From Leptolyngbya sp. SIO1E4 (lineage in GTDB: Bacteria > Cyanobacteriota > Cyanobacteriia > Phormidesmidales > Phormidesmidaceae): 64,000 nucleotides of DNA. A program made the translations under genes and the position numbers. The notes under the pieces were generated by a model that saw only the letters and a program-made list of their open reading frames with translations, was not told the origin of the DNA and searched no databases. Below are positions 1 to 64,000 of the stretch, piece by piece. Location of the stretch: positions 248,001 through 312,000 of the forward strand of contig JAAHFU020000003.1 in NCBI GenBank assembly GCA_010672825.2, in the 5' to 3' direction. Each line of letters opens with the position of its first letter. Position 1 is the stretch's first letter.

Positions 1-417
1 TTGGTTTTGGTTGGCCCAGGTGGTGATGGGTTGGGCGTCTTGGGGCAGCACCTGGAGTTTGCTGAAGGGGGTGCCTTGCCAGTCGCAGGGCTTGAGAATG
101 ATGGGAATGACGCGGGCGGTTTTGGCTTCGTGGCGCTGCAGAGCCTGCTGCATTTGCTCGTCATAGCAGTGGTCTGAGGCGATGAAGCGGGGGCTGACTA
201 GCAGCAGAATGACCTGGGCGGTGGCGAGGTGCTGTTGGGTCTCGGCTTCCCATTCGGCTCCGGCTTCGATCGCGCGATTGTGCCAGGCTTGAATGGTTCC
301 CTGGCGCTTTAGGGTGGCCAGATGAACGTCGAGTTCTTCCCGCAGATCGTCATCTGTATGGGAGTAGGCAATAAAGACGCTAATGGGGGACGGCGAAGGG
401 GGGGCGGCTGAGGTCAT
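1..417 (-). CDS. TIR-domain protein, N-terminal part (runs off window)
   Basis: The frame is open from an ATG at 417 to the window edge (139 codons), so the C-terminus is missing. The translation starts with a short Ser/Pro tail, then ISVFIAYSHTDDDLREEL, the first strand and BB-loop region typical of TIR_2 domains. An AxVILLLVSPRFIASDHCYDEQ stretch and a strand with VIPIILKPCDW follow, as in bacterial TIR proteins. TIR domains act as NAD-cleaving effectors or as signalling adaptors. In cyanobacteria a TIR_2 domain is often fused to WD40, TPR or NTPase modules, which would lie beyond the edge here. The domain call is firm; the function of the whole protein is open. No partner gene is visible on this side. 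Confidence 0.8.
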   Translation of the reverse strand, partial: MTSAAPPSPSPISVFIAYSHTDDDLREELDVHLATLKRQGTIQAWHNRAIEAGAEWEAETQQHLATAQVILLLVSPRFIASDHCYDEQMQQALQRHEAKTARVIPIILKPCDWQGTPFSKLQVLPQDAQPITTWANQNQ

Positions 418-554
418 CGGTGCAAGCCCTATAGCAGGTTGGGAGTGCCCTTTCTGACCGTCAGTATAGCGGCTGTTTTTATTGAATGCGGGAAGGGGAA
501 GGGGGCGATCGCAGATCAGAGATGACCACAGATGTTGAACACAGTTTTAAAGAA

Positions 555-585
555 CAAGCGGGGAGGCATGATGCCTCCCCGCTTG
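555..585 (-). terminator. psbO intrinsic terminator
   Basis: A 13-bp perfect inverted repeat (CAAGCGGGGAGGC, loop ATGAT) lies 47 bases after the psbO stop. On the minus strand it is followed by the T-rich stretch TTCTTTAAAA. Confidence 0.75.
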
Positions 586-631
586 CGATACAAACGAGTG
601 CGATAAACACTCAGGCTAAAACTAGCAACCC

Positions 632-1474
632 TTAGGCCGCTGCATCGTAGGCTTCTTCAACGTAGCCGTAGAAAATGCCCTGCACTTTAATATCAACGGG
701 GGCCGCTGTTCCCATATCGGTGTCAGAAGGCTGAACAGCCAGGAAGGTGCCAGCAATTTCACCGGTCTCGTTGTCTACCTTGGAGATTTGTAGGGAAATG
801 TTGCCTTCGCCAATGTCAAAAGCTTTGGTATTTTCCCGACGAAGTTCTTCACTGTCTCCCCGAGCTGGCAGAGCAACCGCTGTATCATACCCAGTGGCCA
901 AACCCCGACCCTTCGGATCTAAGAAGTTAGAGGTTCGGTAAGACGGCACCTTGTAGCTGCCCTCTAAGTCGGTGTAGGTAGTCACCGCATCTAAACCAGT
1001 CTGAGAATGAGCCTTCAGCCCTTTGATGGTGAATAAGAACGGCTCCTGCTCACCCCCCGGTAGCTGTACAGTGATGGCCTGAAAGTCCATACCATCTCTT
1101 TCTAAGAAGGTCAGGCTACCGTCAGATTCAACCACGAGGTCACCGCGCACCTGATCTAAAGAAGAGGTGTAACGGGTCAGAGCCTTCCCTGGAATAAACT
1201 CTGCTTCACGACGGGTGTTAGAAGGCTCTTCCTTCACAAAATAATTTGTCGGCTCTAAGCAGAGACCGGCAATCTGATAACGCTTACCGGACTCCAGGGG
1301 AATCGTGCCTCGGCTCGTTTCTGAAAGCTGAGGACACTTGTTTGCCAACCCTGTGTTTCGAATCTGATCGTAAGTGAGAGGAACATCTGCCGTGGCGACA
1401 GGCCCTTCGCTACAAGCCGTTAAAAATCCTAAGCAAACTGCTAGGAAAGCAACAATGAGCGCGCGATACCTCAT
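632..1474 (-). CDS. psbO: Photosystem II manganese-stabilizing protein PsbO
   Basis: PsbO is the lumenal extrinsic protein that stabilises the Mn4Ca cluster of the oxygen-evolving complex. The protein from the ATG at 1474 has 280 aa, close to the usual 270-275. It starts MRYRALIVAFLAVCLGFLTACSEG, an export signal with a lipobox-like LTAC. Family signatures follow: LTYDQIRNTGLANKCP, KEEPSNTRREAEF, GSLTFLERDGMDFQAITVQLPGGE, VPSYRTSNFLDPKGRG and the C-terminal GEIAGTFLAVQPSDTDMG. The frame runs 38 codons further upstream, but that part is not PsbO-like and the signal peptide fixes the start. The gene is monocistronic with its own terminator. The Cys after the lipobox suggests possible lipid anchoring, which I infer only from the motif. 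Confidence 0.98.
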   Translation of the reverse strand: MRYRALIVAFLAVCLGFLTACSEGPVATADVPLTYDQIRNTGLANKCPQLSETSRGTIPLESGKRYQIAGLCLEPTNYFVKEEPSNTRREAEFIPGKALTRYTSSLDQVRGDLVVESDGSLTFLERDGMDFQAITVQLPGGEQEPFLFTIKGLKAHSQTGLDAVTTYTDLEGSYKVPSYRTSNFLDPKGRGLATGYDTAVALPARGDSEELRRENTKAFDIGEGNISLQISKVDNETGEIAGTFLAVQPSDTDMGTAAPVDIKVQGIFYGYVEEAYDAAA

Positions 1475-2246
1475 GGTCAACCTCAAAACGAAATGCAAGT
1501 CTATATGTAGGAGTTCTGCTATCACAGAATTATGAATGCAGGCCTTGGGTGCTCGGCGTAAAGGATCCCTGAGTTGAACCCTGGGCAAATAGGCTTAAGC
1601 CGGTGAAAGCAGCTTTTACCGAGAAGCGCTAAAAACCTAGCTACAGAAAGGGTGATCAGCCATGGGAACCGATACTTTTTGAGAGCCACACAAAGCCTCA
1701 AGTTAGCATTCTACATGGCTAAGCCCCCCAACATTGAGGACGAACCGCTTTCGGCGCACAACGTAACGAAATGTTTTAGAGCTCCGATTTTCACTTCAAT
1801 CGTGGAACGCTGCCAATTGAGGAAAATAGCCTGATTTCAGCGATTTGCCCCGGTTGTAGAGGCCTCGCTGCCCCTTAGCTCACACCTGGCGATCGCTCAC
1901 GCTTTGTAAAGCATTCCTGCAGAGCGCCTCTATATCCCCCTTCTGTTTGGGGCCAAATCCTGATCGTTTATCTGTTGTCTGGAAAAACCAGAGGCCCCCT
2001 TGAAATGCCTGCAAATCCTCCTCTGGACAATTACTTAAGGGCCACCCTCCTGCTTCAGCAGGTCTGTCTAAAGGTGGAAGAATCTTGCTGAGATTTGTGT
2101 CAAGGTTTGGATACTATACCTTGGCCACATCCAAAACCCCAGTTTTTCCTTAGGTAAAAACTCCAGTCTCTAAATCAGATGTGGTTCTTTTTAAAAAAAC
2201 CAAATAATTTTGCAGACGTTCAAACTGTAAGAAAAGTTGAATTACC
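1475..2246. other. Intergenic, no gene seen
   Basis: This 772-base spacer between psbO and a divergent kinase gene must hold both promoters. A 60-codon plus-strand frame (1652-1834) shows no family resemblance and no convincing ribosome site. HIP1-related GCGATCGC/GATCGC bases occur near 1890. No hairpin or repeat family of this window was found here. Confidence 0.5.
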
Positions 2247-3410
2247 ATGCCTGGAAATGACCATGTAAGACCTAACCGCATACTGGCTGTTGATGACTCT
2301 CCCGACAATTTATTTCTACTAGAAACAATTTTAGAAGGGGATGAATACGGCTTAACTTGTGTAGAAAGTGGTCAAGAGGCATTGGCTGCGATCGCTCAAA
2401 CTCCGCCAGATTTAATCCTGCTGGATATCATGATGCCGGGCATGAGTGGGTATGAGGTTACCCAGCGCATCCGACAGGATGAATCCCTTCCTTACATTCC
2501 TATCCTGTTGATTACAGCCCACGACCAAACCAGCTTGGTGAAAGGGTTGGATGCTGGGGCTGATGACTTTATCTGCAAACCCTTTGATATTGAAGAACTG
2601 CAGGCGCGGATTCGGTCGTTACTGCGCTTAAAGCAGGCAATGGATGCCCAGGTCCATATGATTCGTCAGCGGGATGATTTTGTGGCCCGCTTGACCCATG
2701 ATCTGCGAACACCGCTGATTGCCGCCAACCGAATGCTGCAATTTTGTGAAGACGAAGCCTTCGGCAGTGTAGCCGACGACGCTAAAAAGGCCATTGCTGA
2801 GACAATTCAGAACAATAAACAACTGCTCAACATGGTGAATAGCCTGCTAGAGGTTTATCGCCATGAAGCGGGCCATAAAGCATTAACCCACACCACCATT
2901 AACTTGTACGAGGTTGCAGCGGCGGTGGTGGGTGAACTCACCCCTTTAGCCAGTGCCAAGCAGCTTAACCTGAAGCTCACAGATGCCGACGGTTGCCCAA
3001 TTCAGCAGCCTGAACCGTACCACATGCGCGGGGATGCGATGGAACTGCGTCGGGTCATTACGAACCTAGTGGGTAATGCCATCAAATTCACTGACCAGGG
3101 CTGTGTACATGTGCAGCTGCAACAGAGCACCCAGATACCCCCTCACGCCACTGAAAATAACGCCAACCCCTCAGCTCAGCATTGGCTATTGCTGCAGGTG
3201 ATTGATACCGGCGTCGGTATTTCTTCAGAAGACCAGGCGGAGATCTTTAAATGGTTTCGTCAGGGCAAGCAGCGGCGCTCAGGCAGCGGGCTTGGGCTGC
3301 ACCTGGCCTATCGCATCGTGACCATGCACGGTGGCCATATCGATGTTGACTCTGCCTTGCATCAGGGGAGCACGTTTACCATCTATCTGCCGGTAGTGGC
3401 TTCTGCCTAA
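2247..3410 (+). CDS. Response regulator-histidine kinase hybrid
   Basis: This soluble two-component protein has 387 aa and no membrane segment. An N-terminal receiver domain (about 10-125) has acidic D16/D17, phosphoacceptor D60 in DLILLDIMMPG, and K111. A HisKA domain follows with H151 in RLTHDLRTPL. The HATPase domain has an N box (N277 in NLVGNAIKF), a G1 box DTGVGI (320-325) and a G2 box GSGLGL. The order REC then kinase is common in cyanobacteria: the receiver accepts phosphate from an upstream kinase and controls the kinase domain. No cognate regulator is adjacent and the signal is unknown. The ATG at 2247 fits the start of the receiver fold. Confidence 0.93.
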   Translation: MPGNDHVRPNRILAVDDSPDNLFLLETILEGDEYGLTCVESGQEALAAIAQTPPDLILLDIMMPGMSGYEVTQRIRQDESLPYIPILLITAHDQTSLVKGLDAGADDFICKPFDIEELQARIRSLLRLKQAMDAQVHMIRQRDDFVARLTHDLRTPLIAANRMLQFCEDEAFGSVADDAKKAIAETIQNNKQLLNMVNSLLEVYRHEAGHKALTHTTINLYEVAAAVVGELTPLASAKQLNLKLTDADGCPIQQPEPYHMRGDAMELRRVITNLVGNAIKFTDQGCVHVQLQQSTQIPPHATENNANPSAQHWLLLQVIDTGVGISSEDQAEIFKWFRQGKQRRSGSGLGLHLAYRIVTMHGGHIDVDSALHQGSTFTIYLPVVASA

Positions 3411-3507
3411 GCCCACAAGTTCTGCCAAATACGCCCTTAGGCAGATGAGAAATTAACAGGTAAATCTTAGGATACTGACATGCGTTGAAACAGAGGAAAT
3501 TGAATTT

Positions 3508-3690
3508 ATGGCTATCGAAGACAGAGTGGACGCAACCCTTAAGAATGTTGAAGGGAAAGTTCAAGAAGCGATCGGCGACCTAACTGGAAACCCTGCAGAC
3601 GAAGCAGAAGGAAAAGCCAAACAAATTGAGGCTCAGGCAGAGCACACAAAAGAAAACCTCAAGGATGAAGTCAAGAAAGCCATTGACTAA
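3508..3690 (+). CDS. CsbD family stress protein
   Basis: This is a 60-aa, highly charged helical protein, MAIEDRVDATLKNVEGKVQE and onward, with the CsbD pattern GKxQEAIGDLTGNPxxEAEGKAKQ. CsbD proteins are small general-stress proteins of unknown biochemical role, often induced by salt or a stress sigma factor. A GAGG ribosome site precedes the start, and a strong intrinsic terminator follows at 3713, so it is likely a single-gene unit. Family assignment is secure; function is not known for the family. Confidence 0.92.
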   Translation: MAIEDRVDATLKNVEGKVQEAIGDLTGNPADEAEGKAKQIEAQAEHTKENLKDEVKKAID

Positions 3691-3712
3691 TCTGGCATAA
3701 ATTACCCCTCAG

Positions 3713-3741
3713 AGAGGACAGTTAATCTGTCCTCTTTTTTT
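3713..3741 (+). terminator. Intrinsic terminator of csbD-like gene
   Basis: A 9-bp stem AGAGGACAG/CTGTCCTCT with loop TTAAT is followed by a run of six T. Confidence 0.9.
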
Positions 3742-3782
3742 GAACTTTGTTCAGTGAATAATTCTTGATTTTAAGTATTTCT

Positions 3783-3959
3783 ATGAATGCTGAAGTTTTC
3801 ATGCGCCTGGCCATTGAAGAAGCTCGTAAAAGTAAAACACCCTTTGGCGCTGTGATTGTCAAAGATAATCGAATCGTAGAGTGCTCTCACGTGCAATTAC
3901 TGCAATCTAACTTGAGTAAAGAGCAGGAAGCCAAATTGCGAGAAGATTTTGGCTCATAA
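3783..3959 (+). pseudogene. Guanine/cytosine deaminase remnant
   Basis: The 58-residue product starts MNAEVFMRLAIEEARKSKTP, then FGAVIVKDNRIV, the N-terminal start of the guanine deaminase branch of the CDA fold (usually about 155 aa). It then jumps to a charged tail ending KLREDFGS. The zinc motifs HAE and PCxxC, needed for catalysis, are absent, so the catalytic core appears to have been deleted. The ATG at 3783 matches the family start; an upstream in-frame start at 3765 adds only six residues. It could still be expressed as a small protein, but it cannot be an active deaminase. Confidence 0.55.
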
Positions 3960-3995
3960 TTGCTATCTGCAATTTGGTCTTCCTGATCAGTTTGT

Positions 3996-4030
3996 GGAGC
4001 GATCGCGCCTTGTTTTGATGCGATCGCTCC
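3996..4030. terminator. HIP1-based hairpin
   Basis: GGAGCGATCGC and GCGATCGCTCC form an 11-bp inverted repeat around a 13-nt loop, followed on the plus strand by CTTGTTTTAG. It may end transcripts from the deaminase remnant. Two HIP1 octamers face each other. Confidence 0.4.
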
Positions 4031-4070
4031 CTTGTTTTAGGTACGATTCGTCCCGCAGCCCTAACGTATA

Positions 4071-4098
4071 AAAACAGCGTAGGGACATCCCTACGCTG
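4071..4098 (-). terminator. desC terminator overlapping its stop codon
   Basis: On the minus strand CAGCGTAGGG, loop ATGT, CCCTACGCTG is followed by TTTTT. The TAG stop of desC (4093-4091) lies inside the stem. Confidence 0.8.
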
Positions 4099-4942
4099 CG
4101 GTTTTGGGGGCAGGTCGTTTAATGTCGGTGGCCAGGCCCAAACGCTCTAACCCCAAAATGACCCACCAGGTCATATCAATTTCCCACCACCGTCTGCCTG
4201 CAGGGGCAATATTAGGGGCAGCGTGATGGTTGTTGTGCCATCCTTCCCCATAGGTCAACAGCCCAGCCCACCACAGATTGCGTGAGCCATCTTCAATCTC
4301 AAAGGTGCGGTATCCCTGAACATGGGTCGCTGAGTTAATGAACCAAGTGCTGTGCCACAGCACAACAATGCGGACAACCGTGCCATACATCACGTAGGGC
4401 AAGCCGCCCCAGGCATACAGCCCCAAGGCGAGGATCAGCTGAGGCACAATAAAGTACCGTTCGAGCCAGCAGTAATAGGGATCACGGGCGAGCCTGGGTG
4501 CAAACTGGCGATGGGCCTCAGGATCAAAGGTTTGCCCCCGTGGATACACCAGCCAGAGCATGTGACTCCACCAAAAGCCCCGATTGGCCGAGTAGGGGTC
4601 TCGCTCGTTGTCTTCTGTAAAGGCGTGGTGCATGCGATGGGTGCCGACCCAAAACAGCGGGCCTCCCTGCAACGCCAACACACCAATGGTCACAACTACA
4701 TACTCTAACCATTTAGGCAACCGTAAACTGCGATGGGTCAGGAGCCTGTGATACCCCAGGCAAATGCCAATGCTGCCGCAGAGCCAATGCATCAAGACGG
4801 CGATGCCCAACGCCTCCCAAGAAAAGAACCAGGGAGCAAATAGCGCCATGACGTGAAGCGAGCCTAAAGCAACGACATGGAGCCAATTCAAAGAAAGCAC
4901 CTCGTCGCACGAAGCCTTTAGCCCGATGGATTTTTCAACCAC
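4091..4942 (-). CDS. desC: Delta-9 acyl-lipid desaturase (DesC type)
   Basis: This integral membrane di-iron desaturase of 283 aa puts the first double bond into membrane-lipid acyl chains. The three histidine boxes of the acyl-CoA/acyl-lipid delta-9 group are present: HRLLTH (65-70), HRMHH (102-106) and HNNHH (236-240). The motifs FWVGTHRMHH, DPYSANRGFWWSHMLW and THVQGYR are also there. Hydrophobic segments surround residues 20-60, 80-100 and 165-205. The length is normal and the start MVEKSIGLKASC is plausible. It stands alone between convergent and divergent spacers. In cyanobacteria such genes respond to cold; no cold element was identified here. Confidence 0.93.
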   Translation of the reverse strand: MVEKSIGLKASCDEVLSLNWLHVVALGSLHVMALFAPWFFSWEALGIAVLMHWLCGSIGICLGYHRLLTHRSLRLPKWLEYVVVTIGVLALQGGPLFWVGTHRMHHAFTEDNERDPYSANRGFWWSHMLWLVYPRGQTFDPEAHRQFAPRLARDPYYCWLERYFIVPQLILALGLYAWGGLPYVMYGTVVRIVVLWHSTWFINSATHVQGYRTFEIEDGSRNLWWAGLLTYGEGWHNNHHAAPNIAPAGRRWWEIDMTWWVILGLERLGLATDIKRPAPKTAA

Positions 4943-5662
4943 AAAACTTTTTCCTATTGGAGAGAATTAAACGGATCTGAACTGCCAGATTTTTCCCACG
5001 ACTGCGGCATAATGCAACCGTTGTATCCAGCAGGCCCTAAACCCTCAAAATGGGCAGACACCCTATCAAAGGGCCTGAAGAGATCCCAACCCATTATCTT
5101 AGAGACTGCGCTACAACGAGCGGTGACTGCAGGCCGATGGGCTCTTTGGGGATATCTGATTGGGGATAAACGTTGCCAAAACTGTGTCGTCGACCTCACG
5201 GTCTTCATAGAGACGCAGGCAGCAACGGGTATTTCATGCCATAGAGGTCAGAGGCTTGGTCGTAAACATCTGGCGGCACTAATTTAATTTCTCAGTAGAA
5301 TAAGCTTACGCTACTAGGTATCGGGCAGGAGATAACATCGCAATCTTCTGCCCATTTTTTGCGATCGGCGGCATATTTTATCTGTAATATTGCACCTTAA
5401 AGATGCAAAGGGAATGGGAACCGGGTGTGCTTGATTTGACGCATGTCGCGATCGCTGAAACCTGCAATCCCTCTCAAGAAAGATTTCAAAGTCTGCCCTA
5501 AGAGACATTGAATCCAACGGCGGGCTACCTATGATGCAAACAAGCTGAGTGTTTACCGTTGTTTAAACAGTGAAATTTCCCCTCGAAAATTCTTGGGTGA
5601 GTGCTCGTTAATGGGCAACCGGGCAGTCAGCTGAGCGAGGTACTTTAGGGCAATGAAGCTGA
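4943..5662. other. Intergenic, no gene seen
   Basis: This 720-base spacer lies between divergent desC and the NADH dehydrogenase. Overlapping frames on both strands (about 84-91 codons) resemble no family. No repeat family of the window or hairpin with a T run was found. Confidence 0.5.
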
Positions 5663-6919
5663 GTGGATACCAATAACAATAATCAAATCTTGATTTTAGG
5701 CGGCGGGTTTGCTGGGCTCTTTACTGCCCTCTACCTCAGCGATTTAGAATGTCCGCTCCCAGTCACCCTCATTGATCGAAACCCTCGGTTTATCTTCAAA
5801 CCCTTGCTGTACGAACTACTCAGTCACGAGGTTGACGTCGATGTAGCCTGGCCTCACTATGAGGAACTGTTGAGCGATCGCGATGTGACCTATGTTAAGG
5901 GCAGCATTGGCTCGATTGATTTGCAGGCTCAGCAAGTAGAGTTAGAATCTGGGCTGTCCTATGGATATCGCTATTTAGTCATTGCCCTGGGAGATATCGC
6001 TGCCTACTTCAATGTCCCCGGTGCTGAAGACCATGCCTTCACTTTCCGAACGGCAGAAGATGCCTTGAATTTGGGCAAACACCTGCGGCAAACCCTGCAG
6101 CAGGCGGTACAGACAGAAGTAGCTGAGCAACGGCAAGCGTTGCTGACAACGGCAATTGTGGGGGCTGGCCCGTCTGGGGTTGAACTGGCAGCGACACTGG
6201 CAGATCTGCTGCCAGCCTGGTATGAAACCTTAGGCGGTAACCCACAAGAGATTCGAGTGGTTTTGCTGCAGCGCAGTTCGGATATTTTGCAGGGCGTCGT
6301 GGGGGTCGGGCTGCAAGAGACTGCGGAAAAAGCCTTGAACAAGCGACGGATCCCGGTTGAATTGCGGTTGAATTCCACCGTTCAAGTGGTTGAGCCCGAT
6401 TCGTTAACCTATTGCCAAGCTGATACCGAAACCTCCCTAGCAGCCTCAACTATTGTGTGGACGGCAGGTTCGGCAACGCATCCCCTGATTGAAGCGTTGC
6501 CGATTCCAGAGATGCATTGTGACCCGAGGGGTCGTCCTTATTTGACGTCAGCGCTGCAGCTCATTGGGTTGCCCAACGTCTTTGCCGGTGGAGACTGTGC
6601 CGTCAACGTCCATGCGCCGCAACCCGCCACGGCCCAGGTCGCCTATCAGCAAGGACGGGCGATCGCCCAAAACATTATGGCACTCATAGAAAACCGTTCC
6701 CCTGAGCCCGCAGACGTTAAGCTACGGGGCAACCTGATCAAGCTAGGGATGGAGGAAAGCACCGTCGAGATTCTTAAAAAAGTAAAAATCTCAGGCCACA
6801 TCGGTCATCTGATCCGACAGGCGGCCTATTTAAACCTGCTGCCGACCCCTGCTCGCAACCTTAAGCTGAGTTCAGAATGGATTACAGACGAATTGTTTGA
6901 GCAGTTTTTAGGCGTTTGA
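5663..6919 (+). CDS. NAD(P)/FAD-dependent oxidoreductase, type-2 NADH dehydrogenase-like
   Basis: A flavoprotein of 418 aa in the NDH-2 / demethylphylloquinone-reductase group, which passes electrons from NAD(P)H to quinone without pumping protons. The FAD-binding GGGFAG is at 13-18 in ILILGGGFAGLFTALYL, the NAD(P)-binding GAGPSG at 167-172, and the second FAD motif FAGGDCA near 308-313. PLLYELL after the first fold is typical of the family. The start is a GTG at 5663, just upstream of the first beta strand; an ATG at 5653 reads another short frame. Which quinone or pathway it serves cannot be read from sequence, so I give no ndb symbol. Confidence 0.88.
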   Translation: MDTNNNNQILILGGGFAGLFTALYLSDLECPLPVTLIDRNPRFIFKPLLYELLSHEVDVDVAWPHYEELLSDRDVTYVKGSIGSIDLQAQQVELESGLSYGYRYLVIALGDIAAYFNVPGAEDHAFTFRTAEDALNLGKHLRQTLQQAVQTEVAEQRQALLTTAIVGAGPSGVELAATLADLLPAWYETLGGNPQEIRVVLLQRSSDILQGVVGVGLQETAEKALNKRRIPVELRLNSTVQVVEPDSLTYCQADTETSLAASTIVWTAGSATHPLIEALPIPEMHCDPRGRPYLTSALQLIGLPNVFAGGDCAVNVHAPQPATAQVAYQQGRAIAQNIMALIENRSPEPADVKLRGNLIKLGMEESTVEILKKVKISGHIGHLIRQAAYLNLLPTPARNLKLSSEWITDELFEQFLGV

Positions 6920-6990
6920 AATCTCTATATTTCTGCTCAGTGCAGACATGATAAGTTAAGGCATCACGCTTTTCAGGACTATGTAGAAGC

Positions 6991-8181
6991 ATGAGAGATT
7001 TAGGTCAGGCGCTTGCTGAAAAAGTTGAGCAGGTTGTCGAAGATTGGATTCGCGCTGTTCATCAAGATGCAGAAATTGAAAGCGCCCGACAATTAGCCTA
7101 TGAAGCCGTGCGCAATAGCCTTCCTGAAGTTCTGCAGGAATTAGCAGCTTTACTCTCTCAACATCAAACTGGTGATCCAGAAGAGCTAGAAGATAAGAGT
7201 TTATATCATGGCTTTATCCGCGCTCAACAAGGATATGACACCGCCGAAATTGTGCGAGAATATCGTCTGCTGCGTCAGGTCGTTTTACGTGCACTCGAAC
7301 CTGATTTGCTGACGGGTTCTCCCATTGAAAGTCTGAGAGCGGTGCGAATTATTGATGACGTACTCGATGAAATTATCACCTCCAGCCTGGAGCGATATAT
7401 TGAAGCTCGGCTGACTGAAGTCAGGCAAATGCAGAGCCAATTAACGCTAACAAATCAGGAGTTGACGCGATTAGTTCAGGCCCAAAAAGAAAATATTTCG
7501 TTTATGGCCCATGAGCTCAAAACCCCTTTGAACTCAATTATTGGGCATTCTAGTCTGTTGCTTCAAAAGCAGCGAAAAAAACTTCAGGTTAAAGATACCG
7601 CAACCAGTTTAGATCAGCTAGAGCGAGTCCTCAGAAACGGCCGTAGGCTGCTGCAAATCATCAACGACACCCTCGAAATTTCTCGCTATAACGAAGGGCA
7701 GATTCGCCTTAACTTAGCGCCTGAAAATGTAGGTGACCTCGTCAAAGAAATCATAGAAGATGGGTTAGAACCCCTGGCTTTAGAAAAGGGGTTAAGGCTA
7801 GATACTGATATTAGCCAAGCCCCTCAATCCGTCATGACGGACTCGCTCAGACTCCAGCAGCTGGTTACCAATCTAGTCAGTAACGCCATTCGCTATACCA
7901 ATACCGGCAGCGTGCAAATAACGTGCCATCAAACCAATGCTGAGTCTTGGGAGATTGCGGTAACTGACACCGGAATCGGCATTGCAGAAGCAGATCAACT
8001 GCGCATTTTTGACCCATACACTCAGGCCAGTGCCCAAACAAACGCTAACGCGGGGACAGGGTTAGGGTTAGCCATTGTGCAGCGAATCGTCACGTTGATG
8101 AACGGCACCATTACAGTAACTTCTGAGGTAGGTGTAGGCTCAACCTTCACCCTTGTCTTACCGCTGATTAGACCTGAATAA
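6991..8181 (+). CDS. Sensor histidine kinase with RsbRD-type N-terminal domain
   Basis: This cytoplasmic kinase has 396 aa. Residues 5-135 form an all-helical, globin-like sensor of the RsbT co-antagonist (RsbRD_N) type: VEDWIRAV, then RAQQGYDTAEIVREYRLLRQ and EIITSSLERYI. A coiled linker leads to HisKA with H174 in FMAHELKTPLNSI. The HATPase has N298 in NLVSNAIRYT, DTGIGI (326-331) and GTGLGL (355-360). The orphan kinase lies 71 bases after the NADH dehydrogenase on the same strand, so co-transcription is possible. A link to redox sensing is only suggested by that position. Confidence 0.9.
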   Translation: MRDLGQALAEKVEQVVEDWIRAVHQDAEIESARQLAYEAVRNSLPEVLQELAALLSQHQTGDPEELEDKSLYHGFIRAQQGYDTAEIVREYRLLRQVVLRALEPDLLTGSPIESLRAVRIIDDVLDEIITSSLERYIEARLTEVRQMQSQLTLTNQELTRLVQAQKENISFMAHELKTPLNSIIGHSSLLLQKQRKKLQVKDTATSLDQLERVLRNGRRLLQIINDTLEISRYNEGQIRLNLAPENVGDLVKEIIEDGLEPLALEKGLRLDTDISQAPQSVMTDSLRLQQLVTNLVSNAIRYTNTGSVQITCHQTNAESWEIAVTDTGIGIAEADQLRIFDPYTQASAQTNANAGTGLGLAIVQRIVTLMNGTITVTSEVGVGSTFTLVLPLIRPE

Positions 8182-8259
8182 AACCCTAAGAGATTCTGGT
8201 TGTCTTTTTGGGTATCTAAATGATTTTTAGGTATTTAACTATTAGGTGTATAAATGAAG

Positions 8260-8288
8260 GGCCTAGCGTGCTGATAGCACGCTAGGCC
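8260..8288. terminator. Hairpin between convergent genes
   Basis: A perfect 12-bp stem GGCCTAGCGTGC/GCACGCTAGGCC with loop TGATA lies between the converging kinase gene and the minus-strand gene at 8337. There is no clear T run on either side, so it may block both directions only weakly. Confidence 0.6.
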
Positions 8289-8336
8289 AACGAAAACTTG
8301 GGGCTTATTCAAACCCTATCAAAAGGACATCAAAGT

Positions 8337-8681
8337 CTAGATAATGCCGACGCCCTTACCGCGATCGTCGGATTGCATAGTTAAATTGCCATCTTCATCA
8401 GTCTGATTGACTGTCTTTAACTCGTTAGCCCGAGCAGCTTTCTTTTCAGCTTCTGCCTCTCGCAAATCCCCAGGCTCTTCAATGTACATTTCAGGTTCAA
8501 TTGCATAATTGTTGACGAGCCCTTCTTGATCGACGGTGTATCCACCAGTCGTATCAATGCCGTCTTCAGAAGTTTCTGGTGTCTGCTTATAGGCGTCTTG
8601 CTCGCGCTCTTTTCGAGCAGCCGTTTCAGCAGGGATAAGATTAGGATCGTAGTTGTCAGATTGAACTCTGGCGTTGTCCAT
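8337..8681 (-). CDS. Small acidic hydrophilic protein of unknown function
   Basis: The product is a 114-aa, strongly charged protein with no membrane segment and probably disordered: MDNARVQSDNYDPNLIPAET, with AEAEKKAARANEL and a Gly-rich end. I do not recognise a named family. The start at 8681 is chosen over the in-frame ATG at 8702 because CGAGGAAAAACAATT with a GAGG ribosome site precedes it. The hydrophilic, acidic composition resembles small stress-associated cyanobacterial proteins, but this is only a compositional impression. Confidence 0.65.
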   Translation of the reverse strand: MDNARVQSDNYDPNLIPAETAARKEREQDAYKQTPETSEDGIDTTGGYTVDQEGLVNNYAIEPEMYIEEPGDLREAEAEKKAARANELKTVNQTDEDGNLTMQSDDRGKGVGII

Positions 8682-9079
8682 AATTGTTTTTCCTCGTGTC
8701 ATCTAATACGTTGATATTGCCTGATTTAATAGACATTTTCATCGCCCACTAGAAAGAGAATCAACGATTAGATAATTTGACCTTTAGATAGATGATTGTG
8801 AAGATCATGACTTTTAGAATAGTCGCTATGCGATCGCACACATTCTTTCCTAGATATCTCTTGAGATGGGTGATGTTTCAAAAGACATCTTTTATTGTGA
8901 GAAAAGCATCAAAACTATATGGTCTTATAACTCAAGCAACTCATCCACTCTCTAAGAAAATTGCAGTTGCCTTTGACAACGTTATGGAAACCCAGCACTA
9001 ATTTGAGTCAATTCACCGACCCTGACCGTGAAGCAGACTAGAGTCAGCATGCCAGCATGATTGAGTTCACTTATTAGAC
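8682..9079. other. Intergenic, AT-rich, no convincing gene
   Basis: This 398-base AT-rich spacer has one plus-strand frame of 69 codons (8792-9001) without family resemblance or a good ribosome site. No repeats of the window's families are present. Confidence 0.45.
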
Positions 9080-9988
9080 TCAATTATTAGACTCAAATTC
9101 AGGAAGCGTGCCCAGTTTATTAATGTCTACACTAACCTCCATGCCCAGATAATCATCCGGGTTGCCAGACCAAGACCCCGATAAGGGGATGACCTGGCCA
9201 GGATGACGCGCGATCGCCACCTGAATGAGATCAAAGCCTGCCGTAATGCGATTGGTCGGGTCGTAGCTGCGCCACCCCGCCCCCGGCAGATACACTTGCA
9301 GCCAGGCATGGGTGGCACCAGAACCAGTCATGCCGACCTCGCCGCCATCTAAACTGGCATCGTAAAGGTAACCACTCACAAAGCGACAGGCAAAGCCCAA
9401 TCGCCGCAGGGCCTCAATCATTAACCAGGCATAGTCTCGGCAGGTGCCCGACTGCAGGCGCAGGGTTTCCCCTGGCGCTTGGGTGCCCTCGACGTCCCGC
9501 GACTGATAGCTCAGCGTGTTCCAGAGGCTATCCATCATTCGTTTCAGCACATCAAGGGTGTCGTCTTGATCACCGGCTACAAAGCTTTTGGCCCAGGCCG
9601 CCACGCTGCCATCGGGGTCTTCCGCATGGGGGCGCATGAAAACCGACAGATCAATCCATTCATCTGGGGTGTACTGTATCGGCACCGCTTTGGCGCGATC
9701 GTCTAACGGGAATTCAGTAATCTTTTTAATGCCAAAATGCTCGCCCCGAAATCGATAGGTGACCGTCAGTTCCTGAGCCGGTTCATGCAAGCCAATAATG
9801 GCCACATTGTTAGAGAGCGTATCCATCATCCATCGAATTTTGGAAGGAACGTTAGTCTCTAGGGTGTAACTCAAAATGCGCCCGCCATAGCCCGTGCTCG
9901 GCAAAAAAATACCTCGATGTTCGCCAAACGTTACCGGATTTTGATACCGGTAAGTGGTGACATGTTTTAGGTCATAAATAACGGTCAT
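9080..9988 (-). CDS. Transglutaminase-like cysteine peptidase family protein
   Basis: The 302-aa protein has the bacterial transglutaminase N-terminal domain (IYDLKHVTTYRYQNPVTFGEH) followed by a transglutaminase core. The catalytic triad is visible: Cys in SGTCRDYAWLMIEALRRLG, His in ATHAWLQVYLPGAGW and Asp in SYDPTN. Such proteins are thought to act as proteases or amidases, often near peptide-ligase or alpha-E genes, neither of which is adjacent. The ATG at 9988 is preferred to 10015 because it starts at the conserved MTVIYDL and avoids overlap with the upstream pseudogene. It lies 7 bases after the phospholipase-D remnant, so the two were probably one operon. Confidence 0.88.
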   Translation of the reverse strand: MTVIYDLKHVTTYRYQNPVTFGEHRGIFLPSTGYGGRILSYTLETNVPSKIRWMMDTLSNNVAIIGLHEPAQELTVTYRFRGEHFGIKKITEFPLDDRAKAVPIQYTPDEWIDLSVFMRPHAEDPDGSVAAWAKSFVAGDQDDTLDVLKRMMDSLWNTLSYQSRDVEGTQAPGETLRLQSGTCRDYAWLMIEALRRLGFACRFVSGYLYDASLDGGEVGMTGSGATHAWLQVYLPGAGWRSYDPTNRITAGFDLIQVAIARHPGQVIPLSGSWSGNPDDYLGMEVSVDINKLGTLPEFESNN

Positions 9989-9995
9989 TGCCCCA

Positions 9996-10543
9996 TTAAT
10001 CTTCAAAGCTGCCAATAAAAAAGTTGCCTATTCGCCCGACCACCCTTTCCTGCCAGGGGCGTTTTTGCCAGGCTGGAGGCTGAATTAACCGACTGTAGTC
10101 AAAGCCTCGTTGAAAAAACTCTTCCACACTTTGAATTAAGTGCTGGGCATTGGTGCAGAGATTGAATTCATCGTTATGAAAAAAGCTACGCGGGTCTAGA
10201 TTAGCGCTGCCTAAACTCACCTACTGATCGTCAATCAGCACAATTTTGGCGTGCATCATACTGGGCTGATATTCATAACTAGCTGCCGGGCTCTGGCAAT
10301 CAGGGCCCGGCGCGCGGTTTGCAGGGCATCAATATCTGACCAGAAGCGAGTAGGGCTGCCGTGGGTGACCAAAGAATCCGACAGGCTGGCCACCGTGGTT
10401 AAAAAGTGGGGTGACCCAGCAGGAACCCCCGTCAGATGGTACTGCTCGGCCCGACGGAAATGACCAGTCAGATACACGCAAGACAGGGAGACTAGCACCA
10501 GCGCTAGCAATCCCCACAGGATGACATACATGGAAAGAATCAT
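9996..10543 (-). pseudogene. Phospholipase D / cardiolipin synthase-like gene, broken
   Basis: The 5' part (10543 to about 10275) encodes a membrane anchor and the start of the first PLD domain, ending FWSDIDALQTARRALIARAR. The 3' part (about 10275 to 9996) encodes YQPSMMHAKIVLIDDQ, a stop, then VSLGSANLDPRSFFHNDEFN, the second HKD motif and C-terminus. The two parts are in different frames, and the first HKD motif and linker (roughly 250 residues by family size) are missing. In addition an amber TAG at 10223-10221 replaces what is normally a Trp codon inside the HKD motif. The gene is therefore inactivated by at least a frame-changing deletion and a nonsense change. Confidence 0.85.
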
Positions 10544-10567
10544 CTGAAAGTGCAGGGTTTATGCCAG

Positions 10568-10675
10568 TTCTCGTTTCTCAAGCGACAGATCAGACCCCGC
10601 CCAGCCTCCCCTTTGCAAGGGGAGGTGCCGCAGGCGGTGGGGTGGCGATGTGTAGTGCTGATTTGGAGAATTGGG
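10568..10675 (+). repeat. Family B repeat, short copy
   Basis: Shares TTCTCGTTTCT, AAGCGAC, GAGGTGCCGCAGGCGGTG and the end TTGGAGAAT with the copy at 49549-49850, but lacks its middle part. Confidence 0.7.
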
Positions 10676-10680
10676 ATTAG

Positions 10681-10743
10681 AGATCCCCGGTTTCTCTTGC
10701 ACAGCTCAAAACATCTTGGACTGCGCCAAGAAACCGGGGATCT
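10681..10743. repeat. Long hairpin repeat
   Basis: AGATCCCCGGTTTCT and AGAAACCGGGGATCT form a perfect 15-bp stem around 33 nt. A diverged left half with the same loop bases (CTTGGA core) recurs at 31800-31845, within the open frame upstream of the AAA-WD40 gene. Confidence 0.7.
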
Positions 10744-10796
10744 GGCTGCCTTTTCTACCCTTTGAAGTGTCAATGGAGATGACAGGGGCGATCGCC

Positions 10797-11054
10797 CTAA
10801 AGGTCTCCAGGGCTATCAGGCGCTACCTCCATACCGTCTTTGACAGACCATGCCTGCTGCTCTTGGGAAATCAGCTCAGAGAGATCATCGATCGCAATTC
10901 CCATGTCAGTGCAGGCTGATTTCAGGGCTGTCTGAAACGCCTCAACATCATCACCATAGCCGCACTGTCTGGCGGCGATCGCAGGCCCGCTCTTAGCATT
11001 GGCCTTGGCACAATCAACCAGAACCACTCCAGTCAGGGGGGAAGAGGCAGCCAT
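10797..11054 (-). CDS. Small hypothetical protein
   Basis: The 85-aa product starts MAASSPLTGVVLVDCAKANA and continues with a central CGYGDDVEAFQTAL and an acidic C-terminus. An AGGAAA ribosome site stands before the ATG. The Cys spacing and VLVDCAKANAKSG recall small conserved cyanobacterial proteins of unknown role, but I cannot name a family. No signal peptide or membrane segment is visible. It is divergent from dps, so the two may share a regulatory spacer. Confidence 0.6.
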   Translation of the reverse strand: MAASSPLTGVVLVDCAKANAKSGPAIAARQCGYGDDVEAFQTALKSACTDMGIAIDDLSELISQEQQAWSVKDGMEVAPDSPGDL

Positions 11055-11266
11055 AAGATTTTTCCTAAAATTCGATTAACTATCTATTCTCAAAAGGTAC
11101 CAGCATCCTTGACCCAGCAAATCTAACCCGAGAGAGATTTCCCCCTGTTGAATCAACCAAAAGAGAGGAATCTCTCAACACTGATTTCTGACGACAGGCA
11201 GATGAAAATTCCGCCCCATCAACGTTCAATAGACAGTGTTGACAACGAGTAATTCAAAAATTGTCT

Positions 11267-11800
11267 ATGGCAATCAACATTGGTTTATCCGACGAGCAAC
11301 GTCAGGGCGTTGTAAACATTCTCAACAAAGCTTTAGCCGACGCCTATCTGTTGCTCATTAAAACGAAGAAGTATCACTGGGATGTGGTTGGCCCCCAGTT
11401 TCGGACGCTTCATACGCTTTGGGAAGAGCACTATGAAGCCCTCACCGAAAACATCGATGCCTATGCTGAGCGAGTACGTATGTTGGGTGGCTATCCCCTC
11501 GGCACCGCAGAGGGATTCCTTAAGCAGGCATCCTTGCGAGAGCATCCAGGCGATCTGCCCAGCGCGAAGGAAATGGTGAGCCGCCTGGTGACCGATCACG
11601 AACAGGTGATTCGGAATCTGCGAGAAGCGATCGATCAAACAGCTGAGCAGTTTCACGATGAGGGGACGTCAGACTTTTTGACCGGGCTGATGGAGCAGCA
11701 CGAAGAGATGGCTTGGATGCTGCGCTCTTTCATTGAAGGTGAATCGTTAGAGCCCAGCGGTGAGCGTCATGACGCGCTTAGGACGCCAGCTGGTGCCTGA
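11267..11800 (+). CDS. dps: Dps family ferritin-like DNA-protection protein
   Basis: Dps dodecamers oxidise and store iron and protect DNA from peroxide. The 177-aa product carries the inter-subunit ferroxidase residues in canonical spacing: H37 (KKYHWDV), H49, D64 and E68. The motif HWDVVGPQFRTLHTLWEEHYEALTENIDAYAERVRMLGG is typical. The start is ATG 11267 (MAINIGLSDEQR); a TTG six bases upstream is in frame but not needed. The length slightly exceeds E. coli Dps through a short C-terminal tail. It is the first gene of a stress-related stretch with sigma factor, hsp20 and dnaK, though each is separately spaced. Confidence 0.95.
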   Translation: MAINIGLSDEQRQGVVNILNKALADAYLLLIKTKKYHWDVVGPQFRTLHTLWEEHYEALTENIDAYAERVRMLGGYPLGTAEGFLKQASLREHPGDLPSAKEMVSRLVTDHEQVIRNLREAIDQTAEQFHDEGTSDFLTGLMEQHEEMAWMLRSFIEGESLEPSGERHDALRTPAGA

Positions 11801-11811
11801 TGAAAGAATGG

Positions 11812-11871
11812 GCTTGTTCAGGTGGGGTCGGAGCATCTGGGGTCTAGGGTTTAGGGTCTGGGGTCTGGGGG
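11812..11871 (-). repeat. Family C fragment, G-rich core
   Basis: Starts with a GGGCTTGTTCAGGTGGGG end similar to the C terminus, then GGTCTAGGGTTTAGGGTCTGGGG units. It is interrupted at 11872 by element A; the same 12 bases GGGGTCTGGGGG stand on both sides of A (11860-11871 and 12182-12193). Confidence 0.6.
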
Positions 11872-12181
11872 TAGGGCTGATTCATTCAACAGCGAAAAAT
11901 ACTCTCAATATCTGCTGAGGCGACTAACCTCTGCCAAGCTTCCCATGACTCAACCAATCGTCAGCTGGAACCAACCGTTCCATCCACCTCGCTGCCCCCT
12001 CCTTTCCGCGAGGTCCAGGACGGCGGAACGTCCTGGTTGACGGGGTCTGGGGGTAGCGAAATACCCCCAGTCACCCTCACAACGCGTCACCGGAATCGCC
12101 GTCTTACCGCCCTACCGAAGCCGTTATCTATCTCTCTAAGCGGTGTCAATACAATTTCCTTTTGCTAGAGACTCATCCCTA
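11872..12181 (+). mobile_element. Element A copy 1 (310-bp MITE-like element)
   Basis: 310 bp begin TAGGGCTGATTC and end GACTCATCCCTA, imperfect terminal inverted repeats. It contains two internal hairpins (CCAGGACG/CGTCCTGG and CTGGGGGTA/TACCCCCAG) and no long reading frame. It matches, in inverted orientation and with only a few mismatches by eye, 15023-15332. A 12-bp direct repeat borders it. Confidence 0.75.
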
Positions 12182-12386
12182 GGGGTCTGGGGGCAAGTGA
12201 AATGTCCCCAGACGTAGGATCTCCCTTTCATCCGAATGTCTGTCTTATGCGCTTCACCTGAATGATGATCAAAGAATCATCACCAGGGTTGAGGCAGCGC
12301 TACGGTCTTTTCTCGCCCTGGCAAGCCAACCCTACAGCATTTCCTTTCTAGGTGAGGTACAGCTTATTTCCTGAGATCATGGGTTC

Positions 12387-12482
12387 TACAGCGATATGCA
12401 GGCTAATCAAGCACACCCTAGACCCTAAACCCTAGACCCTATCCTGACCCAGATGTACTGGACTCAACTGAACAAGGCTATA
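12387..12482 (+). repeat. Family C element, 96 bp
   Basis: Starts TACAGC and ends GCTATA, with the core CCCTAGACCCTAAACCCTAG and the conserved block ATGTACTGGACTCAACTGAA. Same length as the copies at 24038, 31849, 53604 and 62959. Confidence 0.8.
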
Positions 12483-12682
12483 GGTAGATCTGTGTACCTC
12501 ACTGGATTCAGAAACGCTGTATCCAGACTTGGCAACGCGAAGAGGGTCTCTAACCGGTTGACTTCATGACGCGCAGATAAAGAGTCTCGAATTCTAAAAT
12601 CATCCAAGAGACTGATGTGTAAACCTAGAGATTAAGTGGATCCTATATAGAATACCTGGCAACCCAATAAGAGGACGGCTCT

Positions 12683-13639
12683 ATGCGAAACACTAAATCT
12701 TCTGACGCTGTGCGCTCCTACTTGAAGTCCATTGGCCGGGTTCCTCTTCTAACCCACGAAGAAGAAATTATCTACGGCAATCAGGTGAAGGCCATGATGC
12801 CGTTTCAGACGGTTCGAGAAGATCTGATCGAAGATGTAGGCCATGAGCCTCCGTTAGACCTGTGGGCTGAACGGGCCGGTACCACGATGGACAACCTGAA
12901 GACAACTGTCCGCACGGGTGAACGAGCCAAGCAAAAGATGATCGAGGCCAATTTACGCTTGGTCGTTTCAGTGGCCAAAAAGTATACCCAGCGCGACCTT
13001 GACCTGCTAGACCTGATTCAGGAAGGATCCATTGGGCTGAATCGAGCTGTGGAAAAGTTTGACCCTGCGAAAGGCTATCGGTTTAGCACCTACGCCTACT
13101 GGTGGATTCGGCAGGCCATGACCCGAGCGATCGCAGAAAAGAGTCGGGTGGTGCGTCTTCCCATACACGTGACAGAAACCCTCAACAAAATTAAAAAAGC
13201 GCAGCGTGAACTGACCCAGCGCCTGGGTCATTCGGCCTCTGTTGAAGACATCGCAGCACATTTAGATCTGCCCTCTGAGCGCGTGCGCGACTGCCTGAGC
13301 TATGGTCGTAAACCCCTGTCCTTAGAAATTCGCGTGGGCGACAACAACGATACGGAGCTGGCAGACTTGCTAGAGTCTGAGGACGAATCCCCTGAAGATT
13401 TTGTCACCCAAGGCTCACTCCGCTCTGACCTGCAAACTCTGATGGAGGCCCTCACACCTCAGCAGCGAGAGATTTTATCGTTACGATTTGGCCTCCGCGA
13501 CGGCAACCCCCTCTCCCTCTCTAAAGTCGGCAAGCGCTTAAACATCAGCCGCGAGCGGGTTCGGCAGCTGCAACAGCAAGCGGTCAACAAATTGAGGCAG
13601 CACCGCAGTAAATTACGAGAATATTTGGTCGCTGGATAA
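12683..13639 (+). CDS. Group 2 sigma-70 factor (SigB/SigD-like)
   Basis: This 318-aa non-essential-type sigma factor lacks the long acidic region 1.1 of the primary factor. Region 1.2 is SDAVRSYLKSIGRVPLLTHEEE. Region 2 contains NLRLVVSVAKKY, DLIQEGSIGLNRAVEKFDP and the -10-reading YRFSTYAYWWIRQAMTRAI. Region 3 is HVTETLNKIKKAQREL. Region 4 has LTPQQREILSLRFGL and the helix-turn-helix SKVGKRLNISRERVRQLQQQA. Cyanobacterial group 2 factors steer responses to heat, salt, dark and nitrogen. Position near hsp20 and dnaK fits a stress role, but the exact orthologue cannot be assigned from the sequence. AAGAGGA precedes the ATG. Confidence 0.93.
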   Translation: MRNTKSSDAVRSYLKSIGRVPLLTHEEEIIYGNQVKAMMPFQTVREDLIEDVGHEPPLDLWAERAGTTMDNLKTTVRTGERAKQKMIEANLRLVVSVAKKYTQRDLDLLDLIQEGSIGLNRAVEKFDPAKGYRFSTYAYWWIRQAMTRAIAEKSRVVRLPIHVTETLNKIKKAQRELTQRLGHSASVEDIAAHLDLPSERVRDCLSYGRKPLSLEIRVGDNNDTELADLLESEDESPEDFVTQGSLRSDLQTLMEALTPQQREILSLRFGLRDGNPLSLSKVGKRLNISRERVRQLQQQAVNKLRQHRSKLREYLVAG

Positions 13640-13835
13640 CGGGCACGAGACAAATCGTGTTGACTATCCGAAAACGCCAAGAGATCGCGGAGAGGGTGCG
13701 ATCGCTGGGCGTAAAGTTAGTAATGCCTACGCACTGATTCGCAGCCGCATCATCGCCTACGTTGAAGTCCTGCCTCAACAATCACCGCACCGTTGACACC
13801 AGCATTCTCAGCAATGGGGCTGAGGGGCAGTGCAA

Positions 13836-13944
13836 TATATCGGTTTGCATTCGGATAAAGTAAACCCCTAAACCCAAACCCTAGACCCCAGACCCTAGAC
13901 CCGATCTTGCGAGACGTACTGGACTCATCTGAACAGCGCTCTAT
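13836..13944 (+). repeat. Family C element, diverged and longer
   Basis: Starts TATATCGGTTTGCATTCGG, has an expanded CCCTAAACCCAAACCCTAGA core and ends GTACTGGACTCATCTGAACA then GCGCTCTAT. It lies in the 623-base spacer between the sigma factor and hsp20, which holds no other gene. Confidence 0.65.
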
Positions 13945-14229
13945 TCCCCACCCATCTTTTCCCACCCATTTTCTTACCCAAAATCAAACGCGCCTGATGT
14001 TTATCATGTTCGGCAAAGCCGACCGAAAATTCCGATAAACCCCACTTCAAGGTTTTGGATAGGCGATTTAAATTAACAGTGTAAGCGTTAACAAGATGCT
14101 TACCCGGAAATTGCTCAATACGTTCCTCTTAGAGTTTCTTCTCAGAGGAAATTGGGCAAAGCTCCAAACTGAAGAAGTCTGGGGTAGAGGTGTCTAGATC
14201 TCATCACCCCAAACTAAACATTGAGCCCA

Positions 14230-14262
14230 CTCAATTGATTTTGTTTTAAGGAGATTAGAGTT
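14230..14262 (+). promoter_or_regulatory. Possible RNA thermometer in hsp20 leader
   Basis: CTCAATT (14230-14236) can pair with GATTAGAG (14253-14260) with one bulge, closing an AT-rich loop that contains the AAGGAG ribosome site (14248-14253). In Synechocystis hsp17 a short leader hairpin masks the ribosome site in a heat-dependent way. The fold here is judged by eye only. Confidence 0.3.
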
Positions 14263-14706
14263 ATGACACTTGTTCGTTGGCAGCCTTTTCGGGAAATGCA
14301 AGACGTGCAGCGAGAGATGAACCGCTTGTTTGAAGATATGCTGACCCCCTCCGATCGCGGTGATGGGTTTAACGTTGCTTTCTCACCCGCAGCGGAAATC
14401 GAAGAAACCGAAGATGCCTATCAATTAAGGCTTGAAGTTCCTGGAATGGAACCGAATGATATCAGCATCGAAGTGACCGCTGAGGCGGTTTCTATCAAAG
14501 GTGAACGGAAAACTGAAACCCGAGAAGAACAGGCAGGGGTAACCCGTACCGAGTTCCGTTATGGCCAGTTTCAGCGTGTGATTCCGTTACCGGGTCGGAT
14601 CAAAAATCAGGACGTTTCTGCGAACTACAAAAACGGTATTCTTCATCTTGAGTTGCCTAAAGCCGAAGAGGAGAAGAACCGAGTTGTTAAGGTCAATATC
14701 AGCTAA
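14263..14706 (+). CDS. hspA: Hsp20/alpha-crystallin small heat-shock protein
   Basis: This ATP-independent chaperone holds unfolding proteins and stabilises membranes and phycobilisomes in cyanobacteria. The 147-aa protein has a short N-terminal arm with WQPFREMQDVQREMNRLFED. An alpha-crystallin domain follows (about 40-140) with LRLEVPGMEPNDISIEVTAEAVSIKGER, FRYGQFQRVIPLPGRI and AxYKNGILHLELPK, and it ends in a short VKVNIS tail. Length is normal for HspA. An AAGGAG ribosome site lies 9 bases upstream, and a strong terminator makes it a single-gene unit. No CIRCE (TTAGCACTC) operator was found upstream. Confidence 0.93.
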   Translation: MTLVRWQPFREMQDVQREMNRLFEDMLTPSDRGDGFNVAFSPAAEIEETEDAYQLRLEVPGMEPNDISIEVTAEAVSIKGERKTETREEQAGVTRTEFRYGQFQRVIPLPGRIKNQDVSANYKNGILHLELPKAEEEKNRVVKVNIS

Positions 14707-14720
14707 TTGACCTGAGTCAT

Positions 14721-14765
14721 GCGAGTTCAGAGTTCTCTCTTTATCAAGGCTCTGAACTCGCTTTT
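14721..14765 (+). terminator. hsp20 terminator
   Basis: A perfect 12-bp stem GCGAGTTCAGAG/CTCTGAACTCGC around 17 nt, followed by TTTT, starts 14 bases after the stop. Confidence 0.85.
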
Positions 14766-14837
14766 AGTTCCTTCAATTTGGTTGGTGGCAAAGGACTCAG
14801 CTTTTTTGAGCGGAATGAGGCGCATTCTGGTTGTGAG

Positions 14838-14885
14838 AGGGTTTGGGGTCTAGGGTTTGGGGTTTGGGGTTTAGGGTCTAAGATT
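14838..14885 (-). repeat. Family C G-rich core fragment
   Basis: GGGTTTGGGGTCTAGGGTTT and further TTTGGGG/TTTAGGG units without the conserved ends of the 96-bp element. Confidence 0.55.
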
Positions 14886-14944
14886 TACAGGGCATCAGCG
14901 TGAGAAACGCTGTGATACTGATTCTCTAAAGCAGCGCTACCTGT

Positions 14945-15430
14945 CCGCCCTTTGGCAAGCTACTGCTTATCCATAAGTTCTTGTCTGATCCAGAAGCGTG
15001 CTGGTAACCCCCTCTAACTCCTTAGGGATGAGTCTCTAGCAAAAGGAAATTGTATTGACACTGCTTAGAGAGATAGATAACGGCTTCGGTAGGGCGGTAA
15101 GACGGCAATTCCGGTGACGCGTTGTGAGGTTGACTGGGGGTATTTCGCTACCCCCAGACCCCGTCAACCAGGACGTTCCGCCGTCCTGGACCTCGCGGAA
15201 AGGAGGGGGCAGCGAGGTGGATGGAACGGTTGGTTCCAGCTGACGATTGGTTGAGTCATGGGAAGTTCGGCAAAGGTTAGTCGCCTCAGCAGATATTGAG
15301 AGTATTTTTCGCTGTTGAATGAATCAGCCCTACCTCTAACTCCCCCTTAGTAAAGGGGAGAACGGGATTTCCTTCCTTGAGAAGGTGGGATTAAGGGAGG
15401 TGATGCAGCATTGAGGTTTATCCAGATGAA
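14945..15430 (+). repeat. Family B copy split by element A
   Basis: Left part 14945-15021 (TTTGGCAAGCTACTGCTTAT, CCAGAAGCGTGCTGG) and right part 15344-15430 (GGGGAGAACGGGATTTCC, GGGAGGTGATGCAGCATTGA) match, in order, the uninterrupted copy at 49549-49850. Element A and an 11-bp duplication (CCTCTAACTCC, 15011-15021 and 15333-15343) sit between them. Confidence 0.75.
15023..15332 (-). mobile_element. Element A copy 2 (310-bp MITE-like element)
   Basis: The reverse orientation of 11872-12181, same length, with ends TAGGGATGAGTC and GATTCAGCCCTA-type. It is bordered by an exact 11-bp direct repeat CCTCTAACTCC that looks like a target-site duplication, and it interrupts a family B repeat. No transposase is encoded, so movement would need one in trans. 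Confidence 0.8.
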
Positions 15431-15595
15431 ACCCGCTTGCTTCAACACCTATCTAAGGTGAAGCATTCATTTCGAGAAACCTACTTGGAATCGGTTTTCA
15501 GGCATATTGCTAGTGCCCGCATACCTACGGTCTTGCAAACATTTCAAAAGTTTAAGCAATCACAATTTGGACAGTTTTATTAAGGAGACCAAGTA

Positions 15596-17491
15596 ATGGC
15601 AAAAGTAGTTGGAATTGACTTAGGAACCACAAATTCTTGTATTGCCGTGATGGAGGGGGGGCAATCGGTTGTGATTGCCAATGCTGAGGGCACTCGCACC
15701 ACCCCTTCGGTTGTTGCCTATGCCAAGAATGGCGATCGCCTGGTGGGGCAAATTGCTAAGCGTCAAGCGGTAATGAACCCCGAAAATACCTTCTACTCGG
15801 TCAAGCGCTTCATTGGTCGCAAATACGGTGAAGTGAGCAACGAGATGACAGAGGTTTCTTACAAAGTCCTGCGTGACGGCAGCGCCAACGTCAAGCTCAA
15901 TTGTTCAGCGGCAGGCAAGCAGTTTGCGCCGGAAGAAATTTCAGCCCAAGTGCTGCGAAAGTTGGTGGACGATGCCAGCAAATATCTGGGTGAACCGATT
16001 AAGCAGGCCGTGATTACAGTACCGGCTTACTTCAACGACTCGCAGCGGCAGGCAACCAAAGACGCAGGCAAGGTTGCGGGGCTGGAAGTTCTGCGGATCA
16101 TCAACGAACCGACGGCAGCCTCCCTCGCCTATGGCTTAGACAAAAAGACGAACGAAACCATTCTGGTCTTTGACTTGGGCGGCGGTACGTTTGATGTGTC
16201 TGTGCTAGAAGTGGGCGACGGCGTCGTTGAGGTGCTGTCCACCAGTGGCGACACCCACCTGGGGGGCGACGACTTTGACAAAAAAATTGTGGACTGGTTG
16301 GCCGATGAGTTTAAGCGCAACGAAGGCATCGACTTGCGTCAGGATAAGCAAGCCCTGCAGCGGCTGACAGAGGCGGCAGAGAAAGCCAAGATTGAGCTAT
16401 CCGGTGCAACGCAGACAGACATTAACCTGCCCTTCATTACCGCAACCCAGGAGGGGCCAAAGCATCTGGATACGACGTTGACCCGAGCCCAGTTTGAGCA
16501 GATGTGCTCCGACTTGCTGGATCGCTGTCAAACGCCCGTTGAGCAAGCACTCAAAGATGCCAAGCTGAGCGCTGGCAACATTGATGAAGTGGTGCTGGTC
16601 GGGGGATCCACTCGCATCCCAGCCGTGCAAGAACTGGTACGTCGCACCATCGGTAAAGACCCCTGTCAGGGGGTTAACCCAGATGAGGTGGTGGCGGTGG
16701 GTGCCGCGATTCAAGGGGGGGTGCTCGCAGGGGATGTCAAAGACATTTTGCTGCTAGATGTGACGCCCCTGTCCTTAGGGGTTGAAACCTTAGGCGGCGT
16801 TGCCACCAAGCTGATCCCACGAAATACCACGATTCCTGCCAAGAAGTCCGAAATCTTTTCCACGGCAGCCGATGGCCAGACCAGCGTAGACGTACATGTC
16901 TTACAGGGAGAACGGGAACTGGCCTCTGGCAACAAGAGCCTGGGCAACTTCCGATTGGATGGCATTCCCTCTGCCCCACGGGGCCTGCCTCAAATTGAGG
17001 TGACCTTTGATATCGACGCCAACGGCATCCTGTCCGTTTCAGCGAAGGACAAAGCCTCTGGTAAAGAACAGTCCATTACCATCAGCGGCGCGTCCACCCT
17101 GGATGATAAAGAAGTCGACCGCATGGTAAAAGATGCCGAGGCCAATGCTGAGGCCGATCGCCAGCGCCGGGAACGCATCGACGCCAAGAATACGGCTGAT
17201 TCTGTGGCCTATCAAGCTGAGAAGCAGCTTGCCGACCTGAACGGTCAAGTCCCAGAGGCTGACAAGCAGCGGATGAAGGAATTGGTGGCGAGTCTGCGAG
17301 AGGCGGCTGAAAAAGAAGACGTCGATCGCATGAAGACCCTCACCAACGATGTGCAGCAGGCGCTGATGCAGATTGGCAGTGCTATCTACGGTCAGGCCCA
17401 GGGCAATGCTGCGGCTGGCGCACCGTCTGGTGGTGCATCCAGTGGTGGTAATGATGACGTCATCGATGCTGAATTTGTGGATAGCAAATAG
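15596..17491 (+). CDS. dnaK: Molecular chaperone DnaK (Hsp70)
   Basis: This Hsp70 chaperone of 631 aa has an actin-like ATPase domain: phosphate loop IDLGTTNSC at the start, [28 protein letters not shown], and [12 protein letters not shown]. The interdomain linker [22 protein letters not shown] is intact. The substrate-binding domain and helical lid follow, and the protein ends [14 protein letters not shown]. Length and motifs fit the housekeeping, DnaK2-like cyanobacterial type rather than the divergent DnaK1/3. An AAGGAGA ribosome site precedes the ATG. No grpE or dnaJ is adjacent and no CIRCE was found in the repeat-rich upstream spacer. Confidence 0.96.
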
Positions 17492-17796
17492 AGGCCATCA
17501 CTGTCCCATTGATTAGGGTTTAATCCAGTCATCCCAAAGGATAATGACGAATGGGGAGATAGGGTGCAAGGCAGAAGGGAGCAGCAGACGGCAGAAAGAA
17601 CCCCGCTGTATGAGGGATGTTCAGATGTCGGCATGACTCACCCTTACTGGCAATAGCAATCTCTTTCACCCCAAAGACTGTTTCAGAACTCGCGGTGCCA
17701 TTTGAGGTACAGCCTGCCATCACCCTGTTTCCCCAGTGTCGATGGCAAGATTCCTCAAATGGCGCTCAGCGTAGAGAAGCGATCCCCTAATCAGTC
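17492..17796. other. Intergenic, no gene seen
   Basis: This 305-base spacer holds a purine-rich GGCAGAAGGGAGCAGCAGAC tract, like others at 19120 and 23810. No hairpin with a T run was seen after dnaK. Confidence 0.45.
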
Positions 17797-19110
17797 ATGG
17801 CGATGACGACACCCCGGAACCTAGGGACAGTTTCCTTAACGACGTTATTAGTCTCTGCCCACTACGGGTTGGGCTTTATTTTAGGGACGGCGGAAAAGTC
17901 TTTCACCGATGGGCCAATCGGCAGTCTCTATGCTGTGGCAGTCGGCGTGGGTATGATCACCCTGGCGCTAGTGGCTCAGTTCTACTGGACTCGGATTGAC
18001 CCCCTTTGGACGCTACTGGGCGATCGCTACGGCTACCCGGTCAAAATCGGCATCGGCCTGATGTCTTGGGCCTCATTCATTGGCATTGAAGCGGTTCAGA
18101 TCATCTCGGCAGCCGCCATTTTGGAGATTGTCGGTTTCCCAACACCGCTGACGATGGTGAGCCTCGCAGGGGTGTTTTGCCTGTTTTCTTTGCTGCCGCT
18201 TGAAAGGGCGAGCGGGCTTTTTCGGGGGCTCTTGTTGTTCAACATTTTGGTGTTAAGCAGTGCACTCTGGCGGTTAGACCAGGGTGAAGCCTATGGGCGA
18301 GCTGTTCTCGACTTTTGGCCTACGGTCAGTCAGGGGGTTTCTCCTGAAATAGCCGGAGTTGCCCTCTCAACGGTTTTGCTGGTGCTCATTGACATGAAAT
18401 GCCAGCAGTTTGTGGTGCGATCGCAGTCTCCCCCCATTGCGTGGTGGAGCTGTATCTTCTCCGGCTGGATTTTTATCGCCCTCGCATTTTTGCCCACGGC
18501 GATTGTTAGCGCTGCCCAGCAGGGGCAGATATTGCCTGCTGAAGTCACCGGCAAAACGGCTATTCCCTACATTCTTAGCTGGCTGGGAGGGGGGATTCAA
18601 ACCCCTTGGGGGCTGCTGTTTGTGGCGTCGCTGGCGTTACCCGCCCTGGGTATTGGCAGCAATATTCTTCGGATTCAAACGAAGGCTAATCTGGATATTG
18701 TTAACCTGAATAGCACACCGGGGTATCGAGCGGGCTTTGCGTTTCTGAATGCCACGTTAGCCCTGGCGATCGCCCTTCGAGGCGGAGAAATTGTTGGCCT
18801 GATTGTGTCTTTTTATGCGGCTTATCTATCGGCTGTATGGATTCCCTTTGCGGCTTACCTGTTCGAGCAGGCTCAGCTGTTTGTTTTCTCAGTTACCAGC
18901 GTCCAAGTGTCTCTATTGATTGGTGGGCTAGCCGCGTTAATCACGTTAGGGATGAGTTTATTTCAGCCTGAATTCATTTGGTTTAACAGCCCTGAACTCA
19001 CCATTTTAGGGGTGGGGATAGGGCTAAGCAGTTTGGCGTTATTCACAACCCAAGCAGGCGAGACTCTACTGCTTCTGCTCAAGAGAACTCAAGAAGACAT
19101 TGAAGCTTAA
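17797..19110 (+). CDS. Multi-spanning transporter, sodium:solute symporter-like
   Basis: The 437-aa protein is hydrophobic through most of its length, with about 11-12 predicted membrane segments. The first third (LLVSAHYGLGFILGTAEKSF, then ALVAQFYWTRIDPLWTLLGDRYG and SWASFIGIEAVQIISAAAIL) resembles the start of SSS/LeuT-fold carriers. There an unwound glycine-rich first helix binds substrate and ion. No substrate can be read. The short C-terminal tail LLLLLKRTQEDIEA is cytosolic-looking. It stands alone on the plus strand. The carrier class is a fair inference; the superfamily could also be amino-acid/polyamine type. Confidence 0.6.
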   Translation: MAMTTPRNLGTVSLTTLLVSAHYGLGFILGTAEKSFTDGPIGSLYAVAVGVGMITLALVAQFYWTRIDPLWTLLGDRYGYPVKIGIGLMSWASFIGIEAVQIISAAAILEIVGFPTPLTMVSLAGVFCLFSLLPLERASGLFRGLLLFNILVLSSALWRLDQGEAYGRAVLDFWPTVSQGVSPEIAGVALSTVLLVLIDMKCQQFVVRSQSPPIAWWSCIFSGWIFIALAFLPTAIVSAAQQGQILPAEVTGKTAIPYILSWLGGGIQTPWGLLFVASLALPALGIGSNILRIQTKANLDIVNLNSTPGYRAGFAFLNATLALAIALRGGEIVGLIVSFYAAYLSAVWIPFAAYLFEQAQLFVFSVTSVQVSLLIGGLAALITLGMSLFQPEFIWFNSPELTILGVGIGLSSLALFTTQAGETLLLLLKRTQEDIEA

Positions 19111-19180
19111 TGGTGTAGCAAAAGGCAGAGGGATGAAGGAAACGCTTGAGAGGAAATAACCCAACACCCGCAACGGTGTC

Positions 19181-19207
19181 GTTGGGTTACGCTGGCGCTA
19201 ACCCAAC
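19181..19207. repeat. GTTGGGTTA palindromic repeat
   Basis: GTTGGGTTA and TAACCCAAC flank CGCTGGCGC. An overlapping stem (AACCCAAC at 19159 with GTTGGGTT at 19181) could also form. Such TGGGTT palindromes are common between cyanobacterial genes and may end the convergent genes here. Confidence 0.55.
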
Positions 19208-19214
19208 TTGTTGG

Positions 19215-19589
19215 CTACCCTGCCAGGCGCTGCCAGATACGCGCTATCTCAGCCAGCATAGATTGCATTGTTTGCGTGAACGCCCGATGCTCACGAGTAT
19301 TTCTCAAACCATCTTGACGGGCCTGGGTAATGTGTTGATCCATCCGCGATCGGTCAGCTCTGGCTTCCTCTAGGAGAACCTGAAACCGTTGATCAGTATC
19401 GTTTTGCTGTTCTGCCAGGTCATTAATCATAGACACGACATCAGCAGTGGATGCCTGCAGCTCTGCCCTGGTTTGACTAAAACCCTCGCGAATGTCATTC
19501 CCTAGCGTCGATATCGACTCGGTAGCGGCTTCTATCGCCCTAGCATTGTTGTCAACTTGAACCTGCGTGCGTTGCTGCTGCTCGGCCAT
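19215..19589 (-). CDS. Coiled-coil protein, probably with frameshifted N-terminus
   Basis: The frame gives 124 aa, almost entirely helical heptads (NNARAIEAATESISTLGNDI), ending in a small hydrophobic IARIWQRLAG. Similar short coiled-coil proteins are frequent in cyanobacteria; their role is unknown. Upstream of the ATG at 19589 the same frame stays open for about 25 codons and encodes EDRLDRVEAILAV, which fits the family start but has no start codon. An ATG in another frame (about 19658) encodes MSHSNPAPI. A one-base indel near 19635 would join them, so the gene is probably damaged or starts atypically. Confidence 0.6.
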   Translation of the reverse strand: MAEQQQRTQVQVDNNARAIEAATESISTLGNDIREGFSQTRAELQASTADVVSMINDLAEQQNDTDQRFQVLLEEARADRSRMDQHITQARQDGLRNTREHRAFTQTMQSMLAEIARIWQRLAG

Positions 19590-19772
19590 AACAGCAAGGA
19601 TGGCTTCTACGCGATCAAGGCGGTCTTCGCTATTGGGGCAGGGTTTGAATGGCTCATTGAGGCTCTAGTGAAGTGAAACGTGTAACTTTTACGTTCCAGT
19701 CACCATGCTAGGCCATGTTGCTGCCTAGAGAAGAATGAAAAAAGAAGATTGAACCATACGGCATCTTTTCCA

Positions 19773-20825
19773 GTTTCAATCCCCTGGCGGGGAAGTGGTG
19801 GTTTGCGACTTTACAGCCAAGCCACTCCAAAGCATCTATGAGCTGTTTCAATCCCCTGGCGGGGAAGTGGTGGTTTGCGACGTATCAACCGCCACCCTTG
19901 AGGAAGCCATGCTTCTTGTTTCAATCCCCTGGCGGGGAAGTGGTGGTTTGCGACGGGCATGGAATTAGTATCTGAAAACGCCCAACTGCTAATGTTTCAA
20001 TCCCCTGACGGGGAAGTGGTGGTTTGCGACATATAAAACCCGATCCAAAAGTAAAGAGCCTTTAAGTTTCAATCCCCTGACGGGGAAGTGGTGGTTTGCG
20101 ACCGTTCATGGAGGAATGGAGCGGCAGTCGCTTGTTGTTTCAATCCCCTGACGGGGAAGTGGTGGTTTGCGACGGACTAAAGCGATCTATTGGCTCCTAC
20201 GAATCGGAGTTTCAATCCCCTGACGGGGAAGTGGTGGTTTGCGACCCACCCCAGCGGCTCTATCGTCCCCTCTGAAGGTGTTTCAATCCCCTGACGGGGA
20301 AGTGGTGGTTTGCGACAATACTCGCTAGGAAGCAGCATTACCCCTTGCTGGTTTCAATCCCCTGACGGGGAAGTGGTGGTTTGCGACCCTATCTAGAGCC
20401 TTACAGAGGCACAGCTTTGCTGTTTCAATCCCCTGACGGGGAAGTGGTGGTTTGCGACGAAGCCTAAGCACGTAATGGTAGACGATGGCGATGTTTCAAT
20501 CCCCTGACGGGGAAGTGGTGGTTTGCGACCTCACAAAGTCTAGTAATTGTCCCGGCCCTCACCGTTTCAATCCCCTGACGGGGAAGTGGTGGTTTGCGAC
20601 ATGGTTCCGTCAAAGTGCCTGGAGACGCGATTAGGCGATCGGTTTCAATCCCCTGACGGGGAAGTGGTGGTTTGCGACGACGGAGTCGTGAGCACTCCTT
20701 CAAGGTGTTCATGGTAGTTTCAATCCCCTGACGGGGAAGTGGTGGTTTGCGACATGCCCGTGTGTGCATAGGCCAATCGTTTCTAATCGTTTCAATCCCC
20801 TGACGGGGAAGTGGTGGTTTGCGAC
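19773..20825 (-). CRISPR. Orphan CRISPR array, 15 repeats of 37 bp, 14 spacers
   Basis: Repeats begin GTTTCAATCCCC and end GTGGTGGTTTGCGAC on the plus strand. They start at 19773, 19845, 19918, 19994, 20066, 20137, 20209, 20280, 20351, 20422, 20493, 20564, 20642, 20717 and 20789. Spacers are 34-41 bp (mostly 34-35). Read on the minus strand, repeats end in ATTGAAAC, the usual 5' handle of crRNAs, and contain a TTCCCCGTCAGGGG-type stem, so transcription is inferred to run right to left. The three leftmost repeats carry CTGGCGGGG instead of CTGACGGGG, as expected for the old, leader-distal end. The repeat resembles type III-associated repeats of Synechocystis from memory. No cas gene lies in the window. 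Confidence 0.97.
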
Positions 20826-21091
20826 GGCGGTCGCTTCAAGCGCTGAGTTAGAGACCCTTTCAGACCCCGACTGCGCGGATCCCAAAATTTATAGCCCATA
20901 ACTCACCCTTCAGATCAAAAAACCCTCAAAGCAAACCTGCAAAAGCCGCTCCTAGTCAGAAGTACAGCCCTTGCGCGGATCCCCCTGGCTGAGCCAAACG
21001 CTCAAACCCAGACGTGTCAGGCAACCTAGCCCCTCAACTGACTCAAGTTAGCTAAACACCTCCCCACCCGCGCATCACCCCTTACAGAGGC
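20826..21091 (-). promoter_or_regulatory. Probable CRISPR leader region
   Basis: It adjoins the conserved-repeat end of the array. It holds two copies of GCGCGGATCCC exactly 100 bases apart (20873 and 20973) and an AT-rich minus-strand stretch (TATAAATTTTGGG) about 60 bases before the first repeat that could serve as a promoter. No gene is apparent. Confidence 0.5.
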
Positions 21092-21304
21092 ATGGGCATC
21101 AAACAGTTTAGCCCGAAGGCTCTTGTGGGCATTGAAACAAGAGCCCACAAGACCAATGCTTATGCAATTTTCAAGGTGCGGCCAAACCCCAAAAAGTTCA
21201 GCATGATTTCTGCCAGTCTAGCGACAAATCCACAAGACCAGGCGAAAATTTACAATGCTGCACGCAAATCCCCCCAACAAGAAGTCCTAAAGCGTCACAG
21301 GTGA
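21092..21304 (+). CDS. Short hypothetical frame, doubtful
   Basis: The 70-codon frame starts MGIKQFSPKALVGIETRAHK. It has no recognisable family, its basic composition is untypical of neighbours, and its end overlaps the convergent MscS gene by 18 bases. It may be chance coding within the CRISPR flank. Confidence 0.2.
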   Translation: MGIKQFSPKALVGIETRAHKTNAYAIFKVRPNPKKFSMISASLATNPQDQAKIYNAARKSPQQEVLKRHR

Positions 21305-22411
21305 CTCCACATACACCGTAGGATCCTGCGTCATAAACTGAATGCCGTACCCATCCAGACGCCGAGCGATCGTTTCATTCGCTAGCTGCAGCAAACGCTT
21401 ACGCAGCTCAATAGAGTTATCGTTAGAGCCCAGAATAAAGAACGTAATGCGGGCGCGGCGCATCTGTTGACTGCGGCGTCCGTTTTCACCAGACGGGGTA
21501 AAGACAATACTGGTGCTACCCGGGTCAACCCCAAACACAGAATCCGTACTCTGGCTGATGACCTGTTTCACCAGGGCAGCATCTTCATCAGAGAGCGGTC
21601 GAGCAAAGTCAAAATACAGCATCACCATCACCTTCTTAGCGCGGGTGACGTTTTCAATTTCCATACTGATGAGCTGCGAGTTGGGGATAATCACCAACGT
21701 ACTTTTGCCCGCCGTCCGCACTTTAGTCGAGCGCAGCCCAATCGATTCAACCCGACCCAGTTGCCCATCCGCCAAGCGAATATATTCCCCCGGAACAAAG
21801 GGGCGATCTAGATAAAGCACAATGGTGCTGAGGAGCTGTTCTAAGATTTTTTGAGAAGCAAAGGCAACGGCAATGCCCCCAATCCCTAAGCTGGCAAACA
21901 ACCCGACCAGGTTAAAGTTTTGAGTTTGGGCAAAAACCAGAACTGCAATCAGCCCAATGACGACATTGACGACGGTTTCAAATACCAGCAGTAGCTCATC
22001 AGCCTCCAACCCCAGCTGCCTTAACACCTCGACACCGTAGATGCGAAATATCTGACGGCAAAGCCGTGAGATGAACCAGGCAACGCTCCCAATCACCCAC
22101 AAATCGATAAAAGGTCGCAGAAAACCATAGAGGCTGGCAAAGTCTTCCTGAAGCCAAATTGTGGCCAGAGAAACCCAGATGGCCGTTCCCGCCCAGCGTA
22201 TTGACCCCTGTATAGGCTCCATCAACTGCCGGTAGTGCCCCATGACTGCAGCGGGGAGAAAATGCCCCAAAATGAAGCGGGCGATCGCCGGTGTCCAGCG
22301 CCCGATCAGCAACGCCAGCAATAAGGTGACGCCAAACATAACGATATGAGGGGTTTCTGCCAGCGATCGCCCCACCCCCAGCTCGTTCAGACGATTGTGC
22401 AGAAAATCCAT
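21287..22411 (-). CDS. MscS-type mechanosensitive ion channel
   Basis: The 374-aa membrane channel releases solutes on osmotic downshift. Four or so hydrophobic helices (about 25-45, 75-110, 130-165) precede the pore helix ASLGIGGIAVAFASQKILEQLLS. Then comes the MscS beta domain with DRPFVPGEYIRL, GRVESIGLRSTKVRTAGKST and VIIPNSQLISMEIENVTR. The C-terminal alpha/beta domain ends in ERR-type helices and a short tail. It is the second gene of a tandem pair: its start lies 35 bases after the stop of a paralogue with the same architecture. The N-terminus MDFLHNRLNELGVG has no signal peptide. Confidence 0.92.
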   Translation of the reverse strand: MDFLHNRLNELGVGRSLAETPHIVMFGVTLLLALLIGRWTPAIARFILGHFLPAAVMGHYRQLMEPIQGSIRWAGTAIWVSLATIWLQEDFASLYGFLRPFIDLWVIGSVAWFISRLCRQIFRIYGVEVLRQLGLEADELLLVFETVVNVVIGLIAVLVFAQTQNFNLVGLFASLGIGGIAVAFASQKILEQLLSTIVLYLDRPFVPGEYIRLADGQLGRVESIGLRSTKVRTAGKSTLVIIPNSQLISMEIENVTRAKKVMVMLYFDFARPLSDEDAALVKQVISQSTDSVFGVDPGSTSIVFTPSGENGRRSQQMRRARITFFILGSNDNSIELRKRLLQLANETIARRLDGYGIQFMTQDPTVYVESPVTL

Positions 22412-22446
22412 GGCGTTGCAGTGTGTCCCTGTTAGATGCGATATGC

Positions 22447-23613
22447 CTAAACGGTGATAGGGGCGTCTACATAGATGGTGGGTTCTTCAATGTCGAAAGC
22501 GATGCCATAGGCTTTAAGCCGCTGGGTCATTTTTTGGTTGGCGACATCCAACACCTGTCGTCGAATTTCGAGAGAGCCACCACTGCCGCCCAAAATAAAT
22601 AGCGTAGTCTGCACCTGGGTTAAGTTTCCGCCTTCGAGCTTGCGGAAGGTAATGTCAGTACTGCGGGCATCAATGCCGAAGATATCTCGAGTACTCTCCT
22701 GAATGACTTGGCGAATCAGGGCCTGCTCCTCTTCCGGTACGGTGCGATAAAGGTTCAAATGAACGATCGCCATCACCTTTTTGGCGTCGGTGAAGTTTTC
22801 TACCGTGGCTTGAATGATGGCGCTGTTGGGCACGATCGCCAGCGTCCCTTTGCCCGACGTGCGAATTTTGGTCGAGCGTAACCCAATCGATTCCACCCGC
22901 CCAAAAGTGCCGTCTGGTAACCCTACATAGTCGTCTACGGTAAACGGGCGATCCACATAAATGACAACCCCCCCCACAAGCTGCTCCAATACTTTTTGAG
23001 CCGCAAAGGCTACAGCAAGGCCGCCGACGCCCAAACTCGCGACCAGGCCAACGATGTTGAGGCGATGGGTTTGCCCAAAAACAATGGCCAAAATCACGAC
23101 AATGCCAAAGTTGGCAAAGAAACGCACCAGTATCAAAACTTCGCTATTGGTTTTGCGCCCTCCCTTCAGGGCTGCATCTAACAAAAAGCTGTCGAAATAG
23201 GCTTTGAAACTGCGAGACAAAAACCAGCCCAAAGCCAGGGTCGAGGCCAGCGTAATCGCAAATTCAAAATAGTGATACCAGGACAGTCGCCACAATAGCC
23301 GCAGCAGCACAAACCCCACCAGATCCAGCACTGCTAGCGCACCCACGGTGGCTAGCAGCGATCGCTGGGGCTGAATCACTTTGTTATAAAAAGCGGTGGC
23401 ATCCTCCCTGAGAATACGATTCAGTAAAAATCGAGTCACCCAGGGCACCACCTGCCCTAGAAGAACCGCAATACCGCCTGCAATACCCGCCAAACTCAAC
23501 CAGAACAGCGCTGGGTGTTCCCATGAGAGGGCGATGTAAGAATCCCACATCTCTATCAATTGACTCATGGCCTCCTTCGTAGGGGCACCCATATGGTATT
23601 GCCTGGGTGACAT
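22447..23613 (-). CDS. MscS-type mechanosensitive ion channel (paralogue)
   Basis: The 388-aa paralogue of the next gene downstream shares the pore block ASLGVGGLAVAFAAQKVLEQL and the DRPFTVDDYVGLPDGTFGRV, GLRSTKIRTSGKGTLAIVPNS motifs of the MscS domain. About five membrane helices come first. The ATG at 23613 is kept because GAGGAAA stands 5 bases before it; an internal ATG at 23568 is less well placed. The pair probably arose by tandem duplication and is co-transcribed. Whether the two form mixed channels or respond to different tensions is unknown. Confidence 0.92.
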   Translation of the reverse strand: MSPRQYHMGAPTKEAMSQLIEMWDSYIALSWEHPALFWLSLAGIAGGIAVLLGQVVPWVTRFLLNRILREDATAFYNKVIQPQRSLLATVGALAVLDLVGFVLLRLLWRLSWYHYFEFAITLASTLALGWFLSRSFKAYFDSFLLDAALKGGRKTNSEVLILVRFFANFGIVVILAIVFGQTHRLNIVGLVASLGVGGLAVAFAAQKVLEQLVGGVVIYVDRPFTVDDYVGLPDGTFGRVESIGLRSTKIRTSGKGTLAIVPNSAIIQATVENFTDAKKVMAIVHLNLYRTVPEEEQALIRQVIQESTRDIFGIDARSTDITFRKLEGGNLTQVQTTLFILGGSGGSLEIRRQVLDVANQKMTQRLKAYGIAFDIEEPTIYVDAPITV

Positions 23614-23769
23614 AATTTCCTCTATCGAAGGACTTAATTTTGAGGATCCCGGATCTCTATCGCTGGTGAGATCTTTTTAATCAGCAGCATTCGTTACGCT
23701 AAGGCAAAGATGATAGCGTTGTCTGGCTGAACCTAGAACATTCAGGCCAAGACAAGGGCTAGGCGTAAG

Positions 23770-24030
23770 GCTGATTCATCCAACAGAGAAAACGCTTACA
23801 GCAAAAGGCAGAAAGCAGAAGGCAGACATCAAACCCTTGCTGCTTAAGGACTCCAGGAAATTCGATTGTCCTAAACAGCCTTTCAAGTACCATCAATGCC
23901 GACTGAAACGGCTCACCGCTGCCAACCGTTCAATGACTTAACCAACCGTCAGCTGCAACCAACTGCTCAATCCCCCTTATTGCCCCCTCCTTGCCGCGAG
24001 GTTCAGGACGGCGGAACGTTCTGCATCCTG
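23770..24030 (+). mobile_element. Element A copy 3, strongly diverged
   Basis: Begins TAAGGCTGATTCATCCAACA like the A terminus, then an unrelated purine-rich stretch, then CCAACCGTCAGCTG, TTGCCCCCTCCTTGCCGCGA and CAGGACGGCGGAACGTTCTG as in A. The right third is missing and a C element follows after 7 bases. Confidence 0.6.
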
Positions 24031-24037
24031 CCCGCCA

Positions 24038-24133
24038 TATAGCGGTATGCAGGCTAATCAAGCACACCCTAGACCCCAAACCCTAGACCCTGTCTTGACC
24101 CAGATGTACTGGACTCAACTGAACAAGGCTATA
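24038..24133 (+). repeat. Family C element, 96 bp
   Basis: TATAGC start and GCTATA end, core CCCTAGACCCCAAACCCTAG, conserved ATGTACTGGACTCAACTGAA block. A well-conserved reference copy. Confidence 0.85.
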
Positions 24134-24355
24134 GATGTGACAGATTAAGACAAAGGTTAAATCATGCTGACCTGCCCCGGTACTTATACAGCCCCTGCAA
24201 ACCGCCCCATAGTTGCAGCCATACAGGCGACAGCCCACTGTCAGGGCATGATGTCAGCCAGACAAAGGCGCGTTGCAGAACGACTCTGACCCGACAAATT
24301 TACCTTTTAGGACGGTTTATCATCAGCTCAGGCTAGCAGTAGAGCACAGCTCGTA

Positions 24356-25798
24356 ATGAATTCAGATACTTTGACTGAGTCGCAGCAGATAGAAACAGCT
24401 AAGACAACACCTTCCAAACCAAAATTTGCGATTTTCCAGCTGTGGAATATGAATGTGGGCTTTCTCGGCATTCAGTTTGGGTGGGGCTTGCAGATGGCCA
24501 ACATGAGCTCCATCTTTGAACATCTAGGGGCCAGCGCCCATGAAATTCCTATTTTGTGGCTGGCAGCACCACTGACAGGGCTGATCGTGCAGCCCATTGT
24601 GGGTAATCTGAGCGACTACACCTGGGGGCCATTAGGGCGCAGACGGCCCTATTTACTGGCAGGGGCGATTCTGGCCTCGGTAGCGTTGATACTCATGCCC
24701 CATTGCTCAGCCCTGTGGATGGCGGCTGGGCTGCTGTGGGTGCTAGACACCAGCGCTAACGTCAGCATGGTGCCGTTTCGGGCCTTTGTGGGTGACCTGC
24801 TGCCCCAAGAGCAGCGCACTCAGGGGTTTGCCATGCAAAGTGTGATGGTGGGGATGGGGGCGATCGCGGCCTCTAGCATGCCCTGGCTGCTCAATCATCT
24901 GTTTGCAGTCGACCCCACAACCGGCCTGGCCCGCCGCATTCCCCTCACGGTAGAGCTTTCTTTTTACCTGGGCGCAGCCCTGTTTCTCAGCACCATCCTC
25001 TGGACCATCCTCACCACGCCTGAGCGCCCCCCTAAAAACCTGGATCAGTTTGAGCAGCTGAAAGAAGAACGCGGCGGCGTCCTCAACAGCCTGCAAGAAA
25101 TCTGGCAGGCGCTGCACCACATTCCCCCCACCATGCAGCAGCTGGCCTGGGTGCAGATTTTTACCTGGCTGGGCATTTTCTGCTTTTTTATCTACTTTCC
25201 ACCAGCGGTGGCGCGCAATATTTTCGGAGCGGTGGACCTCGATTCGGTGCGCTACAACGAGGGCATTGAATGGGCGGGGCTCTGTTTTGCCGCATTCAAC
25301 GCGGTCTGCATCGGGGTTTCATTTTTATTGCCGGTGTTGACCCGTCGCATCAGCCGCAAAGCGGTTCACAGCTTTTGTTTAACCTGTGGTGGGGTAAGTT
25401 TGATTTTGCTGTTGCAGATTCACCACCCCCTGTTATTGCTGGTGTCGATGGTGGGGTTTGGCATGACCTGGGCCAGCGCACAGTCAATTCCTTACGCCAT
25501 TTTGACCCACGCCATTCCGACCCAGCGGCGGGGTATTTACCAGGGCATTTTTAATTTCTTTATCGTGTTACCTGAGATTGGCATTTCCTTAGCCTTTGGG
25601 TGGGTGATGCAGCACTGGCTGCATGACAACCGGCTGATGGCGGTCGTGGTGGGCGGGGTCTTTTTGCTGATAGCGGCCGCGCTGACGCCATTTGTGCAAG
25701 CACCAACTGATCTCCAGGTTGATACTTCTGCCACTGAACCTGGCAAACTATCTACAAAGGAGGAGTCGGGCGATCGCTCTGTTCCTTCATCCTTATAA
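24356..25798 (+). CDS. MFS sugar transporter (SLC45/GPH-like)
   Basis: This 12-helix major facilitator of 480 aa starts with a hydrophilic tail, then LWNMNVGFLGIQFGWGLQMA. The MFS loop 2-3 signature NLSDYTWGPLGRRRPYLLAGA matches the GxxSDRxxxxxGRRRP form found in sucrose/maltose carriers and bacterial relatives. The repeated half has LTRRISRKAVHSFCLTCGG. It probably imports a disaccharide or its glycoside with protons. The next gene, 54 bases downstream on the same strand, encodes another carrier-like membrane protein, so both may share a transcript. The substrate cannot be read from the sequence. Confidence 0.82.
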   Translation: MNSDTLTESQQIETAKTTPSKPKFAIFQLWNMNVGFLGIQFGWGLQMANMSSIFEHLGASAHEIPILWLAAPLTGLIVQPIVGNLSDYTWGPLGRRRPYLLAGAILASVALILMPHCSALWMAAGLLWVLDTSANVSMVPFRAFVGDLLPQEQRTQGFAMQSVMVGMGAIAASSMPWLLNHLFAVDPTTGLARRIPLTVELSFYLGAALFLSTILWTILTTPERPPKNLDQFEQLKEERGGVLNSLQEIWQALHHIPPTMQQLAWVQIFTWLGIFCFFIYFPPAVARNIFGAVDLDSVRYNEGIEWAGLCFAAFNAVCIGVSFLLPVLTRRISRKAVHSFCLTCGGVSLILLLQIHHPLLLLVSMVGFGMTWASAQSIPYAILTHAIPTQRRGIYQGIFNFFIVLPEIGISLAFGWVMQHWLHDNRLMAVVVGGVFLLIAAALTPFVQAPTDLQVDTSATEPGKLSTKEESGDRSVPSSL

Positions 25799-25852
25799 AA
25801 AGCCCCTTTTTTACAGACCCCTTACAAACTGACTTTACACACCGATTTATAC

Positions 25853-28800
25853 GTGCAACTTGTTAGACCCCAGTGGATACCCAGTCTGTCAGACCGGCTA
25901 ACCCAGCTATTGCTGCTAGCCGCAACCATGCTGATCTACAGCGTGTTAGGGATGGCGATCGGCAATTCCCTGTTTGTCAGCTATGTCGGGGCTCAGCATC
26001 TCCCCTTAGCGTTCATGCTGATTGGGCTGTGTTCGATGCCTGCCTACGGGCTATTTTCTCAGGTCGTCGATCGCTATAGCCGCCTGCAGCTCTTTCGCTA
26101 TGTACTACTGGGGTCAATTGTGGTGGCCTTGGGGTTGCGTCTGTTGCTGATGCAAGAATCTCCCTATGCCTATTACATTCTGCTGATTACCGTCTTCTTT
26201 CAGTGGGACTTTCACAACAATGTGCTGTATCCCAGCCTGCTCACTGACTATTTCACCACCCTGGAATATAAGCGATATGCCCCCTATATTGGCATGGCCC
26301 AAGCGGTGGGCATGCTGGCGGGCGGCGGCTTGACCACGCTGCTATCGCACTATTTCAGAACGCGAGATTTGCTGCTGTGTTTACCCGTTGTGTTTGGGCT
26401 CGGGATTGTGCAGCTGCTGTATTTAGAAAGTTCGCAACGTCAGTTAACCCCAACCAAAGCAGAGCCCTCGGTCAGCGTTCTAGAGTCTCTGCAGACGTTT
26501 CCTGATTTGGTCAAGCGCTACCCGCTCGTGCTGTTTCTGGCCAGCAGCAGCTTCCTGCTAGTGATTATTTACATCAGCTCTGAGTTTTTGTGGTTCAACA
26601 TCTACGGTGATCATTTCAGCGATCAGGCGCTGACGGGCTTTTTAGGGCTCATGCGCATTGTAATTAGCGTGGTTCAAATTGCCGTGATCTATGGGGTGAC
26701 GCGACCGCTCTTGAAAGTTGTCGGGGTGGCTCAGATGAATCCGGTCTATCCCCTGACGACGCTGGCCAGCTTTGCCGGCTTGATGTCTCATTTCGGGTTG
26801 CCTGCGGCGATTGGCCTGCACATTAACGGCGACGCTTTTTATAAAGCCATTAACCTGCCAGTTCATCAGCTTAACTACAATGCCATTCCCCGTGAGTTTA
26901 TTGGCCGCATTCGAGCCCTGAGTGACGGGTTTATTTACGCCATCGGCCTGACCCTGGCGGGGGGCCTGCTCTGGATCTGCGAGACCCATCTCAGCCTGCT
27001 CCAGATTACCTGGCTGGTGGCAGGGCTCACCGGGCTGCTGCTGGTGGTGCGGCTGCCCATGGGGCGATTCTACGCCAGCGGCTTGGAAGAGATGATTCGC
27101 TCTAACAGCATCAATCTCGATGAATTTGACACCTATCCCATTCCGTTATCGCCTCAGTCTAAGGAGGCGGTGCGAGAGCTTTTGACCGACCCAGACCGCT
27201 ACACCCAGTTCAAGGGGCTAGAGTTAGCCGCCAGAATGGATCAGCCTGGGGAGTTTTTAAAGGAAGTAGAGGCCCTCATTCCAGGGGCAGATGTGCAGGT
27301 GTATGGGGGGGCGATCGCGCTGTTTGCCCACTGCCCTGATCTGCTCGATCACTTTCAACAGCGGCTGCAAGTGCCCGCCCTGCAAGCCTTTGCCCTAGAA
27401 GTGCTGCTCATTAACCAGTACCGCCCCCGCCCAGATCAGATCCCCCCTTGGCTGCAGAGTCCCCAAACTGCCCTGCGAGTTCTGGGGGCGATCGCCCAAA
27501 TCCTCACGGATCCGGCCTCTGTCCCCACCTGGCCTGCAGAACTCGATAGCGCCACCGCACGCATCATCATTCGCGTGGTGGCCTACAGCAATACCCCGGC
27601 GCTAACCCCCTTGATTCCCCAGGTTGTGCTGATTCAGCCCAATGCAGATGTGATTCGGGCGGGCTTAGAGGTGCTGCTGCCGCTTACCCAACGGGGCGAT
27701 GAAACCGTTGCCAACATTGCGCGCACCCAGTTAGATCACCCTGACCCGATGGTGCGTATGGCCGCCTTCGATTTGCTGCGGGTGACCCGCTGCCCAGACC
27801 AGCTCACCGCGATCGGGGAGGGCTTGGGCGATAACGACCCACGGGTACGGCAGCGCGCGGCCAGCGCCTTAGCCGCCTATGACCGGGCGGGTCTAGCCCT
27901 GGCCAAAGCCAGTCTGTCCGCACCAGAAAGTGAGGTGGTCGACACGGCAATTACCGCCATTGGCTTAGTGCGCACCAAATATGCCAGCAACCTGCTGTTC
28001 GACTACCTGACCCCCAGCTACAAGCAGCTGATCCAAACCCGCAAGTGGCAGCAGCAAATTCCCAGCGATGATCCCAGGTGGCAGCCGCTGCGGGTAGCCA
28101 TTACCGATTACCACGAGCGCCTGATTCAAAAGGTGCTGTATGTTCTCTCAGCGTTGGGGTATGCTCGCACCGTTAATACGGTCAACCGGCTGTTGGCGGC
28201 TAGCGACCAAAGCGAGTTGGAAAACGCCATTGAAGTGTTGGCCTCGCTGAGTCACCGTCGCTTTGTCATGCCGCTGATGCCGTTACTAGAAGCCCGCAGC
28301 ACCCCCGAACAAACGATTAACCGCGTTCAAGCCACACCGCAATGGCTTAGAAGCAAAGGGTACCGACTTTTGCTTGAGGCTCTAGAATTAAAAGATCGTT
28401 GGATCAAGACCGGTGCCCTGATTGCGCTATCAACGGTGCCTTCGGCGCTGGTTAACGATCCTGACCCATTTGTGAAACAGGTCGCCAGCCAGATCTTTGG
28501 GGCCATTGACCAGTCAACTCTGCCTGCCAATACTGCCATGAACCGACTGTTACTGCTTAAAAACGTGGCGCTCTTTAAAAACCTCTCTTTAGACGAGCTG
28601 TTGCTCATCGACAAGAGCCTGGAGCAAACCCACGTACTGGCACATGAAACCATCTTTGCAGAAGGAGACTGGGGCTCACACCTGTATATCATTGCCGACG
28701 GCACCGTACAGCTTGTCAAAAAAATCGACAGCGCCCCCCGCGAACTTAAGCAGCTGAGCCGGGGTCAATATTTTGGCGAGGTGGCGCTGTTTGACGATGC

Positions 28801-29023
28801 TCCCCGTTGGGACGGTGCAATTGCGATCGAAGACTGCACCCTGTTGAAGCTAGAAAAGAATCGTTTTCTCAGCCTCATTACCCAGCGTCCGCACATCATT
28901 TTGGAGATTTGTCGATTCCTGAGCCAGCGCCTGAGAGAAACCGATAAGCACCATTCTGATAAAACCCTGGCCGCCTCGGTAGAATCGGCTGAATCTGCCG
29001 ACAGCAAAGCCTTTTCAGCTTGA
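25853..29023 (+). CDS. MFS/nucleotide-carrier-like protein fused to HEAT repeats and cNMP-binding domain
   Basis: The 1056-aa product has three parts. Residues 1-420 are a 12-helix carrier domain resembling the ADP/ATP translocase-like MFS group (SYVGAQHLPLAFMLIGLCSM, QWDFHNNVLYPSLLTDYF, NAIPREFIGRIRALSDGFIY). Residues 430-880 are helical HEAT/armadillo-type repeats (DPMVRMAAFDLLRVTRCPDQ, NDPRVRQRAASALAAYD). Residues 895-1035 form a cyclic-nucleotide-binding domain with FAEGDWGSHLYIIADGTVQLV and the phosphate cassette FGEVALFDDAPRW. The start is a GTG at 25853. The fusion suggests transport gated by a cyclic nucleotide. The cassette retains the FGE(x)AL pattern, although the Arg expected in the classic RxA motif appears as RW. 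Confidence 0.8.
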   Translation: MQLVRPQWIPSLSDRLTQLLLLAATMLIYSVLGMAIGNSLFVSYVGAQHLPLAFMLIGLCSMPAYGLFSQVVDRYSRLQLFRYVLLGSIVVALGLRLLLMQESPYAYYILLITVFFQWDFHNNVLYPSLLTDYFTTLEYKRYAPYIGMAQAVGMLAGGGLTTLLSHYFRTRDLLLCLPVVFGLGIVQLLYLESSQRQLTPTKAEPSVSVLESLQTFPDLVKRYPLVLFLASSSFLLVIIYISSEFLWFNIYGDHFSDQALTGFLGLMRIVISVVQIAVIYGVTRPLLKVVGVAQMNPVYPLTTLASFAGLMSHFGLPAAIGLHINGDAFYKAINLPVHQLNYNAIPREFIGRIRALSDGFIYAIGLTLAGGLLWICETHLSLLQITWLVAGLTGLLLVVRLPMGRFYASGLEEMIRSNSINLDEFDTYPIPLSPQSKEAVRELLTDPDRYTQFKGLELAARMDQPGEFLKEVEALIPGADVQVYGGAIALFAHCPDLLDHFQQRLQVPALQAFALEVLLINQYRPRPDQIPPWLQSPQTALRVLGAIAQILTDPASVPTWPAELDSATARIIIRVVAYSNTPALTPLIPQVVLIQPNADVIRAGLEVLLPLTQRGDETVANIARTQLDHPDPMVRMAAFDLLRVTRCPDQLTAIGEGLGDNDPRVRQRAASALAAYDRAGLALAKASLSAPESEVVDTAITAIGLVRTKYASNLLFDYLTPSYKQLIQTRKWQQQIPSDDPRWQPLRVAITDYHERLIQKVLYVLSALGYARTVNTVNRLLAASDQSELENAIEVLASLSHRRFVMPLMPLLEARSTPEQTINRVQATPQWLRSKGYRLLLEALELKDRWIKTGALIALSTVPSALVNDPDPFVKQVASQIFGAIDQSTLPANTAMNRLLLLKNVALFKNLSLDELLLIDKSLEQTHVLAHETIFAEGDWGSHLYIIADGTVQLVKKIDSAPRELKQLSRGQYFGEVALFDDAPRWDGAIAIEDCTLLKLEKNRFLSLITQRPHIILEICRFLSQRLRETDKHHSDKTLAASVESAESADSKAFSA

Positions 29024-29084
29024 CTGCTCGATAGAGAATCATCCCTGGATTCAGCAACGCCCAAAATTGATAGCAACCTGCCAC

Positions 29085-29172
29085 CAAATCAAGCACACCG
29101 TATTCCCTAGACCCCAAACCCTAGCCCCTGTCTTGACCCGGATGGGCTGAACCCAACTGAGCAAAGCGATCA
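29085..29172 (+). repeat. Family C element, degenerate
   Basis: ATCAAGCACACCG, CCTAGACCCCAAACCCTAG and CTGTCTTGACCCGGATGG match the reference copy, but the ends have drifted. Confidence 0.6.
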
Positions 29173-29181
29173 GTCAGCCTG

Positions 29182-29718
29182 CTAAGTGCTGATAATCGTC
29201 ATGTCCTTAAGGTGTAGTTCGCCTTGATAAAGAATATGGGGAATCCGATGAAAAAGCAGGGGAGAATCTCCCTGTTTTTGACTCATTTGATAATAGGTAA
29301 GCGTGGCTTCAGGCAGCTTAGAGAGCGCTGGTAGTGATGCATAGTTAAAGGGTCTAAAAGCCTCTGCCGATTTAGTAAAATCGCGATATTTTTTAGGTGG
29401 GCTGAGATAAATCGCAGTATTTTGAGAATTAAAATTCATCGTCATCGGATTCACCTGAAACCACTGCATGGTCGTGGGCGTGAATCCTGCTGAAATTAAA
29501 GCCTCACGGATTAAATTGGGATGAACCGGAGAGAAATGTAAAACATCATTCCATAAACATCCCAGTGGCGGAATAATTTGTTGGGTGAGGGATTCTCTGC
29601 CAAGGTACTTCTTAGCATGGGCGACGTAGAGTGCAGGCAGTTTTTGCTTTAACGTATTGAGCGGATAAAGGATAGATCCGGTTAGATTGGGGGGGACACG
29701 ATGATAGAGATAATTCAC
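29182..29718 (-). CDS. Conserved protein of unknown function
   Basis: The 178-aa soluble protein starts MNYLYHRVPPNLTGSILYPL and continues with LKQKLPALYVAHAKKYLGRE and the central block LGCLWNDVLHFSPVHPNLIREAL. This block recurs, as I recall, in short hypothetical proteins of several bacterial phyla, always starting with a YHRVP motif. The function is unknown. No signal peptide, metal motif or membrane segment is visible. It is a single gene downstream of, and convergent with, the carrier fusion gene. Confidence 0.75.
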   Translation of the reverse strand: MNYLYHRVPPNLTGSILYPLNTLKQKLPALYVAHAKKYLGRESLTQQIIPPLGCLWNDVLHFSPVHPNLIREALISAGFTPTTMQWFQVNPMTMNFNSQNTAIYLSPPKKYRDFTKSAEAFRPFNYASLPALSKLPEATLTYYQMSQKQGDSPLLFHRIPHILYQGELHLKDMTIIST

Positions 29719-29888
29719 AAGTCGTGCCCTTTTGAGTCGTTAAGGGATGGGACAGTTCTGAAAATATAGGTTTGAAAATCCCTGGGTTTTGCTGGAGTAC
29801 TTCAAATGCGCTAACCTGTACCAGTCATCCGGATCTGACCACAGCTTTATCCTTAAAAGCGCTAAAAACCCTACACGAATGATTTGCG

Positions 29889-30149
29889 TTAAGCGACAGG
29901 TGGAATTGATTCTAGAAAGCTAATCAATGCCCTTAAAAATCTCTTGCCCACGAGCATACCCAATATCCCGCAGACTATAACGAGTGCTCCCAAAAAACCG
30001 ATGTATAAATTTTTCCACGCTATTATAGATGTCGAAATATAAAACGCAGGAAGCATGGCAAGTACGACCCCGAGTGTGCCTCCTAACAGAAATTGATAAA
30101 CTAGATCACCTAAAGTACGAGGTTTTGGTAAATCATTTTCAGATGGCAT
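29889..30149 (-). CDS. Small two-helix membrane protein
   Basis: The 86-aa protein has a hydrophilic start (MPSENDLPKPRTLGDLVYQF), two hydrophobic helices (about 22-45 and 48-68) and a basic tail. GGAGAG precedes the ATG with good spacing. No family is recognised. It follows a 170-base AT-rich spacer and lies divergent from the HTH-AAA gene. Confidence 0.6.
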   Translation of the reverse strand: MPSENDLPKPRTLGDLVYQFLLGGTLGVVLAMLPAFYISTSIIAWKNLYIGFLGALVIVCGILGMLVGKRFLRALISFLESIPPVA

Positions 30150-30460
30150 AACAGGACTCTCTCCTTTAGGGGCTGCAGTGGCCTATTGGTGAACCTATTG
30201 ATAACGACTTTGCATCTCTTTCAAGTTAATGTTAACGAATAGTCGCTGTATTTTGGTTGACCTCAAAGTTATCAACCTGGTTGGCCAAATAAACTGTCAA
30301 ATAAATTGTCCAGTTGGTGGATGTAGTCAGAAAACTGAACCTGTTACAGTAAGACGCTTGATTTAAAGCAGACTGCCCAAGGCTTAGCGTTATGGCCATT
30401 GAGACCACATTATGGGTGTCTCGCCATAGCTTGCTCCATCGTGAAGTTGGCATCTTAGGG
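30150..30460. promoter_or_regulatory. Divergent promoter spacer
   Basis: About 310 bases between the divergent small membrane protein and the HTH-AAA gene, moderately AT-rich with several AACTG/CAGTT motifs. No hairpin or repeat of the window families was found. An in-frame ATG at 30392 could extend the downstream gene into it. Confidence 0.35.
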
Positions 30461-31762
30461 ATGACGATCGCCAAGTTCAACCGTGTTTTTGAAGACCTGA
30501 CACCACGGCAGCGCAAAGTGCTGCAAGAATTTTTGGCTGGCTGCACGGATGAGGAAATCGCCCGATCGCTCTACTTAGAACCCTCTACAGTCAGACGGCA
30601 CCTGGCGAACATCTGTAAGCGGTTTAATCTCAGTGGCTTAGATCAGAGTCGCTATTCCCATCGGGATGAGCTTATCGACCTGTTTGCACAATTCAAGCCA
30701 GACATGGTTAGCCCAACTCTGATAGGCAAACTCGGCCTATCAGAACCTGAATTTCCTGGAAAACCGCTACCCTTAAATTCTCTGCGCTACGTTCAACGCC
30801 CCATTGAGCAACGATGTCAGCGGGAGATCCTTAAACCGGGCGCCCTCATCCGCATTCGGGCTCCCAGGCGCACGGGCAAAACCTCTCTGCTAAATCAGCT
30901 GTTAGGGTATGCCCGTTCAGCGTCCATCCGCACAATTTATTTGAACCTGCGTCAGACAGAAGCCCCTTTTTTGGCCAGTTTAGATGCCCTGCTGCGGTGG
31001 TTAAGCACCCTGATGAGTCAGCAGCTCGGTATTCCTCCTCGACTCGACGACTATTGGGATCATGAAAACTTTGGCAGCATTGTGAGCTGTACAACCTATG
31101 TTCAAGAGCATCTCCTGAGTCAGTGCCCCCATGAACTGCTGTTAGCCATTGATGAAGCCGACTGGTTATTTGAAGTGCCGAAAATAGCCCAAGGCTTTTT
31201 TGCCTTACTCAGAAGCTGGCATGAGGAAGCCAATAATCTCCCCCTTTGGCAACATTTACGCCTTGTGGTGGTGCATTCAACAGATGTGTACATTCCGCTC
31301 AACATTCACCAGTCTCCGTTTAATGTGGGGTTGCCCGTACGGTTGCCGAACTTTTCGGTAGAGCAGGTTCGGCTATTGGCCCTGCGCTATGACCTCAACG
31401 AAGCGACCCTGGCCAAGATTGATGCGCTAGTGACCCTGACCGGTGGCCATCCCTATCTAGTGCAGTTAGCTTTATATGCACTCTGGCGCCAAGAAAGTGA
31501 GTTTGATGAGTTATTGAAAATGGCCTCCACCCAGTCTGGCATTTACAGTCATGACCTCCGACGCTGTTGGCAACTGCTACAGAATTGCCCTGATTTGCTG
31601 TCGTCTCTCAAGGCCGTGATTGAGGCATCCCCTGAGGGAGCACAGCTAGACCCCGTCTGCGCATACAAGCTGGAAAGTATGGGCTTAGTGCGACTGCAGG
31701 GCAATTGGGTCACCCTGAGCTGCGACCTCTATCGGCAGTATTTTAGCGATCGCCTGCTGTGA
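30461..31762 (+). CDS. HTH-AAA ATPase (AAA_35-like) with N-terminal LuxR/vMAP-type helix-turn-helix
   Basis: The 433-aa protein starts MTIAKFNRVFEDLTPRQRKV, then a GerE-like helix-turn-helix (CTDEEIARSLYLEPSTVRRHLANICKRF) and the block SHRDELIDLFAQFKPDMV. That order is typical of cyanobacterial proteins placed with vWA-MoxR/STAND conflict systems. An AAA-like ATPase follows with Walker A APRRTGKTS and Walker B LLLAIDEAD, and a C-terminal winged-helix-like region with LTGGHPYLVQLALYAL. The frame also has an ATG at 30392, but residues before MTIAKF are not family-like. The TGA stop overlaps a GTG at 31759, so coupling with the AAA-WD40 frame is possible. Confidence 0.8.
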   Translation: MTIAKFNRVFEDLTPRQRKVLQEFLAGCTDEEIARSLYLEPSTVRRHLANICKRFNLSGLDQSRYSHRDELIDLFAQFKPDMVSPTLIGKLGLSEPEFPGKPLPLNSLRYVQRPIEQRCQREILKPGALIRIRAPRRTGKTSLLNQLLGYARSASIRTIYLNLRQTEAPFLASLDALLRWLSTLMSQQLGIPPRLDDYWDHENFGSIVSCTTYVQEHLLSQCPHELLLAIDEADWLFEVPKIAQGFFALLRSWHEEANNLPLWQHLRLVVVHSTDVYIPLNIHQSPFNVGLPVRLPNFSVEQVRLLALRYDLNEATLAKIDALVTLTGGHPYLVQLALYALWRQESEFDELLKMASTQSGIYSHDLRRCWQLLQNCPDLLSSLKAVIEASPEGAQLDPVCAYKLESMGLVRLQGNWVTLSCDLYRQYFSDRLL

Positions 31763-31848
31763 GCCATCTCATCAGCATTCCCAAGGATGAAACAGCGGCC
31801 AGATCCTTGGTTTCAGTTGTCCAAGCTCGAAACGTCTTGGACGTGCCT

Positions 31849-31944
31849 TATAGCGGTATGCAGGCTAATCAAGCACACCCTAGACCCCAAACCCTAGACG
31901 CTGTCTTGACCCAGATGTACTGGACTCAACTGAACAAGGCCATA
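31849..31944 (+). repeat. Family C element inside the AAA-WD40 reading frame
   Basis: TATAGC start, CATA-ended 3' terminus, CCCTAGACCCCAAACCCTAG core. Preceded at 31800-31845 by a half copy of the hairpin repeat seen at 10681. Its 96 bp keep the upstream frame open, giving codons for MYWTQLNKAIA. Confidence 0.85.
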
Positions 31945-32061
31945 GCAACCGGGAACCTTCCAACCGGTATTTTCAAAGCCATCTGTGCATGTTTTTGCAC
32001 AAATCTGACCCTCGATCTAAAAGCAATAGCATGGATGGCAACCCCTCTTCCTGGCAATCAG

Positions 32062-35000
32062 ATGACATCCCTCCAACATGATTTTGAGTATCAAGTCGGC
32101 GGCAGTCTCCGGGCAAATTCTCCCAGTTATGTTGAGCGGCAGGCAGACCAAGACCTCTATGCAAGATTGCGAGTCGGGCATTTTTGCTATGTGTTCAACG
32201 CCCGTCAGATGGGCAAGTCGAGTTTACGGGTTAGGACGATGCGACGCCTCAAAGGCAATGGGGTCTGCTGCATAGCCCTTGATATGACCCGCATTGGTAG
32301 CGAACACCTCACCCCGCAGCAGTGGTATGCCCAAGTCATTTCTGAATTTTGGCGGGGGGCAAAGCTCCATCCGCACCTGAACTTAAAAAGCTGGTTGCAT
32401 GACCATGGGGAGGTACCTTACGCCCACCTGTTAGGGCGTTTCATCGATGAGGTGCTGTTAGATAAGATCCAGCAACCCATCGTAATTTTCATTGATGAAA
32501 TTGACAGCACCCTCAGCCTGCCATTCTCCATCAACGATTTTTTTGCGCTAATTCGAGCCTGCTACAACTATCGAGCAGATGATCACAGATACCGCCGTCT
32601 TACGTTCTGCCTGTTAGGGGTAGCAACCCCTGCAGACCTGATCACCGACAAGATGCGAACACCCTTTAACATTGGGCGCGCGATCGCCCTTAACGGCTTC
32701 ACCCCCGACGAAGTCAATGGACTTATCCGTGGGTTAAAAGGCTCGGTTGCCAACCCCAAGGAGGCGCTACAGCAGATTCTGCATTGGACAGGCGGTCAGC
32801 CGTTTTTGACCCAAAAACTCTGTCAGCTCGCGGCAGAGCTAACCGATCATTCAGTTGAGCACATCGTCCAAACGCATGTAATCACAAACTGGGAATCTCA
32901 AGATGAACCCGCCCACCTGCGAACGATTCGAGACCGGCTGCTGCAGGATGAACAGCGAGCTAATCGACTGCTGGGGCTGTATCAGCAGGTTCTAAGCCAA
33001 GGAAACATGGCAGCGGATGAGAGCGAAGCGCAGATGGAACTGCGGCTATCTGGATTGGTGGTTAAGCAGGGCCGTGACCTGCGAGTCTATAACCCCATTT
33101 ATGCAGCGGTGTTTAACTTAGCCTGGGTCAAGGCGACTTTAAACCAGCTGCGACCTTATGCAGTAGCTTTCAATGCCTGGCGGGCCTCACATGGGGCTGA
33201 TGAGTCGCGACTGTTGCGGGGGCAAGCCCTGGAAGAGGCACTGCAATGGGCCGCAGGGCGGAGTTTAAGCAACCAGGATGCGGAGTTTTTACGCGCCAGT
33301 CAGCAATTTGAAAATCGAGAAACCAAACAGGCCAATGAAATTTTGGCAGCCGCAAACCGCCAAGCTAAATGGCGAATTCGGATGGGTACCGTGGTGCTTG
33401 GTGCGTCCATTTTGGGGGCGATCGCCCTTAACCTCTGGACTAGCAACGCTGCCCGCCGAGCCCAGGAGATCGCCCACATCGAGCGAGAGAGTCGTAATGC
33501 CCTCGACCAGTTTGAGTTTGATCAGACAGCGGCCTTAAGTACCGCCCTACAAGCCGCCCATCAGTTGAGGCAATTCACCGGCAACCAGAAAACCTATCCA
33601 ACCACTCGACCCATCATCGCACTGCAAACAATTTTGGCCCAAATTCAAGAACAAAAGATTCCTTACAACACAACCGTCCAGTTTAGTCATCAGGGCCATC
33701 ATTTCATTACAGATGGAAGGGAGGGCATTACCGTATGGGATGGCCCAAGAAATCAGCGTGTTGCCCTCAAAGAAGTTCCTGAGTTTTCTGATGCAGTATT
33801 GAGTCCCGACGGTAGCCGCATTCTTGTGAGTGGTAATAACAGTGAAGATGATGAGAGATTAGTTCAACTATGGGATTCTCAAGGAAAGTATTTAGCCGCC
33901 TTGGAGGGGCATCCAGATATCGTTAATGTGGCTGAATTTAGCCCCAATAGTCAGTACTTTGTCACCGGCTCTATGGATGGCACAGCTATTTTGTGGAACG
34001 CAGATGGAAAACAAATTTCTAATCTGGGAGAACAAAATGGGCCAATTTTAAGCATACAGTTTAGTCCCGACGGACACCGGATTGGGATTGTCAGGGGAGA
34101 AGGCCCTGGTTCAGGATGGAGTGCTCAGATTGCCCAGGTTTGGAATCTGGAAGGTCAGCAGTTAGAAGCGTTTAACTGGCCTAGCCCATCGTTTTATATA
34201 ACGTTAAACCCAGACCTGGATCAAATTCTTACAGGTGGCCAAGTTTTCACAACCGATGAAGACAGACCTGCCCATCTCTGGGACTTTCAAGGAAATCAGC
34301 TCGCTGAATTCCCAGGAGAAGGGGGCGTTAGCCATATTGAATTTAGTTCTGATGGAGGTCTCATTGCAGCCCACACAAACACGAATTCCACAGTAAACGT
34401 GTGGGATCCTCAAGGAAATCAGCTTGCGAGCTTTAAGGTCAATCAATCGTCTATCAGTGACCTCGAATTCAGCCCAGATGGACGTCAAATTGCGATTGCT
34501 GGATTTTCTGAAAACAGCGGGACTGTTAGCCTTTGGAATCTGAGTGGCGATCGTTTAAAGCAATTTGAAATTCCGAATCGATTCAACATCATCCGGTTTA
34601 GCCCTGATGGTCACAATGTCGTGTTTGAAGAAGGAACGAATGAGGAAGAAATTTCCCTGAGAAGCACTTATTTATTACAGCTACAAGATCAGCAGGCTGT
34701 CACATTTGATGAGCAATCTGCAACTGTAGAAATGATCAGGTTTAGTCCAGACGGCAACTATGTGGCAATGCTTGGCATAGACGATATCACGCGCATCTTT
34801 GACCGTCAGGGCAAACAGATCTCAGCCTTTAAAGGGCATGAGGGTCGAGTAGATGAGATCCAGTTCAGCAATAAAGACAATCGCCTTGTAACCAGTGCAC
34901 ATGATCCGGTTGATGCCACCGTTCGCATCTGGGATGTAGACGGAAATCAGCTTTCAGTTCTAGAAGGGAATTGGATGCCTGAATGGGACAGTCCCATGAG

Positions 35001-35811
35001 TCTGGATGGCAATTATACGGCTACCTTTAAACGCCATGAGAGCACGGGACAAGTCAATATTCACATTTGGCATCTGGATGGTCGTTTAGTCGCTACCCTA
35101 GAGGACTTTGACTCAGCCGAAATTTTAGCCCTTAGAGTTAGCCATAACGGACAATATTTTGCACTTGGCCTCACAGATCATACGGCTCAGCTATTTGATG
35201 TAAACGGTAAAAAGTTAGCTGTTTTAGAACAGCATTCAGGCTGGGTCGAAGATCTGACATTTAATGTCGATGGCGATCGCATCTTGACCTTCGCGCAAAA
35301 TGATCATGCCCGTCTATGGGACTTACAAGGAAACCTCCTTGAAGAATTTCGAGACATGCATCTCGGCGGCTTTTATTCCATCGCTGCTACGCATCGCGAT
35401 CGCTTGATGACCGGGGGGCATCAGCCCACTTTATGGAATTTTGCAGGGGATCAAATTACAGCCCTTGCGCCTCGCCCAGGTTGGTTTGGTTCCGGCAAGA
35501 AGAATACTCAACTGAGTGCCAAGGGCGATCGCATTGCCACCTTAGGGGGAGATGGCAGAGTCAGGGTTTGGGATGATCGGGGGCAACAACTCGCTGAGTA
35601 TGAAGGCTATGCCATGGCCCTAAGTCCAGATGGGAAGCAAATTGTCGTGGTTTCTCGGGAAGACAATACCCCTCGCCTGTGGTCAGTCGATGAGCTAGAT
35701 AGCTTGCTAGAAAAAGGGTGTGATTGGCTGCGCCCCTATCTTGTTATCTCTGATGATGTTTTGAATGGCTATGGGAAGGAACTGACAACGTGTGATTTTG
35801 CTGACGAGTAA
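32062..35811 (+). CDS. AAA-like ATPase with transmembrane helix and WD40 repeats
   Basis: From the ATG at 32062 the product has 1249 aa. Residues 5-400 form an AAA_35 domain starting FEYQVGGSLRANSPSYVERQ, with Walker A NARQMGKSS near 47-55, DMTRIGSE, and Walker B VIFIDEIDS near 140-150. A single membrane helix lies near 437-455 (MGTVVLGASILGAIALNLW). After a helical stretch, about 14 WD40 blades (roughly 545-1215) carry FSPDGxxI and LWDxxGxxL signatures. The frame stays open up to GTG 31759, but those 101 codons are largely repeat DNA, so the conserved start is preferred. Such proteins are thought to act in signalling or conflict; the partner is probably the upstream HTH-AAA gene. Confidence 0.85.
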   Translation: MTSLQHDFEYQVGGSLRANSPSYVERQADQDLYARLRVGHFCYVFNARQMGKSSLRVRTMRRLKGNGVCCIALDMTRIGSEHLTPQQWYAQVISEFWRGAKLHPHLNLKSWLHDHGEVPYAHLLGRFIDEVLLDKIQQPIVIFIDEIDSTLSLPFSINDFFALIRACYNYRADDHRYRRLTFCLLGVATPADLITDKMRTPFNIGRAIALNGFTPDEVNGLIRGLKGSVANPKEALQQILHWTGGQPFLTQKLCQLAAELTDHSVEHIVQTHVITNWESQDEPAHLRTIRDRLLQDEQRANRLLGLYQQVLSQGNMAADESEAQMELRLSGLVVKQGRDLRVYNPIYAAVFNLAWVKATLNQLRPYAVAFNAWRASHGADESRLLRGQALEEALQWAAGRSLSNQDAEFLRASQQFENRETKQANEILAAANRQAKWRIRMGTVVLGASILGAIALNLWTSNAARRAQEIAHIERESRNALDQFEFDQTAALSTALQAAHQLRQFTGNQKTYPTTRPIIALQTILAQIQEQKIPYNTTVQFSHQGHHFITDGREGITVWDGPRNQRVALKEVPEFSDAVLSPDGSRILVSGNNSEDDERLVQLWDSQGKYLAALEGHPDIVNVAEFSPNSQYFVTGSMDGTAILWNADGKQISNLGEQNGPILSIQFSPDGHRIGIVRGEGPGSGWSAQIAQVWNLEGQQLEAFNWPSPSFYITLNPDLDQILTGGQVFTTDEDRPAHLWDFQGNQLAEFPGEGGVSHIEFSSDGGLIAAHTNTNSTVNVWDPQGNQLASFKVNQSSISDLEFSPDGRQIAIAGFSENSGTVSLWNLSGDRLKQFEIPNRFNIIRFSPDGHNVVFEEGTNEEEISLRSTYLLQLQDQQAVTFDEQSATVEMIRFSPDGNYVAMLGIDDITRIFDRQGKQISAFKGHEGRVDEIQFSNKDNRLVTSAHDPVDATVRIWDVDGNQLSVLEGNWMPEWDSPMSLDGNYTATFKRHESTGQVNIHIWHLDGRLVATLEDFDSAEILALRVSHNGQYFALGLTDHTAQLFDVNGKKLAVLEQHSGWVEDLTFNVDGDRILTFAQNDHARLWDLQGNLLEEFRDMHLGGFYSIAATHRDRLMTGGHQPTLWNFAGDQITALAPRPGWFGSGKKNTQLSAKGDRIATLGGDGRVRVWDDRGQQLAEYEGYAMALSPDGKQIVVVSREDNTPRLWSVDELDSLLEKGCDWLRPYLVISDDVLNGYGKELTTCDFADE

Positions 35812-35939
35812 AGGATTTCAGGCGACGCACCCGGCCCCTATCTAACCAGCCCAATAAAGTACCCAATAGGTTGATTTTTTAAGCGCGTGTGCCGAGTAAG
35901 CTTAAGCTCTACAACTGTTGAGTGGCTCCCTCAAGAATT

Positions 35940-36599
35940 ATGGTGTGCAAATACGCAAGGCAAGCGCAACATCTCAGGAGAATAGCTGGATTCGCGATCG
36001 CCCTCTCGCTTCATGCCTGTACATCAGTAGATTCAACCGAGCCGCTAGCAGTAGAGTCTCAGGATAGCCAAGGGGCAGATCAGTCAGCCATGCTGACAGA
36101 ACAGTCCCTGCTGACCCCATCGGGTATTGGCCCGATTCAGATTGGGATGACGGTAGCAGAAGCTGCAGAAGCCGGTGCCGTAGAACTCATCGGTTACGGC
36201 GATGCCAGTGAACCGGGCACCTGCACCTACGTCAGACCCGAATCAGGCCCCCCCGAACTAGATTTCATGGTGATCGATGATCGCATCGTTCGCGTTGATG
36301 CCCGCTTTACGGTGTTTCATGAAGTAGAAGGTCAACCCATCTCAGTTGATGTCGGCGAAAACAGCCAGATTTTAACCTCAGAAGGGATTGGGCTCGGGAC
36401 CTCAGAAGCTGAGGTCAAAGCGGCCTATCCAGAGGCCGAAATCAGCGGCCATCGATACATCCCTGACGGGCATTATCTGATGATTACTGACCCCACTACC
36501 CCCGATCACAGCCTAATCTTTGAAACCGACGGTCATCAGGTCACCTACATCAGAAGTGGGCGATCGCCCGAAGTGCAGTGGGTAGAGCGCTGCGGCTAA
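35940..36599 (+). CDS. Putative lipoprotein of unknown function
   Basis: The 219-aa product has a basic N-terminus, a short hydrophobic stretch and lipobox LSLHAC, followed by an acidic Ser/Gln-rich linker. The globular part has two similar motifs, GIGPIQIGMTVAEAAEAG and GIGLGTSEAEVKAAYPEAEI, as in a family of periplasmic proteins of unknown role. A CTYV and a final ERCG could form a disulfide. The ATG at 35940 is chosen over the GTG at 35922. Only 17 bases separate it from the Wzz-like gene, so the two form an operon, which places it in the cell envelope. Confidence 0.7.
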   Translation: MVCKYARQAQHLRRIAGFAIALSLHACTSVDSTEPLAVESQDSQGADQSAMLTEQSLLTPSGIGPIQIGMTVAEAAEAGAVELIGYGDASEPGTCTYVRPESGPPELDFMVIDDRIVRVDARFTVFHEVEGQPISVDVGENSQILTSEGIGLGTSEAEVKAAYPEAEISGHRYIPDGHYLMITDPTTPDHSLIFETDGHQVTYIRSGRSPEVQWVERCG

Positions 36600-36616
36600 G
36601 TCGCTAAGAGGCCATC

Positions 36617-37465
36617 ATGACAGGCTTTAATTGGCAGCGTTACACTCGCTGCCTCAACCAACAAAAGTGGCTGAGTTTAACTGGGTTTATCGTTTGTGTG
36701 GGGATCTCGGGGGCGATCGCCTTCCGACCCTGGCAAACATCGCTTTATCAGGCCCAAGGTGTGCTGCTCTATGAAAAGCCACTGGATATCTCAACCACAG
36801 CGACTGAAGTACAGGCACAGATTAAGCAGCTACCCGAAGCAGCACTACTGACTGAAGCTGTGATCCAGTACACAGCCGAGCAAACCAGCATTTCTCCTCA
36901 GGAAATCGCTCAAAACACGACCTTTGAGTTACCCGATCCTCAAGCAGGAGGGGGTATTCAGGTGATGTATGTCGGTCGCGATTCTGAGCAAGCCCGAGAG
37001 ACTTTGAATCTGCTGATGGCAGGCCTTGTTAATCACAGCCAAGGCATCTATCTCGACCTAATTCGAACCAAGATTGACACCATTCAAGAACAAATACCGG
37101 GAAAAGAGGCTCAGGTAGAGGAACTTAAAGTCGAGCTTCAAAACCAGACAGCAGACAATGCCTCAAATGATCCTCAATTACTACTGGATTTGGAAAAAAG
37201 ACTGGAGTACCATCAAGAAAAATACGTCGAATTGCTTATTTTCCTAGACGATACGTATACAGCAATGCAATTGACAGGCGGGTTAACCATTGCCAGCAGT
37301 TCCGTGATTGCGCCTAATGAATTATCTCATGCCAATGTCCTTTCTATCCTTAGTTTAGGCGTTTTGAGTGGCCTAGGTCTGGGTCTGATCGTCATTCCGC
37401 TTGTAAGCTCAACTTCTCGCCAGTTTTCTCAGCAGCCCACAACAGAAACCGCAGCAGATTCTTGA
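36617..37465 (+). CDS. Wzz-like polysaccharide chain-length protein (PCP family)
   Basis: The 282-aa protein has the PCP topology. One helix (about 18-36) is followed by YQAQGVLLYEKP, a periplasmic domain with a coiled coil (about 150-205, IQEQIPGKEAQVEELKVELQ) and a second helix near 238-262 with a Gly-rich LSGLGLGLIVIPL. The PCP proline motif is weak and the tyrosine-kinase domain of Wzc is absent. It may control the length of an exopolysaccharide, but no glycosyltransferase or Wzx/Wzy gene lies nearby. It is co-directional with the lipoprotein gene (17-base gap). Confidence 0.65.
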   Translation: MTGFNWQRYTRCLNQQKWLSLTGFIVCVGISGAIAFRPWQTSLYQAQGVLLYEKPLDISTTATEVQAQIKQLPEAALLTEAVIQYTAEQTSISPQEIAQNTTFELPDPQAGGGIQVMYVGRDSEQARETLNLLMAGLVNHSQGIYLDLIRTKIDTIQEQIPGKEAQVEELKVELQNQTADNASNDPQLLLDLEKRLEYHQEKYVELLIFLDDTYTAMQLTGGLTIASSSVIAPNELSHANVLSILSLGVLSGLGLGLIVIPLVSSTSRQFSQQPTTETAADS

Positions 37466-37762
37466 CGATAAGGCATCACTTTGAAGGGTCCAAATAGCCT
37501 GGGTATCTATTCACAACTTGATCTCACAAAAGAAATTAAATTTCCATTTAAACGGATTACTCACGATCAATAAATTTATTTTATCAAAGACAAGACAAGG
37601 CAGGGTGTATCTGCCTATTTCAGTCAGGTATTTCTAGATTCTTTAATCGACAATTTTAGCCTTGAGACAATAGGCTTCGAATTTAGCTATGGCACGATTC
37701 AGCAAGGGTTAGGGTGCTTTTTCCGATAGCCCTTTGCAAAGCGATCGCCCTTCAGAAAAGCC

Positions 37763-38575
37763 ATGAATAAAATGCTGAGAAATATGTTTAATCCATCCCG
37801 GAGCATTTTTCTTGCCTTGGTCTGTTTGCCCTTGCTAACAAGCGCCTGCACCAGTCAACCATCAGCCAACAATCCAACGGCTGAAACCGAGACGTCTGAG
37901 ATTGATCCTGCCGAACCGTCATCAGCTGAAACGCAAAACAGCGAACCTTCTGTGTCAAGACCTTCCGCAGCCTCCCCGGTTACCGCAGAACCCTCTACCG
38001 CAGAGCCGTCTACCGCAGAGCCGTCTACCGCAGAGCCGTCTACAGCGGAGCCGTCTACCGCAGAACCGTCTACCGCAGAAATGTCCACAGCAGAGATGTC
38101 TACGGCAGAAATGTCCACGGCAGCGCCTTCCACAGCAGAAATGTCTACCGTTCAGTTTCCTGAAGTGACCTCCTCTGAAGTGCTGATTCAGCAGAATGAG
38201 GACATGACTGTGTTTACCCTGTCAGCCGATGTCTTATTCGATTTCGATAAGTCGAATATTCGCCCAGATGCGGAATCAGCCCTGCAGCAGCTCTCGGCGG
38301 CGATCGCCGAACGTTTTCCTAACGACCCCCTCCAAATCCATGGTCACACCGATGCAAAAGGAGGGGATGCTTATAACGTTGACCTTTCAGAGCGCCGCGC
38401 CGCCTCTGTGCAACAGTGGTTGTCTACCCATGCCAATATCAACCGCGATCGCATGACCACCCACGGCCATGGTGAACATCAACCGGTTGCCCCCAATACC
38501 CATACAGACGGCAGCGATAACCCAGCAGGGCGACAGCTCAATCGCCGGGTTGAAATTGTAGTCTTGAATTCTTGA
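37763..38575 (+). CDS. OmpA-family lipoprotein with STAEP repeats
   Basis: The 270-aa product has a signal with lipobox LLTSAC, then a Ser/Thr/Glu-rich linker. Residues 74-128 are eleven five-residue units, six TAEPS then TAEMS/TAAPS variants. The C-terminal OmpA peptidoglycan-binding domain (about 150-268) has VLFDFDKSNIRPDAES, IHGHTDAKGGDAYNVDLSERRA, and the final NRRVEIVVL. It would anchor the outer membrane or a lipid-bound partner to peptidoglycan across a flexible linker. The stop lies six bases before an element A copy, so the 3' untranslated region is made of mobile DNA. Confidence 0.88.
   Translation: MNKMLRNMFNPSRSIFLALVCLPLLTSACTSQPSANNPTAETETSEIDPAEPSSAETQNSEPSVSRPSAASPVTAEPSTAEPSTAEPSTAEPSTAEPSTAEPSTAEMSTAEMSTAEMSTAAPSTAEMSTVQFPEVTSSEVLIQQNEDMTVFTLSADVLFDFDKSNIRPDAESALQQLSAAIAERFPNDPLQIHGHTDAKGGDAYNVDLSERRAASVQQWLSTHANINRDRMTTHGHGEHQPVAPNTHTDGSDNPAGRQLNRRVEIVVLNS
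37982..38146 (+). repeat. 15-bp coding tandem repeat (11 units)
   Basis: Units of ACCGCAGARCCGTCT type encode TAEPS; later units carry ATG for CCG, giving TAEMS. Near-identical adjacent units predict copy-number slippage that keeps the frame. Confidence 0.85.
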
Positions 38576-38581
38576 CTAGAA

Positions 38582-38834
38582 GGCGACTAACCTCCGCCAA
38601 ACTTCCCATGACTCAAACAATTGTCAGCTGGAACCAACCGTTCCATCAACCTCACTGCCCCCTCCTTTCCGCGAGGTCCAGGACGGCGGAACGTCCTGGT
38701 TGACGGGGTCTGGGGGTAGCGAAATACCCCCAGTTAACCTCACAACGCGTCACCAGAATCGCCGTCTTACCGCCCTGACCGAAGCCGTTATCTATCTCTC
38801 TAAGCGGTGTCAATACAATTTTCTTTTTCTAGAA
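38582..38834 (+). mobile_element. Element A copy 4, both ends missing
   Basis: Matches element A from GGCGACTAACCTC to GTCAATACAATTT with moderate drift and keeps both internal hairpins. The TAGGG ends are absent. CTAGA stands at both edges. Confidence 0.75.
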
Positions 38835-38840
38835 ATTATC

Positions 38841-39026
38841 TCCACCCTCTATCTTCCCCTGACTAAAGGGGAAAACGGGATTTCCCTCCTTGAGAAGGCG
38901 GGATTAAGGGAGGTGATGCAGCATTGAGGTTCATCCATTTGAGATATGTATAAGCGACAGCTTGCCAAAGAGAGGTGCCGCAGGCGGTGAGGGGGGCGAT
39001 AGGTAGCGCTGCTTTGGAGAATGGGT
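38841..39026 (+). repeat. Family B copy
   Basis: CTGACTAAAGGGGAAAACGG, TTGAGAAGGCGGGATTAAGG, GTGATGCAGCATTGAGGTTC and GAGGTGCCGCAGGCGGTGAG match the copy at 49549-49850. The rest of the 844-base spacer to 39419 is AT-rich with no gene. Confidence 0.75.
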
Positions 39027-39419
39027 ACTAATGGAATTTACGTATATTCACAACTTAACCTCGAAGAGATACCGGTTGACTGGTGTTATTTTGCAAGTTA
39101 AGCATCCTTAACCTGAACTAATTCTTATTGATGGCTACATAGTTTGCTTAGGTGGGCAGCCATGTACGCTGACCGCCCAAGCGCTAATAACCTCTATTTT
39201 GCAACTCCCCATCATATTGAATTCAGTTATTAGGTGTTTTATATTTCCAATTAATGTCTACGTATAAGTGTTTCATTTTTATCACTCTGAGTGCCTAAAA
39301 AATGGGCCAAATAATTTATTTTGCCTCCCATCTTTTCTGCTTATTCTCGACTTTTTCCCTGGTTTTTCTCCATTTCTATTTAGGGTCTATTCAGTCACTC
39401 GATTAGGAGTAAACAACTC

Positions 39420-39896
39420 ATGACTGAAGTACGTTCTTGCGGCAACCCTTGTTCCCGTGAAATTGTTCAAGAAAAGATCAAAAAGGCACTTTGTGGCGGC
39501 ATTCCTGGACTCTTTTCCGATAGAGATCCTCAAAAAACGATGCCTGATAGTGTCTTGAATTTTGAGTGGGAGCTGTTTAGACATTTTGAGCTGGCTCCTT
39601 TTATTGGTGCCGATTATCCTGCACCGAAACCGGTTATCCCACTCAAATATCGACAGCTCATAGGTATTGCCGTTCATGCTGAAACGAAGTGTCAATTTTG
39701 TACGCCATTTCATATTGCGCTTGCAAAATTCTTTGGTGCCACTGATGCAGAAATTCAAGAAGCCGTAAATTACACGAAGCATACTGTGGGAGTGAGCGCC
39801 TATCTCAATGGGCTTGACTTCGATCTAGATGAGTTTCTGAAGGAGCTAGAGGCACTGATTGCCTGTTTAGAGACAAAGCCTAGAACTGGAATTTAG
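39420..39896 (+). CDS. AhpD-like / carboxymuconolactone decarboxylase family protein
   Basis: The 158-aa protein has the AhpD-type redox motif HAETKCQFCTPFHIALAKFFGA: a CxxC pair with an upstream Glu and downstream His that in AhpD forms the catalytic relay reducing peroxide-handling partners. An N-terminal stretch with CGNPCSREI adds a second Cys pair. Length and helical character fit the CMD fold. No AhpC is adjacent, so the substrate is unknown; decarboxylase activity is unlikely given the Cys motif. AGGAG precedes the start and a stable hairpin follows the stop. Confidence 0.82.
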   Translation: MTEVRSCGNPCSREIVQEKIKKALCGGIPGLFSDRDPQKTMPDSVLNFEWELFRHFELAPFIGADYPAPKPVIPLKYRQLIGIAVHAETKCQFCTPFHIALAKFFGATDAEIQEAVNYTKHTVGVSAYLNGLDFDLDEFLKELEALIACLETKPRTGI

Positions 39897-39924
39897 CCTG
39901 TTTAGCCAGGTAAACTAATCAGCC

Positions 39925-39952
39925 TAGCGGGCTAGTGATTACTAGCCCGCTA
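39925..39952. terminator. Hairpin after AhpD-like gene
   Basis: A perfect 12-bp stem TAGCGGGCTAGT/ACTAGCCCGCTA with loop GATT and no T run behind it. Confidence 0.6.
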
Positions 39953-40018
39953 ACGCGCAACAAAACATTGTGAGTAACCTGTAGATCACCCTAACCCTTC
40001 GTAAAATATTTTAGTGCG

Positions 40019-40059
40019 ACTGTAACGCATCAAACCCTTTTCAGACGGTGCGTTACAGT
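40019..40059. repeat. GTAACGC hairpin
   Basis: ACTGTAACGCA and TGCGTTACAGT form an 11-bp perfect stem around 19 nt. It is placed after the minus-strand remnant at 40126 and may have been its terminator. Confidence 0.5.
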
Positions 40060-40125
40060 TCTACTTGCCAGAGAATCCGCTTCTTGCAATGCGTCATGAT
40101 AGCCTGCCAACCCTCCTGCAGCAGT

Positions 40126-40314
40126 TCAATATTGCTTGATATCATCTCTTGTTACCTCACTCAACCAGACCTCAATTTCTGACCGACCGGAGGATGTGCG
40201 ATCGCATACATCCAAAGCTAAGATTTCTGCGGTGGGGAGATCTTCATAGGTGAGACAAATCCGGGTTGCTTAATTCCTTTTCCGGACAACATTAAACGGC
40301 GGTAGGAGCGGCAT
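40126..40314 (-). pseudogene. Small protein gene with in-frame stop
   Basis: From ATG 40314, with AGGAG eight bases upstream, 14 codons read MPLLPPFNVVRKRN, then TAA at 40272-40270. The same frame continues for 47 codons with coding-like residues, ATRICLTYEDLPTAEILALD and SGRSEIEVWLSEVTRDDIKQ, to a TGA. Either this is a nonsense-mutated gene of about 62 codons, or the downstream part is a fragment of a longer protein. I do not recognise the family. Confidence 0.4.
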
Positions 40315-40576
40315 GTTGACAGCTCCTACAAAAGGGAGCGAACAAGCTGGGTTCTGTCTAAAAATCCATCATTGGTCAGTGTTGAACCCCATAGAACTTG
40401 CCATTTGGCAGCGTGTTCAAGACCTCAAGTCTTTTGTTCTACAGGGGAGCATTACACTCGGCTCCATAGAAAAGATGGATTATTCCAATATGTTCTGAAC
40501 GGGAAATCACCTCAGGGCATAACTCATCACAGCCCGTTAATTAACCGAAACTCTGTTAGTAGATTGCAGGTTCACC

Positions 40577-41098
40577 ATGATGAAAACTTTATTGGCTTTG
40601 GGTCTATGTTTTCCCCTGGCGATGGCAGAGGCACTCTTAACAGCAAGGTCTGCCTCTGCGCAACAGTCCTTTGAAGCGTGTCTCAATACGGCAGATAGCC
40701 TCTTTATCGACAACTCGCAAAGTGAGTTAGCCGCCATTCAAGCCTGTAAAGGAACCACACAACCCGAGGAGGTTGCTGAGTGTATCAATTTTGTCGATGC
40801 GCTCTGGCGAGATGGATCAGCCTCTGAGTTGGTTGGGTTAGAAGCTTGTCAAGCTCAACAACGATACCCGCTTACACCATCATCCAGCGCGTCTGGGAAT
40901 TATGCGAGCTGTCTGCTGAGTGCTAGAGAGTCTACGCGTGACCAAAGTCTTGAGGAACTAGCATCGATTCGGGCGTGTAGTGGGCTAGCTAAACCCGAAG
41001 AAGTTGCTGCCTGTCTGAGCTTGGCAGAGTATTTGTGGCGAGATGAATCTGAAGCAGAAATCGCGGGTTTATCTTCTTGTCAGGTGGCGCTGTACTAG
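40577..41098 (+). CDS. Exported protein with duplicated Cys-containing module
   Basis: The 173-aa product has a signal peptide (MKTLLALGLCFPLAMAEA) likely cleaved after SASA. The mature part is a direct duplication. Unit 1 (about 31-93) has ACLNTADSLF, ELAAIQACKG, PEEVAECINFVDALWRDGS and LVGLEACQ. Unit 2 (about 108-171) has SCLLSAREST, ELASIRACSG, PEEVAACLSLAEYLWRDES and IAGLSSCQ. Each unit has four Cys in matching places, suggesting two similar disulfide-bonded helical lobes outside the cytoplasm. No known family is recognised. Confidence 0.75.
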   Translation: MMKTLLALGLCFPLAMAEALLTARSASAQQSFEACLNTADSLFIDNSQSELAAIQACKGTTQPEEVAECINFVDALWRDGSASELVGLEACQAQQRYPLTPSSSASGNYASCLLSARESTRDQSLEELASIRACSGLAKPEEVAACLSLAEYLWRDESEAEIAGLSSCQVALY

Positions 41099-41324
41099 GA
41101 AGCCTGTACTGACGGCTTCTCTGATTCTGGTGATTCCTGCGGCGATCGTAGTGGTAGGCTCTATTCTTTGGATGTTGATGTTGATGGATTGCGCCATGCA
41201 AGAACCCAGCCAAGGCAATACCAAGATTGTCTGGGTTCTGATTATTATCTTTACGACTTGGGTGGGGGCTTTGGCTTACCTGCTGTTTCGACGACCCGAG
41301 CGCCAGAGAGAATTGGGCAGGTAA
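41043..41324 (+). CDS. Small PLDc_N-type membrane protein
   Basis: The 93-aa product has two membrane helices, VIPAAIVVVGSILWMLMLMDC and VWVLIIIFTTWVGALAYLLF followed by RRPE. This is the pattern of the phospholipase-D/nuclease N-terminal membrane domain when it occurs alone. The ATG at 41043 overlaps the preceding gene by 56 bases in another frame; a start nearer GTG 41129 is possible. It may be a membrane anchor partner of unknown role. Confidence 0.6.
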   Translation: MNLKQKSRVYLLVRWRCTRKPVLTASLILVIPAAIVVVGSILWMLMLMDCAMQEPSQGNTKIVWVLIIIFTTWVGALAYLLFRRPERQRELGR

Positions 41325-41400
41325 ATAACCGGTAAATAGAAGGAAACTTGTCATGCAGCGGGTTGCGATGCCCTGGCGACAATAGGCAAGATGAGGACTG

Positions 41401-42528
41401 CTATGAGATAACAAACTTTATAAACGGCAGCCTTCGTAAGAAAGCACTCAGGGCAAAGCAAATGGGTATTCCAACAACCATCACCAGGCCAAATTTAGCG
41501 ATAGGCCCGATCGCTAAACCAGCCACGCTAAATTGAACGTAAAGAACCACTAAAAGGTGAATCAAATATACCCCATAAGCGTTGGCAGACAGCATCCGCA
41601 TCGGTTTTTCTTGAAAGTTCAATCTCTCGCGAAATAACGTTAACAACCCAATACAGAGACCTACACAAATAGTGGCTTCCCAAAAACTCCAGATAAAAGA
41701 TTGCCAGGTAAACCGACCCCCTGCAATGAGCATAGGCAGGCCCCATTCAACTCTGGTTAAGCTGTAGAGATAGCGCAGTAGCCCAGCACCGGCACCAATT
41801 CCCAGCCAGGTTAACCCCCGCACGGCAGGCAGCTGCCACAGCCAGTTTTGACGATAGGCAAGGATGCCAACAATGAACAGGCTGCAATATTGAGGCAGAT
41901 GAGCCACTTCGGTCGGTAAAAAGCCAAACAAATCGACCCAGCGATCAATTGGGTATTCAATGCGAACGACAAAGGTCACAATACTGAGGCCCAGCACATA
42001 GGCAAAAATGGAGCGATGTCTTGGCGGTTCCAGTTTAGGTAAGGGCTCTGGTTGAAAAAATCTTTGCCACAGTCCATAAAGCACAACATAGCTCAGCAAA
42101 TGCATTAAAAACCAAAGGTGCGCAAATTCAATGTCAAGCTGTTGAACATACACTTGCATAAAAAAGGACTGGAAAGAAACAGACGGTGATGCCAATTGGT
42201 AAATAACGGGAGGGAAAACCACAAACCCAAAAAACAAGATCGGAATGCCTAATCGCCGCAGCCGCTCTTGCAGTAACCGTCTAATTCCTTTGCGATCGCA
42301 CGCTGCTGGCAAAAAATAGCCGGAAATAAAAAAGAACAGCCCCATAAAAAAGGCGGCATTCACCGCAAAAAATGGGCCAAAAATAACCGCCTGTTCTGGA
42401 TTGAAAATAGGCCATGCGCCCCCGGTTGGGCCATAGGGCTGGGCGGCATGGTGAGCCACAACAAGCACGGTCAAAAAGGCCCGTAGGTTATCCATAAAAA
42501 CTAATCGGGTCGTAGATGCATTGCCCAT
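41401..42528 (-). CDS. Acyltransferase 3 family membrane protein
   Basis: This 375-aa membrane enzyme of the OafA/OpgC group transfers acyl groups to sugars or other extracytoplasmic molecules. It starts with the family hallmark RLVFMDNLRAFLTVLVVAHHAAQPYG, where the RxxxxLDxLR-type block and His are catalytic. FFMGLFFFISGYFLP, RRLLQERLRRLGIPI and about ten hydrophobic segments follow. The start ATG lies two bases beyond the stop of the methyltransferase gene, so the two form one operon. The acceptor is unknown. Confidence 0.88.
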   Translation of the reverse strand: MGNASTTRLVFMDNLRAFLTVLVVAHHAAQPYGPTGGAWPIFNPEQAVIFGPFFAVNAAFFMGLFFFISGYFLPAACDRKGIRRLLQERLRRLGIPILFFGFVVFPPVIYQLASPSVSFQSFFMQVYVQQLDIEFAHLWFLMHLLSYVVLYGLWQRFFQPEPLPKLEPPRHRSIFAYVLGLSIVTFVVRIEYPIDRWVDLFGFLPTEVAHLPQYCSLFIVGILAYRQNWLWQLPAVRGLTWLGIGAGAGLLRYLYSLTRVEWGLPMLIAGGRFTWQSFIWSFWEATICVGLCIGLLTLFRERLNFQEKPMRMLSANAYGVYLIHLLVVLYVQFSVAGLAIGPIAKFGLVMVVGIPICFALSAFLRRLPFIKFVIS

Positions 42529-42530
42529 TA

Positions 42531-43388
42531 TTAACTCAACGGTTTACGACATCGGACGTGCAAAAAGTAGGCCACAATCTGCGTATCTGCAACGGTCGGG
42601 CATTGAGCCGCGATCGCATCATCGGCCTTGGGTTCTGCGATTTCTTCAATCACAAACCCAGCAGCTATCAGCATGTTTAACCATTCACTCAGAGTGCGGT
42701 GAAACCGAGGAATGCGGAATTTAGGCCAGCACTGCCGCAGATAATCAGGAACATTGCTAAACATCCATTCGTCAATTCTTCCGTCAACTCGATCAAAATA
42801 GCGGCCCACCGCAACTGCATACTCTTTACCGGTTGCATTCTTTAAGGAGCGACGGTAGGGGGTATCAAAGCAGGGATGGGTGATTGAGAATTGAAAAAAT
42901 CCCCCACGCTTCAGAACTCGATAGGCTTCCTGAACCGCTTTTTCACTGTCAGGAATATCCATCAGACTCATAAACGCTGTGACAAAATCAAAACTGGCTG
43001 CCTCAAACGGCAGATCCAAGGCACTGGCGGTCTGAAACGAGATGCCCCGAGGATCGCGATGTTCTTGAGCTTGGGCATAGTGCAAAAATGTTTGGGCAAC
43101 GTCAATAGCCACCATGTGGGCCCCTAACTCCGCTAATTTTCGGGTGTTAGCACCTTCGCCACAGCCAACATCTAACCCGTATAAACTTTCCACATTGGGC
43201 AACATGGCCAGGAAAGCAGGCGTGTTGACTAAATCTCGATACACGTCATAGCCCTGCCTCACTAGGGTGGTCCAAGCTTCTGCGTTTTGCTCCCAGAAGT
43301 GGCTGACTGAGCAGTGATCTGGAGAACTGGTTACGCGTTCAGCCGATTGAGTGAGTGGGGGGGCATTTTGCTCTTCATTCGATGACAT
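42531..43388 (-). CDS. Class I SAM-dependent methyltransferase
   Basis: The 285-aa soluble enzyme has motif I LDVGCGEGANTRKLAELG (about 85-102), the acidic motif II MVAIDV, motif post-I ASALDLPFEAASFDFVTAFM and GGFFQFSITHPCFDTPYRR after the fourth strand, as in ubiquinone-type methyltransferases of the Methyltransf_11 group. The N-terminus has WEQNAEAWTTLVRQGYD. It is followed after two bases by the acyltransferase gene, so the pair may modify one metabolite or surface molecule. The substrate is not readable. Confidence 0.88.
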   Translation of the reverse strand: MSSNEEQNAPPLTQSAERVTSSPDHCSVSHFWEQNAEAWTTLVRQGYDVYRDLVNTPAFLAMLPNVESLYGLDVGCGEGANTRKLAELGAHMVAIDVAQTFLHYAQAQEHRDPRGISFQTASALDLPFEAASFDFVTAFMSLMDIPDSEKAVQEAYRVLKRGGFFQFSITHPCFDTPYRRSLKNATGKEYAVAVGRYFDRVDGRIDEWMFSNVPDYLRQCWPKFRIPRFHRTLSEWLNMLIAAGFVIEEIAEPKADDAIAAQCPTVADTQIVAYFLHVRCRKPLS

Positions 43389-43599
43389 GATTCAGTCTGG
43401 AAAATGAGTACAGCAAGTTAGCAATCAGCCAGTTAACAATCAGCTATCGGTCGATGAATGTTCGGTCTCGATAGCTGTCAGCCTGGCTGAGCAGCGGGGG
43501 CTGCCAATTTGCCCTAGCTTAAAAAACTAGGCGGCTGAGGGAATCAACCAACTGGTTCTTTTTGAAAGTAATCACAAGGTTTCCAGGAGGGGATGTTTC

Positions 43600-43708
43600 T
43601 ACAGCTGTGTTCAGTTGAGTTCTGTACAGGTGGGGCAAGACAGGGTCTGGGGTTTGGGGGATGGGGTTTGGGGGATGGGGTGTGCGTTAGCCGAATGGAA
43701 ACCGCTGC
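43600..43708 (-). repeat. Family C element, diverged
   Basis: CTGTGTTCAGTTGAGTTCTG, then GGGGCAAGACAGGGTCTGGG and repeated GGTTTGGGGGATGG units, ending AACCGCTGCAGG. It fills part of the 506-base spacer between divergent genes. Confidence 0.6.
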
Positions 43709-43894
43709 AGGTTGAAGGCGGGCAGCTTGATAGCCATGACATAGACATCCAAAATTGTGTGGCCTGACAGCGCTGACTAACGTTACAATCCGCCAGAGTC
43801 AGAGAAAAACAGAAACATTTGCTGGAAACTGAGGAAGCCGCTAGGATGACCGCTATACTGCTGAGACCTTGGACTGGCTAAGGCGAGGTTGACT

Positions 43895-45976
43895 ATGGCG
43901 TACTGGGAGTTTCTACTCCAAAAAGAGGGCGATCGCGATTGGCTCCCATTAGAGACCGCCCACGTAGAAATTTCAGAAGGGCGATATCGCATCATCGCCC
44001 ACACAAGCTATTGCGAAACTCCGGTAGAAATCCGCCTCAGTCAATTACTCGCGGATCAAATGCCCCCCAGACGAAGAACGCTGAAGCGAAAGGGTCAGAC
44101 CACAGAAAATGGGTTGATGGTCGTCATTCCTTTTACCCATTTAACGGCAGGAAGTTGGACAGTTAAGTGTGCAGTGGCTAACCCCGAGACGATTGCCCCC
44201 GAGGCGCGTTGGGAATATGGTGTGCAACTTCAAGTTCTGTCCATTGAGTCGGATCTAGATTATTGGGACGCTGATCTAGAAGAGTCGGCTGCCGCCTACC
44301 TGACCCCCACCGATCATCCCCCAGCTGAGGCAACTCAACCCCAGATTCAACCTCCGGTCTCTGAAGCCGCCCCTCAGGCAGAAGTAGCAGTACCTGAAAA
44401 GGCCGCCCCCGTTAACGTGGCTACAACAGCGGCGGCACCAACGGCTCCGGTGCCGACCCTGTTAGACGCTGCTCCCCTTGAAGATCTGCCACTCCGCCTA
44501 CAGCTCCAGCATCAGGCTTTGGTTGCCCAGCAGCAAGCCTCGTTGCTCTTGCAAGGACAAGTTACTACGTTCTCGCAGGTGGAAGGGTTGCCGACCGCTG
44601 GCATTCTTTGGGTGCAGCTGCGTGATCCTGAAACGGGCGCAGTTTTGCATCGAGAGCCGCGATCGCTGGCAATGGCGGCTCTTCCCAGTCGTTTTGATTT
44701 TCCGATCTCTTTACCTGCCAACGGAACCGCCCGGTTGCTGGTCGGAGAAATGAGTTTGTGGTCTGCCACCACACCGCCTCAGCTGTTAGCCATTCAGGGG
44801 TTTACCGTCACCCTCAACTTAGATGCCTTATTAGAAGATGTGGCCAATCAGGGTGAGGAGGCTGCACAACCCGTTTTTGAGGAAACCCCTGCCCCTGCGA
44901 AACCGTTGTCTCCTCCCCCCGCGCGCGAGATCCCCTTCCGGCGCATTTACTTACCCTCAACCGGGCTCACCCTGCCGCCCGTCATCTATCGCCCACTAGA
45001 CACTCAGACCCTTGATTCCCCAAGTTTGCCGGCTTTCTCGGAGCAACTTCCCCGTCGTCGCGCAGCGGATGCAGCGCCCCCCCTTCGCCCAAGCAAACCC
45101 CTCTCTCTACCCCCCTTAGGCAGTTCGACAAGGCCCAGGCGTGATCCCCAGGATCGAGCCTCGAGTGCCGATCCATCCATTCCTGCGATCGAATTACCCG
45201 CCCTTAAGCGATCGCCCGCTCCCTCATCAGCACCCCCTGAGGCCCTGCCTGACCTCCAGCCCGACCCTGAAGAAGCGCCCCCTCAAGAAACGGAGACGCC
45301 CCCGTTTCAGCCTGACTTTCAAGGGCGGTTTTGGTCGCGCCTGAGTGCCCTGGCCCATGAGGCACAGGAGACTGCGGCTAATCTGAAGGCACAGATGGAG
45401 GCTGCAGGGGTTGATAGCGGACATGATGGCCCGACCCTGGTTCCCCCAGACTTACCAACACCTGATCCCCAACCTGCGACCACTGCGTTGGATCATGAGG
45501 TTGTCATTTATGACTCAGATCTACCGGCAAACATAACACCAGATGCGACTAGCCGCGATTTCGTTACAACCCCTCCAGTGGAGGTTTTGCCCCCCGGTGA
45601 AGCTGACGAGGCATTGGCAGACATTCCCGTCCCTCAGCTCAGCTTACCTGCAGGGGAGTTGATTGCTGGAACGCCTTTACCCATTACGGTGCGGCTACCG
45701 CTCTATGCCAGACGATTGGTGGTGAAGGTGTGGGTTACCGATATTCAAAGTCGGAGTTTGGTGGATCGCCCCCGCTGGCTCATGAACTGGACCCCAACAG
45801 ACGAGGGCGAACAAACGGCATTGCTACAGCTCCAGGTGCCATTGGGGAGTTTAGAGGCCCAGTTTGACGCGATCGCGATCGACCTGACCACCCAGCGAGA
45901 AAGCTACAAAACAACGCTGGTGCGCGCTATCGTGCCGCCCAACCTACCAGATACTGATAAGGCGGACCCAATCTAA
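43895..45976 (+). CDS. Large proline-rich cyanobacterial protein of unknown function
   Basis: The 693-aa product has three zones. Residues 1-115 form a beta-rich domain starting MAYWEFLLQKEGDRDWLPLE, with IEIRLSQ-type strands and SWTVKCAVANP. The middle has Ala/Pro-rich linkers alternating with an Ig-like segment (about 200-310, LQLQHQALVAQQQASLLLQG). The C-terminal 90 residues form another beta domain with LPAGELIAGTPLPITVRLPL and VWVTDIQSR. No signal peptide is seen, so it is probably cytoplasmic. The ATG 43895 is favoured over the TTG at 43889 because GGCGAGG precedes it. Similar proteins seem confined to cyanobacteria; function unknown. Confidence 0.7.
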   Translation: MAYWEFLLQKEGDRDWLPLETAHVEISEGRYRIIAHTSYCETPVEIRLSQLLADQMPPRRRTLKRKGQTTENGLMVVIPFTHLTAGSWTVKCAVANPETIAPEARWEYGVQLQVLSIESDLDYWDADLEESAAAYLTPTDHPPAEATQPQIQPPVSEAAPQAEVAVPEKAAPVNVATTAAAPTAPVPTLLDAAPLEDLPLRLQLQHQALVAQQQASLLLQGQVTTFSQVEGLPTAGILWVQLRDPETGAVLHREPRSLAMAALPSRFDFPISLPANGTARLLVGEMSLWSATTPPQLLAIQGFTVTLNLDALLEDVANQGEEAAQPVFEETPAPAKPLSPPPAREIPFRRIYLPSTGLTLPPVIYRPLDTQTLDSPSLPAFSEQLPRRRAADAAPPLRPSKPLSLPPLGSSTRPRRDPQDRASSADPSIPAIELPALKRSPAPSSAPPEALPDLQPDPEEAPPQETETPPFQPDFQGRFWSRLSALAHEAQETAANLKAQMEAAGVDSGHDGPTLVPPDLPTPDPQPATTALDHEVVIYDSDLPANITPDATSRDFVTTPPVEVLPPGEADEALADIPVPQLSLPAGELIAGTPLPITVRLPLYARRLVVKVWVTDIQSRSLVDRPRWLMNWTPTDEGEQTALLQLQVPLGSLEAQFDAIAIDLTTQRESYKTTLVRAIVPPNLPDTDKADPI

Positions 45977-46174
45977 GTGTGCATTGTCACTTACCGTCAT
46001 CACGGGGTAGCAGTATGGGGATCAAAGGGTTATTTAAACATTAAGAAATGCAGTAAAGTGCGCTAGAAAATGCAGCACTTCTCACCATTTCACAGTAGTC
46101 TTATCGAGAAGTTCTCCCGCGTCGGTTAGGCGTTGGGGGCTTCAAGCACTGTGTCAAATAATAGGAACATCCCT

Positions 46175-46285
46175 ATGGCAGCTTCTTTTCTTCCTTCAAT
46201 CCTGGTGCCGCTTGTCGGCATTGTCTTTCCTGCCGCTGCAATGGCGTTTATCTTCCTCTATATTGAGCGCGAGGAAGCCGCCTAG
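46175..46285 (+). CDS. psaI: Photosystem I subunit VIII (PsaI)
   Basis: The 36-aa product reads [20 protein letters not shown], then [16 protein letters not shown]: a single membrane helix with the PsaI pattern (SFLPxILVPxVGxxFPAxxMxxxFLYIE). PsaI sits at the trimer-forming side of photosystem I and helps stabilise PsaL. AGGA lies 9 bases before the ATG, and an intrinsic terminator follows 38 bases after the stop, so it is transcribed alone. It is short enough to be missed by automatic gene calls. psaL is not adjacent. Confidence 0.92.
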
Positions 46286-46323
46286 CATCTGCTAGAAAAC
46301 GAACAGGTTATTTTCTTACAGTT

Positions 46324-46371
46324 GGATATTCCCTCTGACAAGCGTGGTCAGGCTTGGGGATATCCTTTTTT
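46324..46371 (+). terminator. psaI terminator
   Basis: GGATATTCCC and GGGGATATCC enclose an inner CTGAC/GTCAG stem and are followed by TTTTTT. Confidence 0.8.
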
Positions 46372-46410
46372 ATGGCTTTTATGGCGTTTTTATGGCGCAA
46401 GCCCCATCAC

Positions 46411-47208
46411 CTAGCACCTATCGGCTTGTCGAGAAAGCCTGAGTCTAGGAGAGGGCAACTTCTGGGTCTGAGAAATCGCCACCAGAGCCTCACTTAAATC
46501 ACTCGTCAGTTCTCGGGCGGTATGTTTCAACTGCTCTGCAGCCAAGGGATGCTTGCGGTCTCTATGCAGGTAGGCAGAGACTTCTAGCGGCTTGCCGATG
46601 GCAATGCCGACGCTGCTGCGCCACCGGGGATACGGAGAGTCGTAGCGGATACTCACAGGCACAACCTTAATGCTCCCTTGCTTAGACAAGGACTGGGCTT
46701 GGAGAGCGAGGCGAGCCAGTCCAGGCTTCAGGCGATGCACCCGATCATCTCTAAAAATGCCCCCTTCAGGATAAATCACCAGCATTTGCCCCTGCTGCAA
46801 AAGGGCAATGCCGTGGCGCAAGCTAGAGATACTGGGCGATCGCACGTTCACCGCAAACCCCCCCAACCGACGGATAAACCATCCCTGGATGCCGGTCACT
46901 TCATCCGCCGTCACCATGTAATGCAGATCGCGCCCAGTCGCTGAGCGTCCGGCGACTAATGGCAATACCAAAGAATCCCAGCGGGCTCGATGGGTTGGGG
47001 CCAAAATCACAGGGCCTGTCCGGGGTAGATTCTCCTGCCCTTCCACAGTAATTTTCCGGAAATACGCTGGTAGTACAATCTGCTCTCCTAGAAAATACGC
47101 TAGGGGGGTTAGCCAAGGAGAGCACCGCGATGTGGTTGCCTGATAAGGCTTGATAGGGGCAGCACCGAAACCGACAGTGGACATAGGCGGAGAGATTTTA
47201 GCAACCAT
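46411..47208 (-). CDS. plsC: 1-acyl-glycerol-3-phosphate acyltransferase (PlsC-like)
   Basis: The enzyme adds the second acyl chain to lysophosphatidate in phospholipid synthesis. Motif I HRARWDS (HX4D), motif II with VNVRSPSISSLRHG and motif III YPEGGIFRD are present, along with VPVSIRYDSPYPRW. The length is about 265 aa from ATG 47208. A GTG at 47223 and an ATG at 47184 are alternatives, as family members vary at the N-terminus before SPWLTPLAYFLG. A hydrophobic patch near 25-45 may hold it at the membrane. Cyanobacteria carry several PlsC paralogues, so this may not be the principal one. Confidence 0.85.
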   Translation of the reverse strand: MVAKISPPMSTVGFGAAPIKPYQATTSRCSPWLTPLAYFLGEQIVLPAYFRKITVEGQENLPRTGPVILAPTHRARWDSLVLPLVAGRSATGRDLHYMVTADEVTGIQGWFIRRLGGFAVNVRSPSISSLRHGIALLQQGQMLVIYPEGGIFRDDRVHRLKPGLARLALQAQSLSKQGSIKVVPVSIRYDSPYPRWRSSVGIAIGKPLEVSAYLHRDRKHPLAAEQLKHTARELTSDLSEALVAISQTQKLPSPRLRLSRQADRC

Positions 47209-47599
47209 TGCTTTCAGGAACACCCTTGTGAATGCTGTGAACTAGACTCAAGATAGGGTCTAAGTGACAAAACAAAACTCGGTTCTAGACACTTTGTTAG
47301 GGTGTCATGTGACGTGCAAATTTATAACCTATATTTTCAACATTAAGGGAATCTAAGCGTGCATTGGATAAGAAATCCCTTAAGGCAATATTGGAAAAAC
47401 TCGTAGGTCAGAATTTACAGGGAACTATCTACGAGAAATGGGGTCTTTTTATAAAATGCCCGATAGGATGGCCAAAATCATCCCTCAAAGGAGAGAACAA
47501 CACCTCCTATGAAGGAAGTTTATGGACGCCTGCGGAGAATTTTAATTCTCACGCATTGGCTCGATCTTAATTTATCGTCTGAGGTCGCATCAAACGATC
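47209..47599. other. Intergenic, AT-rich
   Basis: A 391-base spacer. A 68-codon plus-strand frame (47364-47570, TTG start) has no family resemblance. No repeat family or hairpin with a T run was found. Confidence 0.4.
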
Positions 47600-49525
47600 T
47601 TAGCGAGAATAGCCCCGAGGGGTAATTATAGTGCCTGCATAGAGGCGAGTGCTGCAATTACCGACAATAACTGTGGTGAGCATGTCGATGGGGTGGCTCA
47701 GCATTTCTGCCACCGTGGTGACCACAATCCGCTCGTGGGGACGATAGGCCGATTGCACGATCGCAACCGGGGTTTCAGGCGGTCGGTACTGGGCAAAAAG
47801 ACGCTGGGCGATCGCAATCTGCTCAGTCCGTTTTTGAGATTTGGGATTATAGAGGGCAACGACAAAATCCGCTTTAGCCGCCGCCTGCAGCCGCTTTTCA
47901 ATCACGGACCAGGGGGTGAGCAGGTTGCTGAGGCTAATGGCGCAAAAGTCGTGCATTAGCGGAGCCCCAACTCGCGCTGCGGCTGCCTGCAGGGCTGAGA
48001 TGCCTGGAAAACTTTCGACCGTGGGATGGTCACCCTCCCATCCCTGGGCCTGCAGCGTTTCTAACACCAGCCCTGCCATGGCATAGATGCCGCAGTCACC
48101 GGAGGAAATGACCGCGACGGCAAGCCCCCAGTTGGCCAGGGCGATCGCGCGGTCAGCCCGCTGCTGCTCTTGAGTAATGGGCATCGCTTCCACAATTTGA
48201 CCGGGTCGCAGGAGAGGGCGAATCAGATCCATGTAAAGGCTGTAGCCAATAACGGCATCTGCTTGGGCAATGGCTGTTTTGGCAGCAGGGGTAATCTGGT
48301 CAAGGCGACCAGGGCCAATGCCAACCAGGGCCAGATGTCCTATGCGTCCGGTGTATTCTTGCTCAGCCTGGGCGATCGCGATGGTCACAGCACCAGCCTG
48401 ATCAGGACGGCGGATAACTTTTTTAGAGACGCAGAGGCCCTGGGGACAGGGGGAAGGGTAGAGAGCGGGCGCATCTCCTATTTCGGGAAGTGCACCATGG
48501 GCAGCCAGAATGGCAGCGGCTTCGGCTACGCTGGGCGTGCCGACAGCGTTTTCGACCACCTTGGAAGGGTGGGGCACGGCAATCTGGCGCAGCTCGCCTG
48601 CTGTAAAGCAGCGCAGGGGCCAATTTCTGGCTTGGCAGAGTGCCGCCAGGCCAACTTCATCGGCCTTAAGATCTAGGGTGGCAATGCCTGCGATCGCATC
48701 TGTAGACAGGTGCCGCGACCGACACACCTCTGTGATCGCCTGTTCTATCAGGGCCTGAGATGTGCCTCGTTCGCAGCCAACCCCAACCCATAACACCCGA
48801 GGATGCCACTGCACTTTGGGCAGATCAGCGTCGGGGGCAAACCGTCGCTGGATGGGGCTAATCCACACGCGGGCTTTGGCAACGGGGGGTTGCTCGGGTT
48901 GCAGTGCGGGCACATCGGGCCAGCCAAACTGGAAGCAATGGGTGGGGGGCAGGTGCCGCTGCCACAGCTCAGATCCGGCTTCTTGAATCACCTGGATTGG
49001 GTCTTCACGGGCGATCGCGCTGGCCACGCCAGTCCAGTCACCGGTACCTTTACCCCAGCCAAAGGGCTGCCCTAGCACATCAATACCGGGCAGGGCCAGT
49101 CGGTTGGCAGCCCCGGTAAGCACCGGCGTGGCGTTCAGGGCGTGGCTGACACTGTGAGCCAGGCGATCGCCGCCACCCTGGTGCCCCCCACACAGGCTGA
49201 TGGCAAATTGCCCAGCTTCATCCACCACAACCACGGCAGGATCGGTCGCTTTGTCTTGCAGCAAAGGCGCAATCAGGCGCACAACGGCACCGGTGGCGAG
49301 GGCAAAAATCAAGCCATCCTGGGATGACCAAAGGTCTGCCACGGTATCCCGCAACGTCCTTCTGTAGATGTGTATGGAGAAGTCTCCATTAACGTCTACG
49401 CTCGAAGCCAACCCTTCAGGAATCCAGAGCGTGACTGGAAGCGCTGCACACAGCGGTAGCAGCGATCGCAATCCAGTGGGTGTGGTGGTGATAGCTGCAA
49501 AAGAAGACAATAGTGAAACCCTCAA
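47600..49525 (-). CDS. cbiG-cobJ: CbiG-CobJ fusion: cobalt-precorrin-5A hydrolase / precorrin-3B C17-methyltransferase
   Basis: The 641-aa bifunctional cobalamin enzyme has a CbiG part at residues 1-350. It has AITTTPTGLRSL, FALATGAVVRLIAPLLQDK, DPAVVVVDEAGQFAISLCGGHQGG and, after a linker, the C-terminal CbiG domain with VGVGCERGTSQALIEQA and AGIATLDLKADE. Residues about 395-641 are CobJ: HLALVGIGPGRLDQITPAA, SSGDCGIYAMAGLV, ALYNPKSQKR and a GNCSTRLYAGTIITPRGY end. Both act in corrin ring contraction, so fusing them gives consecutive steps. The start is uncertain because 49525 is a TTG codon. Cyanobacterial CbiG-CobJ fusions are established. Confidence 0.92.
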   Translation of the reverse strand: MRVSLLSSFAAITTTPTGLRSLLPLCAALPVTLWIPEGLASSVDVNGDFSIHIYRRTLRDTVADLWSSQDGLIFALATGAVVRLIAPLLQDKATDPAVVVVDEAGQFAISLCGGHQGGGDRLAHSVSHALNATPVLTGAANRLALPGIDVLGQPFGWGKGTGDWTGVASAIAREDPIQVIQEAGSELWQRHLPPTHCFQFGWPDVPALQPEQPPVAKARVWISPIQRRFAPDADLPKVQWHPRVLWVGVGCERGTSQALIEQAITEVCRSRHLSTDAIAGIATLDLKADEVGLAALCQARNWPLRCFTAGELRQIAVPHPSKVVENAVGTPSVAEAAAILAAHGALPEIGDAPALYPSPCPQGLCVSKKVIRRPDQAGAVTIAIAQAEQEYTGRIGHLALVGIGPGRLDQITPAAKTAIAQADAVIGYSLYMDLIRPLLRPGQIVEAMPITQEQQRADRAIALANWGLAVAVISSGDCGIYAMAGLVLETLQAQGWEGDHPTVESFPGISALQAAAARVGAPLMHDFCAISLSNLLTPWSVIEKRLQAAAKADFVVALYNPKSQKRTEQIAIAQRLFAQYRPPETPVAIVQSAYRPHERIVVTTVAEMLSHPIDMLTTVIVGNCSTRLYAGTIITPRGYSR

Positions 49526-49548
49526 CCCTCAAAAATGGCTAATACCCG

Positions 49549-49850
49549 TTCTCGTTTCTAAAGCGACCGATCAGCTCCCTCCCAACCGCCCCTTGGCAAG
49601 GCTACTGCTTATACACAAGTCCCGGTCTGCTCCAGAAGCGTGCTGGAGCCCCACTCCCCCTTACTTTTGGCGCAGCCTGCCCGGAGGGCTCAGGGGAGAA
49701 CTGGGTTTCCCCCCTTGAGAAGGAGGGATTAAGGGAGGTGATGCAGCATTGAGGTTCATCCGTTTGAGATGTGCATAAGCGGCAGCATGACAAGGGAAGG
49801 TGCCGCAGGCGGTGGGGTGGCGATAGGTAGCGCCGTTTTGGAGAATGGGG
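49549..49850 (+). repeat. Family B element, most complete copy
   Basis: Contains in order TTCTCGTTTCTAAAGCGACC, GCAAGGCTACTGCTTATACA, CCAGAAGCGTGCTGG, GGGGAGAACTGGG, GGGAGGTGATGCAGCATTGA, GGTGCCGCAGGCGGTGGG and TTTTGGAGAATGGGG. Other copies carry subsets in the same order. Confidence 0.75.
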
Positions 49851-49860
49851 ATAAAGCAGT

Positions 49861-50459
49861 GCCAGCTAAATCAATTATCTTAAGCCAATGGGGCTTAGCT
49901 CAGGCGTTCAGCCATCTTTACGAGTCTGCAGGGTATGAATGGAATTGTATATGGAATTGTATATGGAATTGTATAAATATATCGCCTAAAAAAATACAAC
50001 CTAAAGGGGCTCAGCCATAAGCGACTGAACCCCAGATCAGGCCATATTCAAGACTTGAAGCTTTTCGAAATATAGGCGAAATGTGGTTAACTAGCTAAAC
50101 AAAACGATGAGAATTTGCTAGGGTTTGCCTTGCTTAAAAAGAACACACAGAGTGTAAAACTAAATCGGTTTGAGTAATACTCATAAACCCAGGTTTTGTG
50201 TTTCTTTCAAGCTAAATTAGTCTTGTGTTTGAGCCTTTCACCAGCCTCTCTTATTAAGTGAACTTGAGAAGGCTTGTATGTGTTATTTAGTTGTCCTGTT
50301 GTTATTTACTAAAGTACCACAGAGGGTTTGTGAGTCTAGGGGGGCTTTACGCAAGTTAATGGCAGTTTAAAGAAGTTGGTTTTAAGAACAATACTCCGTA
50401 AAAAGGAATTGCCAACACCTCATTAGAGTTGACAAAATTCGAGGTGTAGAGTTGATAAA
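49861..50459. other. Intergenic, AT-rich, with short tandem repeat
   Basis: About 600 bases without a convincing gene. They hold three exact 12-bp units TGGAATTGTATA (49940-49975) and near 50400-50470 three spaced AGAGTTGA(C/T)AAA motifs. Confidence 0.5.
49940..49975 (+). repeat. 12-bp tandem repeat, three units
   Basis: Three exact copies of TGGAATTGTATA in a row. Confidence 0.9.
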
Positions 50460-51980
50460 TTAGAGTTGACAAAACTTGCGGCTGCGATCGAATTCTGGAT
50501 CTTGCCATGAATAGGCAAAATGGCTAACCGAATTGACTTCAGGGATAGCTCGGCGAATCGCCTGCATCTGCACTTCTAACGAGGGCCGATTACGGGTAGA
50601 TTGGCCCCAAATCCCGGCTAGTGCAGGCTTCACAAACTGACCGCCTTGTGGCCCTGCCACCGACATCACCCGGCGAATCTCATCCAAAATGCATCCTGTG
50701 TGCCCGCAAATGGCGTAGGCCATTGGGTGCCAGGTCATCCAGGTCGGGAACCGATCCCAATACTGTAGTCGTGAGTCATAGCCGCTACCCACTGAACGGT
50801 TACCTCCTGGAAAGAAAACCGCCCCAGTTCTCATGCCTTGCTGCTGAGCTGATTGCCCAGCACGGGTTAGAAAGTCCACCACTCCCTGCACTGCATGGGC
50901 CACACTTAAACGCCAAAGCTCATTTTGCAGGACGGGTCGCAGAGTCGAAGCTGGCAATGTCTCTGCCGTCCCGTTAGGAGTCCGGGTCTGCCATAACGGT
51001 TCTGACTCATTCGGATATAGACGGGCCACATCATTCACATCGGCTTCTATCAAATAGCCACGACTGATATATCGACGCATCAGTTCTAAACCTTGATAGT
51101 TGAGGGCCCTTTGAAACAAGGCTTGCCGAGAAGCATCTCCATAAATCCAGAGATCTTCTACTTCACTGACGACCGAGTAAGGCCCCATCCCTCGGGGATA
51201 GCGCACATAGTCAAACAAAATTCCGGCGGGGCGACGCTTGGCAACCTCTGACACCATGACTTGAAAGTCTTGTTGCGCCTGGAGACTGTAGGGATCAATA
51301 AAGACCTCTTCGCGATTGCTAATGGCACCTGTATTGGCGAAGGTAGCTGAGTCTTGCCCTTGACCATTACGGGCTAAGGACTGCTGCCGATCAGTTCGTT
51401 GAGCGTAGGAGTAGCCAAAATTCAGGGTAAAAACCCAGGCATAGGTTTCAAGGCCTCGCTGTCGCCCTTTTTCGATCGCCTCCGCCAGCATGTCACGGCG
51501 TTCATACCCTGCTGCCTGTACCACTGAGGGCCAAGGTGTCGGGTTGTTAGCCTCGGGCAACAGCACCTGGCCACTGTAAAACGCTTCCAGATAAATTTGG
51601 TTGTAGCCCAAATTGACGATGCGATCGAGAACAGCCTCTAAAATCCCCGGCTGTAAATCACAGGCATAGAGCCGTAGCCACACAGCCTGCTCGTTGGGCC
51701 ACGTCGTCTGACGGCAACGCTTTAGCGTCTGGGCCTGCTGTTCAATGATCGCAAGGTATTGATTTCGGGCTTGTTCATCACCAGCAAAAGCGGCCCGTCT
51801 CAAATCCTCTTTTTGGGAAGCATCTGCCTGGGAAACCTGACAGAAATCATCCAGTGGAGCAGATTGAGCCTGCGCGGGTACTTGGGGAACTAGGGTGAAA
51901 AGGAGTCCTGCCAGAAGCAGCGTTTTAAGACGTCCCGCAAATGATATTTGCGCAAACGATGACATTACCAGCGTTATCAT
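50460..51980 (-). CDS. Exported glycosyl hydrolase-like protein (GHL10 type)
   Basis: From ATG 51980 the product has about 506 aa with a signal peptide (LKTLLLAGLLFTLVPQVPAQAQ). The body is a TIM-barrel-like domain of the GHL10 / DUF187 group: AVWLRLYACDLQPGILEAVLDRIVNLGYNQIYLEAF, then KGRQRGLETYAWVFTLNFGY, FIDPYSLQAQ, GILFDYVRYPRG and a late MTWHPMAYAICG. Acidic residues in FDYVRYP are probable catalytic ones. Members are suspected to act on peptidoglycan or other glycans. The frame continues 31 codons upstream but overlaps the preceding gene there, so the later start is chosen. Confidence 0.8.
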   Translation of the reverse strand: MITLVMSSFAQISFAGRLKTLLLAGLLFTLVPQVPAQAQSAPLDDFCQVSQADASQKEDLRRAAFAGDEQARNQYLAIIEQQAQTLKRCRQTTWPNEQAVWLRLYACDLQPGILEAVLDRIVNLGYNQIYLEAFYSGQVLLPEANNPTPWPSVVQAAGYERRDMLAEAIEKGRQRGLETYAWVFTLNFGYSYAQRTDRQQSLARNGQGQDSATFANTGAISNREEVFIDPYSLQAQQDFQVMVSEVAKRRPAGILFDYVRYPRGMGPYSVVSEVEDLWIYGDASRQALFQRALNYQGLELMRRYISRGYLIEADVNDVARLYPNESEPLWQTRTPNGTAETLPASTLRPVLQNELWRLSVAHAVQGVVDFLTRAGQSAQQQGMRTGAVFFPGGNRSVGSGYDSRLQYWDRFPTWMTWHPMAYAICGHTGCILDEIRRVMSVAGPQGGQFVKPALAGIWGQSTRNRPSLEVQMQAIRRAIPEVNSVSHFAYSWQDPEFDRSRKFCQL

Positions 51981-52029
51981 CCCAGTGCTTTTGACTCCCA
52001 AACTTAACCATGGTTGCTCCCTGCTTGCA

Positions 52030-52362
52030 CTAGGGTATGTCAGTTCTCTCTTCTTGAGCGTCACGTTCTTCAAGTTCTAGTTTTTCGAGGAGCGATCGCA
52101 ACCGCATGCGCTGAATGTAGGGCCACCCTCCACCAATTTCGATATCTTTCAGGAGAGCATACAGGCGCTGACGATTAGTGGGCATCGCTTCTTGAAACCA
52201 CTCATCCCGAATGTAGGTGTGTAGCTGCTCCAGTAATCGCAGAAGTTCCAACAAGGCTAGCTCATCTCCCCGCCGCGAGAGGGCGGATCGCTCAATGACC
52301 TTGGTCACCGCTTGAAGATCCTCGGGTAGATGGTCTAGCTCAATTGCAATGCGATCGCCCAT
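52030..52362 (-). CDS. Conserved cyanobacterial protein, helical
   Basis: The 110-aa product is rich in amphipathic helices: MGDRIAIELDHLPEDLQAVT, RRGDELALLELLRLLEQLHTYIRDEWF, NRQRLYALLKDIEIGGGWPYIQRMRL and a charged end. It has no signal, membrane helix or known motif. Its stop is about 50 bases before the start of the GHL10-like gene on the same strand, so they may be co-transcribed. Function unknown. Confidence 0.75.
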   Translation of the reverse strand: MGDRIAIELDHLPEDLQAVTKVIERSALSRRGDELALLELLRLLEQLHTYIRDEWFQEAMPTNRQRLYALLKDIEIGGGWPYIQRMRLRSLLEKLELEERDAQEERTDIP

Positions 52363-52530
52363 AAATGCTTAGGCTCCAACCTAGAAGCGAGAAACTCACC
52401 CTACTGTAGCGGTTTCTCTATACGCCCTGATCAACTCTAATGAACCTGGTGACAATTGCAGAAATTTCTTTGAGAAATAACCTCTATGTGAAGAATAGTT
52501 GAGTAAACAAGGGTGCATCTTCGCGGCTTG

Positions 52531-53379
52531 TTAGAGCAATGTCATCTTGGCCGCAATATCACCCGGTTTGCCAAAATACAGCGCACTGGTCACCAATAAG
52601 TCGATTTTTGTCTCCGCATAAGCCTGTACATTGTCGAAGGTAATCCCCCCCGCCGCCGCCAGTTTAATCGCCGGATAGCGCTGCTTAAACGTCGGGACAA
52701 AGGTCTTGAGGGTTTCCAGGGGGACTTTATCCAGTTGAATAAGGTCAACTCCGGTGGCCGCCACCGCCCAAGCATCGTCGAGGGTTTCCACTTCAACAGC
52801 AATCTTTTTCTCTTGAAAGGTTTGCTTAAGCCCTGGCAATCGCTCTAATAACCCTGCCATGCCACCCAGGTAAACCAGATGCTGCTTAAAAATCAGAATG
52901 CTCTCCGATAGCCCTAGCCGATGAGGTAGCGCGCCTCCGGCGATGATCGCTTTCATCATCAAAGACCGGGTCCCCGGAAATGCTTTTCGGGTGGTGACCA
53001 CTGATACAGTCGGATGACAAGCTTTTGCCGTGCGGACAAATGCCGCTGTCCGCGTGGCAATCCCGGAGGCGTATTCCAGCAGATTGAGCGCGATTCTCCA
53101 GGCGATATGCAAGGCTTCGGCATCTCCTGTCGCTTTTAGAATCAGCGCCTGGGCTTCTAGCGACACCCCACTGGCAACAGAGACTTGGACATCTGCACCA
53201 CATTTTTCGATGACCTTCACGGCTTCTTCCGTCGCACAAACAACCATGGGATGACGGGCATAAAACGCTAAGCTGCCCGGTTGTTTAGCGATACCTAAGG
53301 CAAACGTGGTGAGGTCAAGATAAGGGACATCCTCTTCAATAAGACGGGCGATCGCCTCATCCGACAGAAAGCTACGCAT
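52531..53379 (-). CDS. modD: ModD-type nicotinate-nucleotide pyrophosphorylase-like protein
   Basis: The 282-aa protein is in the quinolinate phosphoribosyltransferase fold. It starts FLSDEAIARLIEEDVPYLDLTTFALG and has RIALNLLEYASGIATRTA, VVTTRKAFPGTRSLMMKAIIAGG, RLGLSESILIFKQH, IAVEVETLDDAW, LIQLDKV and the phosphate-binding AAAGGITFDNVQ. The DLTT start and the Arg pattern separate ModD from NadC, which has a more basic active site. ModD is named for its place in molybdate-transport operons, but no mod genes lie here; the substrate is unproven. Confidence 0.85.
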   Translation of the reverse strand: MRSFLSDEAIARLIEEDVPYLDLTTFALGIAKQPGSLAFYARHPMVVCATEEAVKVIEKCGADVQVSVASGVSLEAQALILKATGDAEALHIAWRIALNLLEYASGIATRTAAFVRTAKACHPTVSVVTTRKAFPGTRSLMMKAIIAGGALPHRLGLSESILIFKQHLVYLGGMAGLLERLPGLKQTFQEKKIAVEVETLDDAWAVAATGVDLIQLDKVPLETLKTFVPTFKQRYPAIKLAAAGGITFDNVQAYAETKIDLLVTSALYFGKPGDIAAKMTLL

Positions 53380-53603
53380 ACAAACGCTCCAGGTCAGCAG
53401 GACAGTTCCTCCGTCCCCTTTTATAGCAGTCGCTCCTTTGGTTGAAACATGTCATCCGTGGCCCAGATGACCGGTTCATAACCTCCAGCCACAAGCCTTG
53501 TGCATCACGCCTGTCAAGCCTGAGAATACCGGTGCGTAAATGCCAGACACCAAGGGGGAAACGCCAGATAAAACGGCCATTTTTCTGTCCTTATTTTTAC
53601 CCT

Positions 53604-53699
53604 TATAGCCTTGTTCAGTTGAGTCCAGTACATCCGGGTCAAGACAGGGTCTAGGGTTTGGGGTCTAGGGTGTGCTTGATTAGCCTGCATACCGCTATA
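53604..53699 (-). repeat. Family C element, 96 bp
   Basis: Reverse orientation: TATAGCCTTGTTCAGTTGAG, GGGTCTAGGGTTTGGGGTCT and the end ACCGCTATA. Exactly the length of the other intact copies. The 479-base spacer has no gene. Confidence 0.85.
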
Positions 53700-53858
53700 G
53701 CAAACATTTAATTGCTTCTAATTGCTTCAAAAACAGTGATGGAACCAGAGTTCGTCAGGCGCTTAATACCCTCACAGGATCCTCATATTACCCACCCTAA
53801 AATACCGATGAGATGAGAATTGCACCCCATCTGCCTCATCAGGTAGCACTTAATCGCC

Positions 53859-54098
53859 ATGCTTAATTTTCCACCGGTCAGGAGCAATGGGTTTGCCTGG
53901 TGGATAGAGGTTCGTACCACTATCCCAATTTGTGCGTATTATTTCGGCCCTTTTGAGAGTGAACGAGATGCTCAATCAAATCAACATCCCTACGTTGAAG
54001 ATTTAGTGCAGGAAAAAGCTAAAGGCATCACGGTAGAGATCATTCGGTGTGAGCCCAAGGAATTAACCATCGCCCCAGAGCCCTATCCAACAGATTGA
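53859..54098 (+). CDS. DUF1816 protein
   Basis: The 79-aa product MLNFPPVRSNGFAWWIEVRT and further CAYYFGPFESERDAQSNQHPYVEDL, ending IIRCEPKELTIAPEPYP, matches the DUF1816 pattern (WWxExxTxxPxCxYYFGPF). Members are small cyanobacterial proteins distantly like linker or CpcD-type domains, without assigned function. The start at ATG 53859 is well placed. It is upstream of psaE but 340 bases away, with no clear operon. Confidence 0.88.
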   Translation: MLNFPPVRSNGFAWWIEVRTTIPICAYYFGPFESERDAQSNQHPYVEDLVQEKAKGITVEIIRCEPKELTIAPEPYPTD

Positions 54099-54437
54099 GA
54101 GACACATTAGAAACATAGACGCCCTAATCTAGTGGCGTTAGAGCAGATTCCAATCTGTTAATGGGTGAATCCGCCTGACATGTCCCCGATCGCCCTCCCA
54201 AAGCGAGATAAATATATAGAGGCAGCGATCGCGCTGATAGGAGACGTCCCCCCTAGCTCGCCCTATCTCCCTGCCCCTTCCATCCCCCAAACATTGCAAA
54301 GTGTTTCAATATCCCTCCCAAAGTGGCGTTTGGCAACAAAACTTAAACCCCCATGCCGGCGTAAGCCGAGTCATCCGTAGTACGCTGATTAACGAGTCAT
54401 TCATACCTAAAAACTCGTTTTCAAGAGGACGTTATTC
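54099..54437. promoter_or_regulatory. psaE upstream region
   Basis: About 340 bases that should contain the psaE promoter. An AAGAGGA ribosome site stands 8-14 bases before the ATG. Overlapping short frames are not gene-like. No hairpin was noted. Confidence 0.4.
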
Positions 54438-54650
54438 ATGGTTCAGCGTGGTTCTAAAGTCCGGGTTCTGCGGAAAGAATCTTACTGGTATCAGGACGTA
54501 GGTACCGTTGCTTCTATCGACCAGAGTGGTATTCGCTACCCTGCTGTTGTCCGTTTTGAGAAGGTAAATTACTCTAACGTAAATACCAACAACTTCGCGC
54601 TAGACGAGTTGATAGAAGTTGAAGCTCCCAAGAAGAAAGCTAAGGCTTAG
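54438..54650 (+). CDS. psaE: Photosystem I subunit IV (PsaE)
   Basis: The 70-aa SH3-fold subunit on the stromal side of photosystem I assists ferredoxin docking and cyclic flow. It starts [20 protein letters not shown], followed by [36 protein letters not shown] and a Lys-rich tail. Length and residues are canonical. Followed after 90 bases by mutM on the same strand, a neighbour order seen in other cyanobacteria. Confidence 0.97.
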
Positions 54651-54740
54651 AAAACCATCACTTGGGCAAGCTTGATGTATAGCTGTGGCAGTATATTGAA
54701 GCAGTATCCCTGCTTTATTTCTGATTGAGCTGTTGAGATT

Positions 54741-55589
54741 GTGCCGGAGCTGCCTGAGGTAGAAACCGTTTGTCGTGGGCTTAACCAGACAAGCTTAAAT
54801 TGTTTGATTCGGGGTGGGGAAGTGCTGCTGTCACGCAGTATTGCCCACCCCGAATCTGTTGAGGCTTTCCTGAATGGCATTAGCCATACCGTCTTTGCCC
54901 AGTGGTCTCGGCGCGGTAAGTATTTAATGGCCTGCCTCAAAACCCCTGAGGGCAAGGCGGCAGGCGTGTTGGGAGTGCATCTGCGCATGACTGGGCAGTT
55001 GCTGTGGGTATCGCCTCAAGAACCTGTCCCTAAACACTGTCGGGTTCGACTTTTTTTAGCGCCCGATCGCGAACTGAGGTTTGTTGACCAGCGCACCTTT
55101 GGGCGGCTGTGGTGGGTGCCTGCACACCAGCCCCCTGAAAGCATTATTTCTGGCATTGCCACCCTTGGGCCAGAGCCATTTAGCGATCGCTTTTCGCCCG
55201 AGTATTTGTATGAGGTAACAAGACGGCGCCAGCGACCCATCAAAAATGCACTGCTAGATCAAACCTTAATCGCTGGAATTGGCAATATCTATGCGGATGA
55301 AGCCTTATTTATCAGTGGCATCCGGCCCACAGCAGTTTGTGCTCGACTAGGACGCCAACGGCTAACCAAACTGCATGGTGCAATTCGGGACGTTTTAGAG
55401 GCCGGAATCGCCAACGGTGGGACGACTTTCAGCGATTTTCGCAATGTCCATGGCGTCAACGGCAACTACGGCGGCATCGCAAACGTGTACGACCGCGAAA
55501 ATGACCCCTGTCATATTTGCCAGACGCCGATTCGCCGCATCAAGCTAGCTGGGCGATCGGCCCATTACTGCCCCCGCTGCCAACGATGA
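54741..55589 (+). CDS. mutM: Formamidopyrimidine-DNA glycosylase MutM
   Basis: This bifunctional glycosylase/AP lyase of 282 aa removes 8-oxoguanine and formamidopyrimidines. The start is GTG 54741: the product begins PELPEVETVCRGL after Met removal, as needed for the catalytic N-terminal Pro and Glu. RRGKYLM holds the conserved Lys. QTLIAGIGNIYADEALFISGI is the H2TH region, FRNVHGVNGNYGG follows, and the C-terminal zinc finger is CHICQTPIRRIKLAGRSAHYCPRC. All catalytic and Zn residues are intact. Its place behind psaE suits repair of oxidative damage from photosynthesis, an inference. Confidence 0.95.
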   Translation: MPELPEVETVCRGLNQTSLNCLIRGGEVLLSRSIAHPESVEAFLNGISHTVFAQWSRRGKYLMACLKTPEGKAAGVLGVHLRMTGQLLWVSPQEPVPKHCRVRLFLAPDRELRFVDQRTFGRLWWVPAHQPPESIISGIATLGPEPFSDRFSPEYLYEVTRRRQRPIKNALLDQTLIAGIGNIYADEALFISGIRPTAVCARLGRQRLTKLHGAIRDVLEAGIANGGTTFSDFRNVHGVNGNYGGIANVYDRENDPCHICQTPIRRIKLAGRSAHYCPRCQR

Positions 55590-55642
55590 GAAGGGAAGGT
55601 TTACAATGTTCAAGACATTATTGGTAAAGGTGCGATCGCACA

Positions 55643-55864
55643 ATGGCAGCCAAACTTAAGCGTGGAGATCTGGTTCGAGCGGTTCGAGACAAGCTCGAAA
55701 ATAGCGTGGAAGCAACGGCAAGCGATACCCGGTTTCCCCCCTATCTATTTGAAACCAAAGGCGAGATCTTGGAAGTCCGCGACGACTATGCCTTGGTGAT
55801 GTTTGGGCATGTTCCGACCCCCAACATTTGGCTGAGTCTAGAGCAGTTGGAAAAGTTTGAATAG
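55643..55864 (+). CDS. ndhO: NDH-1 subunit O (NdhO)
   Basis: The 73-aa product MAAKLKRGDLVRAVRDKLEN, then SVEATASDTRFPPYLFETKGEIL and VPTPNIWLSLEQLEKFE, matches NdhO, a small SH3-like stromal subunit of the photosynthetic NAD(P)H:plastoquinone/ferredoxin oxidoreductase found only in oxygenic phototrophs. Length is normal. It follows mutM by 53 bases on the same strand, and GGTAAAGGTG precedes the start. Confidence 0.95.
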   Translation: MAAKLKRGDLVRAVRDKLENSVEATASDTRFPPYLFETKGEILEVRDDYALVMFGHVPTPNIWLSLEQLEKFE

Positions 55865-55918
55865 AGGCTGTTTGCGGATCTGTTACCCCAGTCACCTCCT
55901 TTCATTTGGAATGATTTC

Positions 55919-55948
55919 TGTAGGGGCGCACAGCTGTGTGCCCCTACA
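55919..55948. terminator. Palindromic hairpin after ndhO
   Basis: TGTAGGGGC and GCCCCTACA close over CACAGCTGTG, nearly a perfect 30-bp palindrome, 54 bases after ndhO. It lacks a T run. A direct repeat TTAATGGGCAGCG (two copies) follows it. Confidence 0.5.
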
Positions 55949-56202
55949 GTATTAATGGGCAGCGTTAATGGGCAGCGCTGTGAATTCAGGTTAAGTAACG
56001 TTTCGATTTGGCCAGGATAACAGCCCCCCAAACGCGATCCCTTCGCTCAGGGCACTGGTTCTAGCAGAAAACTAAAGATATCCCGCGAGAAATGGGGTCA
56101 TGCCCCCTTCTGTAGACAGGATGTGACCAGAGGAAATTGTGCGTTTTCTTCCACGGATGGGAGAAGGCCCATGACTGGTTCTTAACTGTAGAGAGGTTGA
56201 GC

Positions 56203-56607
56203 ATGCTAACGATCGCAGACATCATGACTCAAACGGTGCAAATCTTAGATCGCACCAACACCGTTGCCGACGCGATCGTGCAAATGCAAACCCACGGATT
56301 GCGATCTTTGATTGTGGAGCGCCCCGCCATCAAGATGCCCTACGGCATTTTGACCGAGCGAGATATTGTCTACAAAGTCTTTGCCCGAGGGCTTGATCCG
56401 GCTCGGGTTCGAGTTCAAGACATCATGAGACAACCCTGCATTTCGTTAGAGCCGCACCTCAGCCTGAGGGAAGCGGCTCTCATTATGTCTGACTCAGGGA
56501 TTCAGCGGGCACCGGTCATCCATAACGATGAACTGCTCGGAATTCTCTCCGTAACTGACCTGGTGATGAAAGGGTACGTCATGAGCAGCACAACATCGAC
56601 TAAATAA
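56203..56607 (+). CDS. CBS-domain pair protein
   Basis: The 134-aa protein is essentially two CBS motifs: MLTIADIMTQTVQILDRTNT, then GLRSLIVERP, YGILTERDIVYKVFARG, and VQDIMRQPCISLEPHLSLRE with RAPVIHNDELLGILSVTDLV. Stand-alone CBS pairs bind adenine nucleotides and regulate partners. The start is set at ATG 56203, with GAGAGG eight bases upstream and the exact family start; the frame upstream is not family-like. Followed by the synthetase/GNAT fusion 115 bases downstream. Confidence 0.92.
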   Translation: MLTIADIMTQTVQILDRTNTVADAIVQMQTHGLRSLIVERPAIKMPYGILTERDIVYKVFARGLDPARVRVQDIMRQPCISLEPHLSLREAALIMSDSGIQRAPVIHNDELLGILSVTDLVMKGYVMSSTTSTK

Positions 56608-56722
56608 TGATGCGAAGGTGTTATCTGCTCATCCTCACAGATCGCCAAATTTTCTCAGTTTAGTTCTTCAGATTAGTTCTAATGACCGTTGCCGTCTTTG
56701 CCTAGAGGTTTAACTTGCCATT

Positions 56723-59485
56723 ATGTCTCTGAAACCCTCTTTAGACCCGGCTTATGACATTCTTCGTTCTGAGCAGCAACCCCTCAGTGCTCTCTTTTCT
56801 CCTAAAACCGTCGCCGTCATTGGGGCAACGGATCGTCCAGGAAGTGTGGGCCGGACCCTATTGTGGAACCTGATCAGCAACCCTTTTGGAGGCACGGTAT
56901 TCCCCGTTAACCCCAAGCGCACAAGCGTCTTAGGAATTCGGGCCTATCCCAGCATTCAAGAGACGCCGGAGCAAGTGGATCTGGCGATCATTGCTACCCC
57001 GGCAGCAACCGTTCCCAGCATCATTCAGGACTGCGTAGAAGCAGGGGTACAAGGGGCGATCGTCCTCTCTGCTGGCTTTAAAGAAATTGGGGCTGCAGGC
57101 ATCGCCCTTGAGCAGCAAATTCGCGACCAGCTCAAGCGGAGTTCCCTACGCCTCATTGGCCCCAACTGTTTAGGGGTGATGAATCCGCTCACAGGGCTGA
57201 ACGCCACCTTTGCCAGCAGCATGGCCCGCCCCGGCAATGTTGGATTCATTAGCCAGAGTGGTGCCCTATGCACCGCCGTGCTGGACTGGAGTTTTCAAGA
57301 AAACGTCGGTTTCAGTGCCTTTGTCTCCATCGGCTCCATGCTGGATGTGGACTGGGGCGATCTGATTTATTACCTCGGAGATGACCCGCGAACCCAAAGC
57401 ATCGTCATCTATATGGAGTCTATTGGCAATGCCAGTTCCTTCTTGTCAGCCGCACGAGAAGTGGCCCTAACCAAGCCCATTATCGTCATTAAAGCGGGGC
57501 GTACAGAGGCGGCTGCCCAGGCTGCTGCCTCGCACACGGGCACCCTGGCTGGCAGCGATGCCGTTCTCGACGCCGCCTTCCGCCGCTGCGGTGTTTTGCG
57601 GGTAGAGCGCATTTCTGAACTGTTTGATTTGGCAGAGGTTTTAGCCAAGCAAAACCAACGTCCCCAAGGCCCTCGCCTGAGCATCATTACTAACGCCGGG
57701 GGGCCAGGGGTACTGGCAACGGATGCGTTGATTAATACAGGTGGCACCCTGGCTGAGCTGACGGAAGAAACCGTGGCTGCCCTGAATGAATTTTTACCCA
57801 AGCACTGGAGTCACGGAAACCCGATCGATATTTTGGGAGATGCCGATCCCGATCGCTATACCCAAACGCTGGATGTGGCAGTTCAAGACCCCAACAGTGA
57901 TGGCTTATTGGTGGTGTTGACACCACAGGCGATGACCGATCCCACAGAAACGGCTGAGAAGCTTAAAAAATATGCCCAAGCTGCCGATAAGCCAGTCTTA
58001 GCCAGCTGGATGGGGGGGGCTGAGGTAACCAGTGGCGAAACCATTCTCAACCGAGCTAGCATTGCCACCTATCGCTACCCTGATGCAGCAGCGCGGCTGT
58101 TCAACTTCATGTGGAAGTACAGCTATAACCTCCAGGGCATCTACGAAACCCCTTCCCTGCTGCCAGAATCTGAGTTTGGCAAGACCGATCGCTCCCAAGT
58201 TGAAACCATTTTGAACGAGGCTAAAGCTGAGGGGCGCACCATCCTCACCGAGTTGGAATCTAAACAGATTCTGAGTGCCTATGGCATTCCCACCGTGGAG
58301 TCTCGCACCGCTGCAACCGCAGACGAGGCCGTTGCCTGTGCAGAAGACATGGGCTATCCGGTGGTGTTAAAACTGGTCTCTAAAACGATCACCCACAAGA
58401 CGGATGTGGGCGGCGTGCAGCTCAATTTGCAGAGTGCAGCAGCCGTGCGCCAAGCCTATGAAGGAATCGCGACCTCGGTAGCCGAAAAAGCAGGGCCTGA
58501 ACATTTTCAGGGCGTCACCGTACAGCCCATGGTCAACCTAGACAAAGGCTACGAGCTGATCGTCGGCTGCAGTCTGGATGTTCAGTTTGGCCCAGTCATC
58601 TTGTTTGGCACTGGCGGCCAGCTCGTAGAGGTGTTTAAGGACAGCGCGATCGCTTTGCCCCCCCTCAATACAACCCTGGCCCGTCGCCTGATGGAGCAAA
58701 CTAAAATCTACAAAGCCCTGCAGGGGGTGAGGGGGCGTCAGGCCGCTGATTTAGGTGAACTAGAAATGTTGCTGGTTCGCTTCAGTCAGCTGGTGCTAGA
58801 GCAACGGTGGATCAAAGAAATTGACATCAACCCGCTGCTGGTTTCAGAAGCCAGCAGTCGTTATCCGCTCCTGGCGCTAGATGCCCGTATCGCACTTCAT
58901 CCGGCTGATACTGATCCAGGCAGGATTCCAAGACCGGCGATTCGCCCTTATCCTTTGCAGTATGTGATGCCCTGGCAACTCAGCGATGGCACCTCTGTCA
59001 CTGTGCGCCCCATCCGCCCTGAGGATGAACCCCTGTTAGTCAAGTTCCACCGCACTCTGTCTGAGGAGAGCGTTTATTTCCGCTATTTCCATTTGATGAC
59101 CCTGAGCCATCGCATTGCCCATGAACGCCTAACGCGCATTTGCTTCATTGACTATGACCGGGACATGGCCCTGGTGGTAGACAAAAAAGACGGCGTCAAT
59201 GGCGACCATGAAGTTTTAGCGGCAGCTCGTTTGAGTAAATTACATGGGCGGAATGAGGCAGAATTTGCCATGCTGGTGAGCGATGCTTACCAAAAACAGG
59301 GCATTGGCACAAAACTGCTAGAACAGCTGGTGCAGGTTGGCCGCGATGAGGGGTTGAAATGCATTACGGCAGAGATATTGCATGAAAATCGAGCAATGCA
59401 GCGGGTCTGTGAGAAAGTTGGCTTCAGCCTGAAGCGCACTCCTGATTTTGTGAAAGCCAACATTACCTTGAATCCCTCGACGTAA
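56723..59485 (+). CDS. Acyl-CoA synthetase (NDP-forming)-GNAT fusion, Pat/PatZ-like
   Basis: The 920-aa protein has five parts. A CoA-binding domain (about 25-150) starts [20 protein letters not shown]. Succinyl-CoA-ligase-like domains (160-470) carry [35 protein letters not shown] and [20 protein letters not shown]. An ATP-grasp domain (490-715) has [25 protein letters not shown] domain (765-915) has [20 protein letters not shown] and [15 protein letters not shown]. This is the architecture of bacterial Pat, a protein lysine acetyltransferase whose synthetase half senses acetyl-CoA and is often inactive. The His usually phosphorylated in active synthetases cannot be assigned here. The gene is probably cotranscribed with no neighbour. 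Confidence 0.88.
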
Positions 59486-59503
59486 TGTTCACGGGCTGAA
59501 GAT

Positions 59504-59542
59504 GATAGGGGACAGGTTCCTCAGAGGGACCTGTCCCCTATC
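59504..59542. repeat. REP-like hairpin upstream of RAYT
   Basis: GATAGGGGACAGGT and ACCTGTCCCCTATC form a 14-bp perfect stem around 11 nt, 61 bases before the transposase start. Confidence 0.8.
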
Positions 59543-59602
59543 ACCGCGATCTTCGGTCGCCACTCGGGAAATCTGAAGTTTCGGTCTTGCAATAGGCAGC
59601 TC

Positions 59603-60172
59603 GTGCCACGACGCAAGCGAGAACTGGCACCGGGATATTATTGCCACCTCTACGACCGTAGCAATCATCACCAAGCAATTTTCTTCGAACGCGCCAATTA
59701 TTTGTATTTCCTCAAGCAGTTTCGCTACTACCTGATGGGTCAGACGATGCATGCGATCGCATATTGCTGGATGCCCAACCACTATCATTTTTTGATTTAT
59801 CTGCGCGATGATTCTCTATCAGCAGCAATGCAGAAGTTTAGCTTGTCCTATGCCAACGCAATTAATCGGCGGTATAGTCGGTGCGGCTCACTATTTCAGG
59901 GGAGGTTTCAGACTATTCGTGTCGATAGCAATGAATACTTGTTGAGTTTGACTCGCTATCTTCATCTCAATCCGGTGAAGGCTCAGCTGGTGCTGCATCC
60001 TGAAGAATGGGAGTCCTCTCGCCATCGCGAGTATGTCAACTTACATCAAGAGACGTTACCCAAATTGGATATGGTCCGTCCGTGGGCAGGGACAGCGCAG
60101 ACATATCAAACTTCTGTTGAAGCTTTGGCAGAGAACCCCCAGCAACCTATTCAGCAATTTATGTTGGGTTAA
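59603..60172 (+). CDS. tnpA_REP: REP-associated tyrosine transposase (Y1_Tnp, RAYT)
   Basis: The 189-aa product is a single-strand DNA transposase-like protein of the Y1 family. The HUH motif is in AYCWMPNHYHFLI. The catalytic Tyr is probably within FSLSYANAINRRYSRCGSLFQGRF. YLHLNPVKA, diagnostic for RAYTs, follows. The start is GTG 59603 (PRRKRELAPGYYCHLYDRSN). The gene is framed by two hairpin repeats, which RAYTs are known to process, and has no terminal insertion-sequence repeats. It may be a domesticated REP-maintenance gene. Confidence 0.9.
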   Translation: MPRRKRELAPGYYCHLYDRSNHHQAIFFERANYLYFLKQFRYYLMGQTMHAIAYCWMPNHYHFLIYLRDDSLSAAMQKFSLSYANAINRRYSRCGSLFQGRFQTIRVDSNEYLLSLTRYLHLNPVKAQLVLHPEEWESSRHREYVNLHQETLPKLDMVRPWAGTAQTYQTSVEALAENPQQPIQQFMLG

Positions 60173-60173
60173 G

Positions 60174-60207
60174 GGAACGAGCTCCTCAAAGGAACCCGTC
60201 CTATAGG
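60174..60207. repeat. REP-like hairpin downstream of RAYT, imperfect
   Basis: GGAACGAGCTCCTCAAAGGA and ACCCGTCC follow the upstream REP with several changes. Together with it, it frames the transposase gene. Confidence 0.55.
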
Positions 60208-60266
60208 TGCAGGAACGATCGCAGAGCTGAAACTTGTCGTTGGATCCGCCCAAGGCAGTAGCACAT

Positions 60267-61517
60267 CTAACCAGCTAGCCCACTGCCAGGGATCGCACCC
60301 ATCACGAGCCCAAGTAAACCCCCTGCCAGTACCAGCTGCCAGGTAGGCACTTTCCAACGAATCAGCCCTAGCAGCGCCCCGATCGCGATCCCCCCCGCAA
60401 TGGTCGATAGCCACCAGGCGGGCTGCGCCACAATCGCCGTCTGAGCCAGGGGAATCGCTGCGACCGCAATGGCCCCTAACACCCCCGGACGCACCCCTGA
60501 AAGAAACGCTTTAACCCAAGGATTTTGACGCAGTCGGAGCAAGATAGGCGCCCCCGCCATAATGAACAAAAATGACGGCGTAAAGATACCAACACTGGCG
60601 ACAAAGGCCCCTAAAATGCCCGCCACCTTAAACCCCACAAACGCGGCAGTCAACACAACAGGGCCAGGGCTGAGCTGTCCGATCGCGATGCCATTGAGAA
60701 ACTCAGTTCGGGTGAGCCAGTGCAGATTGTCGACCACCTCGAACTCCAGCAAGGGAATAATCACCAACCCGCCTCCAAAGATGAAGGTCCCCACCTTCAA
60801 AAAGAAGCTCAGTAAAGGCCAAAAATAGGCTGAGATCCGCTCTACCCCCCAGAGGCTAGAGAGAGTCAGCACCTCAACCGACGTAGTCGCCAAAGGCATC
60901 CCGGCCATCAGGCCCAGAGGTAGCCAGAGGGCCTGGGGTGAGCCTGACTGACGGGGTCGGTAGGGCCATAATCCAACTATCCCAGCCAAAATGAAGGCAA
61001 TTAAGGGACTCAGGTTACCCAACCCCACCGCCAGCCCCACCGCGATCGCGATCGCCACCCCGATCCAATCGTGGATTGATTTTTTGCCTAGCTTCCAGCA
61101 AAACCCGAGAATGATGGCAATCATGACAGGCGAAATGCCAAAGAAGATAGCGTCAAGTTGAGGCAGGGCTTGAAAAGAAAAGTACGCCCAAGACAGCGCC
61201 ACCACAATTAAAAACGCTGGTGCAATAAAGGCAATACCGGCCACAAGGGCACCGAGCTGCCCGGCCCGAATATAGCCCAGATAAATTCCCAATTGAGTTG
61301 AAGCTGGCCCTGGCAACATTTCACAGACAGCCAAACCATCGCTGAATTGCTCTTGAGTCAACCACTGGCGGCGCACTACAGCCTCGTCATTTTGCATGGC
61401 AATATGCGCTTGGGGGCCGCCAAATCCTAAAACCCCCAAGCGGCCAAATAGCTGGACTAACTCACGTAAGCGATCGGGCAATGGGGGAGTTGGCAACGGA
61501 GGCGTGGAAGATGTCAT
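60267..61517 (-). CDS. chrA: Chromate transporter ChrA, long-chain type
   Basis: The 416-aa membrane protein exports chromate. Both homologous halves are present: half 1 with GRLGVLGFGGPQAHIAMQND, then WLTQEQFSDGLAVCEMLPGPASTQLG, and half 2 with KVGTFIFGGGLVIIPLLEFEVV and WLTRTEFLNGIAIGQLSPGPVVLTAAFVG. The GFGGP and PGP motifs are intact in the first half. ATG 61517 is chosen; the GTG at 61583 adds 22 residues. It is divergent from the LysR gene. In fresh water chromate is rare, so sulfate-like oxyanion transport is an alternative role. Confidence 0.92.
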   Translation of the reverse strand: MTSSTPPLPTPPLPDRLRELVQLFGRLGVLGFGGPQAHIAMQNDEAVVRRQWLTQEQFSDGLAVCEMLPGPASTQLGIYLGYIRAGQLGALVAGIAFIAPAFLIVVALSWAYFSFQALPQLDAIFFGISPVMIAIILGFCWKLGKKSIHDWIGVAIAIAVGLAVGLGNLSPLIAFILAGIVGLWPYRPRQSGSPQALWLPLGLMAGMPLATTSVEVLTLSSLWGVERISAYFWPLLSFFLKVGTFIFGGGLVIIPLLEFEVVDNLHWLTRTEFLNGIAIGQLSPGPVVLTAAFVGFKVAGILGAFVASVGIFTPSFLFIMAGAPILLRLRQNPWVKAFLSGVRPGVLGAIAVAAIPLAQTAIVAQPAWWLSTIAGGIAIGALLGLIRWKVPTWQLVLAGGLLGLVMGAIPGSGLAG

Positions 61518-61583
61518 AGAGTCTGAAACTTGAGGGTAAGGTACGAGATGGTGCAACCATGATCCTGAGGGAGCGATCGCCAC

Positions 61584-61906
61584 GGCATTGGTAAATTCTC
61601 AGACGTTGTCTCCCAATTTTGCAGCTACCCACAACACATCCCTGGCCTCAAGCATCTGCCTCTTCAACTCTGTATCCTGCCGCCAGCCCCGAGATGAAGC
61701 CAGCCCCAAGATGAAGACTGAGTCAAACATAGACACTTTGAGTCAAACACAGACGATTCTGGGCTAGAGTTGGGGGCATCCAGAACTTACGCTGATTGTC
61801 CAGAACCAGTGTCAAGCAATACTATAGATTTCTTAAGATTAAAAATGGCAATCCAATAGAATTTAGTCTATGATGTAACCGAAGCATACGAGGGGGACTT
61901 AAACCG
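61584..61906. promoter_or_regulatory. Divergent chrA-lysR spacer
   Basis: It includes TTAAGATTAAA (61833-61843) and CTATGATG stretches of AT-rich sequence just before the LysR gene, where such regulators often bind their own promoter. No named operator can be assigned. Confidence 0.35.
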
Positions 61907-62890
61907 TTGTTTCATGCAACGCTTCACCAGCTCAAGGTTTTTGAAGCCACTGCCCGTCACGGGAGTTTTACTCGCGCTGCAGAAGAGCTTTACTTAACCC
62001 AGCCAACCGTTTCAATTCAGGTTAAGCAGCTAACGAAAGCAGTTGGCTTACCCTTGTTTGAGCAGATCGGCAAGCGGCTTTATCTGACTCAAGCCGGACA
62101 GCAACTCTTAGAGACTTGTCAGCGTGTCTTTGAAGGGTTAGAGCAGTTCGAGATGGCCGTTGCCGATCTAAAAGGCATGAAGCAGGGGCAGCTCAAGCTA
62201 GCAGTCATCACGACCGCCAAATATTTTGTGCCCAGGCTGTTGGGGCCATTTTGCCAGCGGTTTCCCGGCATCGATATTTCGCTGAAGGTCACTAACCACC
62301 AACATATTCAAGAGCGCATGGTCAACAACGATGATGATTTGTACATCATCAGTCAGACCCCTGAGCAGCCCGATTTAAAAATTCATCCTTTTCTAGAAAA
62401 TCCGCTGGTCGTGATTGCCCCTAAAAATCATCCTCTGGTGGGCAAAACGAATATTCCTATTGAGGCGCTTAATGGGGAGCCGTTCATTATGCGTGAGCCT
62501 GGATCAGGGACACGCCAAGCGGTTCAAAGTTTATTAGACGAGCATGGGGTAGAAGTCAAAGTTCGCCTAGAGCTCGGGAGTAACGAAGCGATTAAGCAGG
62601 CGATCGCAGGGGGCTTAGGCATTTCTGTGTTGTCTGTACATACCATCATTTCAGAGGGCACCTCTGGGGAGTTTGCCATCTTAGATGTCGAGCACTTCCC
62701 GATCGAGCGCCATTGGTATGTGGCCAACTTAGCGGGCAAGCAGCTCTCTGTTGTGGCTGAAACATTTCTGCAGTATTTGCTTGAAGAGAGCAACAAAATG
62801 GCAGAAAAGCTTCTCCCCGGCATCCGCCAAGCAACGCCAAAGCTGGATAACGGCAAGGAACCTGTCTTATCTCAGACGACTCCCCACTAG
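61907..62890 (+). CDS. LysR-type regulator, CmpR-like
   Basis: The 327-aa regulator has a winged HTH at 1-65, HQLKVFEATARHGSFTRAAEELYLTQPTVSIQVKQLTKAVGLPLFEQIGK, close to the carbon-responsive CmpR/NdhR/RbcR group of cyanobacteria. A LysR substrate-binding domain with FIMREPGSGTRQAVQSLLDE follows. CmpR activates bicarbonate-uptake genes under low carbon. The start is a TTG at 61907 (first ATG at 61914 is out of frame) with AGGGGGA 10 bases upstream. No carbon-uptake operon is next to it, so the target is open; chrA is divergent. Confidence 0.88.
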   Translation: MFHATLHQLKVFEATARHGSFTRAAEELYLTQPTVSIQVKQLTKAVGLPLFEQIGKRLYLTQAGQQLLETCQRVFEGLEQFEMAVADLKGMKQGQLKLAVITTAKYFVPRLLGPFCQRFPGIDISLKVTNHQHIQERMVNNDDDLYIISQTPEQPDLKIHPFLENPLVVIAPKNHPLVGKTNIPIEALNGEPFIMREPGSGTRQAVQSLLDEHGVEVKVRLELGSNEAIKQAIAGGLGISVLSVHTIISEGTSGEFAILDVEHFPIERHWYVANLAGKQLSVVAETFLQYLLEESNKMAEKLLPGIRQATPKLDNGKEPVLSQTTPH

Positions 62891-62913
62891 GATTCTGCAA
62901 CATCACAATCATC

Positions 62914-62951
62914 AAATAGCAGGAAGGTAAAGCTGTGCCTCCCTGCTATTT
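62914..62951 (+). terminator. LysR gene terminator
   Basis: AAATAGCAGG and CCTGCTATTT form a 10-bp stem around 18 nt, 24 bases after the stop. Confidence 0.6.
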
Positions 62952-62958
62952 GTTTATC

Positions 62959-63054
62959 TATAGCGGTGTGCATTCGGATCAAGCACACCCTAGACCCCAA
63001 ACCCTAGACCCTGCCTTCACCAAAACGTACTGGATTGACCTGAATAGGGCTATA
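62959..63054 (+). repeat. Family C element, 96 bp
   Basis: TATAGC start and GCTATA end, CCCTAGACCCCAAACCCTAG core. More diverged in the middle (CACCAAAACGTACTGGATTG) but the same length. Confidence 0.8.
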
Positions 63055-63088
63055 GCGGCAGCTGATGAAGGAGAATAGTGCTGCAGAA

Positions 63089-63118
63089 AAAGCCCTGGGC
63101 AGTTTTTCCCAGGGCTTT
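63089..63118 (-). terminator. Minus-strand intrinsic terminator
   Basis: AAAGCCCTGGG and CCCAGGGCTTT form an 11-bp perfect stem around CAGTTTTT. On the minus strand the stem is followed by TTC after a TTT run, which fits the end of the minus-strand gene remnant at 63211. Confidence 0.65.
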
Positions 63119-63210
63119 GTAGGTAGGTTTGCGTTGAACGGGATCGCCTATGGATTTAGCGGGAAGCCCCTACACCCCATTGAATTTGGCAAGGGGGACG
63201 GGCCATTCCC

Positions 63211-63440
63211 TTACCCAATCAATGGGAAGCTGATGGCATCTTTATCGAGGTTTTCCCGACGTAACTCGTCGAAATCAACGGCATCATGGGCACTCAACCC
63301 ACTCTCCCCCCAATCGCAGCAAAGATTTGGCTGCCAGAGGGTGAACTCCTTTGTGCCTTCAGGGTGGAGCATACCGACCTGTCCAGAAACCAGGCTACAT
63401 GGTAGGATCAGCTACCGTCATACGGTTTGATGTAGACCAT
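63211..63440 (-). pseudogene. Small cyanobacterial protein, frameshifted
   Basis: From ATG 63440 the frame reads [10 protein letters not shown] and stops at TGA. A second frame, starting near 63409, reads [20 protein letters not shown], then [15 protein letters not shown] and DELRRENLDKDAISFPLIG to TAA 63211. Together they look like one protein of about 76 residues with a single-base shift near 63410. The second part alone could start at ATG 63372 (53 aa). The family is not named. A minus-strand terminator lies downstream, consistent with a real gene once. Confidence 0.45.
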
Positions 63441-63527
63441 CAAGACAAGGACGGCCCCCGTATGGAGCTGTCTTGTCAAACAAGCCGTCAAACCGATGTT
63501 TATGCTGCTAAGGGCACTGCAAGTCTA

Positions 63528-64000
63528 ATGCGCTTTTCCAAAGTCTTGATCGCAAACCGTGGGGAAATTGCGCTCCGTATTCTCCGAACCTGTGAGGAGA
63601 TGGGGATTGCCACCGTTGCGGTTCATTCCACTGTGGATCGCCATGCGCTGCATGTCCAATTGGCTGATGAGGCGGTCTGTATCGGTGAGGCCCCCAGCAG
63701 CAAAAGTTATCTCAACATCCCTAATATTATTGCGGCAGCCCTGACACGGGGGGCAGAGGCCGTTCACCCAGGCTATGGTTTCCTGGCAGAAAATGCGCGC
63801 TTTGCAGAAATTTGTGCTGATCACAATCTTGTTTTCATTGGGCCCACCCCTGAAGCGATGCTCTCCATGGGAGACAAGTCCACTGCCAAAGCCACGATGC
63901 AGCGGGTGGGTGTGCCGACGATTCCTGGCAGCGCAGGGCTACTGACCGATGAAAACGAGGCCAAGGCGATCGCCCAGCACATTGGCTACCCTGTCATTAT
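63528..64000 (+). CDS. accC: Biotin carboxylase AccC, N-terminal part (runs off window)
   Basis: AccC carboxylates biotin on BCCP in acetyl-CoA carboxylase, the first step of fatty-acid synthesis. The 157 visible codons start [20 protein letters not shown] and continue with [57 protein letters not shown], and [20 protein letters not shown]. These are the biotin-carboxylase N domain and the start of ATP-grasp. The ATG 63528 is the family start. An 11-codon frame (ATG 63496) ends in a TAATG overlap with it. The rest lies beyond the window. Confidence 0.96.

What the first reader, a model, noticed from the sequence alone, without database searches (positions are those of the whole stretch)
31759..32061. 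Repeats form the 5' end of the AAA-WD40 reading frame
The frame of the AAA-WD40 gene is open from GTG 31759, which overlaps the stop of the HTH-AAA gene. The first 101 codons consist of half a hairpin repeat (31800-31845, like 10681) and a full C element (31849-31944). Either the repeats have been recruited as an N-terminal extension (the 96 bp keep the frame), or they separate what was a coupled gene pair and translation now starts at 32062.
Basis: partly seen in the sequence, partly recalled or inferred. Interest (0 to 1): 0.55.

Follow-up and report, generated by a model that had tools for sequence, protein, structure and literature searches.

The report
Transposon remnant opens a chance frame
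A short mobile repeat of a kind found in many places in this cyanobacterium-like genome has jumped into the gap between two neighbouring genes and happens to leave an open reading frame; the second gene most likely still starts after the repeat, so this looks ordinary.

Summary
The described features are real: GTG 31759 overlaps the HTH-AAA stop, the frame is open to 35811, and 31849-31944 is a full C element. "Recruited, and the 96 bp keep the frame" is not supported. C behaves as a non-autonomous IS630/Tc1-type element (MITE): at 7 of 8 insertions tested the fit is best with one TA duplicated, so the net gain is 94 bp, which shifts the frame. Here it sits in the TA of a decayed hairpin whose halves lie on either side. 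With 94 bp taken out, the GTG frame ends at a TAG at the insertion site, and the AAA-WD40 frame is closed by TGA 31788-31790; the long frame came with the insertion. The 101-codon extension scores as non-coding. C shows no peptide-level constraint and lies in a kept ORF of 120 aa or more in 1 of 49 full-length copies, this one. In the nearest orthologous pair (G016) 8 bp separate stop and start, without C, and the start corresponds to about 32062. Repeats separate a formerly close gene pair and translation starts at ATG 32062 (or 32035). An N-extended isoform by re-initiation at the GTG is not excluded.

The parts
30392..31762 (+). HTH-AAA gene (LuxR-type GerE HTH + AAA_35), upstream partner of the pair
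31759..31761 (+). GTG that overlaps the HTH-AAA stop; possible re-initiation codon, probably not the start of the AAA-WD40 protein
31788..31790 (+). TGA that closes the AAA-WD40 frame in the reconstructed allele without C
31801..31848 (+). left half of a decayed hairpin element (H), like 10681-10743
31849..31944 (+). C element: IS630-type MITE, TATAGC...GCCATA, flanking TA duplicated (net 94 bp), inserted into H
31945..31958 (+). probable right half of H, displaced by C (weak when taken alone)
31959..32061 (+). spacer without other copies in the genome at the sensitivity used, non-coding by hexamer score, with a stem at about 31978-32039
32035..32037 (+). alternative in-frame ATG
32062..35811 (+). 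AAA_35-WD40 gene, 1249 aa, from its probable start ATG 32062

Best explanation
A non-autonomous IS630/Tc1-type element (C, 94 bp net) jumped into a TA within an older hairpin element that already lay between two adjacent, co-oriented genes, an HTH-AAA regulator and an AAA-WD40 protein. The C frame that happens to be read is the one of its six without stops. The shift of one base brought by the insertion joined the open stretch behind GTG 31759 to the open stretch ahead of the AAA-WD40 gene. The 101-codon 'extension' is therefore mostly or wholly 5' untranslated spacer, and translation of the AAA-WD40 protein starts at ATG 32062 (or ATG 32035). Shown: the anatomy, the TA duplication in the family, the orthologue without the spacer, and the absence of a coding signature. 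Inferred: that the same duplication happened at this very site, the start codon actually used, and any loss of coupling.
For: Empty sites: the model with one TA kept (94 bp net) scores best at 7 of the 8 C insertions tested (copies 3, 12, 17, 18, 27 and 29 and L019; 18 and 27 share a flank, so about 6 events). Joined flanks at the window site align with the hairpin better than either half. In the empty allele the GTG frame stops after 30 codons and is not the AAA frame. The extension scores -0.141 per codon pair: 0.4th percentile of coding stretches, 78th of open non-coding ones. More than half of the element lies in a kept ORF of 120 aa or more in 1 of 49 copies, this one. Substitutions among the 42 96-bp copies fall evenly on codon positions (116/105/123), and distinct changes syn/non/stop are 25/72/4 against 60/214/14 possible. 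Orthologue G016 has an 8-bp gap and no C match in its (83% complete) genome. Pair spacing 10-203 nt in 33 other pairs. The left end of C matches the end of a DDE_3 (PF13358) element at 25 of 29 bases.
Against: At the window site itself the one-TA model wins only narrowly (57 against 55 and 55), and the joined flanks of this copy gave no spanning match in the first search; under a 96-bp insertion the empty allele would have been open in frame too. Copy 26 fits TATA better (199 against 195 and 184), and copy 3 rests on a 77% match of 44 bases. The frame is in fact open from a codon that overlaps the upstream stop, a classical re-initiation layout. The C stretch alone scores at the 97th percentile of open non-coding stretches and the 15th of coding ones; the left stretch at the 86th and 4th. 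No Shine-Dalgarno-like sequence is evident before 32062 or before 31759 (by eye). No other genome of the same genus appeared among the relatives searched, and the nearest orthologue is only 58-65% identical, so the empty allele itself was not seen.
Confidence: 0.85

Rival explanations
1. The insertion created a real N-terminally extended isoform: ribosomes that finish HTH-AAA re-initiate at GTG 31759 and read through H and C into AAA-WD40, giving a 1350-aa protein beside or instead of the 1249-aa one.
For: GTGA overlap and an uninterrupted frame. Only 2 differences from the common form of C (element positions 52 and 93), neither making a stop.
Against: Non-coding score of the whole extension; no such extension seen in the relatives compared; such NTGA ends occur in 43 of 336 long frames anyway.
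Confidence: 0.09
2. The hairpin and C entered inside the original coding 5' end (VSHLISIPKDET... resembling MMTIPHTEP of G016), so the gene once began at 31759 and was split, and the later C insertion restored the frame.
For: A short likeness of the first residues.
Against: DNA likeness after the stop is not above chance (1511 of 2000 shuffles reach it); the left 30 codons score at the 4th percentile of coding.
Confidence: 0.04
3. C is a coding cassette that inserts into genes in frame, like Rickettsia palindromic elements.
For: Frame 0 is open in 40 of 42 96-bp copies.
Against: 1 of 49 copies lies in a kept ORF of 120 aa or more; no codon-position bias.
Confidence: 0.02

Closest known systems
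MITEs of IS630/Tc1-mariner-type insertion sequences (IS630 family; ISY100 of Synechocystis, PMC2170065: start of abstract and passages seen)
   Same: TA target, TA duplication, short TATAGC terminal repeats, left end like the end of a DDE_3 element in the same genome, no transposase of its own, many copies
   Different: The perfect terminal inverted repeat is only about 6 bp; the inner part holds telomere-like CCCTAGA/CCCCAAA heptads; no intact parent was recognised among the loci of 21 DDE_3 matches by a simple search for the ends
Rickettsia palindromic elements and other intragenic MITEs that give in-frame fusions (review PMC10969869: section 4.2 and passages read)
   Same: A small mobile repeat with an open frame joined in frame to a host gene
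   Different: Lies ahead of the probable start, in 1 of 49 copies, with no sign of constraint on the peptide
Cyanobacterial heptamer repeats (STRR; recalled) and the MITE Nezha (seen only as a reference-list entry)
   Same: Dispersed repeats of cyanobacteria; STRR are built of heptads (recalled)
   Different: Not compared by sequence here

Membership tests
IS630/Tc1-mariner-type MITE | TA target with TA duplication | tested here: met
   One-TA model best at 7 of 8 insertions, copy 26 the exception; 43 of 49 copies gave no usable empty site
IS630/Tc1-mariner-type MITE | ends related to those of an IS630-type element of the same genome | tested here: met
   Left end 25 of 29 identical to the end of the DDE_3 element in L169, E 1e-4; the right end was not matched to that element
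IS630/Tc1-mariner-type MITE | terminal inverted repeats | tested here: met
   TATAGC...GCTATA, short
IS630/Tc1-mariner-type MITE | multicopy, short, no transposase | tested here: met
   49 full-length copies in 864 kb, mostly 96 bp
IS630/Tc1-mariner-type MITE | moved in trans by a transposase | not testable with these tools
   The candidate element in L169 looks interrupted (inference from the ORFs)
RPE-like coding cassette | frequent in-frame insertion inside genes | tested here: not met
   1 of 49 copies in a kept ORF of 120 aa or more
RPE-like coding cassette | peptide under constraint | tested here: not met

The most novel reading that the evidence does not exclude
A frame-shifting transposon insertion has created, in one step, a re-initiation-coupled N-terminal extension of 101 residues on an AAA-WD40 protein, an evolutionary intermediate in which both starts are used.
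Probability: 0.08. Interest if true: 0.45.

Novelty: new member of a known kind. Interest (0 to 1): 0.2.

Why it matters
It shows how a mechanical frame call can turn an intergenic mobile element into an apparent protein extension, and that the target duplication has to be subtracted before an insertion is called frame-keeping. If the long isoform were made, it would be a clear one-step case of a new N-terminus.

Tried and rejected
Rfam at gathering thresholds gave 3 matches in the window, all CRISPR repeats. Pfam found nothing in the 101-aa extension. Searches of the own genome with the two flanking parts gave only themselves and 16-19-nt matches. A search with the 10681 hairpin at E 0.01 found only itself and its own reverse complement, not the 31801 half. 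Asking for the order gave the same number of genomes as the family (63) and no orthologue nearer than G016. The named-genome scan found no relative (15 pattern matches, none confirmed); the spare scan was not used. The promoter/terminator scan found none. Passages of PMC7159879 concern vWA-MoxR conflict systems; nothing from them is used. One search used a faulty pattern and was replaced. In one search, 34 distinct places came out of 51 sources (window, 20 regions, 30 loci); places without the end motif within 700 nt were not counted, one row (L111, 178 nt) rests on a motif that may not be the end of an AAA gene, and L068 is a second pair of the own genome. The regions were chosen by hand from the list, mostly because two AAA hits lay near each other. 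The non-coding yardstick is other frames and the reverse strand of genes, not intergenic DNA.

Full report
What is there. The window is part of an 8.2-Mb genome; the gene content points to a cyanobacterium (inference from general knowledge; no call named the organism). The HTH-AAA gene (GerE + AAA_35) ends at 31762. GTG 31759 overlaps this stop, and the frame is open to 35811. The AAA_35-WD40 protein counted from ATG 32062 already holds nearly the whole AAA_35 profile (positions 4-329 of 331), from residue 14.

Comparison with relatives. In G016, the nearest orthologue found (58% for HTH-AAA; 65% for the AAA part), the first gene stops at 2931 and the second starts at ATG 2940 of L061, with N-terminus MMTIPHTEPNSEYEYQVGGSL. 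The window from 32062 reads MTSLQHDFEYQVGGSL. In 33 other places with such a pair (one of them in the own genome) the distance from the stop to the conserved GG is 10-203 nt; in the window it is 335 nt, the largest of 34. C was matched in 3 of 63 genomes of the family including its own; the other two only weakly (G022 at 69-70%, G039 over 29-33 bases); G016 had none.

The C element. It is 96 bp, TATAGC...GCTATA, with 49 full-length copies and 98 hits of any length in 864 kb. The genome-wide search scored only 40 of 570 candidates, so no genome-wide count is claimed. For 6 of the 49 copies the joined flanks found an uninterrupted counterpart. With the window copy and L019 added, taking out 94 bp and leaving one TA gives the best fit at 7 of 8 insertions; copy 26 is the exception and two (18, 27) share a flank. 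That is the signature of IS630/Tc1-type transposition (PMC2170065, passages). An IS630-type (DDE_3) element in L169 has an end that matches the left end of C at 25 of 29 bases; its ORFs suggest that it is interrupted by another insertion (compared with L168; inference). C is thus best filed as an IS630-type MITE.

The hairpin. Left (31801-31848) and right (31945-31958) halves, joined with one TA, align with the intact hairpin at 10681-10743 at score 57, against at most 29 in 2000 shuffles; the left half alone scores 46 (at most 36), the right alone 18 (reached by 81 of 2000). The intact copy folds at -34.7 kcal/mol, z -6.95. So C probably sits within an older hairpin element. The genome-scale searches at their thresholds did not link the two places.

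The frame. With 94 bp removed the GTG frame ends in TAG at the junction after 30 codons, and the AAA frame reaches back 59 codons before 32062 to the TGA at 31788-31790. The present continuous frame therefore came with the insertion, if the usual duplication holds here. It need not have been selected: shuffled flanks are both open in about 21% of cases (0.64 x 0.33), times one in six for phase and orientation of C (inference). Of 49 copies this one alone is joined to a long frame (1354 codons from stop to stop; the next longest is 139), and it alone lies in a kept ORF of 120 aa or more.

Coding signal. A hexamer model trained on long ORFs (320 found, the gene itself left out of training) gives -0.141 for the extension; coding stretches of that length average 0.520 (5th percentile 0.117), open non-coding ones -0.410 (95th percentile 0.069). 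By parts: left -0.090, C 0.215, right -0.424; the C part alone is ambiguous. The first 101 codons after 32062 score 0.165. C copies vary evenly over codon positions, and synonymous, non-synonymous and stop changes occur about as chance allows.

Mechanism. Most likely the repeats enlarged the gap of a close gene pair. Translation of the second gene then depends on its own start at 32062 or 32035, on a transcript that may be shared, since no promoter- or terminator-like site was found at 31700-32100 (promoters of other types would be missed). Re-initiation at the GTG, giving an extended isoform, remains possible. A review states that in-frame fusions by intragenic MITEs are not unusual (PMC10969869, section 4.2), so even that outcome would be a known kind. 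Literature searches were made; no claim is made that this family is unpublished.

Noticed in passing
31849-31944 and the other C copies: The inner heptads give a G-quadruplex-like motif on the bottom strand in 40 of 49 full-length copies (26 of 28 with at least 90% identity); the window copy has lost it by a C-to-G change at element position 52.
   Followed up: partly
864 kb examined (window, L125-L164): The 48 C copies outside kept ORFs lie between convergent genes more often than gaps of 100 bp or more do (16 of 48 against 72 of 404, p about 0.02, not corrected for gap length).
   Followed up: partly
L169:503-2033: An IS630-type element with TATAGCGGTGTGCA ends, apparently split by another transposase-like gene; a possible decayed parent of C.
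   Followed up: partly
31755-32075: The spacer RNA as a whole folds better than 99 of 100 shuffles (z -2.40), and 31978-32039 forms a stem just ahead of ATG 32062 (31975-32070: -23.5 kcal/mol, z -1.84).
   Followed up: no
L153:18863-18958 and flanks: C has jumped into a member of another dispersed family (CAAAACCTTGCTGCATAAGGATTCCAGG...); 20 other places matched the joined flanks.
   Followed up: no
window 19772-20841: CRISPR array, 15 repeats, 3 of them over the Rfam CRISPR-DR18 threshold.
   Followed up: no
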